Assembly (NCBI GenBank): GCA_948144175.1
Contig: CANXME010002003.1
Span: 569,684 to 633,683, forward strand
Length of the DNA stretch: 64,000 nt
From: Closterium sp. NIES-65
Taxonomy: Eukaryota > Streptophyta > Zygnematophyceae > Desmidiales > Closteriaceae
Reading direction: 5' to 3'
In this document: one piece after another, positions 1 through 64,000 of the stretch
How positions within the stretch are numbered: the first letter of the stretch is position 1
Layout of the letters: each line of letters opens with the position of its first letter
Made by a program: the position numbers and the translations under genes
Notes under the pieces: generated by a model
Told to the model about the DNA's origin: nothing
Seen by the model: the letters and a program-made list of their open reading frames with translations, nothing else
The model's database searches: none

Positions 1-1256
1 CGCCATTCGTATGAAGAAGTGTTTTGAGACGTCTCAAAGCACTTCTTCATACACGTGTCTGATGATCCTCCGCTCACGGAGCAACTGAGCGCCATTCGTA
101 TGAAGAAGTGTTTTGAGACGTCTCAAAGCACTTCTTCATACACGTGTCTGATGATCCTCCGCTCACGGAGCAACTGAGCGCCATTCGTATGAAGAAGTGT
201 TTTGAGACGTCTCAAAGCACTTCTTCATACACGTGTCTGATAATCCTCCGCTCACGGAGCAACTGAGCGCCATTCGTATGAAGAAGTGTTTTGAGACGTC
301 TCAAAGCACTTCTTCATACACGTGTCTGATGATCCTCCGCTCACGGAGCAACTGAGCGCCATTCGTATGAAGAAGTGTTTTGAGACGTCTCAAAGCACTT
401 CTTCATACACGTGTCTGATGATCCTCCGCTCACGGAGCAACTGAGCGCCATTCGTATGAAGAAGTGTTTTGAGACGTCTCAAAGCACTTCTTCATACACG
501 TGTCTGATAATCCTCCACTCACGGAGCAACTGAGCGCCATTCGTATGAAGAAGTGTTTTGAGACGTCTCAAAGCACTTCTTCATACACGTGTCTGATGAT
601 CCTCTGCTCACGGAGCAACTGAGCGCCATTCGTATGAAGAAGTGTTTTGAGACGTCTCAAAGCACTTCTTCATACATGTGTCTGATGATCCTCCGCTCAC
701 GGAGCAACTGAGCGCCATTTGTATGAAGAAGTGTTTTGAGACGTCTCAAAGCACTTCTTCACACACGTGTCTGATGATCCTCCGCTCACGGAGCAACTGA
801 GCGCCATTCGTATGAAGAAGTGTTTTGAGACGTCTCAAAGCACTTCTTCATACACGTGTCTGATAATCCTCCACTCACGGAGCAACTGAGCGCCATTCGT
901 ATGAAGAAGTGTTTTGAGACGTCTCAAAGCACTTCTTCATACACGTGTCTGATGATCCTCCGCTCACGGAGCAACTGAGCGCCATTTGTATGAAGAAGTA
1001 TTTTGAGACGTCTCAAAGCACTTCTTCATACACGTGTCTGATGATCCTCCGCTCACGGAGCAACTGAGCGCCATTCGTATGAAGAAGTGTTTTGAGACGT
1101 CTCAAAGCACTTCTTCATACACGTGTCTGATGATCCTCCGCTCACGGAGCAACTGAGCGCCATTCGTATGAAGAAGTGTTTTGAGACGTCTCAAAGCACT
1201 TCTTCATACACGTGTCTGATGATCCTCCACTCACGGAGCAACTGAGCGCCATTCGG
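1..1256. repeat. 89-bp tandem array: palindrome plus exon fragment
   Basis: About 14 copies of an 89-bp unit, with starts at 1, 90, 179 and so on, and only a few substitutions between copies. Each unit holds a 44-bp near-perfect palindrome (9-52 in unit 1, one mismatch, centre GAGACGTCTC) and a 45-bp segment ending in gagcgccattc. That segment is part of the first visible exon of the helicase gene: the last copy runs on into the intact exon at about 1212-1258. The unit length is not a multiple of three. The array is cut by the window edge, so its full size is unknown. It could be an assembly collapse or expansion, but the substitutions between copies argue for real repeats. Confidence 0.95.
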
Positions 1257-4200
1257 CAGAGGTGGGTGGGTGGGTGTTTGTACTCCATTTCCTTAATTTT
1301 CCCCCCATCCCCCCACATTCCTTCCGTTTGCTTCCCACCCCATCCCCATCCTTCCCATTCATATTCCTCTCAGTCTCAATGTACCTATTCCCCTCAATAC
1401 CCTCCTTCTTCCTCCTTTATCCCGTTCTATCCCGTTCCTTCCCATGCCACGTGTCCCTGTATCACAGGAGCGTGTCCTCTTGCCTCGTCCAGATCAGAGG
1501 CGCCAATCGGCTCAAGCTGCTGACGTGGCATGCCAGCCTGGCAGAGCCTCTCATCTTCCTCCTCATCGATTCCCAACTGGTCAGCTCCCTCCCCCCCTCT
1601 CCCCTTCTCCCCTTCGCACTGCAATGGCTCCTGAGCTTTAATCTACCACCATTTCGCCTTCCTTTACCTGTCCCATGTGCGTCTTTTGAGGCGCCTCAAA
1701 AGTGAATCTACCACCATTTCGCCTTCCTTTACCTGTCCCATGTGCGTCTCTCTCCCCACTCCCCCTCCGCTTCCCCCTCTACCCTTTCTCCCACTCCTTC
1801 CACCTCTCCCCCTCCCAGCCCAACAGGGACATGGCTCGAGAGCTCCTCACCTCCCTCTGCAGGGACCACCGCATCGACCGCCAGCTCGCCTTCCTTGCCG
1901 CCTCCCCCACCTCTATCCCTTACCTCTGTCCCCCGTCTTCACTCCTTCACTCCTTCCTCCCCCAGCCCAACAGGGATATGGCTCGAGAGCTGCTAACCTC
2001 CCTCTGCAGAGACCACCGTATTGACCACCAGCTCGCCTTCCTCGCCTCCTCCTCCGTCTCTGCCCGTGGGCTCGTTCGGGCATTCGCCAAGGCGGCTGCT
2101 GTGGTGAGAAATCAAATGGGTACTGTCATGGGTGCAGGAGATCGTATCGTATCGGATCATCTCCTCTGCTGCCTCTGCTCCCAGCTTGTTCAGGCGTTTG
2201 TCAAGGCTGGTACTTTGGTAAGAAATTGGTGCTCATGGTCATGCGATGTTCTTGTGATGACCAGGAGGTATTCGGCTGCTCCCACTTGTTCCTCCTTTTC
2301 TGTTGTGCGTTGATGACTTGTTTGAAGAAGTGTTTTGAGACGTCTCAAAACACTTCTTCAAACACGTTGATGACTGGTGTCTCTCCCCCCACCACCAGCT
2401 TCCCATGGACCCTGCAGGCTAGCAGGCGTCTCATCCAAAGCCTTCTCTTCTGCTCCTCCTACCGTCTATTACCCCTTCTCTTTCCATTCCTCACTTCCTT
2501 TCTGCCTGTCCTTCCTTTTGTCCGCCTCTTCCCTTCCCTTCCCATTCTTCTGCCCTACTCACACACACACCAGCTCTCCCTGGACCCCACAGGCAAGCAG
2601 GCATCAATCATCCAAGGCCTTCTCTTCTATGCATCAAAGCTCCTCGCTTTACCCTCTCACCTCCCTGTCTCCCACCTTGGATCCCCCCATCTTTGTGCTC
2701 TGCCCATGCCTCGTCCCTCCAGTTGTCCCTGGACCCCACAGGAAAGCAAGCGTCAATCATCCAGGGCCTTCTCTTCTATGCATCCAAGCTCCTCGGCCCT
2801 CCCTCCGTACACCTCTCCTGCATCTCTCCACCGCACTCCACTCCTCTGCCCGGCCCCTCACCTCCCTCACCCAGCCTCACTGCTAAGTCTGGGGGGTTTG
2901 GGAGGGGTGGAGCAGGATCAGGGGTAGGGGTCGGGGCACAAATGGGGATCAAGAAGTTTTTCACCAAGCCAAGTGTGACAGCTGCTGCTGCTGCTGGTGC
3001 TGGTGCTGGTGGTGGTGGTACTGCTGCTGCCGCGCCTGGTGCGTTTGGTGCTACCGATGGCACTGCTGCTGCTAGTGTAAAACTGGAGCAGCAACATGAG
3101 GAGGGGAAGGCGAAGGAGAAGGCAAGGGAGTGGGAGAGGGAGGAGAGGGAGAGAAAGGAGGTGTGGAGAGCGGTTGGGTGGGATGTGTCTCGTGTGCTGT
3201 GGCCCATGGTGGCATTTCTGGTGTGGCGATGCAGGGCATGTGCTGATACCATCACCACTGGCGGTCAGGTAAGATCTCAATAACTCATCTCAGGAGTTTT
3301 TTTTCTTTTCTTTTTATTTTTTATTTTTTCTGCTGAAATGGGTGTTGTAATGTGTGGATAAGATATCATTATGTGTGGATACTACCATCGGCCATGCCTC
3401 TCTCTCTTTTCTCCTGCCTCCTTCCCTTTCCCTTCCTTCCCCTGCCTTCCCCTCCCCTGCCTTCCCCTCCCTGCCTTTCCCTTCACCAGAAGCTCGTATT
3501 TGTCCGTCTGTTCGAGATCCTTCCCCTGGCTGTCAACCATCTACTCCCTTCCTCATCTTCCATCACGAGCAGTAGCAGCAGCACTCCCAAAGCTGCTGCC
3601 ACTGCGGCTGCTGCAGGCACCACTGCCTCCCCCCATCCAACTGCCCCTGGGCTTTTCAAAGTTCCCAGCATGGTTTGCGATGGTAAACTCTCACTCTTCC
3701 CAATCGCTGCTTCTTCCCCGGAGATTCCGAACCTGCTGCTGGAACGGAGCATCGGCCAGGCCTGGGGTGGAGGCTCGGCAGGGGTACGGGCCTCTTGGTT
3801 TGGGGATGGAGGAATGGGTGGTGCGGGGGCTGGAGGGAGAGAGGAGGAAGCTGATTGGGTGGCTGACGTGGCAGCTTGTGTGACTGTAAAGGATGGGTCT
3901 ATACTGCATCGATGGGTGGATGCTTCAGCAACAGTGCTGAAAGCGTTACAGGTTACATGGAGCCTTATCACTGGTAACCACATCAGAGAATGTAACAAAA
4001 GTGGTCATGGTATGAGCAGCAACAGCAGGACTGGTGGTCGCAGGGGAGGTGGGATTTGGGGGAGGTGGAAATGGGCTGTGCTGCTGAGGGATTTCTGTAG
4101 TTGCCTGATTGCTGGGATTAAGCTAAATGTTGGTGTGAGCTTGTCTCAAGAACAGAAGGATAGGCTTTTGGCAGCAGCACAGCATGCAGCGTCGCTTATC

Positions 4201-7200
4201 GCAGCTTCGGATGCCGAACCTCCGCCAAAGCAGCCGCTCCCGAGCCTGAGGGTTCCGTCTGTGGACGGGGGGATGGTGGATGGGGAGGAGGGAGAGGAGG
4301 AGGGTGGGAGAGAGGGGATTGAAGATTTGATTTACTTGTTTAGTGAGGATGAAGAGGAGGAGAGGGGTAAGGAGCAGGGGGAAAGGAGGGGTGAGGATGA
4401 GGAGGAGAGCAGGGGGAGGAAAGGGGAGGAGAGAGTGGGTTGGGGTGGGGGTTGGAGTGTTGGAGGAGTGGAAAAAGGGACTGCCGGAAAGGGGAAGGGA
4501 GGAATGGTTGAGACTATAGATCTGGACGAGATTGAGGAGGGTGCTGGGGTGGGTGCTGGTGGGATGGGTGCTGGTGGGATGGGTGCTGGTGGGATGGATG
4601 CTACAGGGGTGAAAGCAGTGAAGCAGGAAGTACAGGGAGGGAAGCAGGAGGAGGGAGTGGGTGATATGAATATGGAGGAGGTAGTAGAAGAAGAGATGGA
4701 GGAGGAAGAAGAGGAGGAAGAAGAGGAGGAAGAAGAGGAGGAGGAGGAAGAGGAGGAGGAGATGGGGGAGGAGGATGAGGAGGAGGAGGAGGAGGAGGAG
4801 GATGAGGTGCCGATAGGGCAGCTGAAGCGAGGCAGTGAAGGTGGGGGCGCAGAGGCTGAGACTCCATCTGGGGAAGGTGCATTTGCCAAGTCGGCGCCTT
4901 CTTTTCCGTTCTCCGCAGGCGCTGCATCCTCCTCCTCTCATGCTGCCACTCCCTTCGCCGCCTCTCCCTTTGCCTCTCTCCTTTCCTCGCAAGCAGCAAA
5001 GCAGCGGCGCCGAAACACTCTCGAAAAATACCTGCGCACGCAGGTTGCAGCTGCCGCTGGCGCTGGTGCTGGTGCTACAGCCGCTGCCGGCACTGCTGCT
5101 GCTGGCACTGGGGGTGCAGGCATGGGAAAACCGAGTGCAGGGTCAAGGCTTGGAGCAGGAGGGATCGTTTTTAAGAAGCCGCGGAGTCTTCTAAGCAGAA
5201 AGCCAGGTGTAATGAAAGGGGCAGGCAGAGGGGGCAAGCTGTCAGCGATTCGAGAGTCGCACAAGGCAGAGGTGGAGCAGAGGAACAGTGCACTGGGGGA
5301 CGTGCAGCGGCAAATCAGAGAGCGACAGCTGGCGGAGAGGCTGAAGCAGCAGCAGCAGCAGGGAGGGGCAGGGGGGGCTGGTGCAGCAGCGGATCCGTTT
5401 GCATTTACTGTGGAGCCACCCTCGGGTGCAGGTTTATCTGGAGCAGGCTTATTCGGCAAAGCCCCTGTCCCACCAGCCATGGCACGTTCAGCAGCAGGGG
5501 CAGGGGCAGCAGGTGGAGCAGGAGCAGGAGCAGCAGGGGCAGCAGGGGTGGCAAAAGCAAAGGCGGCAGTGCTTCTAGAGGTCTTTGCAGATGATGACTT
5601 GGATGCAGAGCTTGAAAGAGAAGCAGCAAAGGCTAGGAGGCCAGGAGGGAAACTTTCAATAGGCGGGCTTGAAGGCATGAACCGCGTTGCAGACCAGATC
5701 AAACGCCACCAAACCATCGCACTAGGCTCGGACCAGGCCGGCCAGGCAGGCTTGGCGGGTAGGCTCGGCATCCAGGACTGGATGGCTTGGAAGAAGCCGC
5801 CTCTGCCGAAGCTAGACGATTGGTTTTGGAAGATCCTGGCCATGGATTACTATGAGGTGGTGTCTGGTTCCGAGCCTGCAGGTTCGGCGAGCCGGGGGCT
5901 GGTTCGGGTGCCAGACGAGTTTGGTTCGGTGGCGGAGTACGTTCGGGTGTTCCAACCACTAGTCCTGGAGGAATTCAAGGCGCAGCTTCGGCGATCGTAC
6001 GAAGATGCTGTTGGCTCGGGAGGAGGCGGAGGAGCGGGAGGAACGGGAGGAGTGGGAGGAGCGGGAGGAGGGGGAGCGGGAGGAGGGGGAGGCGCGGGAG
6101 GAGGGGGAGCGGGGGAGAGGAGGGGAGGGGCGGAGGTGGCATATGTGGGAGCGCTGAGAATGTTGTCGATAGAGCGGGTGGATGATTTCCAGCTCGCGAG
6201 GTTCATGGCCGAACCTGGAGCTTCATCGGGGTCTCGGGCGTTTTGTGGGGAGAATGATCTCGTGCTGCTCACCCGTAAAGTGCCCGACCATGCTGCTGCA
6301 GCGGCGGCAGCTGCTGCTGGGAGCGATGCTTCTGCGGCAGCACAGCAGCTTCATGTGCTGGCCAAGGTGAGACGAGAGTCATTGCATGTAAGAGTGAATG
6401 CAGTGGTCTCTGTGGGGGAGGTCTGTGAGGAGAATGATCTCATGATGCTCACCAGGAAAGTGCCCGACCATGCTGCTTCTGGTGCTGTTGGTGCCGCTGG
6501 AGCTGCTGCTGGGGGTTGGTGGTGGTGCTGTGGCAGCACAGCAGCTTCATGTGCTCGCCAAGGTGAGACGAGAATCATTGCGTGAGAGAGCGATTTGAAC
6601 AGGGGCGTTCTGTTCTGTGGGGAGAATTATCCCGTGCAGCTCACGCGCAACGTGGCAGACCACCACGCTACTGCGGCTGTGGGAGATCTCCTCTCCCCAC
6701 CTTCCCACCTCATCCATCTTCCAACCCACCCCACCGCACCCCACTTCCACTGTCCTGCTATCCCTTCCTCTCAGGCGGAGCGGCGGGAGTATGAGAGGGA
6801 ATCGCGGGCAATGGTCATCCAGTTGCGTCTCTTCCTCCCACCCACCTCCTCGCTGCGCCTGGCGCGCTGCAAGCAGCTGATGGGGGACTGCAGCTGCTGG
6901 CACGTCACGCGCATCCTCTCCCTCGTGCCGCACATGCGCGAGTTTCAGGCCCTCGCTGCTGCACTGCACAGTGCCTAACTGCCCGCTCTCCTTCCCTCAC
7001 TCTCTTCTGTCTCCCCCTTGCCCCACCCCCCTTCCACCCTCTCCTTCCTCCCCCCCTGCCCCTCTCTCCTCAGGTGGAGAGAAGAGAATACGAGAGGGAA
7101 TCTCGGGCAATGGTAATCCAATTGCGTCTCTTCCTCCCGCCCACCGGCACCCCTCGCCTCGCACGCTGCAAGCAACTCCTGGGCGACCGCAGCTGCTGGC

Positions 7201-10200
7201 ACGTCACGCGCATCCTCTCCCTCGTGCCCCACATGCGCGAGTTTCAGGCCCTCGCTGCTGCGCAGTACCTGCCGCTGCTCCCACCTCTGCTTAAGCCCAG
7301 CTGCTTTCGTGCTGCCAGTTCAGGTGCTGCCGGTGCTGCTGGTGCCGCTGCTGGTGCTGCTGGTAGTGGTGCTGCTGGTGCCGCTGCTGGTGCTGCTGGT
7401 AGTGGTGCTGCTGCTGGTGCTGCGACTGCATCTCTGGAAGGAACGCCTCTGCCAGTCGCCCTCAGGCACAAGTACGAGGCCCAGTTCAACGAGTACCAGC
7501 TGCAAGCCATTCAGCAGGCGGTCGGAACAAACAAGGACGGGTCATCCAGCAGCAATCCGGGCTTCAGCGGTGCTGCTCCTGCTGCTGCTGTTGCTGCCGG
7601 TGCTGCTGGTTTTGGTGCTGTTGGTGTTGGTCGTGCTGCTGCTTCTGCTGCCGCTGGTGGTTTTGGTGGTGGTGGTGGTGGTGGTGGTGGTGGTGGTGGT
7701 GGTGGTGGTGGTGGTGGCGGCAGTACAGAGGCGAATCGACAGCTGGTGTTGGTGCAGGGTCCGCCAGGGACAGGCAAGACCCGCACCATCGTTGCCATCA
7801 TCACAGCCTTGCTAGCCTGCAAGAAAAGAGTTAACTCTGGGAATCAGGAGCACTCGGGAGCAGGAGAAGACACGGGTGTGGGCTGGGATCTGAAAGAGCC
7901 GAGGGTTAGGCAGCTTGGGAGGGCGCCAGGGTTGAGGGGTGGGGCGGGTGGGTTGGGTGGGGAGGGAAAGAGGGTGAGTACTGCAACTGCTATGGCTCGT
8001 ATGTGGCAAGATGCTGCTGTTGCCATGGATTTGGAGAGAGGGGGGATGAGAGGAGGAGTGAGGGGAGGAGTGAGGGGAGGAGGAGGGGTGAGTCGAGGAG
8101 GGGGAGCTGGAGGAGGTAGTGGAGCGGGAGGAAGGGCAAGCGGGGGAGGAGGAGGGGGAGAGGGGGCAGGAGGGGCAGGGGGGAAGAAGCAGCGGACGAG
8201 GGTGCTGGTGTGTGCGCAATCCAATGCTGCAGTGGACGAAATCATATCTAGGATCTTCCGAGCCCATTCCGAGGCAGCCAAGGACGGGGAGGACGCGACG
8301 GCGCGATCTCAGCCGTCGGTTGTGCGCGTTGGGAACGTGTCTGCTGTCCATCCGGACTCTCTACATATTCACATTGACACACTAGTGGCAAAGAGGCTAG
8401 TGAAAGAAGCAGCTGCGAGAGGTGTGAATGTAGGCAGTGGTGATAGTAACGAAGGGGGGAAAGAGGGTGGTAGTGGGGGTGTGAGCGAGAAGGATTGGAG
8501 GGACGCGTTTGGTGATGGGGCGTTTGGTGGGGGCGCGCGTGGTGGTGCTGACACTCGTGGGGGCACAGGCAGTGGCACTGCTGCTGCTGCTGGTGCTGGT
8601 GGTGCGAGTGGTGGTTTGGGAACTGAGAGTGCTGTGAGAGAGAGAGTGGCGCAGTTGAGGCAGCAGTTGGAACGGGCCTTTGAGGTGATCAGAGCAGTAG
8701 AGGCACTTCGATGCAAGAAACGCTCAGGGGAGGACGGGGAGGGTGGGGAGGAGGGAAGAGCGGAGGAGGGAGATGGAGGGAAGGGTGGTGGTGCGAGGGA
8801 GAGGAGACGGGAGGGTGGAAGGGGAGGGGGAGAGGAGGAGAAAACGGCAGAGGAAATAGCAGAGGAGATTATATCGCATGGGGAGGAGACGATTAGAGCG
8901 AGGCTTAACCTGCTTTATCGGAAGAAGCGGGAGATTTCGGCTGACCTGGCAGCAGCTGAGAAGGAGCGGCGGGCAGCTGCAGAAGAGGATAAAGCGCGCC
9001 GGGCAGCTGTGAAAAAAGAGATTATAAGAGAGGCGGAAGTGGTTGTGACTACATTAAATGCGTGTGGAGGGGATGTGTTTACAGCATGTTGGGAAGGGGC
9101 AGGGGAGAAGGGAGGGAGAGGGGGAGGAGGAGCAGAGGGGATGGGTGGTGGTGCTGGCGGTGGGAGGTTTGGGGGGAGTGGGGGGATGGGAGGGGGGGTT
9201 CTTGGAGCGAGGGGGAGGGGATGGGGAGGAGGCATGGGGGGAGGAGTCAGAGGAGGAGCTTCAGGTGGTTTTTCAGGTGGAGGGTCAGGTGGGGTGCTGC
9301 CGTCGTGGATGGAGGGGTTGTTTGATGCGGTGGTGATCGATGAGGCTGCTCAGGCATTGGAGCCAGCCACTCTCATTCCCCTCCAGCTGCTCAGTCGAAT
9401 CAGCAGCCGATGCATCATGGTGCGTTCTGACTTGGTTTCATTCATGACAAATTATCAGCCATTCTTGTGACTCTTGAGTCGTCTCAGTAGTCAACTCTTC
9501 TGGACTTCATTGTGATTTTTCTGACCTGCAGGGGAGAAGAATGGCCCGCAGCAGCACTGCATTCACCCCCCTGCCCCTTTGTACCCATTCTTACCCCTCT
9601 TCACTGCGCTGCACCAGGTGGAGGACCCCAACCAGGTCCCAGCCACAGTCCTCTCTCGCACCGATCCAACCTTCGTACGAGCACTCACCCCCCTCTACTC
9701 CTTTTTACCCTTGTCCACCCCTCTTCATCCCTCTTCACCGCACTTCACCAGGTGGGCTAGCTACCCCAAGCAGCTCCCAGCTACAGTCCTCTCCCTCACG
9801 GCAGTTAACCTTCGCTACGAGCACTCCCACTCCTTCCACCCACCCCTCTTCACCGCTTTGTACCCATTCCCTTTCACTCTCCACCCATTTCTACCCCTCT
9901 TCACCACACTGCACAGGTGGGCGACCCCAAGCAGCTGCCAGCAACAGTCCTCTCTCGTACGGCATCCAACCTTGGCTACGAGCGCTCGCTCTTTGAGCGC
10001 CTACAGACGTCTGGTTACCCTGTTACCATGCTCTCCACACAGTACCGCATGAACCCTCACATCTCCCGCTTCCCCTCCTCCTTCTTCTACCAGTCCCTTC
10101 TCTCTGACGCTCCCTGTGTCACCGCCCCCTCCTGGTCCTCCCCCTTCCAAGCCTTTCCATCCAATTACCCCTCACCATCCTCGTTTCAGTCTGATTCGTT

Positions 10201-13200
10201 ACAGGCTGAGCAGCAGCAGCACAGTGTAGGGTCAACAGCCCCGCTGCTTCCGTATGGTGTGTATGATGTGGAGGATGGCGTGGAGAGGACTAGAGGGCCG
10301 GCTGGAGCCCCTTCCTTGTGCAATGAGGGGGAAGCGACGGCTGCTCTGGAGCTGTACCTCCTGCTCAAGCAGCGGTGAGTGCTTCAAAGGCTAGACTGTA
10401 TGTATGGAAGTGCACAGGCAGCAGCACAGTGTGGGGTCAACAGCCCCGCTGCTGCCGTACGGTGTGTTTGATGTGGAGGATGGCGTGGAGAGGACTAGAG
10501 GGCCGGCTGGAGCCCCTTCCTTGTGCAACGAGGGGGAAGCGACGGCTGCTCTGGAGCTGTACCTCCTGCTCAAGCAGCGGTGAGTGCTTCAAAGGCTAGA
10601 CTGTATGTATGGAAGTGCACAGGCAGCAGCACAGTGTGGGGTCAACAGCCCCACTGCTGCCGTACGGTGTGTTTGATGTGGAGGATGGCGTGGAGAGGAC
10701 TAGAGGGCCGACTGGAGCCCCTTCCTTGTGCAACGAGGGGGAAGCGACGGCTGCTCTGGAGCTGTACCTCCTGCTCAAGCAGCGGTGAGTGCTTCAAAGG
10801 CTAGACTGTATGTATGGAAGTGCACAGGCAGCAGCACAGTGTGGGGTCAACAGCCCCGCTGCTGCCGTACGGTGTGTTTGATGTGGAGGATGGCGTGGAG
10901 AGGACTAGAGGGCCGGCTGGAGCCCCTTCCTTGTGCAACGAGGGGGAAGCGACGGCTGCTCTGGAGCTGTACCTCCTGCTCAAGCAGCGGTGAGTGCTTC
11001 AAAGGCTAGACTGTATGTATGCAAGTGCACAGGCAGCAGCACAGTGTGGGGTCAACAGCCCCGCTGCTGCCGTATGGTGTGTTTGATGTGGAGGATGGCG
11101 TGGAGAGGACTAGAGGGCCTGCAGGCGCCCCTTCTCTGTGCAACGAGGCGGAGGCGACGGCTGCCCTGGAGCTCTATCGGCTGCTGCAGCGACGGTGAGT
11201 GTGTGTTGAGGTTGTTATTGTGGCCCTGTTGCTGCCATACACGGTCTTTGATGTGGAGGATGGCGTGAAGAGGAGGAGGGGGCTGGCAGGAGCACCTTCT
11301 CTCTGCAACGAGGCGGAAGCGACGGCTGCCCTGGAGCTGTACCGACTGCTGCAGCAACGGTATGTGTGTGTCCAGGTTGCTGTTGTTGTCGCACTGCTCC
11401 TATATGCTGTATTTGATGTGGAGGATGGCGTGGAGAGGACTTGGGCTGGCAGGAGCCCCTTCCCTCTGCAACGAGGCTGAAGCAACGGTCGCTCTGGAGC
11501 TGTACTGGCTGCTGCAGCAACGGTAAGAGTTTCTTCAAGTTGTTGTGCTCACACTGGTACCGTACTCTCTGTATGGCTTCGAGGATGGGTTGAGGCGTGC
11601 AATCGGACAGGCAGCAGCAACGGTAAATTCTCCCGGTTAAGGTGTTCTGCCTTATGCATCTGCACGTCCTCCCTCTGCCCAATTTGACGTCACTTTTCCA
11701 GCTTCTTTGAGGAATGTGTTCCAGGCAGAATCGGATCCAAATGACATATGCCCTGCAACCAGCAGCTTTTCCTTCTGAATGACATGTCTTTTTCTCCCTC
11801 TGTACTGTATTGTTCTGTACTATACTGTACTGTACTGTATGCATGTGTGTCTCTTCTACCAGGTTTCCTGAGGAGTGTGCGCCTGGCAGGGTAGGTGTAA
11901 TCACCCCCTACAAGCAGCAGCTCTTCCTTCTAAGAGACACTTTTAGCCGAGCGCTGGGGCGGGGGGGGGCAGCAGACGTGGAGTTTAACACAGTCGACGG
12001 CTTTCAGGGCAGGGAGGTCGATATCCTCCTCTTCTCCACCGTCCGTGCCTCTCCTTCCCCCTTCCTCCCTTCCTCTTTCCATCCCTCCTCCTCTCGCCAT
12101 TCCGCCTCATCTTCTCTCCTTGGGAAGCCTAACACCGGCGATCGGCCGTCAAGGGAAGAGAGGAGGACCGTCGGATTTGTAGCAGATGAACGGCGGATGA
12201 ACGTAGCATTAACTCGGGCGAGAAAAGCGCTGTGGATTGTGGGGAATGCGGCCACGTTGGCTCAGAGCAAGCCCTGGTGTGCTCTGCTGTGTGATGCGAG
12301 AGACAGAGGGGTGGTTTTTAGGGTGAAAAGGCCTTACAGGGAGGGGTTGGTGAGAGGGGAGAGGGCTGATTTGAGGTTTTTGCCTGAGAGGGAGAGGGGT
12401 GGGGGAGAGGAGGGAGGGAGGAGACGTGGCGAGGAAGGGGAGAGGAGACAAGGTGGGGAGGGGAGAAGTGGGGAAGATGAAAGGGAGGAGAGGAGTGGGA
12501 GAGGTGAAAGGGAGGAGAGAGTGAGGGAGGAGAGATTTAGAGAGGAGAGAGTGAGGGAGGAGAAAGCAAGAGAGGAGAGAAGGAAGGAGGAGAGAGGGAG
12601 GGAGGAGAAAGTGAGGGATGAAAGAGCAAGAGAGGAGTGGCCGAAGGAGGCAAGGGCACCAATGCAAGCACCAGGGGATGCAGCAGCAACAGGGGCAGAA
12701 GCAGCAGAGGCGAAAGCAGCAGCAGAGGTGAAAACAGTAGCAGAGGCGAAAGCAGCAGCAGAGGTGAAAGCAGTAGCAGAGGCGAAAACAGTAGCAGAGG
12801 CGAAAGCAGTAGCAGAGGCGAAAGCAGTAGCAGAGGCGAAAGCAGTAGCAGAGGCGAAAGCAGTAGCAGAGGCGAAAGCAGTAGCAGAGGCGAAAGCAGT
12901 AGCAGAGGCGAAAGCTAGGGTTAAGGAACAAGCGAGTTTGCCAGTACAAGCAGCATTAAAGGCACGCATGCATGAGGCAGCAGGCTTGAAGCACAAGGAT
13001 GGAAGCCGAGAGGAGGAGGTGTTAGATTCTCGTGAGAAGAAGGTGCCTGAAGCAGCAGCAGGGCCGAGGGTGAGAGAGGATGGAGCAGTGCTAAGGAAGG
13101 GAGAAGGAGAGATGAGAGAGGCTGAGGGGAGGGAGCATGGGGCGAGACCGACTGAGGGGATTCAGAATGTGGAGGAATTGGGGAAAAGGGAGAGGGAGAG

Positions 13201-14776
13201 AGGGGATGGGGATGGGGATGGGGATGGGGCAGTGATAAGGGAAGCAGCGGGAGGAGGGGAAAGAAATAGGATGAAGGACAGGGAAAGAGAATTAGACAAG
13301 GAGAGGGGAAGGAGTATGGACAGAGGAAGGAGCCGGGACAGGGAGCAGGAAAGAGAGAAGGACAGAGACAGGGACAGGGGCAGGGATAGGGACAGTGATA
13401 GATATAGAGGCAGGGATAGAGGTATAGATAGAGATAGAGATAGGGCAAGAGACAGAGAAATGCAGAGGGGAAGGGACAGTGAAAGGGAAAGAGTTAAAGC
13501 TAGGGAAGGGAGCAGGGAGAGGGAGCCTGGCAGGGTACCAGAGCAAAGGGAGCAAAGAGTGAGACCAGTGTTTGACATTCCAGAGGTGGTAAAGGATCTG
13601 AGGACGAATGTGTGGATTCAGAACGGTGAGAAGGGGTTCTTTATGTGGTGTGTGAAGAGGGAAGGTGATCGGAGACACGGATTGAGTGGGGTGAAGAGGG
13701 AGGCTGAGAGACGGAGGAGGGAGATGAGGATGAGAGAGGGGAGAGGAGGGGAGGGGGTGAAGGAGGTAGATAGGGATAAGGCTAAAGAGCATGAGAGGGC
13801 AAGGGAGAAGGAAAGGGATAAGACAAGGGAGAAGGAAAAGGAGAAGGAAAAGGAGAAGGAAAGAGAGAGGGTTCGGGATAGGGAACGAGATAGGGAAAAG
13901 GAGAGGATGCGGGATAGGAGTAGGTCGGGTTCAAGGGACAGAGGGAGAGAGCAGCACCAGCAGCACAACCAGCACCACCACAAGCAGCAGCAGCAGCAGC
14001 AGGGGCACCAACAGCAAATACATCGAGGCGCTTCGACCCGTGATGCCCCTTCCAAGTGGGCTAATCTGGTCGAGAAAAGCAAAGCCACTGTTGCTGGTGC
14101 TAGTGCTGGTGCGGCTGCTGGTGCGGCTGCTGGTGCTGGTGGTGCTGCTGGTTCCGCTGGTGCTGCAGCAACAAGAACACCAACAGCAGCACCACCGCTG
14201 TCAGCAGCAGAGACTCGCAAGCGGCAGAGGGAAGAAGCAGCAGCAGAGATGCCAGCTGGCAGCCTGCTACAGTCCAAAAGAGCCCACCGGGCCAGCTCCC
14301 CTGGGGATTGTGGGCTTGACTGGGGGGGTGTGGTTGGGGGGAAGAGAGGAGGCGGGGGTGGAGGAGGGGGGGAGAGAGGGGGAGGGGGTGGGGGAGGATT
14401 AGGGGGAATGGAAAGGGAGAGTGGTTTGGACTGGGGGGGTGGGGCTGGGTTGGAGAGGGGTAGGAGTGCAGGTATTAAGCAAATGCCCGCCGAGCCTGTG
14501 CCATTGGTTCGGGCCACACGTCCCTCGAGCGTCAGCACGAGACCCGGGATGGCAGGAGCAGGAGGCTTGGGAGGAAGAGTAGGGCCCAGCAGCAGCAGAG
14601 AACAGTATCATCGCTCTTCCCTGCAGCAGCAGCAGCAGTCGCGAGCAGCAAGGGCAGGATCATCCTTTGTGGATCAAATCCTATCTGGAGTTGCTGATGT
14701 CAGCCGGGCGCAGGTGATTGGTCAGAGTATCCCTGACAATGATGATGATGCTGACGTGGCACGAGGAATAGGATGA
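1212..14776 (+). CDS. SEN1/senataxin-like SF1 RNA-DNA helicase (multi-exon, 5' end not in window)
   Basis: A UPF1/SEN1-type superfamily 1B helicase, expected to unwind RNA:DNA hybrids in the nucleus. The helicase motifs are intact: Walker A GPPGTGKT at 7758-7781; the Ia-like motif with AQSNAAVDEI near 8213-8243; Walker B VIDEAAQAL near 9334-9360; GDPKQLP at 9918-9938; QYRMNP near 10040-10056; TVDGFQGRE near 11990-12018; and NVALTRARKALWIVG at 12199-12243. Upstream of the ATPase core, the SEN1-typical segments LDDWFWKIL (about 5810-5836) and PLVLEEFKAQLRRSYEDAV (about 5956-6015) identify the family. Likely main exons are 1468-1580, 1972-2111, 2884-3268, 3490-6366, 7075-9417, 9917-10374, one or more of the 10418-11194 set, and 11862-14776. 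The true start is uncertain: the first visible exon is VSDDPPLTEQLSAIRQR at about 1207-1258, and earlier exons may lie off the window. The coding region contains low-complexity Ala, Gly and Glu tracts. Some exon boundaries are my reading of GT-AG signals only. Confidence 0.85.
1640..1749. repeat. 20-bp palindrome between 45-bp direct repeats
   Basis: The perfect palindrome CTTTTGAGGCGCCTCAAAAG lies at 1683-1702. It separates two identical 45-bp copies of intron sequence, 1640-1684 and 1705-1749. The same palindrome recurs at 17756-17775. The arrangement repeat-palindrome-repeat matches several other loci in the window. Confidence 0.9.
1821..2219 (+). repeat. Duplicated helicase exons (NRDMARELL...)
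   Basis: An exon beginning with NRDMARELLTSLCRDHRID is present twice. The copy at 1824-1905 decays into intron; the copy at about 1972-2111 runs on to a GTGAGA donor. A further partial echo of its 3' end (QAFVKAGTLV) lies at about 2187-2219 with its own GTAAGA donor. I take the second copy as the functional exon. Confidence 0.7.
2308..2375. mobile_element. 46-bp perfect palindrome flanked by an 11-bp duplication
   Basis: Positions 2319-2364 form a perfect 46-bp palindrome, beginning TG and ending CA, centre GAGACGTCTC. It is bounded exactly by the 11-bp direct repeat CGTTGATGACT at 2308-2318 and 2365-2375. The palindrome is closely related to the one in the 89-bp array at 1-1256. The exact tiling of repeat and palindrome looks like a target-site duplication made by insertion. 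No known element class this short is recognised. Confidence 0.8.
2394..2806 (+). repeat. Three copies of a helicase exon (LSLDPTGKQASIIQ...)
   Basis: The exon encoding LSLDPTGKQASIIQGLLFY occurs at about 2396-2455 (degenerate), 2570-2645 and 2722-2802. Each copy is preceded by a CAG acceptor. The first copy has lost the reading frame; the third leads toward the next exon. This is local exon duplication with decay of the extra copies. Confidence 0.75.
4690..4806 (+). repeat. Poly-glutamate coding tract (GAG/GAA)
   Basis: A run of GAG/GAA codons inside the large helicase exon encodes roughly 35 nearly uninterrupted acidic residues. It lies in the poorly conserved region between the N-terminal helical part and the conserved LDDWFW segment. 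Confidence 0.9.
6366..7074 (+). repeat. Degenerate copies of helicase exon ends and the next exon
   Basis: After the donor near 6367, the exon end (ENDLVLLTRKVPDHA) is repeated at about 6426-6565 and 6600-6690, each copy progressively altered. The next exon (ERREYERESRAMVIQLRLFL) is also present twice. The copy at 6775-6973 runs into a stop. The copy at 7075 onward continues into the ATPase exon and is the likely functional one. Confidence 0.75.
7662..7721 (+). repeat. (GGT)n poly-glycine tract
   Basis: A microsatellite of GGT codons, about 19 glycines, lies just upstream of the Walker A motif in the same exon. Confidence 0.9.
9610..9830 (+). pseudogene. Two decayed copies of the GDPKQLP exon start
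   Basis: Sequences resembling the start of the exon at 9917 lie at 9618-9690 and 9749-9826, each preceded by a CACCAG acceptor. The first reads EDPNQVPATVLSRT; the second contains an in-frame TAG just after its acceptor. Both are decayed exon copies left in the intron; the intact exon follows at 9917. Confidence 0.75.
10375..11194 (+). repeat. Tandem exon array: four 205-bp units (43-nt intron plus 162-nt exon)
   Basis: GTGAGT donors recur exactly every 205 bp at 10375, 10580, 10785, 10990 and 11195. Each unit is a 43-nt intron, ending in tgcacag, and a 162-nt exon (10418-10579, 10623-10784, 10828-10989, 11033-11194). The exon is 54 codons and begins and ends in the same phase as the parent exon end at 10374. 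The encoded segment contains PLLPYGVFDVEDGVER and SLCNEGEATAALELY. Any number of copies can therefore be included without breaking the frame into the exon at 11862. Confidence 0.85.
11195..11640 (+). pseudogene. Decayed further copies of the 162-nt exon
   Basis: Three more increasingly degraded copies end at about 11360 (donor GTATGT), 11523 (donor GTAAGA) and 11621 (GTAAAT). Internal deletions break the frame in the later ones. They extend the tandem exon array and show a gradient of decay toward the next intact exon. Confidence 0.65.
12712..12916 (+). repeat. 18-bp coding minisatellite (AEAKAV)n
   Basis: Tandem copies of an 18-bp unit encode about 11 repeats of AEAKAV or close variants in the C-terminal tail of the helicase. 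The tail from about 12340 to 14070 is dominated by Arg/Glu and Arg/Asp dipeptides, likely disordered or coiled-coil. Confidence 0.9.
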
Positions 14777-14987
14777 TGTGGCGAAATCCTGCCGAATGGA
14801 ACCCATTGGAAATAATGTGGCGAAATCGGGCACCTATACAGGAAAGTACATCCAAGGGTGTTGGCTTATCCCGTGGGTGGAAAGGAGGTGACGGATTGAC
14901 TTACGGTAATTTGGTGTGGGTGGGTGGACTTCTTGTTTATGCAAAGGCTTGATAGAAGTTAAAGCCCGAGGTCAGCATGGTAAAATA
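14777..14987. other. 3' flank of the helicase gene
   Basis: No gene or clear signal seen. A short direct repeat (gatgtggcgaaatc / aatgtggcgaaatc) occurs at about 14773-14830. Confidence 0.5.
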
Positions 14988-15491
14988 TCAAGTTATGTGG
15001 GTTTGAAATGGTGTTGGCGAAACCTTGAAAACAAGAATTTCGGCAAAGTCCGTGTAGCGAGAAAAAGATGGGTTGACGAAGGGGAAAGGAGTCTCGCCAA
15101 ACGTGACGTGATGGTGAACGATACTGTTCAGCTTTGCAAAGCAAAGAGCTGCGACTGGAATGAGTGTCGCTAGGGTTGTTGGCCAGCCAATCAGGATCAA
15201 GTAGGGGAGAATGTCCTCGCAGAAGGAAACACCACGATCGAACAAGCTAACCACTTCACGTGTGAAATAATCGCAGTAGCTAAGGGCGTGTCCAGTTCGC
15301 TCATTTCGGGATTTTTCGTGCCAGCGCACGTATCGAGGTTCAAAAATGACTACCGTACCTAAAAACGAATGCATTGTGAGTGGAGTCCAACCATCCTGTA
15401 ATTTCAGAAGCGCGGACACATTCCCCGCCACACGAATCAACAGTGCTCTGACCACGTTGAAAACGAGGTAACAGTTTCCCTCGTCAATCAT
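14988..15491 (-). CDS. Hypothetical protein or exon, unrecognised
   Basis: An open frame of about 167 codons from the first ATG at 15491; the frame is open to 15545, but without an earlier ATG. The protein has a mixed, protein-like composition unlike the low-complexity shadow frames nearby. It includes a hydrophobic stretch ILPYLILIGWPTTLATLIPV that could be a membrane segment, and a DGWTPL motif recalling ankyrin repeats, though one motif is not enough to claim the fold. No family is recognised. It may be one exon of a larger minus-strand gene extending to about 16000. Confidence 0.3.
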   Translation of the reverse strand: MIDEGNCYLVFNVVRALLIRVAGNVSALLKLQDGWTPLTMHSFLGTVVIFEPRYVRWHEKSRNERTGHALSYCDYFTREVVSLFDRGVSFCEDILPYLILIGWPTTLATLIPVAALCFAKLNSIVHHHVTFGETPFPFVNPSFSRYTDFAEILVFKVSPTPFQTHIT

Positions 15492-16299
15492 AGCTTGAAA
15501 ATTTTTGTGCAGGCGCAGGGGGCGCTGGCGAGTAGAGCGAACCACTGACGAAATCGTGCAAGCGATACAAGGGAAACGAACTGTAGTGGCCAGGACGCGG
15601 TGCTGTACCCTTGTTCGCGTCCCTGCTGATTCCAGTAACGTGAGTCAGACGACTCTAGGTACGTGCATGGGGCGTGCCGTCTTGCGAACAGAAGCTGATT
15701 GTGTCCGCTGGACACGTTCAATAAAGGGTTACCACAAAAAATGTGGTAACTGAGGGGGTTTATGAACAGTAAATGTACGAGCTGGACCCCCCCTAACCAC
15801 AACAGAGAGTTCAAACATAGGTGACGTGCCAGAACTTGTACATGTGGGGTCGATGGAAGGAGTGTTGATAAGAGGGCGAAACAGCGCGATATGGGAGTTC
15901 TGCGACGACTCGACACGAAGACCGCGGAAGGCGGAGAGGGAGGGGAGAGGCGGAAGAAAAATTGCGTGGGCGGGAGAAATCGGTTCTGATTGCGCGATGG
16001 GAGAGCTGTCCGCTGGCGCAACTTGCGGCAGACGCAACACCGGATGGCGGGGGAGAGGAGCAGATACTGGGGGTGGAGGGGGAAAAGGGGGGAAAGAAAA
16101 TCGGAGGCTTGGCGTGCGACAGGAGAGATGCTCCGCTTGTGACGTGATCTGCGGCAGGCGCATTGGCGCGCTGCCGCTCCTCATCGCGCAGGCGTGCGCT
16201 GCTCACGGATATAGCGGAATAACGCACGGAAGGGGAAAACGCGCGGAAGGGGATGAGGCACGGGAAGGGATGACGAGGAAAGAGATGAGGCGCGAATTC

Positions 16300-16655
16300 C
16301 CTGATTCCCCTCCTTTCCCCCCTTACTTCGCCTCCTTTCCTCCCTTGCTTCCCCTCCTTTCCCCCCCTGCTTCCCCTCCTTTCCACTCCTGCTTCCCCTC
16401 CTTTCCTCCCCTGATTGCCCTCCTTTCCCCCCTTCCTTCTCCTTTCCCCCCTTCCTTCTCCTCCTTTCCCCCCTTGCTTCCCCTCCTTTAATTCCCTGCT
16501 TCCCCTCCTTTAATTCCCTGCTTCCCCTCCTTTGCCCGCTTGCGTCCCCTCCTTTCCCTCCCTGCTCCCTCTTTTCCCTCCCTGCTCCCTCTCCTTTCCC
16601 CCCTTGCTTGCCGTCCTTTCCCCCCCTGCCCCCCCTCCTTTCCCCACTTCCTGCT
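16300..16655. repeat. Pyrimidine-rich degenerate tandem repeat
   Basis: About 350 bp of nearly pure C/T on the plus strand, built from irregular units such as cttcccctcctttcccccc. No coding potential. Purine:pyrimidine mirror tracts of this type can adopt triplex (H-DNA) structures. The remainder of 15492-17227 shows no supported gene. Confidence 0.8.
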
Positions 16656-17227
16656 CGTGGCTTAGAGAGTAATATGAGAGCAGTGGACTTCTATTAGCTC
16701 GTGGCTTAGGTTGCAGTGGCAGGTATATCCTCTATGGCATGCCATCATTCATTTCATTTTTTGTCGTTGATGCAAAAGGATAATATAGTGAGTGGTAGGG
16801 AAGTTGCCATGGTTAATGCACACTGGTCCTTGTACACAGTGTCTCTGCAGTGAAACATACCATATTGTACAGCACACGTATACTTTCAGGCACTCAAGAA
16901 CAATATTAGTTACACCACACAACTTGCTAGGCATATGGATGCATCGCAGTACAGCTTGATGCTGTGCTGGGATGGGATGGGCTGGGCTCGGTAAGGAGAG
17001 GTAAGAACGGATTGGATGGAATGCGATGGTTGAGATGGTTGGAATGGTTTGAAAGCGGTTGGAATCGATTGGGAAGGGTTGGGTGGTTGGGAGTGGGTTG
17101 ACATGCACTGCTCTTTCTCCGGCCTAGTACCATCTAATTCTCACTAGGGAGTTCTCTCCTGCGCTTGCACATGTACATATGTGCACTAGGTGGCCAGCGT
17201 TTTCCCTTCCAGTTTGGCAGCAGCGAG

Positions 17228-22302
<5,075 letters not shown>

Positions 22303-23661
22303 TGTCGTTCGGAAGCGAGTCCGCTGGAAGCGAGGGGGAAAATATTTCGGTGAAAACGGCAGAAGAAACCGATGTGCCTGGTTTGAAACAGCTGATACCA
22401 GCTTGCTTCAGCTGCAGAAACGCAAGCGACCGCGGCTCCTGAGAGATAACAGAGAGCCTGCAAATGTCCTTAGAAGCAGTCCCCACAGAAATTAGAAATG
22501 GAGGAGAAGCTGAGGAAAAATAGGAATGGAAATCTCGAGGTTGAAGCAGCAACAGGTTGGAATGGGGCTGACCCTCGAGCTGTGTTCCGCCTTCCTGTCA
22601 GCTGCCACTATTTCTGGTGCTTAGTTTGTTTTCAGTATAAATTTCCCTGACTTTGTGGGTTACAAGCAGACAGTTGACCTAAGAATGTCTCTGAGGTAAG
22701 ATTCGCCCTCCGAGAACTATGACACCACACAAACTGTACGGAAGTCGGATGGGAGTGGAGGTCCATCCGCACCACATCCCTTCGCCGCGTGGCACTCGTG
22801 CCATTTGTGTCCGAGCCTGATCGGCCTTGGATCACAAACTTCGTCCACGTCAGTCGATGCCCCGCGTCCGATTCTCGCACTTATGCATCCCCCCCAAAAC
22901 GGGAGCTGCTTCTGGAAGGCCCACAGAAGGTGTCGGTTCAGTGCGTCAGTCCACGTCATCCTTCGGCCAGCGCGAGGCGCGACAATCTGGCTTGGTGCAG
23001 GTATGGCATCCACCCATTGAGGTGCGGCAAGATACCAAAAGCAGGTATAATTAAATCGAGGATGTTCAAACAACCGCAAACTCGTTAGTGGGGCAAGGTA
23101 CACTTCAGAAAACTACCTTGTGTGTTCAACTCTTTCAAACTGCTCTCTAGTGCTGATGACAGCAAACTTATTCACACAATTAAGTTGGCAGAACGCGAAT
23201 AGCACATAACAAACACGCTAGGATTAATTGTGCTAAGTTTATACTATTTTATATAGCTGAATTGTGTGACACGTTTCACTCTAATCACCAGAACATAAAT
23301 ATGAATTTTTAAGTGTGTAACACTTTCTAAAAATGTGTATTGTGAAAGCGCAGCTGACTGTATCATAGCAAGGCAACGGCAAATTACAATTCGCCGAGTA
23401 CATGACGAGGGTTGGAGGCCATTTTGCCTCCACCCACGTCTTCATTTGGAACTTGCAGTTCCACTCCCCACCCACCCACCCTAGTCGTATACGAAGCTTG
23501 TACCGTATAATCTATAGATGGACGAGAATGTTGTAATTACTGCAATTGTAATGAAGCACGATGCCTTTGCAAGAACAGAAAGCAAGCTTTCTCAATTCAA
23601 TGCTAACAATAAACCAAATGTTTGGTCCTGCCTAGGATGGGAGAAGCGGGCGGGACATTGC
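22303..23661. other. Intergenic region upstream of NTRC, downstream of PSA2-like gene
   Basis: No recognised gene. A minus-strand open frame at 22717-23103 (about 128 codons) is not low-complexity, but it matches no family I know and has no supporting splice context. The AT-rich part at 23150-23330 is plain non-coding. Confidence 0.5.
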
Positions 23662-26040
<2,379 letters not shown>

Positions 26041-26567
26041 GCTCCGATGCCACGTGTGAAATGGTAACGAAACTGCTGATAACGCAGTTGTTTGGCAAGC
26101 TTAGAGACCCTGACAGTAGGAGTGCACGGGCACGGCTGTGACTAACGCGTCCGTTTCGCCGAGAAACGTCGTCCCCCTGGCTCGGCTGACAAATAAGCGG
26201 CTTGCTTAATTCCCCCAAGCGGATAAAGAGAGTGAACTGGAGTTTCAAATCTCGATGTTGTCGAGGGTGTTTGGCGTGTCTTTTACCAAGTCATGAACCA
26301 CGGTTATGTCTGGTGCGTCTAGTTTCAAAAAGGTGAAGGTAACATGCGCTTCTAACCGTACGAAAACCTACTGCAATGCACTCGACTGTTTTTCCACCAC
26401 ATCATGCTCTGGTGGAAAAACATGACGGTGGGGATGTATTGTCGCGTGGCAGTTCCCTGCTGACATGCCAGCATCGGACAACGCCACGCAAGCAGCAGGT
26501 TCCGAGGACTGTGGAAACGTGGGTCATGCGCGATTGCGCTAACACAAACGACCGAAGCCCTACGATA
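26041..26567. other. 5' flank of the PSA2-like gene
   Basis: About 530 bp without a supported gene. It should contain the PSA2-like promoter; no element could be assigned with confidence. Confidence 0.5.
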
Positions 26568-26572
26568 TAAAC

Positions 26573-26899
26573 TGTTACGGGTGCAATGAATCGAGGTAGC
26601 GAGAATTGCACTAAGGTGTCAAACGAGTACAAAATGTGAGCGAAGGCATGAGCGAACATTTATACGCGAAACATGCAAAACGGTAACGCGGTGCGTGCGA
26701 GCTTGCTAGTGCTACGCTGGAGCGAGGCTCGGGCTAGTCCCGAAGCGTAGGCCGATACGGCCATGCCAGCAGTGCGAGGTTTGGTAAAACAGTGCGCGCG
26801 AAGTCGGCGAAGTTCCGTTAGCAGTAACGGGCGAACAATCGGCTGTTGCTGTACGCGATGTAGTCGGCTCCGTAAGGAATGCCGAGAAAATTCCTTACA
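26573..26899 (-). repeat. 3' LTR of the chromovirus
   Basis: 327 bp, TG...CA, identical by eye to the 5' LTR. Its inner edge adjoins a G-rich polypurine tract on the minus strand (26900-26915). Confidence 0.95.
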
Positions 26900-26915
26900 C
26901 TACCCCCCCCCCTCA
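26900..26915 (-). promoter_or_regulatory. Polypurine tract
   Basis: On the minus strand a run of about ten G preceded by A/G lies directly upstream of the 3' LTR, the expected plus-strand primer for reverse transcription. Confidence 0.75.
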
Positions 26916-26929
26916 AGAAGCCCCCTCCG

Positions 26930-29900
26930 CTACGCGAGTGCGTGTATATCGCGGAATCCCCGGCTCCTCAGGTACACTTGCAGGGCAGGGTGATTTTCGA
27001 TGTTGCTCAGGGGCACCCAGCTATCTTCAGTTGGCGTGCGGTCTTTCCAGCGAACGAGGAATTCAATCCTCCTGATTCCCGTGGGGTGGCGGATCCGATG
27101 GCTCAGAATTTTTTCGGGCTCGATGATCGGCTCTGATGCAGGGCGAGTCATTGATTGTGGCCGGTGACGCGGCAGTTGACTTGTGGTCGGGATGTATGGG
27201 CGAAGTAGGCTGACGTGGAACGAAGGGCTGATGTACCAGTCGGTTGGCAACAGTAGGTGTGCGGTGACGGGTGTGATCATGTGACTGATTTGGAATGGTC
27301 CACAGTAGCGTGGTCGTAATTTTGGCACGTCGGGCAGTCGCAGATTTTGCGTGTCGAGTAGCACGTAATCTCCAGATTGATACGTGACGGGGCGGCGGTG
27401 GCGATCAGCGTTGCGCTTAGCGATGACGTTGGCCTTTTTTATTGCTTCGGCGGCTCTGGCGCGGGCAGCTTGCAGGATTTCGGCGAATTGTTGTGCGCGT
27501 GGCGTTGGGTTGTCCGGACTCGGCGTCATGGGCACTGCGGGGTTCTGCCCATAGTTCAGGTAGAACGGGGACTGCTGCGTCGTGGCTGATGTGGCGTTGT
27601 TGTACGCGAACTCGATCAGCGGCAGCTGCTGCTCCCAGGTCGTGGGGTCGTCGCACGTGGCACGAATCAACTGCTCCACCGTCTGATTCGTCCGCTCCGT
27701 TTGGCCGTCGGTCTCGGGGTGGTACGACGAACTGAACTGTAGCCTGGTCCCGAACTGCTCCCAGAGGTTCTTCCAGAAGTTGCTGGTAAATTTCGTGTCC
27801 CTGTCGCTGATAATTGCTGCTGGTATCCTGTGCAGGCGAACAACGGCTGCGATGAACAGGCGAGCGGTCTCCTCGGCTGAGATCGACTTTTTGCACGCAG
27901 CGAAGTGTGCCATCTTCGTCAGCCTATCCACGACGACCATCACCGCGTCGTTACCCCCAGGGTTCGATGGTAACCCTGTGACGAAGTCCATGGTTACTTG
28001 CTGCCAGGCGCGTTCGGGCGGTGGGATCGGCTGCAATTGGCCCGCCTTCCGCTTCCTTGAACTCTTCATCACCTGACAGGTCGGGCACGAGCCCACGTGC
28101 TGCTGTACGTCGGTCAACAGCTCCGGCCAGTAATAGTACCGCTGCAGTTGCTGTCGCGTTTTTTCTACCCCGAAATGTCCCGAGGTAATCCCGTCGTGTG
28201 CCTCCTGTAGTAGCAGATCCCTCAGTAGTGAGTACGCGGGTACCCAAATGCGGTTGGTGCCTGCTTTTACGTAATAGACTCCTTTTGCTTCTGCCAGTTG
28301 CTGTGAATTTCCGGTCGTGAAAAATGGGTCGGTGCGGTATCCATGGGTGAATAGGCCAGTTAAAAGCGGGTTGGTCTGGGCGAGTAGGATGGCATGGAGT
28401 TGGGCGGTAGGGCGGGTGAGAGCGTCGGCGATGTTGGATTCACCCTTTTTGTACGTAACGGTGTAGTGAAAATTGGACTCGAGATAGTCCAACCAGCGAA
28501 TCTGTCGTGGGTTGAGATTCGGTTGGGCGCGAAGATACTGTAGCGAGCGGTGGTCTGTCCGTATTGTCACGTCGGCGCCAGTCAGGTAACATCGCCAAAC
28601 TTTGAACGCGTGCACGATCGCTAGCATCTCGCGGTCGTGTATCGGGTAGTTACGTTCGGGCGGGTGTAACTTGCGGGACTCGTATGCGATTGGCTGGAGG
28701 CCGTTCCCGAAATCCTGCAACAGTACTGCTCCCACAGCGATGTCACTTGCGTCGGTGACGAGCTCAAACGGACGGTGGGGATCTGCAATGTGAAGGACGG
28801 GTGGGGAGCACAAAATATTTTTGAGGGCCGAGAAGGCAGCTTGCTCTTTCTCCCCCCACGTGTACTCAACCCCCTTCCTCAGCAGGTCAGTCAACGGGGC
28901 AGTCAGCTTCGCCATGTCGGGGACGAACCGGCGCACGTAGTTGACGAACCCCAGGAAACTCTGCAACTCGGTCAAGTTGGTCGGCGCGTGCCAAGCCTGA
29001 ATCGTCGCAATTTTCTTCGGGTCTATTTCCACTCCTGCAGCTGAAATAACATGTTCCAAAAACTCCAGGCGGTCCTGTAAAAACTCACACTTAGATGCTT
29101 TGGTCAGTAGGCGGTTCTCACTCAGGATTTTAAAAACTGCTTCGATGTCTTGTAAGTGCTGTGCTCTGTCAGGGCTGTAAATCAGTATGTCGTCCAGATA
29201 AACGATGACGCACTTATATAAAAGCGGGCGGAATGCTTCGTTCATGGTCATTTGGAAAGTGGCGGGGGCGTTGGTCAGTCCGAATGGCATGACGGTGTAT
29301 TCGAAGGATCCGTAGCGTGTTCGGAATGCGGTTTTAGGGCAGTCGGGTGGGTTGACGCGGATTTGGTGGTAGCCTCCCCGGAGGTCGATTTTCGAGAAAA
29401 CCCGGGCTGTGCGCAGTTGGTCGATAAGTTCGTCGGCTCGTGGGATGGGGTAACGGGATTTGATAGTAACCGTGTTCAGTGCCCTGTAGTCGATGCACAT
29501 GCGAAAACCCCCGTCCTTTTTCGGTGTGAACAGTATTGGTGCGGCGAAGGGCGACGAACTAGGGCGAATGAATTCCTTTTCGAGCAGGTAATCGAGCTGC
29601 TTCCTTAGTTCGTCTAGTTCGGGTTGGGTCAGTCGGAACTGTCGCTGTACTGTTGGCTGTGCCCCCGGTTCCAGTTCTATCCTGTGATCGTGCGGTCGCT
29701 GAGGTGGCAGTCCCGTCGGTAAGTCATCCGGGAAAATGTCACTGTACTCTTTTAACAGTGCCGCCAGGTCACTCGGTACGTCGGTCAGCAGTTTCTGTAA
29801 ATCGCCCCCCTTGTCTGCTGCCTCGGCTTCCCGAATGTCAACCGCGTACACGTCAGCTCCGGCCGCAACAGCGCGTTTCATCGTGATCGCGTTGACACGC

Positions 29901-30433
29901 ACCGACGAAGACTCAGGCGAGCCCCAGCGAGGTAAGGCGATGTTGTTACCGTTTACTCGCACGGTGCAGTCACCCGTCGTCCAGTCAATTCGCGGATTGT
30001 GTCGTCGCAGCCAATCACGCCCGAGTAAAATGTCGGTTCCGTCGAGGGTCGTTGCGAGCATTTCCTGACTAAACGTGAAGTTACCCCCGCATCGAATCCG
30101 AACTCGGTCTACGCGTTCCCGTATTGCCAGCGGCGTGCCGTCGACCAGTCGTGCGTCGATCTCAGGTAAGCATCGGTCCAGTGGCAGTCGCAGTTTGCGT
30201 GCTGTAGCTGTGTTAATGAGGCTGTGGCTGGCTCCCCCGTCTACGAAGATTTTAACTAAGTCCGTCCCAATTTTCCCACTGAGCAGTATAGGGCTATCTA
30301 CCGTGGTACCCTCCTTATTCGGCCGGGTGTGGTCGATTGCGTGAACCGGCACAATCACTCGGTGAGGGTCGGTTGGGTCGGGCGAGCGGCGTGACCTGTC
30401 AGTAGAGGGCCCGTCTGCTACTAACTTCCAGCG
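26930..30433 (-). CDS. pol: Pol polyprotein: protease, RT, RNase H, integrase, chromodomain
   Basis: Domains in order: protease FVDGGASHSLI (DGGA in place of the usual DSGA); reverse transcriptase with MPFGLTNAPATFQ and catalytic YLDDILIYS; RNase H TDASDIAVGAVLLQ; integrase HHCC finger (HDGITSGHFGVEKT ... CPTCQ) and a DDE core opening TMDFVTGLP; and a C-terminal chromodomain (EFLVRWKDRTPTEDSWVP). No stop or frameshift is seen. The pol frame has no ATG near its start and is open upstream through the gag end, so it is expected to be made by -1 frameshifting at 30433-30439; the start given is the first base after the slip. Confidence 0.95.
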   Translation of the reverse strand, partial: RWKLVADGPSTDRSRRSPDPTDPHRVIVPVHAIDHTRPNKEGTTVDSPILLSGKIGTDLVKIFVDGGASHSLINTATARKLRLPLDRCLPEIDARLVDGTPLAIRERVDRVRIRCGGNFTFSQEMLATTLDGTDILLGRDWLRRHNPRIDWTTGDCTVRVNGNNIALPRWGSPESSSVRVNAITMKRAVAAGADVYAVDIREAEAADKGGDLQKLLTDVPSDLAALLKEYSDIFPDDLPTGLPPQRPHDHRIELEPGAQPTVQRQFRLTQPELDELRKQLDYLLEKEFIRPSSSPFAAPILFTPKKDGGFRMCIDYRALNTVTIKSRYPIPRADELIDQLRTARVFSKIDLRGGYHQIRVNPPDCPKTAFRTRYGSFEYTVMPFGLTNAPATFQMTMNEAFRPLLYKCVIVYLDDILIYSPDRAQHLQDIEAVFKILSENRLLTKASKCEFLQDRLEFLEHVISAAGVEIDPKKIATIQAWHAPTNLTELQSFLGFVNYVRRFVPDMAKLTAPLTDLLRKGVEYTWGEKEQAAFSALKNILCSPPVLHIADPHRPFELVTDASDIAVGAVLLQDFGNGLQPIAYESRKLHPPERNYPIHDREMLAIVHAFKVWRCYLTGADVTIRTDHRSLQYLRAQPNLNPRQIRWLDYLESNFHYTVTYKKGESNIADALTRPTAQLHAILLAQTNPLLTGLFTHGYRTDPFFTTGNSQQLAEAKGVYYVKAGTNRIWVPAYSLLRDLLLQEAHDGITSGHFGVEKTRQQLQRYYYWPELLTDVQQHVGSCPTCQVMKSSRKRKAGQLQPIPPPERAWQQVTMDFVTGLPSNPGGNDAVMVVVDRLTKMAHFAACKKSISAEETARLFIAAVVRLHRIPAAIISDRDTKFTSNFWKNLWEQFGTRLQFSSSYHPETDGQTERTNQTVEQLIRATCDDPTTWEQQLPLIEFAYNNATSATTQQSPFYLNYGQNPAVPMTPSPDNPTPRAQQFAEILQAARARAAEAIKKANVIAKRNADRHRRPVTYQSGDYVLLDTQNLRLPDVPKLRPRYCGPFQISHMITPVTAHLLLPTDWYISPSFHVSLLRPYIPTTSQLPRHRPQSMTRPASEPIIEPEKILSHRIRHPTGIRRIEFLVRWKDRTPTEDSWVPLSNIENHPALQVYLRSRGFRDIHALA

Positions 30434-30439
30434 TTTCCC
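30398..30439 (-). promoter_or_regulatory. -1 ribosomal frameshift signal between gag and pol
   Basis: On the minus strand the heptamer GGGAAAC (30439-30433) lies in the X XXY YYZ phase of gag, four codons before its stop. It is followed by a 7-nt spacer and an 8-bp stem (30425-30418 with 30405-30398, one G-U pair, 12-nt loop). After a -1 shift the pol frame is open. This is the standard layout of a programmed -1 site; function is inferred. Confidence 0.75.
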
Positions 30440-31578
30440 TGCTGCTTGGTCTGTGTCTGCTGCTCAGCTTCCCCCTTTCCCTTAGTGTTTTCCGGGCATT
30501 CGCTCTTGCGATGTCCCGGCCGATTGCACGCAAAGCAGCGCCCTTTGAACGGTGCGGCAGTGGCATTTGCGGCGACGGCGCGTATCGTGGCGCTTTCGTT
30601 CGTCCCACGAGGCCGATGTCCCCAGGTGTTGTTTCCGTAGGACCCCGGTCTCGGTCGGCGAAAGAAGTCGAGCTTCTCCGCCATAGCGAGAATTTCCTGA
30701 AACTCAGTGACGCCGCGAAGCTGGATTTCCTGAGCGATGTCCTGCTTCAGGCCGCCGATGTAGCGGTCGATGCGTTCGCTCTCATGCATGTAGCCCACCT
30801 GCTCGCATAGCGCCAGAAATCCGCTCGTGTAATCCTGGATGGAACCGAGTTGGCGCCAAGTGCGGAGCTTCTGTCGCGCCGAGATCGAGGCCGCGATTGG
30901 CTCAAATCGAGGGCGCAGACCTGCGCACCACGCGTCCCACGTGCGATACTGGGGCACCTCCACGAAATACGACGGCGCCCAGGGTCCGGTTTGTCCTTCC
31001 CGTGTCGGTAGTGTCGCGTAGTCGGTCGGCTTCGTGACGATGACGCGCCACCAGTCCATGGCGGGTCCTCGCAGCAACGACACGGCGTATCGAATCTTCG
31101 CCGAGTCCTCCGAGACGTAGTTGGCGTCGAAGAAAACATTCATTGTGAATAACCACGCCTGAACGGTAGGACCACCCCGTTGACTCGGGTCAAAGCATGG
31201 CGGGCGCTGCGGCTTCAGCGGCATCGGTGACGGCAGTCCCGAATCGTGGGTTGGTGCCGAAATCGTGACGCGAGGCTGACTTGGGGCCGCAGGCGTCGCT
31301 CTGGGGTGTGTCGTGCCGTGGTCGTCGTCTCCGTCGGGGCGGACGACGCCATCACTGGCCGCGCTCGCGGGTTGCCCCACACTCCCGTGTTGTGATGTTG
31401 AGGGTGCGGGTTGGATCGGAGTGCCAGGTGCTTGAGATTGTGCTCTCAGGAGGTCATTTTGCAGTGATGAGCGTTCTGCCGTCAATGCCGCGATTTCCTC
31501 GGAGCTTTCGTGCAGTTGTCGCAGCAGATCGTTCAAACGCTCCTGCGTGAGAGTGGTGACGTCGATGTTTTCGGCCAT
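30421..31578 (-). CDS. gag: Gag polyprotein
   Basis: 385 codons from ATG (MAENID...). A capsid-like helical region with the conserved WWRVIVTKPTDY and YIGGLKQDIAQEIQ segments is followed by a single CCHC zinc knuckle, CFACNRPGHRKSEC. It ends in a Gln-rich tail at the frameshift site. Intact. Confidence 0.93.
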   Translation of the reverse strand: MAENIDVTTLTQERLNDLLRQLHESSEEIAALTAERSSLQNDLLRAQSQAPGTPIQPAPSTSQHGSVGQPASAASDGVVRPDGDDDHGTTHPRATPAAPSQPRVTISAPTHDSGLPSPMPLKPQRPPCFDPSQRGGPTVQAWLFTMNVFFDANYVSEDSAKIRYAVSLLRGPAMDWWRVIVTKPTDYATLPTREGQTGPWAPSYFVEVPQYRTWDAWCAGLRPRFEPIAASISARQKLRTWRQLGSIQDYTSGFLALCEQVGYMHESERIDRYIGGLKQDIAQEIQLRGVTEFQEILAMAEKLDFFRRPRPGSYGNNTWGHRPRGTNESATIRAVAANATAAPFKGRCFACNRPGHRKSECPENTKGKGEAEQQTQTKQQGNAGS

Positions 31579-31742
31579 GACGAAGGGCGTCGGCTCGTCT
31601 TAGTCTAGGCGCAGTCGTGGCTGCACGCGTTTACGAGAGAACGCGAGGACAGCGGCTCCTAGGGGCTAAGGTGCGTGAGTCCCTTCGAGTGAAAAATCAA
31701 AAGTTGATTTCCTGGTGTGCGGAGATGCGCGGTCCGAAAGAA

Positions 31743-31759
31743 AGGGGCTCTGATACCAA
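31743..31759 (-). promoter_or_regulatory. Primer-binding site (initiator tRNA-Met)
   Basis: Minus-strand TTGGTATCAGAGCCCC lies just inside the 5' LTR and is complementary to the 3' end of plant initiator tRNA-Met, the usual primer. Confidence 0.9.
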
Positions 31760-31760
31760 G

Positions 31761-32087
31761 TGTTACGGGTGCAATGAATCGAGGTAGCGAGAATTGCACT
31801 AAGGTGTCAAACGAGTACAAAATGTGAGCGAAGGCATGAGCGAACATTTATACGCGAAACATGCAAAACGGTAACGCGGTGCGTGCGAGCTTGCTAGTGC
31901 TACGCTGGAGCGAGGCTCGGGCTAGTCCCGAAGCGTAGGCCGATACGGCCATGCCAGCAGTGCGAGGTTTGGTAAAACAGTGCGCGCGAAGTCGGCGAAG
32001 TTCCGTTAGCAGTAACGGGCGAACAATCGGCTGTTGCTGTACGCGATGTAGTCGGCTCCGTAAGGAATGCCGAGAAAATTCCTTACA
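31761..32087 (-). repeat. 5' LTR of the chromovirus
   Basis: 327 bp, TG...CA, identical by eye to the LTR at 26573-26899. Confidence 0.95.
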
Positions 32088-32186
32088 TAAACACTTAAAA
32101 CACTAGCCTGTGCTAAAATTAATGGGCATCTACGTTATGCCCAGTACACCTATATTCTGTTTTTATCCTCGTTTGTTTTCTAATTA

Positions 32187-35100
32187 CTATGACTTAGGCA
32201 GGTGCATGTGCTTCTTGAGGAACTTGGAAGCTTCCCGATCCGCCCTATGGCAAAGCACGCGCAGAAGCACATGTGCATCGTGCCCAGTGAGCCCTGCGCC
32301 ACCTCCCTTCACAAATGACGAGGCCCGAAACGCACCGCCTGCTGCTTGACTGGCTCCTGCTGCTTGCTTGTAAACGATAATGACGTCAGCAGTCTGTCAA
32401 GGGGGAGATGACAGTTGAAAGAACACGTCGAGGTTAATGATGACATGCGCACATGTCAACAAAAACCATAGTTGAGGCTAAGGTTACTGGAACAGGTGGT
32501 TGTGGAGTGGAGGGGTCATATAAAAAAAGACCTTACCAATGAGGTATAGAAAGTTTGCAAAGTTACAAGTACTGTACAAAACACTCACATTGAGGGAGTA
32601 GTAGTTGAGCACTTGCTGCACCTGAGCTGCTGCCTTGTTCACAACCTCCTGTGGCAAGCCGTTGCCATTCGCCACAAAGAACTCCTGGGGGAGGGGAAAT
32701 GGGGAGAGGGAATGGGGGAGGAGGGAGGGGGAAGGAGAAAGGGGACGGTAAGAGGGAAACGGGAAGGGGGAAGTGGAAGGTCCTCTCTCATGTGATATCA
32801 CCCCTCATGTGAGCTGACTCATGTGTTCTCTCATGTGATATCACCCCTCTCACCTTGAGAATGGGGAGGTCATCTTCCAGGGCATCATAGTCTGACGGGT
32901 TAAGTCATGTCACACCATGCCATATCAAATACCATTCCATGACATGCAATCTCATGTCATGCTAGCTACATCAGCTGCTCACCTTGAGAATGCGGAGGTC
33001 ATCTTCCAGGGCATCGTAGTCTGACTGAGCAAACACCCTCAGAGGCCCGCCGTCCAGAAGCACGCGCAGCAGGCCCTCCTGATGAAGTGGAAGGGTTTTA
33101 AGAGTGGTTTCAGAGATAAGAGTGAACAACATTCAGAATTCGCATGTGCTGGTCAGAGGGACGTTAGGACAAGATGAAAAATAAATCGCTGAAGAATGAT
33201 CATAAGTGTAAGAAAAAATATTCTTAGTCCCTTCCCCCCTCCTCCTCCCCCCATTTCCCCTCCCCCACAAAAAGAAAGAAAAAAACCACAAACACAAACC
33301 CAAATTACCAGAACAGAGTGCAGGAGAGAGGTGACGACACGATCCCTCAGAGAGTCCGAGACGGTCTCCACAATCTCCCCCAACACCTGCAAGTGGATAC
33401 ACGGACCAGTTCACACACACATAGTGGTGAATTAAATAAGCATGCTCCCGCATGCGACACAACATGGCGAAAATTGGGAAACGGTGGAAAAAAACAAAGG
33501 AAAAAACCGACCGGGTCGAGCTTGAGCATGAGGTTGCTCATGCGACAGGATTCCACGCTCACACGATACAGCTCCTCCAGAAACGCCTCCCTCAGGTCCC
33601 ACCACACCACCTTGGTGCCTGCAAGGAACAGCATAAATAGGAGGGGCACCTTGTTGTGTTTAAACAGGAGGGGTGTATACCTAACGGCTGCTCCATCGGG
33701 CTCCTCTAGATAAACCTCCCTCAGGTTCCATCGCACCACCTTGGTGCCTGGGTGGAGAGAGGCGAGGGGAAAATGGAAACATATCAAACAAACAATCATA
33801 TCCAATTCAGAATCAACAGATTTGTAATGACAACCAACCAAGGTCGGATGCTACATGAATATTACGCAAATCCAAAATGACAGGGGTGATACGAGTGAGC
33901 GAGATCAAATAGGCACTCGCCAAGGTAGGCCAAGAGGATCTGCATGCGCTGTGCTGCAAGCGTGGTGGTCTGCTCATAGAAGCTTACTTGCACACCCACA
34001 CTATTTCCCCCCTCTCCTCCCAAAGTCACACCAACCCACTCCTCCCTCTATCCCCTCCCCGTCCACACACACGCACTGACCGAGGTAGTCTGAGAGGGTC
34101 TGCATGCGCTGTGCTGCGAGCGTGGTGGTCTGCTCATAGAAGCTTCCTCTCTTGAGCCCAGCCACGCCCTCTGTGGAGAGACGGAAGGCGAGGGAGGAGG
34201 CGAGCTGAGACGGGGCCATGGCTGCAACATGGTAGAACATGGGAGAAAAGGGGACAAACAGTGGAACATGGGAGAAAAGGGGACAAACAGTGGAACATGG
34301 GAGAACAGGGGACAAACAGTGGAACATGGGAGAACAGGGGAGAACGAAAGAGTGAGGTGAAGAAATGGATGAGGATAAGGACCAGGGAACGGAGGAACGA
34401 ATATTTGGTTCGGTCGATGCTCACCTGCCACGTCAGCATTCTCACATGCCATGTAGCAAACACAGGTGCCAGGTCAGCATGCTCACCTGCCATGTCATCG
34501 ATCTTGAGGTGAGGAGCGTACTCATCCCAGCGCTCACAGAGAGCCTTCTCGGATTTGTCCAGCTCGGCTGTCACAAACTGGTGTGAGAGGAACAGGAAGG
34601 AGAGGAGGCGAGAAGAGAGTTATTTCCATGGCTGCTTGAATACGAGACGCAGGTGAGAAGAGGGTGCAGAAGAGCGGGTGCAGAAGAGAGGGTGCAGAAG
34701 AGAGGGTGCAGAAGAGAGGGTGCAGAAGAGAGGGTGCAGAAGGTGCACTATCAACCTGCACAGCACACACACCTGTGAAACACCCAACTGATTCTCACCT
34801 CCAGAGTGTTAATCCGCACACACAGCTTCTTCACAGTCAGAGCATCAATCGCAGCAGCCTTCGCCGCATCCACCGCCCTCACCGCCCCCCTCCCTCCCAC
34901 TCCCCCTCCCGTCCCCCCCACACCCTTCCGCGCATGCCACAACCCCTCCAAGTACCCCGCTTTCCCCTTCTGCACCCTCTCCTCCCTCTCCGCCCTTTTC
35001 TCCGCCTTATCAGCCAGCCTCTGAGCCAAGTCTTCTTTGAAGCGCGTGAGGGGCGGTGGAGGCAGCTTGAGGTCGTCCCTGGGGCCGAGAGCGGCAATCT

Positions 35101-38100
35101 TGGCAACATAGGCGCTCATGAGGGTGTCGGTGCTGTGGACTATTTGTTGCAGCATGGGCAGGCGGGGGGGCAGGCCAAGACGAAAGAACTGCTCTAGGAC
35201 CTGCAGTAGGGGGTGCAAGGGGGGATAGGGAGACAGGGAGGTAGCTTGAGGTGGTATTTGGGGCTGAGCGCAGCGATCTTGGCAACCTAGGCCCAGGCGG
35301 AAGAATTGGCGGATCATGAAAGTTGTTGCTGCAAACATGAATCGAATTGAGGCAACACAGAACGTCAGTTTCGGGGTAAAAATGAATCGACATTTCATCA
35401 AGTCACCAACCCAGCGATCCCCTCTTACCTCTCTAGGAAATCGTGCCGGATATGGGACGAGACTCTTCTGGCCACTAGTCTTGCGAGCAGCTGGCCTGAA
35501 CACACAAATCCGGCTTGCGAGCGACTAAGATCAAGCATTGCGATGAGAGAATTCCACTTCATCTCAAGTGACGCGTCAGAACATCTCTCGAATCAAACGC
35601 CAACTCGCATGGCCAACTTATCGTCGAAATTAACGAGTCAAAAACTGACGACAAGTTGGCCATGTAAGTTGGCGTTTGATTCGAGAAATGTTATGACGCG
35701 TCACTTGAGATGAAGTGGAATGGTCTATCCTCACAATTCTTGATCTTAATCGCTCGCAAGCTGGATTTGTGTGCTCAAGCCGACTGCTTGCAAGACTAGT
35801 GGCCAGAAGAGTCTCGTCCCATACCCGGCACGACTTCCTAGAGAGGTAAAAGGGGATTGCTGGGTTGGTGAGTTGATGAAATGTCGATTCATTTTTATCC
35901 TGAAACTAACGTATTATGTTGCCTCAATTCGATTCATGTTTGCAGCAACAACTCTCTCGGTTGCTCTGGCACCTGGAATAGGGGATCGGAGGAGAGGAGT
36001 CCTAGGGATGAGTGGCAAGCAACGCGGGTGCTCATGAGGGTATTGGTGCTGTGGACTATTGTTGCAGCATGGGCAGGTGGAAAGGGAGGCCCAGGCCTCT
36101 AGGACTTGTCACAGAGATGTTTTGGCAACATAGGCGCCCATGTCATGAGGGTGTGGGTGCTGTGGAGCATAGCATGGGCAAGCGGGGGGGGAAACTCAGG
36201 CGGAAGAACCGCTCATGCTACAGCAAATGCTCATGCGCCTATGGTATGGTGGAGAGCGGAGGGAGGGGATGCGCCTGTGTATGATGCGCCTGTGATCTGC
36301 CATTGTGAGGAGGTGACTTCTGAGTCACTCAAAAGTCACCAGGAGCAACAGGGAGGAGAAGAAGAGGATGTTGGTGCTATGGACCATCTGCCATTGTAAC
36401 GAGGTGACTTATGAGTCACTCAAAAGTCACGAGGAGCAACAAGGAGGAGCAGAAGAGGATATTGGTGCTGTAAACCGTCTGCTGCAGCATGCGCTGCAGA
36501 AGCTCAGTGCTTGAGGGGGGGAAAGCTACCGAGTCACAATTGCGGCCTTCACCAGTCGAACCCTCATCACCACCACTCAAGCCTCACCCCTTCCACCAGC
36601 CACACTACATCCACCACAGACGCCCCGTGCTTGAGGTATGGATAGAAAGGCCTAATAAAAGCGCAGCTGTCGCCTGTAGAGGTAGGCAATAGGCAGGCAA
36701 CACCACACCACCTCTCTCACCACCCAATGCACACCTCTCCCACAACCACCCAAGCCTCACCTCTTCTACCAGCCGCACAGCATCCACTGCAGAAGCCCCG
36801 TGCTTGAGTGTATCTGAAGCCGGCTCGAACGTCTGCAGCAGAAGCAGCGCGAGAGGCGAGGCGAGCGGGTGAGAAGAGCGAATGAGTCGAGCGGGTGAAG
36901 AGTGGGGCAAGGGGTTGAGAAGTAGCTGGAAAGACGGAGAACCGAAATGCAGACAATTCGTCCATAAAAAGAAACCGGATCCCTCTCTCACCTTGGGCTC
37001 CACGCCCCTCTCCATCCACACTTATTAGTCGTTTAGGCACGTTTAGGCAATAGGCCGGCAACACCACCCCACCTGCTCCTCGCATTTACCCTGCTCCACC
37101 CCTCATCCTTCCTCCCTTCCCCCTCTCTCACCTCTGCCTCAACTCCTCTCTCCATCCACACGTGGAGCTTCTGCTGCTGCGCTGACACCCAGGCTGAGAA
37201 CAGACGCTTCATCACAGGGTCAATCTGATGGAAACGCAGAAACATAATCATAGTCATTTAGGCACCCATGCGCCTCAAAAGAAGCTTCATCACAGGGTCA
37301 ATCTGAGGGCAGGCAGGCGCACGACAACCACAAGGGAGGGTGAAGAGGTTTGGTATGAGCAAACTGTGAACAGCCCGCTTGCAATCTGAGCTGCGTAGCC
37401 GTATCCCCCATTCCCCTATCTATCCCACTCCTGCTCTCTGCCTGCCTGGCAGGTGCTGTCAGATGAGCCCTACTCACTCATCTGATAGGTCATAGAAGGA
37501 CTTACCTGGTACGGGTTCAGCTCGCTTGCAATATTTGCAGCATGGCCGCATCCCCCATGCCCATCTCCCACTCCTGCTCTCTGCCTGACAGCTGCTACGG
37601 ACACCTTCGACAGGGGGGCTTACCTGGTAGGCGATGAGCTCGCTTGCAATCCCCGGGGGGCTGCATCGCCGTATCCCCCATGCCCATCTCCTTGCCTCTT
37701 CTTTGCCTCCTCCTCCTCCGCCCGCAACTCCCCCTGCACCACCTGCTGCACACGCCTGTCGAATGCATCCAGATAGACTTACCTGGTAAGCGTTCAGCTC
37801 GCTGGCAATTTGAGAAGCATGCCCGTATCCCCCATGCCCCTCTCCTGCTCTCTTCTTCGCCTCCTCCTCCTCCGCCCACACCTCCCCCTGCACCACCTGC
37901 TGCACGCGCCGGTCGAATGCATCCACAGCGTAAAACACCTTGCAGCAGTCGGGGTGCAGCTCTGATACCACTGAGAGGAACGGGTCCTGGTGGTGGCATT
38001 GGGAGTGGTGGAGTGTGGTGAGAATGGACGAACAGGGGTTGGAGGATAAACACCTTGCAGCAGTCAGGGTGCAGCTCTGATACCACTGAGAGGAACGGGT

Positions 38101-41100
38101 CCTGATGGGTAGTGATGGATAAGCAGAAGTACACAGGGGGGGAGACGTTGGGAATGGTGGAATGTGGTGAGAACGCATGGAGAGGGTTTAGAGGGAAAAC
38201 GCCTTCCTTCCAGCAGTCGGGGTGCAGTGCAGCTCTGATACCACTGCGAGGAACCGGCCCTGGTGGGTCGGAGGTGCACACAGGAAAAAGATATGGATAC
38301 AAGAAGCACCAACGACTTGCAGAAATCGTTTCTGAGAATGATCTAAGCCTATTGCTTTAACCAAGCTCACACAACCCACCAGTTGCGAATCCAGCTGCTG
38401 GTGTAGCGCTGCTGCTGCCACTGCTGCTGGTCCAAAGAAAACAAGCATACCCTCACCCCAGGCCTATGATGCGAAAGACGCTCAGAGGACGCTGCGTACT
38501 GCGTCTGGACGCAGCGTCTGGACGCTAGGACGCAAGACGCGCGTCCAGACGCAGGACGCAGATCGAAAAATTTTCGGGCTGCCCCGATTTTTTTTTTTTT
38601 TTTCCAGATTACGAATTTCAATCTCGCGATTTTGACGCGACTGTCGAAATTGCGAAATTTTGACCCCCCATTGCCCAATTCGACATTAAAAAACAGCCCC
38701 CCCCCAACATTTCATAACCCCCCATGCAACAATTGAATTCCAAATACCTCTCAACCACTTCACATCTAGAAAACCCAACCAAGGTGCCTACCACCAAGCC
38801 CATTTAGCAATCCAACCAAGTCATTTCTCATTTCACCCACCCAACCAATTCTCTTTCGAAAACCCTAGAGGTTTTAGCCTACAAGCATAGCTTAGCTCCA
38901 TTATGGCTTCCTCAAGCAACCCTACGTCATCAAACGCATCTAGGGATGTTCATGCCGAGGACGAGTCTCCCCCGCAGCGTTTCACTAGTGATGGGGTGGA
39001 GAAGAAACCGCAAAAGCCCAAACACCATATTTAATGGGATGAGATGACTGGTTGCCTGCATGCAGTGCTGTGGTGGTAGTTCAATAGTATGCGTGTTCTT
39101 CAGTGATACGATAAACTGTGCATGTGACCTTGGGACATGTGTGTGACAATACGTGACTCACCTTAATCTTGAGATTTGGGGGAAAATTTGATGTTGGGGC
39201 CAAGTTTGCCTTGAAAGTGTGGAACGTTCCCCCCCCCCCCCCCCCCCCCCCCCCCCTCATCCCATGCCCTATAACAAGTTTTTTTGCCTGCCCGGGGGTT
39301 TTTTTGCCTGCCCGGGGTTTTTTTTGCCTGCCCGGGACTGCGTCTTTTGGTGCGTCTTTCTGGTCCTGGTGAAGCGTCCTGCGTCCGGACGCATGCGTCT
39401 GGACGCATGCGTCCAGGACGCAGGACGCGTCTTTCGCATCATAGCCCCAGGCCCAGCCACCTGAAAACGTTTCTGAGACTTGCTGCTGTGCCATCCAAGC
39501 AGCTCACACAACCCACCAGCTGTGAATCAAGCTGTTGATGCAACGCTGCTGCCGCCACTGCTGCTGTCCCATACACCCCCAACCGCCTGAACACCGCAAC
39601 ACATCCACCCTTCGCCGCCCCTCCCTCCGCTCCCCCTCCCCTCCCCCTCCCACCTCCCTTCCCTGTTCGCCCTTCAACCCCCCCAACCATTCCCCCAGCC
39701 TCCCTCTCTATAATCACACTCGCCAGCTCAGCCATTTGAGCCAATCCCACCTCTCCGCCCGCCCCTGCTGCTCTGAAATCCGAAGCAGGCCCGTCTGTGG
39801 AAGAGTCTGGGAAAGAGAAGGAGGAGCTTCCGTCATTGTGCTGATCCTGTGCGTCTTTCTGGGCTTTCGCTGCTGCTGCTGCTGCCATAGCATCTAGGCA
39901 CGCGCGGTCAAAGGAGGAGAGCACTGACGTGTGAACAAACTCGAGTACGTCCTCCACTCGCTCCATGCTCGGTGGTCCCCCTGGGGCCTGGGGAGAGGAC
40001 GGAAGAGAAGAGAGTGAAACAGGGTGCTTCGGGTTCTGGGCTTCAGAAGGGAAGGAGCAAATCCAGGGTGGCAGTTAAGAGGTTGATAAAGGGTACACTG
40101 AGGGTCCACCCTCCCTGAACTTGCTCACAGAAGCAAGGCGGTCTGAAAAAATGACTGCCCATTTCTCTTCCCCTATCTTCACCACCCTCCCTTCTCCCAT
40201 CCACTCCCCATGAACCCCACTCACCGTGTGTCTTCGGCTGCTCCTCTTCCTGCCTGCTTCCAGCAGGTCGCAGCAGCACAGGTACGAGTCAAGAGCCGAT
40301 TCCAGTGCTGCCAGTCCGTCTGCACTCGCGCCACTGCTGCTGGAAGCCTGGAAATTATTAGAGGATAAAATGGCACGGGTCAGGGGCAGGGACGAGACGA
40401 GGGGGAAAAAGCGCGGACTGATGAAGCAGGTCACAGCAGCACAAACGAGTCCAGAGCAAACTCTAGTGCTGCCAATCCGTCTGCACTCGCGCCTGTACTG
40501 CTAGTCGCGCTAGACGCCTGGAAATAAGAGCGGGTTGGAGGGAGAACGGAGAGAGGAGGGGAGATGTGAGGCATTCGTGTGGGGTATGGTACGTGAGAGG
40601 AGCAGCAGACTACAGAGCCAGATATGGACATGGGCTCATGGGCATGGCTGCACGGGTTAAGGGATTCAAGCCTGGGGGGTGAGAACACACTCACCTCCAG
40701 CAGTGTGTGGTGGTAGTCACTTAAAAGCAACGATTCTACTTTTGTGATGCCAAAGGAGCAAATTAATCCCTCACCTCCAGCAGTGTGTGGTGGTAGTCAC
40801 TTAGAAGCGACGAGAGGAAGCGAGACACCGACTGCACGAACGGGTGAAGGAGAACCTTTGAGTCGACTCAAAAGTCGATTCAAACCTGGGGCAGTGATTA
40901 ACACTCACCTCCAGCAGGGTGTGGTGGTAGTCACTAAGGAGCGACGACAGGAAGCGAGACACCGACTGCACGAACGGGTGAAGGAGAACCTTTGAGTCGA
41001 CTCAAAAGTCGATTCAAACATGGGGCAGTGATTAACACTCACCTCCAGCAGGGTGTGGTGGTAGTCACTAAGGAGCGACGACAGGAAGCGAGACACCGAC

Positions 41101-44100
41101 TGCACGAACGGGTGAAGGAGAACCTTTGAGTCGACTCAAAAGTCGATTCAAACATGGGGCAGTGATTAACACTCACCTCCAGCAGGGTGTGGTGGTAGTC
41201 ACTAAGGAGCGACGACAGGAAGCGAGACACCGACTGCACGAACGGGTGAAGGAGACTTTTGAGTGACTCAAAAACAAACTAATCACTCACCTCCAGCAGC
41301 GTGTGGTGGTAGTCACTTAGAAGTGATGACAGGAAGCGAGACACCGACTGCACGAACGGGTGAAGGAGAACCTTCGCTGAAGGTTCCTCTCTGCCATCTG
41401 CTGCTGCTACTGCTTTTGCTGCTGCTGCTTCTGTTCCTGTTACTTCTGCTGCTGCGGATGATGATGATGATGACGATGGTCGTGCACAGGCAGTGGTTGG
41501 GAGGCGGCGCAGTGATTGGCAGATGAGCGGAAGCACAGATCTGATTGGCAGAAGCTGCTGCTGCAGCTGCTGATCTGGCAGACCGCCAGCTGGCGACGGT
41601 GATGAGAGCGGGTGAGGGAGAGTTGGAACTGAAGCCTGGAAGAGGAGGGAGACGATGGAGGAGGAGAGGGGGAGAACAGGGGACATGATGCGAGAGCAAG
41701 GAAGAATGAGAGAGAGGACGAGCGGGGGATGAGGATAGGACCTCATCGAACTGCACAGGGAGATGACGGTGGGAAAATAGTGTGGGACTCATGAACATTG
41801 GTCAGACAGCCACCGCAAGCATACCTTTTGGCAGAGGGTCCAAGCTTGCAGGGCGCTGTGCGTGACAGGTGTCACTCCCAGAGAGTGCCACGTGGGCCTG
41901 AGGGCCTCAACTCTCTCCTCCATCTCCTGCAGATTGTAAGACAGAGAGAGAGAGAGAAGGCGGCAGACAAGAAACACGGCCTTTACAAGGACCGCCCAGA
42001 CTGGGTGAAGTTTTTCCCACTAGCGGTCGAGACATACGGGTGCCCATGCCCCGAGTCAGTGGACTTCCTGAAACTCCTCGCAGAAACGGCTGCACGGCGG
42101 TTCTTCAACGCCGAGCCAACCTCCTACCAAGCTGCCAAGCTCTTACACCAATACCGGCAGCGGTGGTCGGTGGCTCTTCAACGGGGGCAGTCGATTGGGT
42201 ACCTGGAAAAGTGCAGCATAGCAGCAGCGGTTGAAAACCCGCTACTAGAGGCAGTGGGGGAGGCACCGTCCCTTGGGGACTGCCTCTCGGTTCTTGATCC
42301 TGCACTGGATCTTACTTAGAGGGTGTTGGGCTGCGGAGTGAATAGGAATTGTATTCTCTATTAGCCCCACGTACGTGATGACCCATACCTTGCATGTCTG
42401 TACACCTTGACTATCAATGAAAGGGCCATTAGAGAGAAGGGAAGAACAAACACGGTGTTATGTCAGAACAAGGTGGGGAAGAGCAATGAGGGGGGAGAGC
42501 AAGAGCACGACACAGGTGCCCTCTGAGCACATTCCTGAGTCGACTCAAAAATAGACTCACAATGCAGGTGCCCTCGGATCTGAGCAAGACACGGCTCAGA
42601 CGTGTCGTCTTTGTATTCTGTGCTTAGCTGAGCTGAGCTTACAGAGAGCAGGTCAATGAAAGAGGCCGAATCTGAGGGGTCACAGCAGGCGGACAGCAGC
42701 TGATGGTACAGAACAGAGACGCGTTCAGGCTGGCTTCAATGGGGCACCAGGACAGCAGCGGGCAGCGAGCAACAGGCATAGAGCAGGGCAAAAGAAGGCC
42801 GACAGCAGGCCGATAGCAGGCCGACAGCAACACAACAACAATTTCCCAAAGGGACTTACAAAGAGGAGGTCGATGGAAGAGGCTGAATCGGAGGGGTCAC
42901 AGCAGGCGGACAGCAGCTGATGGTACAGAGATGCGTTGAAGGTCGCTCGGGTGGGACACCAGGCACCAGGCAGCACCGGTAGCTGCTTCCCTTGCCTCAC
43001 ACCACCGCCAGCATTGTGGCTTGCTGCTGCGGCCAGTGCTGCTGCGGCCAGTGCTGCTGCGTTTCCTCTCCTGCCGCCCCAGGCGAATCCCCCCACCAGC
43101 AGCCAGCGCAGCTCGCTCAGCTTCCGGCTCCACTTGGCTTCGAAGGACGGCGGGGAGGTGATGAACTCGTGACCCTGGATGGGTGTGGGAGGGAGGGGGA
43201 GGGGAAGAGGGAGTGGGCTTGAATCAAAAGCAGCTCGCTCAGCTTCCGGCTCCACTTGGCTTCGAAGGAGGGCGGGGAGGTGATGAACACGTGACCCTGC
43301 ATGGGGGGAGAGGGATAGGGTGAGAGGGAGAGGAGCGAGTGAAATCGGTTGAGAGAGAAGGAGCAGAGGATAGGATCAGCCAGCGCAACTCGCTCAGCTT
43401 CCGGCTCCACTTGGCCTCAAAGGAGGGAGGCGAGGTGATGAACTCGTGACCCTGGAAAGGGAAAGGATGGCGAAAGTGGATTAAGGTGAAAGGGGAGGAG
43501 CAGAGGATAAAAAAAGCCAGCGAAGCTCGCAGCAGAGAAATGGTGAGGGGAAGAGGGAGGAGAAGAAGTCAGGGGAGAGAGATAGGGTGAGTGAAAATGA
43601 GTGGTAACTAGTGGGGGGTGGGGTGAGAGGGAAATGTGGGAAACGAGGGAAAATATGAAAAAGGGGGCAATGCAAGCTTTGTAATGAGTTTGGGCAGCTC
43701 TCACTCTGAGCACGTAAAAGACAGACTGGTGATATGAGTCTTTGAGGCGCCTAAAATAGAGGTTGGGCAGCTTTCACTGTGAGCTGAGCATCTATCAGAC
43801 GGACTGACTGATGATATGGGCGTGCAGGGGGTGCGCCGCGAGTGAGTCAGCGTCCAGCTCACCTTTACAAGTGCCAGCATGGCATCCAGGGCGGCTGCCA
43901 CCTCAGCACGATCATCCCCACCCTGTGCCTCCCCTCCTGCTCCTCCTGCTCCTCCCGCTCCTCCCTTTCCTGTGCCCTGTGGCTTTGCATTGCCTGTGGC
44001 GTCCAACAGCAGTTCTTGCAGCAGCTTCACCTGGAATGGGGGCGGAAAAGCGAAATGGTAGGGGATCATGCAGCGGTAGAGCCTGTGGGGCCAAAATGGA

Positions 44101-47100
44101 ATGAGGCAAGTCGACTGGAATTGTGGCACAAAGGAAAGTCCAGTGTTTACACCACACACACACATGCGGGCACGCACGCACACAAGCACACACACACACA
44201 CACACACACAAGCAAATACGGGACAATAACAAACAAAAACAAGAAGAGCAAGAGAAAAATACAGACTTGCACACCTGTCTGTGGTAGAAAGCTCTACGGA
44301 GGTCTGGCGACAGATTGGAGAATGACGCAGCGAGAGAAGAAGCAGCGGCCTTCAGAGCACCAACTCCAGGGGAGAAGGAGGAGGAAAGGGAGGCGGGGAT
44401 GGGGGAGAAGTGGAGGAGCAGGCAGAGCGGGAGCGGGAGGGGAGGAATGGCGGCAGCTGCTGCTGCTGCTGCTACACCGGTGAGCGGGCTGATGGGAGAT
44501 GGCATTTCGACGGTGTGTGATGGGGGTGGGAGGAAGAGGGCTGAGAGGACGAGAGCTTGGAGAGACTCGGGTACCTGTGGAAAAGGGGGAGAGGGAAGCA
44601 GGGAAGGGCAGGGGAAAGGAATGGAGAGAGAATGAAGAGAGGCAGGATGATCTGCTGCTGCTGCTGCTGCTGCTGCACCGATGAGGGGGCTGATGGGGGA
44701 TGGCATTTCGACGGTATGTGAGGGGGGTGGGAAGAAGAGGGCTGAGAGGAGGAGAGCGTGGAGAGACTCGGGTACCTGCCATAGGTGGGAGCGTGATGGG
44801 GAGATACCGGGGACGGAATAAGCACTTGCAGATTGAAAGTTGAAAAAAAAAACAACTCCTGGGGAGGAGAAAACATGGGAAGAACAGAGACTGGAAAGAA
44901 GCAGATGCATGCAGGGAAAGAATGGTAGGAAAAGGCAAGCGTACGGTAAGACAAGGCAGGAGAAGCGCCGATCACGTACCCCTAGTTGCTGCCGCATGCG
45001 AGCCAGCTCCGGGGACAGGGCTCCTCCTCCTCCCTCCCCTCCACTCCCATCCCCAATCCCCCTCTCTCCACCACCCCCACCACCACCACCGCCACCGCCA
45101 CCAGTACCACCAGCAGCAGCAATGCCAGCAGCAGGTTTGGCTCCCTTAAACTGCCCCACGTTGACCCCGACCTTCTTGGCAAAGCGGGACATGAAGCCGC
45201 CTGGGGACTTGGACTTGGGCTCTACGGGGGATTCAGGCCGCCAGGGCTTGCTCTTGCTGCTGCCGCTGCTGGCTGCACTGGTGGCACCAGGCGCTGGTGC
45301 AGACACAAGCCTGGAGTGGGCGGGGAGGGGAGAGGGACGCGGAGGAAGTAGACCTGATGAGAGCACAGATTTGGCTGCTTCGAGTTGAGTCGCCAGCTTC
45401 TTGCAAAAAGGAGTGTTTTGAGACGTCTCACGAGCACCAGCACCTCATGAGCGCTTGCTTGTGTCTCTTTCGAAAGCTCTCACTCTTGAAAAGTGACGCA
45501 AACTCACCCGGATTCCGCTGCTGCAAGCAGCAGCACCTCATAGGCACTTGCTTGAAGCTCCTCTGCTGTCAGCCCCGATGCCAGCTGGCGCAAAGGCCAC
45601 TTCAGCCGCCCCCTTGCTGAGCTGGCAGAGTCTCCATCTCTTGTGCCAGCTGGCGAGTCCTCGCCACCGCCCGCCACAAGCGTGGAAGACATCTCAGACG
45701 AATCCGAACACGAGGACGAATCAGACGATGCCACGTCATCATCGTCCTCGTCATCATTCCACCGCTCCCCATCAGTGCCAGGTGGCAGCTTCTTATTCGA
45801 TCCACCAGACCTCCAGGCAGATCCCAGGACGCTCCCCTTCCCTCCAGACTCCTCGGCTCTGCCTCTCCCACTCTCGCTCTTCTTGCTTCGTGGTTCCCCA
45901 ACAGGAGACTGGAAATCCAGCCGGGTTGGGACCGGTGGAGTAACCACAGCTGCAGAAGCCGCAGCAGAAGCAGCAGCAGCACTCCCACCGCCACTCATCT
46001 GCACATCAGCACCTGCTGCATTACCAAACCCATGCCCGCTGCTGGCCACAGAAACCCCACCAGCACTGCCACCACCCCTGCTATTAACAGCCGACTCACG
46101 CCCCCCACCTGTTCCACTACTTGTCACACTCTCCGAACCATATCTATGTGGTGATGGGCCATGGGAATAGGGAGCGTAGGTCTGTGCATCTACAGGAGGA
46201 GTGCCAGCAGCAAGAGGAGGGCCTCCTGCTGCCAGAGTAGCCGCACCGAGGGCACTCAGAGCAGCTGCAGCTGCTGCCGATCGGGGAGCAGAAGATCGGT
46301 GGGAAGAAGCAGGGCTCCTGTTGCCTCCTGTAGGGGAGGGAGGAGGGTAGAGTGGTTCAGGCGGTGGCGAGCAGGGTTCGTATCGAGTTTCAGGCCGTGG
46401 TGAAGGCTCGGCGGAAATAGGACTCCTGCTGCCTCCGACAGGGGAAGGAGGAGGATAGAGTGGTTCACGCGGTGGGGTTTGGGCATACTGAGGTGATGGT
46501 TGGGAGGGAGCAGGGCTCCTGCTGGCGCTTGCAGGTGAACGAGGGGAGAGTGGCTGAGGGGAACGAATCTGATACGGAGTACGAGCAGGGCTGTCAGGAC
46601 CTTGCAGCTGCAGCGATGAAGGCTTTTCTTGTGTTGGTGTCTTGACAGGGCTCGAATTCAGTGGCCGGATGGGGTTTGGACTTGGGGTACCCATAACATC
46701 GTGTGGAAACCCCGATGCTGAGGCGTTTGGGTGATTTAAACTGGACGGTGATGCTGGGGAGGGCTTACCTGGGGAAGGCTGGCCTCCCCAAGCTGCTGCT
46801 GCATCTGGTGCACCTCCTGCTGCTGCTGAAGCTTCCCTAGCAGCAACACCCGCAGCAACTGCTGCTGCTGCTGCTGCGGCTCCAGCTGCTTCTGGTCTGC
46901 GCGTTGATCCCTGGGACAGGGCGTACATGGAGTGAACAGAAGAGGGCTTTTGGTTTTCATGATCAATGGCCCCTGCTGCCGCTACTGCTGCTGGTGCTGC
47001 TGCTTCTGCTGCAGTTCCAGCTGCTCCAGCTGCTTCTGGTGTGCCCGGTGAGCCCTGGGAGAGGGCGTACATGGAGTGAACAGAAGAGGCAGAGGAAGAG

Positions 47101-48662
47101 TAAGCCATAAACACCGAAGCTGATTCCACCGACCCTGCCACTGCCACTCTCTCCCGTGCTCCATCGCTCCCTCCTACGCTTTCCCTCAGTCCTCTTCCTC
47201 CTGCGTCTTCTCCCCCTCCTCCTCCTCTTCCTCTTACTCCTGCCGCCCCTGCCGCTGCTGCTGCTGCCGCTGCTGCTGCTTCTGCTTCTGCCGCTGCTGC
47301 TGCTGCCGCTTCTGCTGCTCCCTCTCCGAACCTTTCCCCCTCACACTCCAAGCCACTCGCGCCCACTTGTCCCCATCCCCCCCAGTTCAGCGCCCCTGTC
47401 ACATCTGTCCCTGTGGAGCAGCGAACATCACTCTCAGTGGAATAGCCTTCAGGTGACGACGCGAATGGAGTGGCAAACAGCTTCTTGGCTAGTTGTTGCG
47501 CCTTAGGCTTGACTGGGGGAGGCGAATCTGGGGTATGCTGCTGGGCTGGGGGAGAGAGCGGGAAGAGAGGCCGAGGGGGGGCTAGGAGGGTCTCTGGCTC
47601 GGCTCTGGCTGGTGGTTTTGCACGTCCTGCTCCCCAACCTCCCCGTGCTGCTCCTCCGACTGCTGCTCCGCCTGCTGCTGCTGCTTCTGCTGCTGCTGCT
47701 GCTGAATCGGATGCGTGAGTTTTAGAAGATTGGTTCGGGACACGATCGGGAGCAGCTGAAGGGACAGCAGCACGGAACGACGGCGCCGCGGGAGCAGGAG
47801 GAGCGTATGCAGCAGCAGAGGCGAAGTCTGAGGCTGGCCGGGGATGGTGGGGTTCAGGAGGCAGGCGAGGAGGAGCAGAAAACTCTGGAACTGTGCGAGA
47901 GGGGACTGGAAAGGCGGGAGCGAGGCGAGCAGGCGGAGGGCCGGAGGGCTCTGTGGACGAGAGAATGACTGTGGAGGCTGTGACGAAGTCTGCCTGGGAG
48001 GCGGAGTTGAGTGGGATGCGGAGAGGTTGAGAGGCAACAGGAATTAGGTTGGTTTTGAGCTTCGTTTCCCTGTGGCCCACTGGATCAGATCTGAAGCCGA
48101 GCATCCAATCGTGTACAGGAGTCAAGAACATACTACCGCAGTTATCATGATATACAGCCATTTGAGACATTGAATGAAAGAAACACGAGGAAGACGAGTC
48201 CAGCTCTCACCTCACCCCTCGGAGTGACCGTTGGTTGGGCTGAAATGGCTGCTTTTATATCCACGCGCGTCCCTGAAAGGTCGAACGGAAGCAGTATGCA
48301 TCAAGAGCCGATACGAAAAGGTCGAACAAACGAATAAGGTCTTCACGGGTACAGACCCGACGATAACAGAGCAAACCTTCGTAACGAATATGAGTCGGAA
48401 AGTAGGCGAAGCGCCATTCAACGCACTCACAACTCATTCAACCGGTGTAGCCTAGAAGAAGGCGAAGGCGAATCCTACAATGAAACTTGTGTTGTGTACC
48501 TGACGTAGCGCACCATAGGATGTAATCCACATTGATTCTGTCCAGGTCCGAATCTGCCCAGCCAGTCGCCGCTAGCGACGTTAATAGGTTTGAGAGCAGC
48601 AAGCGTCGGTCTCTCCGTACGCGGTACAGCTCTGCTTCGAGATTCGCTACTGTTTCCATCAT
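32187..48662 (-). CDS. PATROL1: PATROL1-like MUN-domain (DUF810/unc-13 type) protein
   Basis: About 21 exons on the minus strand. Exon 1 (48500-48662) encodes ELYRVRRDRRLLLSNLL and DLDRINVDYILWCA, the conserved N terminus of the plant family. A long Pro/Ala/Ser-rich exon (ending 45508) leads to TAEELQASAYEVLLLAAAES. Conserved segments follow in family order, including PESLQALVLSALFLPP (about 44575), DPVMKRLFSAWVSAQQQKLH (about 37224), DDLKLPPPPLTRFKEDLA (about 35070), VVRWDLREAFLEELYR (about 33610), ETVSDSLRDRVVTSLLHSVL (about 33370), EGLLRVLLDGGPLRVFAQSD (about 33080), EFFVANGNGLPQEVV (about 32685) and a last exon ending REASKFLKKHMHLPKS. In Arabidopsis the protein promotes delivery of a proton pump to the plasma membrane through tethering or exocytosis. 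Exon boundaries are approximate because many exons have extra copies. Confidence 0.82.
32805..33035 (-). repeat. Duplicated exon segment and intron repeat in the PATROL1-like gene
   Basis: The 3' part of the exon encoding YDALEDDLRILK occurs at about 32853-32892 and again at 32983-33028 (the copy continuous with LLDGG). A nearby 22-bp intron repeat (ctctcatgtgatatcacccc) is at about 32785 and 32829. Confidence 0.7.
34655..34745. repeat. 14-bp minisatellite in the PATROL1-like intron
   Basis: About six copies of a 14-bp unit (agaagagagggtgc). Confidence 0.9.
35321..35953. mobile_element. 633-bp foldback (long inverted repeat) element in an intron
   Basis: The left arm (from 35321) and right arm (to 35953) are inverted copies of about 310 bp each, meeting near 35637, with roughly 90% identity by eye. 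Outer ends read gttgttgctgcaaacatg and its complement. No transposase is encoded and no clear target duplication was found. It resembles a foldback or long-TIR non-autonomous DNA element. Transcribed as part of the PATROL1-like pre-mRNA it would fold into a long hairpin. Confidence 0.85.
36312..36430. repeat. Two near-palindromes with GAGTCACTC centre in duplicated sequence
   Basis: Near-palindromes of 27-29 bp (arms GTGACTT...AAAAGTCAC, centre GAGTCACTC) at 36312-36340 and 36404-36430 lie in an approximately 92-bp direct duplication that also repeats aggagcaaca-ggaggag and gttggtgct. A variant of the dispersed palindrome family. Confidence 0.7.
37500..38300 (-). repeat. Multiple copies of PATROL1-like exon segments
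   Basis: The exon segment FLSVVSELHPDCCK occurs at about 37985-37930, again near 38100-38045, and degraded near 38260-38210. The downstream part (QIASELNAYQ, and the RRVQQVVQGE-like region) is repeated at about 37815, 37650-37768 and 37515-37550. I take the copy at about 37784-37987, which is continuous through KVFYAVDAFDRRVQQVVQG, as the functional exon. Confidence 0.7.
38456..39452. mobile_element. hAT-like MITE, 981 bp, with 8-bp target duplication
   Basis: The element 38464-39444 has terminal inverted repeats of 18 bp (CTATGATGCGAAAGACGC and complement). It is flanked by the 8-bp duplication CCCCAGGC at 38456-38463 and 39445-39452. Sub-terminal regions carry many GGACGC/GCGTCC repeats in both orientations. 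An 8-bp target duplication is typical of the hAT superfamily. Inside, a short open frame from an ATG at 38903 (MASSSNPTSSNASRDVHAED...) ends after about 43 codons and may be the remnant of a transposase N terminus. A poly-C run of about 27 lies at 39230-39257. Confidence 0.9.
40430..40525 (-). pseudogene. Copy of a PATROL1-like exon (GASADGLAALE)
   Basis: The exon encoding SSGASADGLAALESALDSYL at about 40225-40349 has an upstream copy at about 40430-40520 reading TGASADGLAALEFALDSFVL with its own splice context. Confidence 0.7.
40695..41345 (-). repeat. Palindrome-linked tandem copies of a PATROL1-like exon end
   Basis: The exon end encoding VQSVSRFLSSLLSDYHHTLLE, with its splice donor, is present in at least five copies, plus a shorter fragment at about 40693. 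Three are exact 134-bp units, and TTTGAGTCGACTCAAA lies at the unit junctions at 40857-40872, 40991-41006 and 41125-41140. A variant (TTTTGAGTGACTCAAAAA) at 41257-41274 separates them from the full exon (about 41292-41636). Confidence 0.9.
41935..42319 (+). pseudogene. Retroelement-derived ORF fragment in a PATROL1-like intron
   Basis: A plus-strand open frame encodes about 125 protein-like residues, including DRPDWVKFFPLAVETYGC and YRQRWSVALQRGQ, ending at TAG 42317-42319. The pattern (a 'PLAVETYG' motif, then a 'RWSVALQRG' motif near the C terminus) recalls the C-terminal end of reverse-transcriptase proteins of some non-LTR retroelements in algae; I cannot confirm this without a search. 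It is antisense to the host gene and would be a 5'-truncated insertion. Confidence 0.45.
42505..42595. repeat. GAGTCGACTC palindrome between short direct repeats
   Basis: The core GAGTCGACTC at 42537-42546, continued by aaaa, lies between two copies of caggtgccctc (about 42513 and 42564), each followed by a variant of tctgagca. Confidence 0.6.
43115..43460 (-). repeat. Three copies of a PATROL1-like exon start
   Basis: The exon start encoding GHEFITSPPSFEAKWSRKL is present at about 43116-43175 (functional, continuing into RWLLVGGF), 43230-43300 (FITSPPSFEAKW, with VFITS) and about 43395-43455. The two upstream copies are truncated. Confidence 0.75.
43685..43825. repeat. Degenerate GAGGCGCCT palindrome between duplicated segments
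   Basis: tttgaggcgcctaaaa at about 43741-43756 lies between two similar segments of about 55 bp, each starting ttgggcagct and ending near gatatg (about 43690-43738 and 43765-43820). Confidence 0.65.
44685..44780 (-). pseudogene. Copy of the PATROL1-like PESL exon
   Basis: Minus strand reads VPESLHALLLSALFFPPPSH, a copy of the exon at about 44274-44576 (VPESLQALVLSALFLPPPSH), including the microsatellite-coded Ala run but lacking the rest of the exon. Confidence 0.75.
45400..45560. repeat. GAGACGTCTC half-palindrome beside an exon-end duplication
   Basis: gagtgttttgagacgtctca at 45411-45430 shares its left arm with the 2319-2364 palindrome. It is followed by a diverged copy (about 45435-45465, cagcacctcatgagcgcttg) of the exon end at about 45530-45560 (cagcacctcataggcacttg). 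Confidence 0.6.
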
Positions 48663-49015
48663 GCGAAACGCATCAGGTGGATCAGAGGTGAATACTAAAC
48701 GTCGCGAAGGCTGCTACCAACTTCGGACTCGAACTTACACTGAGATCCTCACTTCGCCAGTCTCTATACTACTAATATAGGAACATTCGACACCAAAATA
48801 GTACAACTACTGGGCATTGCGTTGACTTCTGTGATGCTCCAACACGGTACGGCACCCCAAGTGGTATGGTCAGGTCAAGCGAGATTTGATGCCAGACCGC
48901 GAATGTGACAGCCAAGTGAAATCTGACTCTTCACAAACACATCTCCAGATTATCTATAACTGAATTATGTCATTCCTCTTGGCAAAAAAGCATATCACAT
49001 TAAACTGAATTAAAG
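48663..49015. other. Intergenic region between PATROL1-like and protease genes
   Basis: About 350 bp, moderately AT-rich, no gene seen. It should hold the PATROL1-like promoter and the protease 3' UTR end. Confidence 0.5.
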
Positions 49016-51342
49016 TTAGGCAGTTTTACAATCCAGAGTCTGAAACCCCATCTTTCTTGCCCCTCTATCATACACAACCAGCTTGTTACGCATAGCTACA
49101 TCTGCATGCACAAATTTGGAAAGCATGTCAGACGAGAGCCAAAACGCTAAGGCATGGGTGCGAGAGATGAAGATTCCTCAGTATCATACCTCCAATTATG
49201 GTAATAGGTTGGCCCACAACACTGTTCGAGTCGTACACACAGAAGCACACCAAATTGTCCTGCAGGCCAGCAAAAAACAAAAACAAAACAAAAAACAAAA
49301 AAAACAAAGCAAACAAACAGCGTTATCTCAGCAAATACTACACACACCATATGGTAGCAGGCAGGGCGTGGGTACTCACAAACAGCCATAGGTAGTTCTG
49401 GGGTGGTAACTCCAGGTTGGCACCATTCATCACAATTGCCACTGTCGGGAATGCTGACTGCAATGTTGCTGTATCACTGGAGTAGAACACAGTGGTATGC
49501 TTAGTACATAAACAGAATGACATGCATAAAAAACTGAAGACAAGACAAATACCTTGAAGAGACATTGTAGCACAGATTCAATACAGATGCAACATTCCCA
49601 CCAGCCAGCTGATTGATTTCTTCCTGAGAAAGTCTTTGAGCTTTCCCATCAACAGCTTGGATAACCTGCATCGAATAAAGTTCATGACCCAATGATAATC
49701 AAGAACACCCAACAGACATGAAAAATTGAAGGCGAAGGGCATGAAAACCTTAAAGAGAACCTACTGCTTCTCTGAGGGGAGTGTACGCTGCTTCTGGGAG
49801 CGTGAGCGCAGTGCTGCCACTGTCAATGATACCACCAGTTCCAGAAAATGTGCCAGCAGGAATTTGCAGATCCATACCATTCACCTGAATACCAAATATC
49901 GTCACATTGTACACCCTGCACATCAACACACACACACATGTCAGAGAGAACAAACGGGTCCAGCCTGGACCTGGACATTTGTGACATAGTTACTTACGTG
50001 GTGTCATTCCCCATAGGGACAAACTGCATGCTCGAGTCAGCCATAGGAGGCGCGCCAAAGGTTATAAATCCGCCACCATCCTCTCCACCCAAACAATGTG
50101 AGATTATATTTCCCTGAAGAACTCCCTCTTGCGCTAGCTGTGAAGGAATGGATAGAGGGCTTTGGCCAAGGCCAACCAGGCCAATCAAGGGATCTTTGAG
50201 AAGCCCTTGGGACTCATGGAAGTCACAACTGAAAGCAACAACCGGGGGGTTAGTTATCTGGTCCGCATATGATGTAAACTATCCAAAACATAACTCTGAT
50301 TACCCAAAGGCAACCGGTGCTGATATTTCTGCTGGGCGGCCAGGGAGAGTCAAGACATCACGCATCACAACTCCACCCGTGTAGCTTCCATCACCATAGA
50401 TGACAGCATAATTGCAGCGACTTGTGCCACTGGGTCTGTTCAAACACGATGTTGTGAAAACTCTAACCACACACCTGAATCAAGCGAGAGATGAATAAAT
50501 AAGTTCCACATACCCGCATCCAGCAATGCAACGACCTCGAACTCCCAGCCTCGTGCAGCCGATTCCACACCCCGCCCGATATGGACCAGCGCAAGTGGTC
50601 TCATTGATCGCCTTGCACTCAGCACAATCAATCCTCTGACGAGTCGTTGACTGTTGAGCATTGAACGACCGAGCCTGAAATGTAGAACAACGTGGAAGTC
50701 AGGTCTTTGCCATCATGCAAATTCTTATGCTTTCGAACAAATCCCTTACTCTTGTATCTGGAGGGCAGTTTGCACAGCCAGTACACCTGACCCACAACAG
50801 GTCGCTTCCAGTGTCAATGATGGTGTTCAATGATTCTTTCTGAGAACCCAGCTGCAGTGTAACGTAATAGGACCTGTTGAAACGGGCTGCGTCAGGACAC
50901 ATATGTAGATCATATTCGAAGAATAAACGGACGACTGGTGACCTACCCCAGTTGCTCAACGCCTCCATTGATCGGAAGGGTTGATTCCTGACCTCCTCCC
51001 TGAAGCCTTCTAGATCCGGAAGTCTTAGCTCCCTGTGCAGAATCAGACAAATAACAAGTGAAGGCATTGAATAACGGAACAGATACTGTTGAAGGATGGA
51101 GCGTGCCAGGTAGGCATCAGCACCTTGCGAATGCGTCTCAAAATAACCGCTGCTCGTGATTGCGTCTGCTTTTCCAGCCACTGTTTGTAAGAGCCGAAGG
51201 TCATAGGCCGGTTATCTGCTGAAACTGTGTGCTGATGGCGAAGCTTGAACGTGAATACTGAACCTTCCTGCACGGAGCCATAGCTAAACGGAAGAAAAGC
51301 AAGGACGCAGAGCAGCGGGAATAGCAAGCCACAGGAGCCCAT
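49016..51342 (-). CDS. Secreted pepsin-like (A1 family) aspartic protease
   Basis: Eleven exons on the minus strand. The start (MGSCGLLFPLLCVLAFLPF...) is a clear signal peptide. A propeptide-like region precedes the first catalytic motif IIDTGSDLLWV (exon about 50752-50877). The second catalytic motif, GGIIDSGSTALTLPE, is in the exon at about 49765-49916. A Cys-rich insertion after the first aspartate (WVRCTGCANC, CAECKAINETTC, GCGIGC) and YGDGSYTGG are typical of plant A1 proteases of the nepenthesin/aspartyl-protease-like group. The last exon (49016-49131) ends NKLVVYDRGARKMGFQTLDC..., the family's usual C-terminal strand. Both aspartates are intact. The substrate cannot be inferred; secretion or the vacuole is expected. 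Confidence 0.88.
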
Positions 51343-52032
51343 GGTGACTCGAGGATGGCGAAGAACTCAAGAGGCGTGAGTGATCGGGACAAGCTACTGG
51401 CTGCTAAAATACTACAGCAGGGAGGTAGCCTTGACTGAGGACGGAATGACCTGAAAAGGGTACGATCGTTGAGGACGAATGGCAACGTCGAGAAAACGCA
51501 GTTGATGCTTACATTGAACCATTACCTTTCTAGGCTCCTCGCGTCACAGCTGGGAATGCGCGCTTCGGAACCGGGGTCGTTCCAGGCTGGATCGAAGTGA
51601 CTCGCGTGACGGGAACAGAGGAGCAAGGTCGTGATTGGTGAGGTAAGGATTCAATCCATGGTAGAGGTAATCAGTAGGAAGCAGAAACGGAAAAAGCTCA
51701 GTGAGGTGAGGATGCGGAGGAATCCTCGGTCAACTCAATTGAGGAGCTGCAGTGTTGGCAGGCATGCAGGTGATCGGTATTGACCGTGTAAAAGCTGCTC
51801 TTGTTATATGCTACAGTTTTGCAAATAGAAAAACTGCTTCCAGATGCAATTCAGAAGAAACACCACAATGTTTAGCACCACAACAATGTTTAGCCGAATC
51901 CATGGTAAAACTACTTTCCCATATTCCCTTTATGGGAAATGTGAAATACCGTACATAACTTTAAAACAGTATGAAATGGTACATCATAATGTTAGTGAGA
52001 CAGCGAATGAACATACATAGGGATAAAAGTAG
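51343..52032. other. 5' flank of the protease gene up to the LTR element
   Basis: No supported gene; AT-rich from about 51780. A short repeat, tttagcaccacaacaatgtttagc, is noted at 51870-51895. Confidence 0.5.
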
Positions 52033-52037
52033 CAACC

Positions 52038-52255
52038 TGTCAAAATATGTTATTCATATTTATATAATTGTCTGTAGTGTTAGTGTAGTTATGTTTCCCG
52101 TTTGGTGGTGCACCTCATTACCCTAGTTCTTGCCTATATCTTTGTACCTTTGCTCTTTATTGAACCCTTCTTCACTCTCGACTTTTCAACTTGCTCGATA
52201 CTCAACTCACTCGACCTACTAGCTATGGCTCCTTAGCCTTGCTAGATCTTTCACA
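52038..52255 (+). repeat. 5' LTR of the outer non-autonomous element
   Basis: 218 bp, TGTCAAAATATG...TTTCACA. Its first 135 bp match 53348-53482 with one noticed difference, and its last 90 bp match 61761-61847 with a few. Confidence 0.92.
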
Positions 52256-53347
52256 TGGTATCAGAGCGACCAAGATCCTGACCTGTGGGCCCACCCTAAA
52301 GCTTCCGCTGCTACTCTGTGTTCGGCACGCCCCGTGGCGTGCCCCTTATCCTTTTTTTCTTAGCGGCCCCGTTGCCGCCCTTTCTGGCCCCTCGCGGCCC
52401 CTTCGCGGCCCTCCCGCCGCCCTTCACTGCGGCCCCGTCGCCCTTCGCTGCGGCCCCGCCGCCCTCAGCTGCGGCCCCGTCGCCGCCCTCACTTGCGGCC
52501 CGTCGCCGCCCTCATCTGCGGCCCCGTCGCCGCCCTCACCTGCGGCCCGTCGCCGCCCTCACCTGCGGCTCGTCGCCGCCCTCACCTGCGGCCCCAACGC
52601 CGCCCTCAGCTTCGGCCCAGTCGCCACCCTCACTTGCGGCCCGTCGCCGCCCTCGGTTGCGGCCCCGCCGCCCTCACCTGCGGCCCCCGTCGCCTACCTA
52701 TGGCCCCGCCCACTTGCGGCCCCGACCCCGCCCCGGCCATGCCCCGTCGCCAGCTGCGGCACACCGGGGGCACGTGCACCGCCCCCCCCCCCCCCCCTTT
52801 TCCCGTCACCTGTCGAGGCGACCTGAGGGGGCCGCGGCGACCTGGAAGGGGGGGGGCAGGCGTCGCCCCCTCTGCCGCCTGCTTTGGCGCCCGGGGAGGC
52901 CGTGCGTCGCCCCCCCCCCCCCCCCCCCTCCCCTCTCCTCCTCCTTTTGCTCCCTCTGCTGCAGCTGCCGCTGGGGGGGGGGAGGGTGTGAGGGTGTGGG
53001 GGAGCCCGGAGAGGGACTGGGGGTGGCAGGTGTGGGGATGATGGGTGATGTGTGGTCTCCCCTTCCCATCCTCCTCCGTTCGCCCCCCCTTTGCTGCTCC
53101 TGCAGCAGTGTGGGGGGGGAGGGGGAGGGGGAGGGGGAGGGTGAGGGGATGTAGGGGGTGACCAACCAGAGTCTACCACCTCCTCTCCTCTCTCTCCCTC
53201 TATCTCTCCTCTCTCCCTTCTGTTCTCTGTTTTCTGCAATGGTTGTCACTGCTCCTGCCTACTGCTGCTACTTCAGCTGCACTCTGCATGGTGTACCCTC
53301 TTTAGGGGGCGTTACTACACTCACACCTGCAAACAATTATGGGGGTG
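52256..53347 (+). other. Internal region of the non-autonomous element
   Basis: PBS at 52256-52271 (complementary to initiator tRNA-Met). From 52360 to 52720 it consists of degenerate repeats of gccgccctcacctgcggccc, and then poly-C/poly-G tracts at 52782-52798, 52911-52928 and 53107-53145. Open frames here are Pro/Ala-rich by-products of the repeats; no protein domain is seen. Confidence 0.8.
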
Positions 53348-53482
53348 TGTCGAAATATGTTATTCATATTTATATAATTGTCTGTAGTGTTAGTGTAGTT
53401 ATGTTTCCCGTTTGGTGGTGCACCTCATTACCCTAGTTCTTGCCTATATCTTTGTACCTTTGCTCTTTATTGAACCCTTCTT
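53348..53482 (+). repeat. 3' LTR of the outer element, left part
   Basis: 135 bp matching the first part of the LTR at 52038, ending at the nested insertion. The last four bases, tctt, are repeated at 61761-61764 on the other side of the nest, consistent with a 4-bp target duplication. Confidence 0.9.
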
Positions 53483-53815
53483 TGTCACCGAATATGCACG
53501 GTTGTGCATATAAGGTGCCAGTATGATTAAGGTGTAGGACGGGTGTAGTGATGTGTTGTATTTGGTGTATGCAGCCTCAAGGATAAGTAGGTGGGGGGCT
53601 GGGAAATTGACGCGGAGTCGGTAGGAGATCACCAAGGGGTGAAATCCTCGCGACGAATGGGAACAAACCCACCCAGGCCCGAGCCGCACATTGAGAAATG
53701 CACGGCTCGAGCTAGGGACAGGTAAGTTCACTCTCACACACACACACAATGCTTTCCGTTTGTTATCCTTTCGTATAGTGGATTCTGGTTACCTCTAGCC
53801 TTGCGTTTGGTGACA
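53483..53815 (+). repeat. Left LTR of the methyltransferase-encoding element
   Basis: 333 bp with 7-bp terminal inverted repeats TGTCACC/GGTGACA. It contains an (AC)n run near 53735. Confidence 0.88.
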
Positions 53816-53893
53816 CCCACTAAGGGAGGACCATTGAGGTGAGAGTCTCGTCACTTTCATAACAAACGGAAAGCATTCTGCGTGCGTGCAAGC

Positions 53894-56800
53894 ATGGACG
53901 GGTACGACGTGCGTTATGGCCGGACGTATAGTCGGCATGAGCAGGATCGCTCACGGCGCGGACACTCCCGCGAGCGTGGGCGGTCGCTGGAGCGGTCTCC
54001 GCGGAGGCCAGATCGATCGCCGCGAAGGCCTGCCTTTCGGGCGGATCAGGTGCCTCTCGGGCATGAACGCTGAGAGGAAGGATCTGCACAAGGAAGAGCC
54101 GGCGGATCGGAATCGGCCATGGTGAGGAGTGATCCGTGGCGGACGGAAACGCGCCATGGGGGTGGCGATCTGGGATATCGCCAGGAGACGGGAGCGTATC
54201 GCTCGCCGGATGCAAGTTATCGCCGTCGCAAAGATCGGAGGCGCGGGCGAGGCTTGGAAGGACTGTTTTCGGGCCGAGAGGGAGACCTCAACGCTGGCGG
54301 AGTAGAAGAAAGCGACGCGGCGGACACCTCGCAGGAGTCCGAGCACGGCGATGCGGCGGAGAACGGCGCCGACGGCCGGAAGGAGGACGTGAGCAAGCAG
54401 CGCGACGTGCCTGCAGAAGCAACAGAAGCAGATCTCGCGCAGGCGAGCGTGGCGGCAGAGACAAGCGCGGTGGAGGCGGACGGAACGAGTGGTGCTCAAA
54501 ACCCGCCGCGCAACGGAGACGAGCGTGGCAGCAAGAGGCGTAGCAGCAGCTCGCGCTCTCCAGATTTGCGTCAGCAATGCGACGCGGGATGCGGCGACGG
54601 CGTGCGCTCGCCAGATCACCGGCGCACTTGTGATGGGGGGGCGCGGCGACGGCATGCGCTCGCCAGATCCGCGGCGCACTCGTGATGGGGGACGCGGCGA
54701 CGGCGTGCGCTCGCCAGATCCGCGGCGCACTCGTGATGGGGGACGCGGCGACGGCATGCGCTCGACAGATCCGCGGCGCACTCGTGATGGGGGACGCGGC
54801 GATGGTGTGCGCTCGCCAAATCCGCGACGCACTCGTGATGGGGGAAGCGGCGACGGCGTGCGCTCGCCAGATCCGCGGCGCACTCGTGATGGGGGACGCG
54901 GCGACGGCGTGCGCTCGCCAGATCCGCGGCGCACTCGTGATGGGGGACGCGGGGACGGCATGCGCTCGCCAGATCCGTGGCCGCTGCATGAGAGGAGACA
55001 CGGAAGTGGATACCACTCGCCAGATTCGAGGCAACACCGGGACAGTGGGCGCGGGGGCAGCACGCACTCACTAGATCCGCGGAGAAAGCGCGACGGGAGA
55101 AGCAGAGGGGATTCGCGCTTGCCAGAGCCTCGTTACTCGCGTGATGAGAGACGCGGAGGAGGCAATCGCTCGCCGGACATGCAACGGTACCGTGGAGAGA
55201 AGTGGGGAGACAAGGCGCACTCGCCCGACTGGCGCCTGCGTCATGGGGAAAGCCGGGGAGGCGGATATCGCTCACCGCATCGGCGGCAGAGCAGGGATGG
55301 GAGGCGCGGTGGTGGGTCTCGATCGCCTGGCCGGTATTGGCAGCACGACGGAAGATGTGCCGGACAGGGAGGGCGGGAGCAACATGGCGATAGAGAAGAA
55401 AGCAGTGGGCTGGTGCACAGCCTGGAGCGAGCCAAGGAAGCAAGGGAGGGCCTACAGCGGGCAAAAGGAAGGGGAGCATCAGGGAGATCGGTGGGAGGGC
55501 CGAGCGAGGCATGGGGAGAAGGAAGGGGAGGCACGGCCGTGGGCATGAGGGTGGAGGTGCCTACACGCTTCTCAGGAGATCAGCACACGGGGCCCACGCT
55601 GAAGAACTACCTCATGCAAGTGGGCAATGTGCGGTACCGATGTGAGAGGAGCGGCATGGACTCAGTAGACTTTTTCCTGAGCCTGCCGAACACACTGGAA
55701 GGGGAGGCAGAGACATTGTACAGGATGAAGATGGATGAGCTGTTGGAGAAGGCAGGGAGGTATGGGGAAGACCCCACGGAGGCATTCCTAAGACGGCTGA
55801 AACGGCAGTTCCCAGGCCACACCGCGGAGAAGATAAGAGAGTTTCAGGACTTCAGGAAGGGGCGGGGCGAGTCACTACTCACCTACTACAACCGATTGGT
55901 TAACCTGGCAGAGGATGTGAGTTGCGCGGACACGGCCCTGCTCGTGAGTAAGTTTCTGGACGGCCTGGAGGGTACTTTGGGAAGCGGGCTGCGGCTGAAA
56001 GTGTACGAGAGGGGGGCTGACGTGACGCTTGATGAAGTATTCGAGCTAGCAGAGAAGATGGAGATGGCCCAGAGGAAGCTCGAAGCCTACCGGCAACGCC
56101 CAGTGGAGCGAGGCAGAGGACCTACGTGGGCCGCAGCCATGATACCAGAAGAAAAGGAAAGAGGAGGGGGAAGAGGGGATAACAGGACTGACATACGGAC
56201 GTGCCACCGATGCGGGCAGCCAGGGCACTTGCGCAGAGACTACAAGAACTGCGACTCCTGTGGTAAGCCCGGACACCGGCGGCGGGAATGCCCAACGGCG
56301 CCAAAGTGTGACATCTGTGGGAAGGGAGGGCATGCAACGAGGGAGTGTTATCAGCGGGAGGGAGCAGCGAGGAGGACACCAGAGGACCTGGAAAGGCAGA
56401 TTGGCAAGCTACAGGCTCAGCTGCAGGCAATGGGACCACGACGCGAGGCAGAAGCGGGGATGTACGCTAAGAAAGAAAAGGAGGAGGATGTAGAGCAGGA
56501 TGAAGAAGCTGCATTCATGAGCTGGGCAGGAAGAGCGGAGGATGAGGTGGAACACGAGGAGCAGCCAGCATACATGGCATGGAGAGGAAGGGAGGAGATG
56601 GGGCTGCGCAGCGGGGGAAGGGATGCACGGAAGGAGCAGGTGAGGAAGGAACGAGAGAAAGGACAGAAACCGGAAGCGAATAAAGAGAGGTGCACAGCAG
56701 CACGGCACCCTCGGGAGCGGCTGGCGTGCCAGACTTCCGTGCTGCTGATACAAGGAGGCGCGCTGTCGGTGGAAGGGGAGAAGGCCAAGACGGCTATCAT

Positions 56801-57971
56801 AGACACTGGCGCGCAGAGCGTGATATTAGGGAAGGGGATGGCCGAGAAGCTGGGACTGTGGGCACCGGACAGACATGTAGTGAAGGGGATGCTGGTGATG
56901 ACAGCAGAGGGAGGAGAGTCAAAGTGGATGCCATGTACAAGGACTCCAATTGAACTGACGGTGCTCAAAGGAGAGAAGCACGAAACGCCGGTCAGGATCA
57001 GGTGCGGGATCTCAGAATCTGAAGATTTCGACGTTTTGGTGGGCACGGAGATGATCTTTGCACTGGGCATGACCATCTGCTTCTGGAGGGAGACGGTGGA
57101 ATTCAGGACCAGGTGGTGGAGGAAGGGTGAGCCACTGGGACAGCTGCCGGTGCAGTTCGTCAAGACAGAGCCGAAGCGGGCCTACAGGGCGGATCTGAAG
57201 GAAATGACAGCGAAGCAGGGGGCACAGGAGAGCACGACAAGCAAGGGACAGGGCAGAGAGCTGAGGATGCGCTTCATGGACGAGCCTAGCCAGCAGACTG
57301 ATTGGCAGCAACCTATCCGCCTGGTGGAACTATTTGGGGGTATAGGGGCGGGGTTGGCAGCAGTGGTGCGGAACGGGATCGCAATGAAGCAGTGGATTTA
57401 CGTAGAGAAGGCGGCAAAAGCAAGGAAAATGGCGGAACATCACGCATGGCAGCTGCACCGCGAGTTCCCGGAGCTGTTGAAGGAAGAAGTGATCAAGGCA
57501 GCAATGAGTAGAGGAGTGCACGATGTACGGGCCATCACAGAGGCTGAGGTGGCGAGCTGGGGGCACGTGGACTTGTTGGTGGCGGGATGGGAATGCCAAG
57601 GGGTATCATGGGCAGGGAAGGGCAAGGGTGAGCAAGACCTACGGACACAACTGATGGAGGACTTGTTCAAAATTCTGGAGTGGCTGCAGGCTCGACAAAG
57701 CAGGGTGGCCTACCTGCTGGAGCATTTAGACATGGAAGGAGATGTGCGCGAGCCCATACGAGTAGTAAGGGAGCGAGTGACCAGACAGGTGGGAAAGGGA
57801 GTGAGCTGCGACGCGACACGGATGGGAGCTTACGCACACAGGCTCAGGATGTACTGGCAGAATGTGGTGCCAGCGGAAGACCTGCAGAAGGAGATAGAGG
57901 GGGTACGGAGAGCAGGGGGGGCGGAAGCTGAGCGATATACTGGAGCCTGGGCGAACGCCAGCACCAGTGAA
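53894..57971 (+). pseudogene. Gag-protease-methyltransferase part of the polyprotein (frame-disrupted)
   Basis: The N-terminal part is Arg/Ser-rich with 17-residue repeats. A gag capsid-like region (VEVPTRFSGDQHTGPTLKNY ... about 55546-56090) is followed by three zinc knuckles (56202-56357): CHRCGQPGHLRRDY lacks the last Cys, while CDSCGKPGHRRREC and CDICGKGGHATREC are complete. The protease motif IIDTGAQSVILG is at about 56798-56833. The methyltransferase domain then starts (57321). Frame changes are seen near 54073-54120, at a G7 run at 54635-54641, and at a second G7 run at 57915-57921, after which the methyltransferase continues in another frame. Confidence 0.85.
54633..54989 (+). repeat. 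51-bp coding minisatellite in gag (17-residue repeat)
   Basis: Seven tandem units of 51 bp, each encoding DGGRGDGVRSPDPRRTR or a near variant. The same RSPD motif, spaced more loosely, continues to about 55340. The composition (Arg, Asp, Ser-Pro) resembles SR/RD-type disordered RNA-binding tails. Confidence 0.92.
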
Positions 57972-58270
57972 TAAGAAGAGCTACAGCCGACATTATCCGT
58001 GCAATCAAGTGGGGCAGGAGAGGCAAGCACTGCCTACGCTAGTGTCATATGAGGGGGCAGCAGGGTACCAGATGGATGGGAAGCAGCCAGGCCCAGGACT
58101 AGTGCTCGACCACGGGAAGGGAAGGTGGGAGGAGCCCACGGCCCTGGAGAGGGAGCTGGCTATGGGGTACAAGGAGAACGCTACAGCAGCCCCTGGTGTC
58201 ACTGAACAGGAACGGAGGCGGGCAATGGGGAACGCAATGGATGGGTACGTGATGAGGTGGTTGGTGCAGT
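57315..58270 (+). pseudogene. C5-cytosine DNA methyltransferase domain inside the retrotransposon
   Basis: Motif I LVELFGGIGAGL (57321-57356, AdoMet binding). Motif IV region DLLVAGWECQGVSWAGKGKG with the catalytic Cys codon at 57594-57596 (the usual Pro before it is Glu). Motif VI YLLEHLD with its Glu at 57720-57722 (usual ENV is EHL). Motif VIII AYAHRLRMYWQN (57828-57863). After the frame change, a target-recognition segment and motifs IX/X follow: ALPTLVSY, ERELAMGY and ERRRAMGNAMD (58147-58242). The order is that of the cytosine-5 methyltransferase family. It sits between protease and reverse transcriptase in the polyprotein. Catalytic residues are kept; activity is unproven, and this copy is broken by the shift at 57915-57921. 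Confidence 0.88.
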
Positions 58271-60741
58271 GGATGTGGAGAGAGACAGTGCTGCGCTGGG
58301 GACTGAAGGAGGGAGAGAACACAGTAGCAACGGTGAGGCAGGGGGCATGGGCCTGCTTGCCGAAAGCAGAGCATGAGTGGAAGATAGGTGAGAGCATGAG
58401 TGAGGGAGGGAAGGCAGCCATGCTGGCACTGCTGGTTAAGCACAGGAGGGGCTTCGCTTTCACCCTGCAGGAGTTGGGGAAGTGCAAGATCAAGGAGATG
58501 GCATTGAAGCTGAGCAGCGATGAGCCGGTGTTCCACCGCCGAAGAAAGATGCCGCCTGGGGATGAGGCGATCTGCAGGGAGAAAATAAAGGAGTTACTGG
58601 AAGCTGGATTGATCAGAAGGTCAGAGTCAGAGTACGCGACCCCGACGGTAGTGGCAGCCAGGAAGGATTTGACAGGAGAGGTGCTGAGCCGCAGGATGTG
58701 CGGCGATTACAGAGATCTTAATAAGATCACCGTGCCGGACAGGTACCCCATGCCGATGGCGGAGGAGCTCTTTGACAAGATGGCCGACGGGGTGTACTTC
58801 ACGACGCTGGACCTGCGCCAGGGATTCAATCAAATAAAAATCAGGGAAGAAGATGTGAAGAAGACAGCCTTCCACGGACCGGACGGGCTGTACGAGTGGC
58901 TATACATGCCCTTCGGCCTACGGAACGCCTCGGCGGTGTTTCAACGAGTCATGGACGCGGTGCTGCGGGGAATTGAACATGCAGCATGCTACATCGATGA
59001 TGTAGTCATCTTCAGCTTGACCGAGCAGCAGCATCTGGAGGACGTGGAGAGGACCCTGAGTGCAATAGAGGAGGCAGGGCTCACATGCCATCCCAACAAA
59101 TGCAGGTGGGGGGAACGGACGGTGCAGTACCTGGGGTATGAGGTGAAAGGGGGACAGATCGGGATCCAGCAAGCAAAGGTACAGGTGCTGGACAGGCTGA
59201 GGGAACCTAGAGACAAGTCAGGGCTGCGCGCGGTCTTGGGCTTCCTCAGCTACTACAGGCGCTTTGTGCCTAACTTCAGTAAGAGGGCGGCGGTGCTGAA
59301 TGGGATACTGCGTGAGGACAAGGCATGGGAGTGGGGAGAGCAGCAGAGGGTAGCACTCCAAGACCTCATGACAGCCGTAAAGACGGCGACAGTGCTACGG
59401 CTGCCAACAGCAGACCAACCTTTCGTCCTCTACACCGATTGGAGCAGCCAGGGGATGGGGGCAATACTGTGCCAGGGGGTGGAGGGAGTGGAGAAGGTGG
59501 TAGCCTACGCCAGCAGGAGCTGCAACCCCGCAGAGGCGCAGTATAGCTAATACATAGGGGAGGGACTGGCGGCAGTGTGGGCAGTCGGGCACTTCAGGGT
59601 GTACCTGCAGGGCCGCGAGTTCACCTTGGTCACTGATCATCAGCCCCTCACGTGGCTGATGACCACACCAGGGCTGACGGGAAGGAACGCCAGGTGGGCC
59701 GTGAAGCTGCAGGAATATGATTTCCAGATCAGGCACAGGCCGGGGAAGACGCTGCAGCACGTAGACGGTCTCTCCCGTAATCCACCACTGCTGGAAACAG
59801 GACAAGGAACACAGGGGACGGAGGGGACAGAGCAGGAGCCAGCGCACACCCTGATCATGCTGGCGAGAGAAGTGGAACAAGTCGGTGCCAAGGGGAGTAA
59901 GGGGCCAGCGGACATATGGCAGGATGAGAAGGCGATGAAGTGGGTGAGGGGAGAAACAGAGGAAGACGAGGCAGTGTCTGACAGAGTGAGAGCACGAGGA
60001 CACCACTACAGGTGGTACCAGCAGCAGCTGCAGGTCAAGACAGAGGACGGTTGGAAGCTGGTGCCAGCGCCACAGGACCGTGAAGCAATAATCAAAGAGG
60101 TACACACTAAGCTGGGACACTTCGGACATGAGAGGACCGTACATCTGCTGAAGACGGGCTGGTGGTGGGAAGGGATGCGCAGACAGGTGAAGGAGTGGGT
60201 AGAGGGGTGTGAGGCATGTCAGAGGAGCAAAGCCAACCTGACGCAGGCCAAGGCAGAGCTGAACTCACTGCCAATCTGCGGGCTAGGGTTCCGATGGTCC
60301 TTAGACCTGGCAGGGGAGCTGCCCCTAAGCAGGAGTGGGAACCAGTACATCGTGTTCATGGTGGAGCATGTGAGCAAGTGGCTGGAGGTGAGAGCCATCC
60401 CCAGCAAGAGCTCAAGGCACATTGCAGCAGCTTTCAAGGCACAGGTCGTGTGTAGGTTTGGGGCATATGGGGAGGTGCTTACAGACCAGGAAACGGAGTT
60501 CCAGGGGGAGTTCAAGAAGTTGCTGGCGGAGTCGGGCATCACCCATCGGAAGACCTCTCGCTACCACCCGCAGAGCGACGGGCTGACTGAGCGAGCACTG
60601 CAGACCTTCAAGCGAGGGCTCCGGGCCTATGGGGAGCAGCGGAAGAGGGACTGGGATGAGGAGCTGGACTGGATCGCAGCAGGGTATAGATTCGGGAAGC
60701 AGGCAGCATTGAAGGATCATTCCCCATACAGCCTGCTATAA
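57967..60741 (+). pseudogene. pol: Reverse transcriptase, RNase H and integrase part of the polyprotein
   Basis: Continues from the methyltransferase C terminus into reverse transcriptase (MCGDYRDLNKITVPDRYP, MPFGLRNASAVFQ, catalytic YIDDVVIFS near 58990-59016). RNase H is interrupted by TAA at 59548-59550, after LYTDWSSQGMGAILCQ. The same frame resumes with YIGEGLAAVWAVGHF and integrase: HHCC finger (LGHFGHERTVHLL ... CEACQRSK), core SLDLAGELP, and TDQETEFQG with YHPQSDGLTERA. It ends at TAA near 60739-60741 by a frameshift just before the expected GRDPILP segment. Confidence 0.88.
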
Positions 60742-61220
60742 CGGACGGGACCCAATCCTGCCTGTGGGGGCACCACGGGTGCTGACAGACACAGTGACAG
60801 CGGGCACAATCAAGAACTGGGTAGCCCTGTCCGAGGTGAGGGCGCGGTACATGCGTTACATGATGCCAGCCGCGCTGGAGAACCTGCGCACCGCACAGCT
60901 CAGAGATGCCAGGCGATATGAACAAAGGCAGCAAAAGGGGGAGGGCCGAGCGGCAAGGGCCATCAGCGAAGGACAGGAAAGTGTATCTGAAGAAGGCCAA
61001 GCAGGACACCCTAGATGTGGGATTGGGGACAGTGCGCTGGAAAGTCAAGGAGGTGCGCCCATCAGGAGTGCTGGTCTTGGAAAATGACGCGGGGGCGCAG
61101 CTGCGGGAACATCAGACGAACACGGCGGTGATAAGGGGAACAGGGCCTCAGCGTACTGGTCCTGTGACCCGCGCTCAAGCTGCTCGAGCACGGGCACAGG
61201 AGGGGGCAGAGAGTGGCTGA
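60742..61220 (+). pseudogene. C-terminal tail of the polyprotein, frameshifted
   Basis: The frame +1 to the integrase frame reads GRDPILPVGAPRVLTD onward to about 60940. A third frame then gives DRKVYLKKAKQDTLDVG and KVKEVRPSGVLVLEND, the usual C-terminal region of this type of polyprotein, ending TGA at 61218-61220. Two further single-base disruptions are implied. Confidence 0.75.
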
Positions 61221-61760
61221 GGCAATAGAGGGAACGAAGGAGAAGACAGAGCAGGAGAATCAAGGCAAAGAAGAGTGCAGCCGCAACTCCGACAGCTGTC
61301 ACCGAATATGCACGGTTGTGCATATAAGGTGCCAGTTTGATTAAGGTGTAGGACGGGTGTAGTGATGTGTTGTATTTGGTGTATGCAGCCTCAAGGATAA
61401 GTAGGTGGGGGGCTGGGAAATTGACGCGGAGCCGGTAGGAGATCACCAAGGGGTGAAATCCTCGCGACCAATGGGAAACAAACCCACCCAGGCCCGAGCC
61501 GCACATTGAGAAATGCACGGCTTGAGCTAGGGACAGGTAAGTTCACTCTCACACACACACACAATGCTTTCCGTTTGTTATCCTTTCGTATAGTGGATTC
61601 TGGTTACCTCTAGCCTTGCGTTTGGTGACACCCACTCAGGGAGGACCATTGAGGTGAGAGTCTCGTCACTTTCTGAGAGTGGCTGAGGCAATAGAGGGAA
61701 CGAAGGAGAAGACAGAGCAGGAGAATCAAGGCAAAGAAGAGTGCAGCCGCAACTCCGACA
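61209..61760 (+). repeat. 86-bp direct duplication flanking the right LTR
   Basis: Positions 61209-61294 and 61675-61760 are identical 86-bp sequences (gagagtggctgaggcaatag ... ctccgaca). Between them lie the right LTR (61297-61630) and 43 bp matching the leader that follows the left LTR (53816-53858). This is what remains if a tandem second copy lost nearly all its interior and its own right LTR. Confidence 0.9.
61297..61630 (+). repeat. Right LTR of the methyltransferase-encoding element
   Basis: 334 bp, TGTCACC...GGTGACA, about five differences from the left LTR. Confidence 0.88.
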
Positions 61761-61847
61761 TCTTCACTCTCGACTTTTCAACTTGCTCGATAATCAATTC
61801 ACTCGACCTACTAGCTACGGCTCCTTAGCCTTGCTAGATCTTTCACA
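61761..61847 (+). repeat. 3' LTR of the outer element, right part
   Basis: tcttcactctcgacttttca ... tttcaca matches the end of the 52038-52255 LTR and is followed by the target duplication caacc. Confidence 0.9.
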
Positions 61848-61852
61848 CAACC

Positions 61853-62404
61853 TAGGCGTCGAACGATACGACATCCATAGTACCAGTACCTCCTGCGGCA
61901 GCGCCCCCAGAACCAGCACTCCCATTGTCAGCACCTCCCGAATCAGCACACACAGCGGCAAAACCCCCAAAACATGCGTGCTTATTAGCAGCACCCCATA
62001 GTTTACAGCGACGGCGGCAACGACGGCTGTGGCAGCGACAAAGGCTGCTATTGCATCTGGCCAGAACGCCGCTGGTGATGGCAGAGACTGTGGCAGCGGC
62101 TGCTGCGGGGGATAGGGGCCGGGTGGGAGGCGGCGAAGGGGCCGACACAGAAGGCGCACCCCCACGTACCGGGCCTCGAGAGTCAACAGTCTCTCCCACA
62201 AGCACAATCGAGTTAAGGGGGGGTCATATGAGACACACCAGATGGGGCAGGAGGCGGGGGCAGGGGAGCAAACGGAGGTGGGACTAAGGGGAGGAGTGGA
62301 AGTGAGAAAGAGGGGGGAACTCGATATATCGGTGAAGAAGCGAGCGTAGAAGCAGACAAATTCGTACAAGATGACGTCACGAGAGTGGAGGAAATGGTGA
62401 TTCT
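61853..62404. other. Unassigned region between LTR elements
   Basis: About 550 bp. Short open frames on both strands are low in complexity (Ala/Thr or Gly/Arg). No gene supported. Confidence 0.5.
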
Positions 62405-63869
62405 GTTGGGATAAGAACATAGGAGATTAGAAGCTTGGAGGGAAAGTAGCATAGCGAGATGGATATCGAGGGAGTTTAGGTTGGCCAACGGGGGGTTCAA
62501 TATTAGGCAAGGGTACAAGATATAGGAAAGGCAAAAGAAGGGCAAGACAAAGGGTACAACAAGCCAATAGGTTATAATATCTAACATAATACACTAACAA
62601 CAAGCTGTAGGCAGTTAGGATATGCAATATTATTCAACACACCCCCGTACTGCCTACGGCTATAGTTTGTGGTGTCTGGCAGCAGGCCACCTGGAGAGCG
62701 GCTGCTGTAGCTGGGATATGCACAGAAACAGCGTGGTTGAATGGCAGCACCTAAAAACGCCAGAACGGAGCAGGAGCAGGGCTAAACCGGAGGGCGTAGG
62801 ATGCTGGTGATAAACACCAACTGTTGGATAGGAGAAAGAAGCTGGTGGTGCACAGGAGTGAGGAGAAGAGAAGAGGAGAGGCGGCTGGAGGAGAGGAGAT
62901 AGGAGGAGGAGAGGGCGGATGGAGGAGGGAGAGGAGAGAAGGGCGCCGGATGAGAGGAGCGAGGAGAGGAGAGGAGGGGAAGTAGAGGAGGCGGCTGGCG
63001 CGGCAGAAGCTCTCCCGCCACCCCCTCACCCTCCTCCCCCCTCCCCCGCAGCGACAGGGCGCTGCAGGGAGAGAGAGGAGAGAGTGAGAGGTGGAAGGAG
63101 GAAGGGGCGGCTGTCTGCTCATACCCGTCACCCCAACAACCTCTCCCCCTCCCCCCCACTGCAACAATCGCAGCAGGGAGAGGGGAGGAGTAGGGCGGGG
63201 CGACGGTGCAGTAGGCTCACGGCGGCCAAAATCACCACGCCACCTCATTTGGCGTGCTGGTGCATTCGCTGGCCCGTACGCATCTGGTTCCGCTAGCGCG
63301 CTGGCGTGTCGCTGCCAAGGAAAAAACCGGAGCGTTCGGTGGCGGATCCGCTTGAGCGCATGCGGATCTCGCTGGCGCGACGACGGGTCGCTAACGGCTC
63401 GCGCTTGCGCTGGCGACCGGTTGCTGGCGCTGGCGATTGTGACGGTCGCTGACGGCAGTCGCTGGTAGCTGGGCGACTGCCTCTGCCGCATTCGCCACAG
63501 CTCGCTGTGCAACGCTTGCCACGGGCAGGTGCGTGACGGATGGCTGCGGGCAGAGCGCGACGGAATCCTACGGGGCGCGACATGACTGAAGCTAAGGGTG
63601 GGCCCATAAAAAGGAGCGGTCCTAAAACCGGACCTGCTCTGAAACCATGTTGAGATAAGAAACTTAGGAGATTATGAGCTTGGAGGGAGAGTACCATAGC
63701 GAGATGGATATCGAGAGAGTTTAGGTTGGCCAAAGGGGGGTTCATATTAGGCAAGGGTACAAGATATAGTGAAGGCAAGATGAGGGCAAGACAAAGGGTA
63801 CACCACCAGCAATAGGTTCTCTAACTAATCAACTAACAACAAAGCTGTAGGCAATTACGATTGTCAACA
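62405..63869 (-). mobile_element. Second short non-autonomous LTR retrotransposon
   Basis: LTR-like repeats at 62405-62639 and 63648-63869 (about 85-90% identical by eye) start TGTTG and end CAACA. On the minus strand a primer-binding-site-like TGGTTTCAGAGCAG directly follows the right-hand (5') LTR at 63634-63647, and a G-rich tract (CGGGGGTG) precedes the left-hand one. The internal 1.0 kb is purine-rich or GC-rich, with no gag or pol domain. No target duplication was found, so the outer right edge is approximate. It is older than the chromovirus judging by LTR divergence. Confidence 0.75.
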
Positions 63870-64000
63870 TTATATATGTTGTGTTAGTTTAGGCTACAGT
63901 GGGTTAGCCTATAGGGGTACACAATTCTAGGGTTAGGTACTTGTACTCATTTCACTGCTAGTTCATCCATTCCTATTTAGTGATTCCAACAACGATATGC
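63870..64000. other. Right edge of the window
   Basis: AT-rich; nothing recognised. Confidence 0.4.

Follow-up and report, generated by a model that had tools for sequence, protein, structure and literature searches.

A Ty3/gypsy-type element of Closterium with a DNMT3-like domain and unequal ends, and a proposed route of integration from end-joined cDNA

Background

The DNA analysed here (the window) is a stretch of 64,000 nucleotides from Closterium sp. NIES-65 that contains, at positions 53483-61760, a Ty3/gypsy-type element with a DNMT3-like domain between the protease and the reverse transcriptase. The element does not end in two equal LTRs: it begins with a repeat A1 and ends with a different repeat B2, in the order A1-coding-B1-A2-B2, with 4-bp target duplications flanking A1 and B2 on the outside. 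The question that the locus raises is how an element with the genes of the gypsy type comes to have such ends. The features of the window copy are as follows.

52038..52255, +, paralogue of the insertion site, without the element
53479..53482, +, left target-site duplication TCTT, identical to 61761-61764; an unoccupied paralogue of the site is known
53483..53858, +, A1, left terminal repeat (TGTCACC...), 98.4% identity to A2
53748..53766, +, 19-nt arm complementary to the primer-binding site; hairpin z = -6.4
53859..53877, +, putative primer-binding site immediately after A1, of the self-complementary type, its start not TGG; covariation among subfamilies
54534..55298, +, 51-bp tandem repeat coding for the RS/RD-rich gag segment
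56196..56350, +, gag zinc knuckles (Pfam, best 56196-56240, end approximate; residues 602-616 of the ORF from 54393)
56766..56924, +, aspartic protease (Pfam, residues 792-844)
57315..58270, +, DNMT3-like cytosine-5 methyltransferase domain (Pfam and alignment), frame broken in the window copy
57591..57599, +, motif IV ECQ, catalytic Cys codon 57594-57596
57898..57974, +, overlap of two open frames, the frame change of the window copy; other copies read through
58693..59145, +, reverse transcriptase (RVT_1, Pfam)
59332..59718, +, RNase H (Pfam), interrupted in the window copy by a stop at 59548-59550
60073..60570, +, integrase, H2C2 zinc domain and rve core (Pfam)
61198..61213, +, putative polypurine tract AGGAGGGGGCAGAGAG at the start of B1; the B2 start of copy L024 carries some of its bases
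61209..61294, +, B1
61291..61300, +, palindrome GACA-GC-TGTC at the joint of B1 and A2, where integrase is proposed to cut
61297..61674, +, A2
61675..61760, +, B2 (...CTCCGACA), with which the element ends on the right
61761..61764, +, right target-site duplication TCTT

A family of gypsy-type elements with a methyltransferase domain

The Ty3/gypsy Pol order of protease, reverse transcriptase, RNase H and integrase is present in the window element, and the order of the Pfam matches (zinc knuckles, protease, DNA_methylase, RVT_1, RNase H, H2C2, rve) bears out the first-pass annotation, which had placed a methyltransferase between the protease and the reverse transcriptase of a gypsy polyprotein and had described an SR/RD-repeat gag; the RS/RD-rich gag segment indeed sits in a 51-bp tandem repeat. 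The window copy is defective, with a frame change inside the DNMT domain (at about 57.9 kb) and the stop in RNase H, and a genome-wide check for intact copies, proposed in the same annotation, found a single uninterrupted ORF of 2389-2492 amino acids in 6 of the 20 copies fetched. The domain is present in all 40 copies scored from among 444 genome candidates, these 40 having been located via the domain itself, and at the expected place in 6 of 8 further stretches that were picked by their B end, blind to the domain. A carrier family with many copies in the Closterium lineage, as had been surmised, is thus found, and a one-off chimera is ruled out by these two counts.

The two B-end-picked stretches that lack the domain are L092 and L090, the latter probably a member of a group with about 4 kb of extra sequence between the DNMT domain and B1 (compare L028).

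Identity, motifs and selection of the methyltransferase domain

The DNA_methylase match of the window copy (E 1.6e-4, 21.7 bits) lies slightly below the cut-off of 22 bits; on the domain of copy L011, PF00145 scores 24.6 bits, above the cut-off, and it matches 9 of the 9 members of the relatives' alignment, so that the profile check suggested by the annotation came out in its favor. Since PF00145 matches other copies and relatives and the domain is in every scored copy, neither a lack of significant matches nor a restriction of the domain to one copy was encountered. A profile of the nine members, compared with the PDB, matched DNMT3A best (4e-17), followed by DNMT3B (1.9e-14), the chain 4onj, 'DNA methyltransferase' (3.5e-9), DRM2 (2.9e-6), HhaI (5.4e-6) and DNMT2 (0.14); by these profile scores, the domain is nearest to DNMT3 among the solved C5-methyltransferases.

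The DNMT3-family PC (motif IV) and ENV (motif VI) are absent from the element, which has ECQ and EHL instead; GWECQ and LLEHL read exactly as first annotated, with the catalytic cysteine and the motif VI glutamate kept. Among 139 clade proteins classified by regular expression, 100 have ECQ, 14 PCQ and 1 DCQ, with 24 unmatched, and dN/dS for the domain between subfamilies is 0.064-0.102 (5 of the 20 full loci, L009, L020, L021, L024 and L026, were left out of this test). The domain is under purifying selection. The low dN/dS and the frequency of ECQ in the clade rule out decay as its source, and ECQ is, as far as these proteins represent the clade, the usual form. GWECQ and GWPCQ switch with 6 changes on the tree, in which 11 of 34 inner branches are well supported, so a single origin of ECQ is unsupported.

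The catalytic cysteine is invariant in the 9-row alignment, the motif VI glutamate is found in 36 of 36 rows and the motif VIII arginine in at least 90% (a motif VI regular expression that also catches EWL was left out of the counts). We regard the element-borne enzyme as a probable DNA methyltransferase, although the ECQ form may not methylate. An unlikely but still appreciable alternative is that the domain, with E for P beside the catalytic cysteine, does not now methylate cytosine and is retained for a structural or nucleic-acid-binding role: the prevalence of GWECQ among the matched clade proteins, its switching with GWPCQ, and a dN/dS about twice that of the reverse transcriptase are compatible with such a role, but the retained catalytic residues and the low dN/dS argue against it. 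The Klebsormidium nitens enzyme gave no methylation in yeast, a result judged inconclusive in PMC5890265.

Repeat anatomy and joints

When insertions are grouped by right flank, 31 of 39 have the full structure A-int-B-A-B, with A at the left end and B at the right, and equal LTRs at the outer ends are absent in these 31. The short pieces L001-L008, from copies fetched again, and the left-end pieces L048-L066 and L084, which served for left flanks only, stand outside the counts, and no right end was obtained in the joint analysis for L014, L028, L039, L040 and L082. A matching 4-bp target duplication, within the 4-6 bp range of Ty3/gypsy, flanks 28 of the 30 testable insertions; L042 and L070 have no matching duplications and reciprocally swapped flanks, which we interpret as the result of a later inversion. 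A search of one subfamily that was blind to the DNMT domain gave 23 pairs of B ends spaced 438-470 apart, some of them duplicates of one insertion.

The two internal joints behave differently. The B1-A2 joint, GACA-GC-TGTC, is constant in 31 of 31 units with B before A2 (the classifying script required this sequence, and the 4 units that fail it have plain flanks in place of B1). The A2-B2 joint, read by eye, varies between insertions, with 18 types in 31, some differences among which may be later point mutations; it shows deletions, extra bases, microhomology, primer-site bases (ATAA, ATAAT) and, in L024, purine-tract bases, and the start of B2 ranges from seven bases before B (L024) to the last 16 nt of B (L018). 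There are also A-int-B copies (L043, L067/068), which can be derived from later B1-B2 recombination as well, and a tandem dimer A-int-B-A-int-B-A-B on C1923, between the flanks GAGGAG and GGAGGAG.

Self-priming by the arm within A is supported by the pairing of this arm with the primer site, which is altered on both sides in two subfamilies, and by L069, in which A up to the end of the arm is followed by inverted U5, one footprint of self-priming. Such covariation is not proof of selection because copying during reverse transcription could also keep primer site and arm alike. The pairing contains a mismatch in L016, L017, L019, L020, L021 and L025, and the comparison yielded no primer site for L012 and L024.

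A model for integration

The model is proposed from genomic copies alone: it builds on the observed domain order, purifying selection, repeat anatomy, target duplications and joints, and from these we infer the steps that follow, the RNA and circle stages included. The self-priming element would encode one polyprotein, gag-PR-DNMT3-RT-RH-IN. The A-borne sequence would prime reverse transcription at the site that follows A1, and plus-strand synthesis would begin at the purine tract before B1, so that the cDNA would be [B-A]-int-[B-A], that is, with LTR = B+A. The ends of this cDNA, the A end and the B start, would be united by end joining, most simply as a circle; integrase would then cleave after each CA in the internal palindrome GACA-GC-TGTC, and insertion with a 4-bp duplication would yield A1-int-B1-A2-x-B2. 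Primer-site and purine-tract bases at the A2-B2 joints are the ends that reverse transcription would leave with LTR = B+A, which argues for end joining, and we consider the model as a whole reasonably probable. That the methyltransferase acts on the joined intermediate or on the new copy is a guess, which we offer tentatively. The annotation had suggested that the element could tune its silencing or imitate host marks.

B2 might instead be gained during reverse transcription by a template switch into B1, giving a linear cDNA that already starts with A and ends with B and integrates conventionally. Linear ends would suit ordinary integrase action, and some joints (L026, L019) show microhomology, but the joints hold bases of the primer site and the purine tract, which lie outermost in a normal cDNA, and the start of B2 is scattered; we deem this route unlikely. 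Somewhat less likely still is joining between cDNA molecules, with integrase cutting two internal sites of a concatemer. The joints would be equally expected from it, and the C1923 dimer is suggestive, but the middle joint of this dimer is a plain B-gc-A, not end-joined, and joining within one molecule is simpler. A DIRS-type element, to which the repeat order would correspond (PMC5890265), is extremely improbable, and tyrosine-recombinase integration is ruled out by the rve integrase, by the target duplications and by the Pfam scan, which detected no recombinase domain in the ORF pieces.

Comparison with known systems

The combination of a gypsy element and a Dnmt3-type domain was already known from KnitGypsy-Dnmt3 of K. 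nitens, described in PMC5890265; what is new here is the reading of the element ends. Of the earlier suggestion that gypsy-type elements had captured DNMT genes in both Klebsormidium and dinoflagellates, the first half stands, whereas the dinoflagellate carriers treated there are LINE- and DIRS-type (PMC5890265). The Closterium family resembles KnitGypsy-Dnmt3, by description rather than by sequence of the K. nitens copies, in the Dnmt3-type domain in gypsy Pol, the DIRS-like repeat order and purifying selection (Ka/Ks < 0.2 in K. nitens, PMC5890265); it differs in its Closterium-like zygnematophyte host, and for the Closterium family the present analysis adds the joints, the target duplications, self-priming and ECQ. 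A figure legend of this 2018 paper names the DIRS-like repeats of the gypsy element, without explanation there (PMC5890265). SymbioDIRS-Dnmt3 shares the A-coding-B-A-B repeats and Dnmt3 in Pol but has a tyrosine recombinase, whereas the Closterium element has an rve integrase and a 4-bp duplication (PMC5890265).

Related proteins are present in a liverwort, in Sphagnum, in chlorophytes and in further Closterium; no protein named Klebsormidium was among the matches listed in these searches, and scans of viral_contigs and genome_contigs found no relatives at their sensitivity. DNMT-carrying gypsy elements would extend to land plants, provided that the proteins of the liverwort and of Sphagnum are parts of such elements.

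The primer site, here read from DNA, resembles those of Tf1/Sushi and plant Tcn1 in being complementary to the element's own leader. These elements are chromoviruses (PMC6317226), whereas the Closterium element is without a chromodomain, none being found by Pfam in the five ORF pieces of the window element.

A joint mechanism for such elements was not found in print within a limited literature search. In HIV and other retroviruses, integration from end-joined (2-LTR) DNA has long been considered a dead end. In IS911-type minicircles, a DDE enzyme acts on abutted ends with a short spacer; these, unlike the Closterium element, belong to a bacterial DNA transposon without reverse transcription. 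A further likeness is to the 2-LTR circles of HIV-1: in vitro, HIV integrase cuts both strands of the palindromic LTR-LTR junction after CA (PMC1905944), and a PCR study suggests that such circles can become linear and integrate once the inhibitor has been removed (PMC4372172). In HIV, the joint itself forms the palindrome, and the route is at most a reserve (PMC1905944, PMC4372172), whereas in the Closterium element the proposed site is inherited inside the LTR and would be used in nearly every insertion read. The joints read here offer a concrete, cheaply testable explanation of DIRS-like repeats in a gypsy element. We give an even chance to the more general reading that a retrovirus-type integrase here uses end-joined, 2-LTR-like cDNA as its normal substrate, cut at an inherited LTR palindrome, in convergence with DIRS elements, and that the DNMT cargo of DIRS-type and gypsy-type elements accompanies a joined or circular intermediate, marking or protecting it; the link between methyltransferase capture and such an intermediate thereby becomes testable in algae.

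The element and its copies

The element lies on contig C1705 of the 874-Mb assembly and encodes, in this Pfam domain order, zinc knuckles, protease, DNA_methylase, reverse transcriptase (RT), RNase H and integrase (IN), which bears out the position of the DNA methyltransferase (DNMT) between protease and RT claimed in the first-pass annotation. The window copy itself has a frame shift within the DNMT and an RNase H broken by a stop. The genome-wide search for intact copies that had been proposed recovered a single open reading frame of 2389-2492 aa in 6 of the 20 fetched loci (copies L011, L012, L013, L016, L017 and L025); among the 20, L014 is incomplete because it runs past the end of the fetched stretch. 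The flanks of L013 are those of the window copy. Since the two A repeats differ by zero mismatches in 6 of 15 compared copies, including that of the window, the family is young or active. The copy number of a 51-bp coding repeat in gag (window 54534-55298) seems to vary, given that the distance from A1 to the DNMT differs between copies.

Features of the window
53483-61760, + strand: the element, from repeat anatomy and domains
53483-53858, + strand: A1, left terminal repeat, 376 nt
ending at 61760, + strand: right part, B1 - gc - A2 - B2, from repeat comparison
both sides of the element, + strand: target duplication TCTT, with an unoccupied paralogue of the site at 52038-52255
61291-61300, + strand: palindrome GACAGCTGTC at the internal B-gc-A site, proposed integrase cutting site
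26573-32087, ORFs on the minus strand: conventional gypsy element with plain LTRs, TG..CA ends and TAAAC duplication

The methyltransferase domain and its relatives

The DNMT of the window copy scores slightly below the Pfam cut-off; however, the suggested assignment to PF00145 holds, with the L011 domain above the cut-off and matches in all nine members of an alignment of relatives (alignment A1). Compared with known structures, the profile of this alignment matched DNMT3A (4e-17), chain 4onj, named only 'DNA methyltransferase' (3.5e-9), DRM2 (2.9e-6), HhaI (5.4e-6) and DNMT2 (0.14). The DNMT frame is open in 13 of the 15 copies entered in the selection test, and dN/dS between the three subfamilies (pairs with dS > 0.05) amounts to 0.064-0.102 in the DNMT, against 0.033-0.051 in RT and 0.040-0.049 in IN. 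A regular expression for motif IV, applied to 139 proteins, found ECQ in 100, PCQ in 14 and DCQ in one, leaving 24 unmatched, fragments among them. Because ECQ is present in most matched proteins of the clade, the altered motif is a clade trait rather than the result of decay. Across 36 alignment rows, the motif VI Glu is invariant, and the catalytic Cys and the HR.R of motif VIII are each present in at least 90%.

The best 13 protein matches of the window DNMT all come from Closterium strains, which points to a Closterium-like charophyte as host. The matches listed represent at least Closterium NIES-53, -54, -65, -67 and Naga37s-1, the liverwort Calypogeia fissa (one protein with protease followed by DNMT), Cymbomonas, Chromochloris, Monoraphidium and, with short matches, Sphagnum magellanicum and S. 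troendelagicum, along with many metagenome proteins. In six metagenome or MAG proteins (P0014-P0019, including one MAG contig), the DNMT is accompanied by integrase and PHD domains; the domain scan of P0016 finds it flanked by the RNase H and integrase domains and locates a PHD finger at the C-terminal end. The nine Closterium rows form a separate group in the tree (support 100/99); the tree is compatible with one capture as with several.

Repeat structure and joints

The order A1-coding-B1-A2-B2 recurs in other copies. The 52 right ends read represent 39 insertions when grouped by flanks: 31 with the full structure (A-int-B-A-B, int being the coding part), four with B after the coding part (L043 flanked by duplicated TAAC, L067/L068 by duplicated GAGT; L042, without duplication; L012, left end unknown) and four with A-B only (target duplications in L069, L071 and L080/L081, none in L070). 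An exact 4-bp target duplication accompanies 28 of the 30 insertions with known left flank, in contrast to the 5-bp TAAAC of the conventional gypsy element with plain LTRs elsewhere in the window; the other nine insertions include the C1923 dimer, with GGAG common to both flanks. L042 and L070, the two without a matching duplication, sit on the same contig in opposite orientations. Their flanks are reciprocal (TGCC/GCGG and GCGG/TGCC), a pattern that an inversion between two copies after their insertion would explain.

G000:C1731, ~1625727-1634875: two copies in opposite orientations (L042, L061, L070), reciprocally swapped target duplications
G000:C1923, ~2155895-2172179: tandem dimer A-int-B-A-int-B-A-B (L011, L014)
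window 52038-53482: two occurrences of the target sequence at a distance of 1.3 kb, a GC-rich tract separating them

The B1-A2 joint reads CTCCGACA-GC-TGTC in 31/31 full units, which were themselves classified by its presence; the four A-B units that lack it have plain flanks at that place and no altered B1. The A2-B2 joint, between ...TTTC and GAGAG, comes by our reading of the right ends in 18 kinds among the 31 full units (AT 6, ATT 5, AAT 3, ATC 2, T 2, and 13 kinds once each). One-off joints include losses of bases from A (L019, L026) or from B (L018, L022, L045); L016 is plain, L024 has seven additional purine-tract bases, and L075 (ATAA) and L078/L079 (ATAAT) carry four or five bases fitting the primer site. 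Point mutation after insertion may account for a few of these differences. When the B end of one subfamily was searched for as a pattern, without regard to the DNMT, 53 sites emerged: 23 pairs spaced 438-470 bases apart, some of which duplicate one insertion, and 7 singles. Given the varied A2-B2 and the constant B1-A2 joint, the former is apparently created afresh in each round of transposition and the latter inherited through RNA.

Priming

The primer site does not start with TGG, as a match to the 3' end of a tRNA would require. In the window copy, it pairs over 19 nt with an arm in A, and the RNA hairpin of the two has z = -6.4. Both sides are altered together in two subfamilies (ATACC/GGTAT in L023, L025 and L026; AAACAGAAAG/CTTTCTGTTT in L027 and L028), and mismatches occur within the pairing in L016, L017, L019, L020, L021 and L025; copying during reverse transcription could also maintain the match. 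In insertion L069, A runs to the exact arm end and continues as the reverse complement of the remaining A (U5), as would result from extension of the arm along the primer site.

G000:C676:786447-787107: L069, short insertion, A fold-back joined at the arm end, CCTC on both sides

Among plant gypsy elements, self-priming is described only for Tcn1 chromoviruses in the excerpted text of PMC6317226.

A possible route of integration

A ends at the start of the primer site (53859) and B starts at the purine tract (61198-61213); these would be the outer ends given by reverse transcription to a cDNA with LTR = B+A. The A2-B2 joint would then mark where the two ends of the cDNA had become linked. The two sides of the internal palindrome would supply the termini of the inserted element, after a cut by integrase behind each CA that leaves 5' overhangs of two bases, as integrase does when it processes retroviral ends. 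We consider this joining of cDNA ends followed by internal cutting the best explanation as a whole and a reasonably probable one, with confidence limited because the full units were sorted by the constant joint and because the covariation can be read otherwise. A circle would be the simplest joined form, and the A-int-B copies fit one-LTR circles, as they fit later B1-B2 recombination; joining between molecules is improbable.

In vitro, the integrase of HIV-1 cleaves the palindrome at the LTR-LTR junction after CA on both strands (PMC1905944), so the chemistry of the proposed route has a precedent. HIV 2-LTR circles were long taken as dead ends, and one study suggests that they may be linearised and integrated once inhibitor is removed (PMC4372172). 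In the literature searched, we found no element with joined-end cutting as its normal route.

Possible role of the methyltransferase

Among ten subfamily-1 copies, transition differences per available site, summed over all pairs and hence not independent, are 445/572 at CG, 292/901 at CHG and 396/1995 at CHH. This excess at CG points to CG methylation of integrated copies, through either the host or the element itself. Our preferred guess is that the DNMT marks or protects the joined cDNA; it may instead serve mimicry, slow transposition or act without catalysis.

Comparison with known carriers

The names KnitGypsy and SymbioDIRS occur in no other paper of the literature searched than PMC5890265, the main text of which does not mention Closterium. 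According to that paper, KnitGypsy-Dnmt3 of Klebsormidium nitens has the same repeat order and selection as found here, and its enzyme gave no methylation in yeast, an outcome that the authors did not treat as decisive. The DNMT carrier described here is therefore a further example of a known carrier type, and the proposed joint-based route of integration is the new part.
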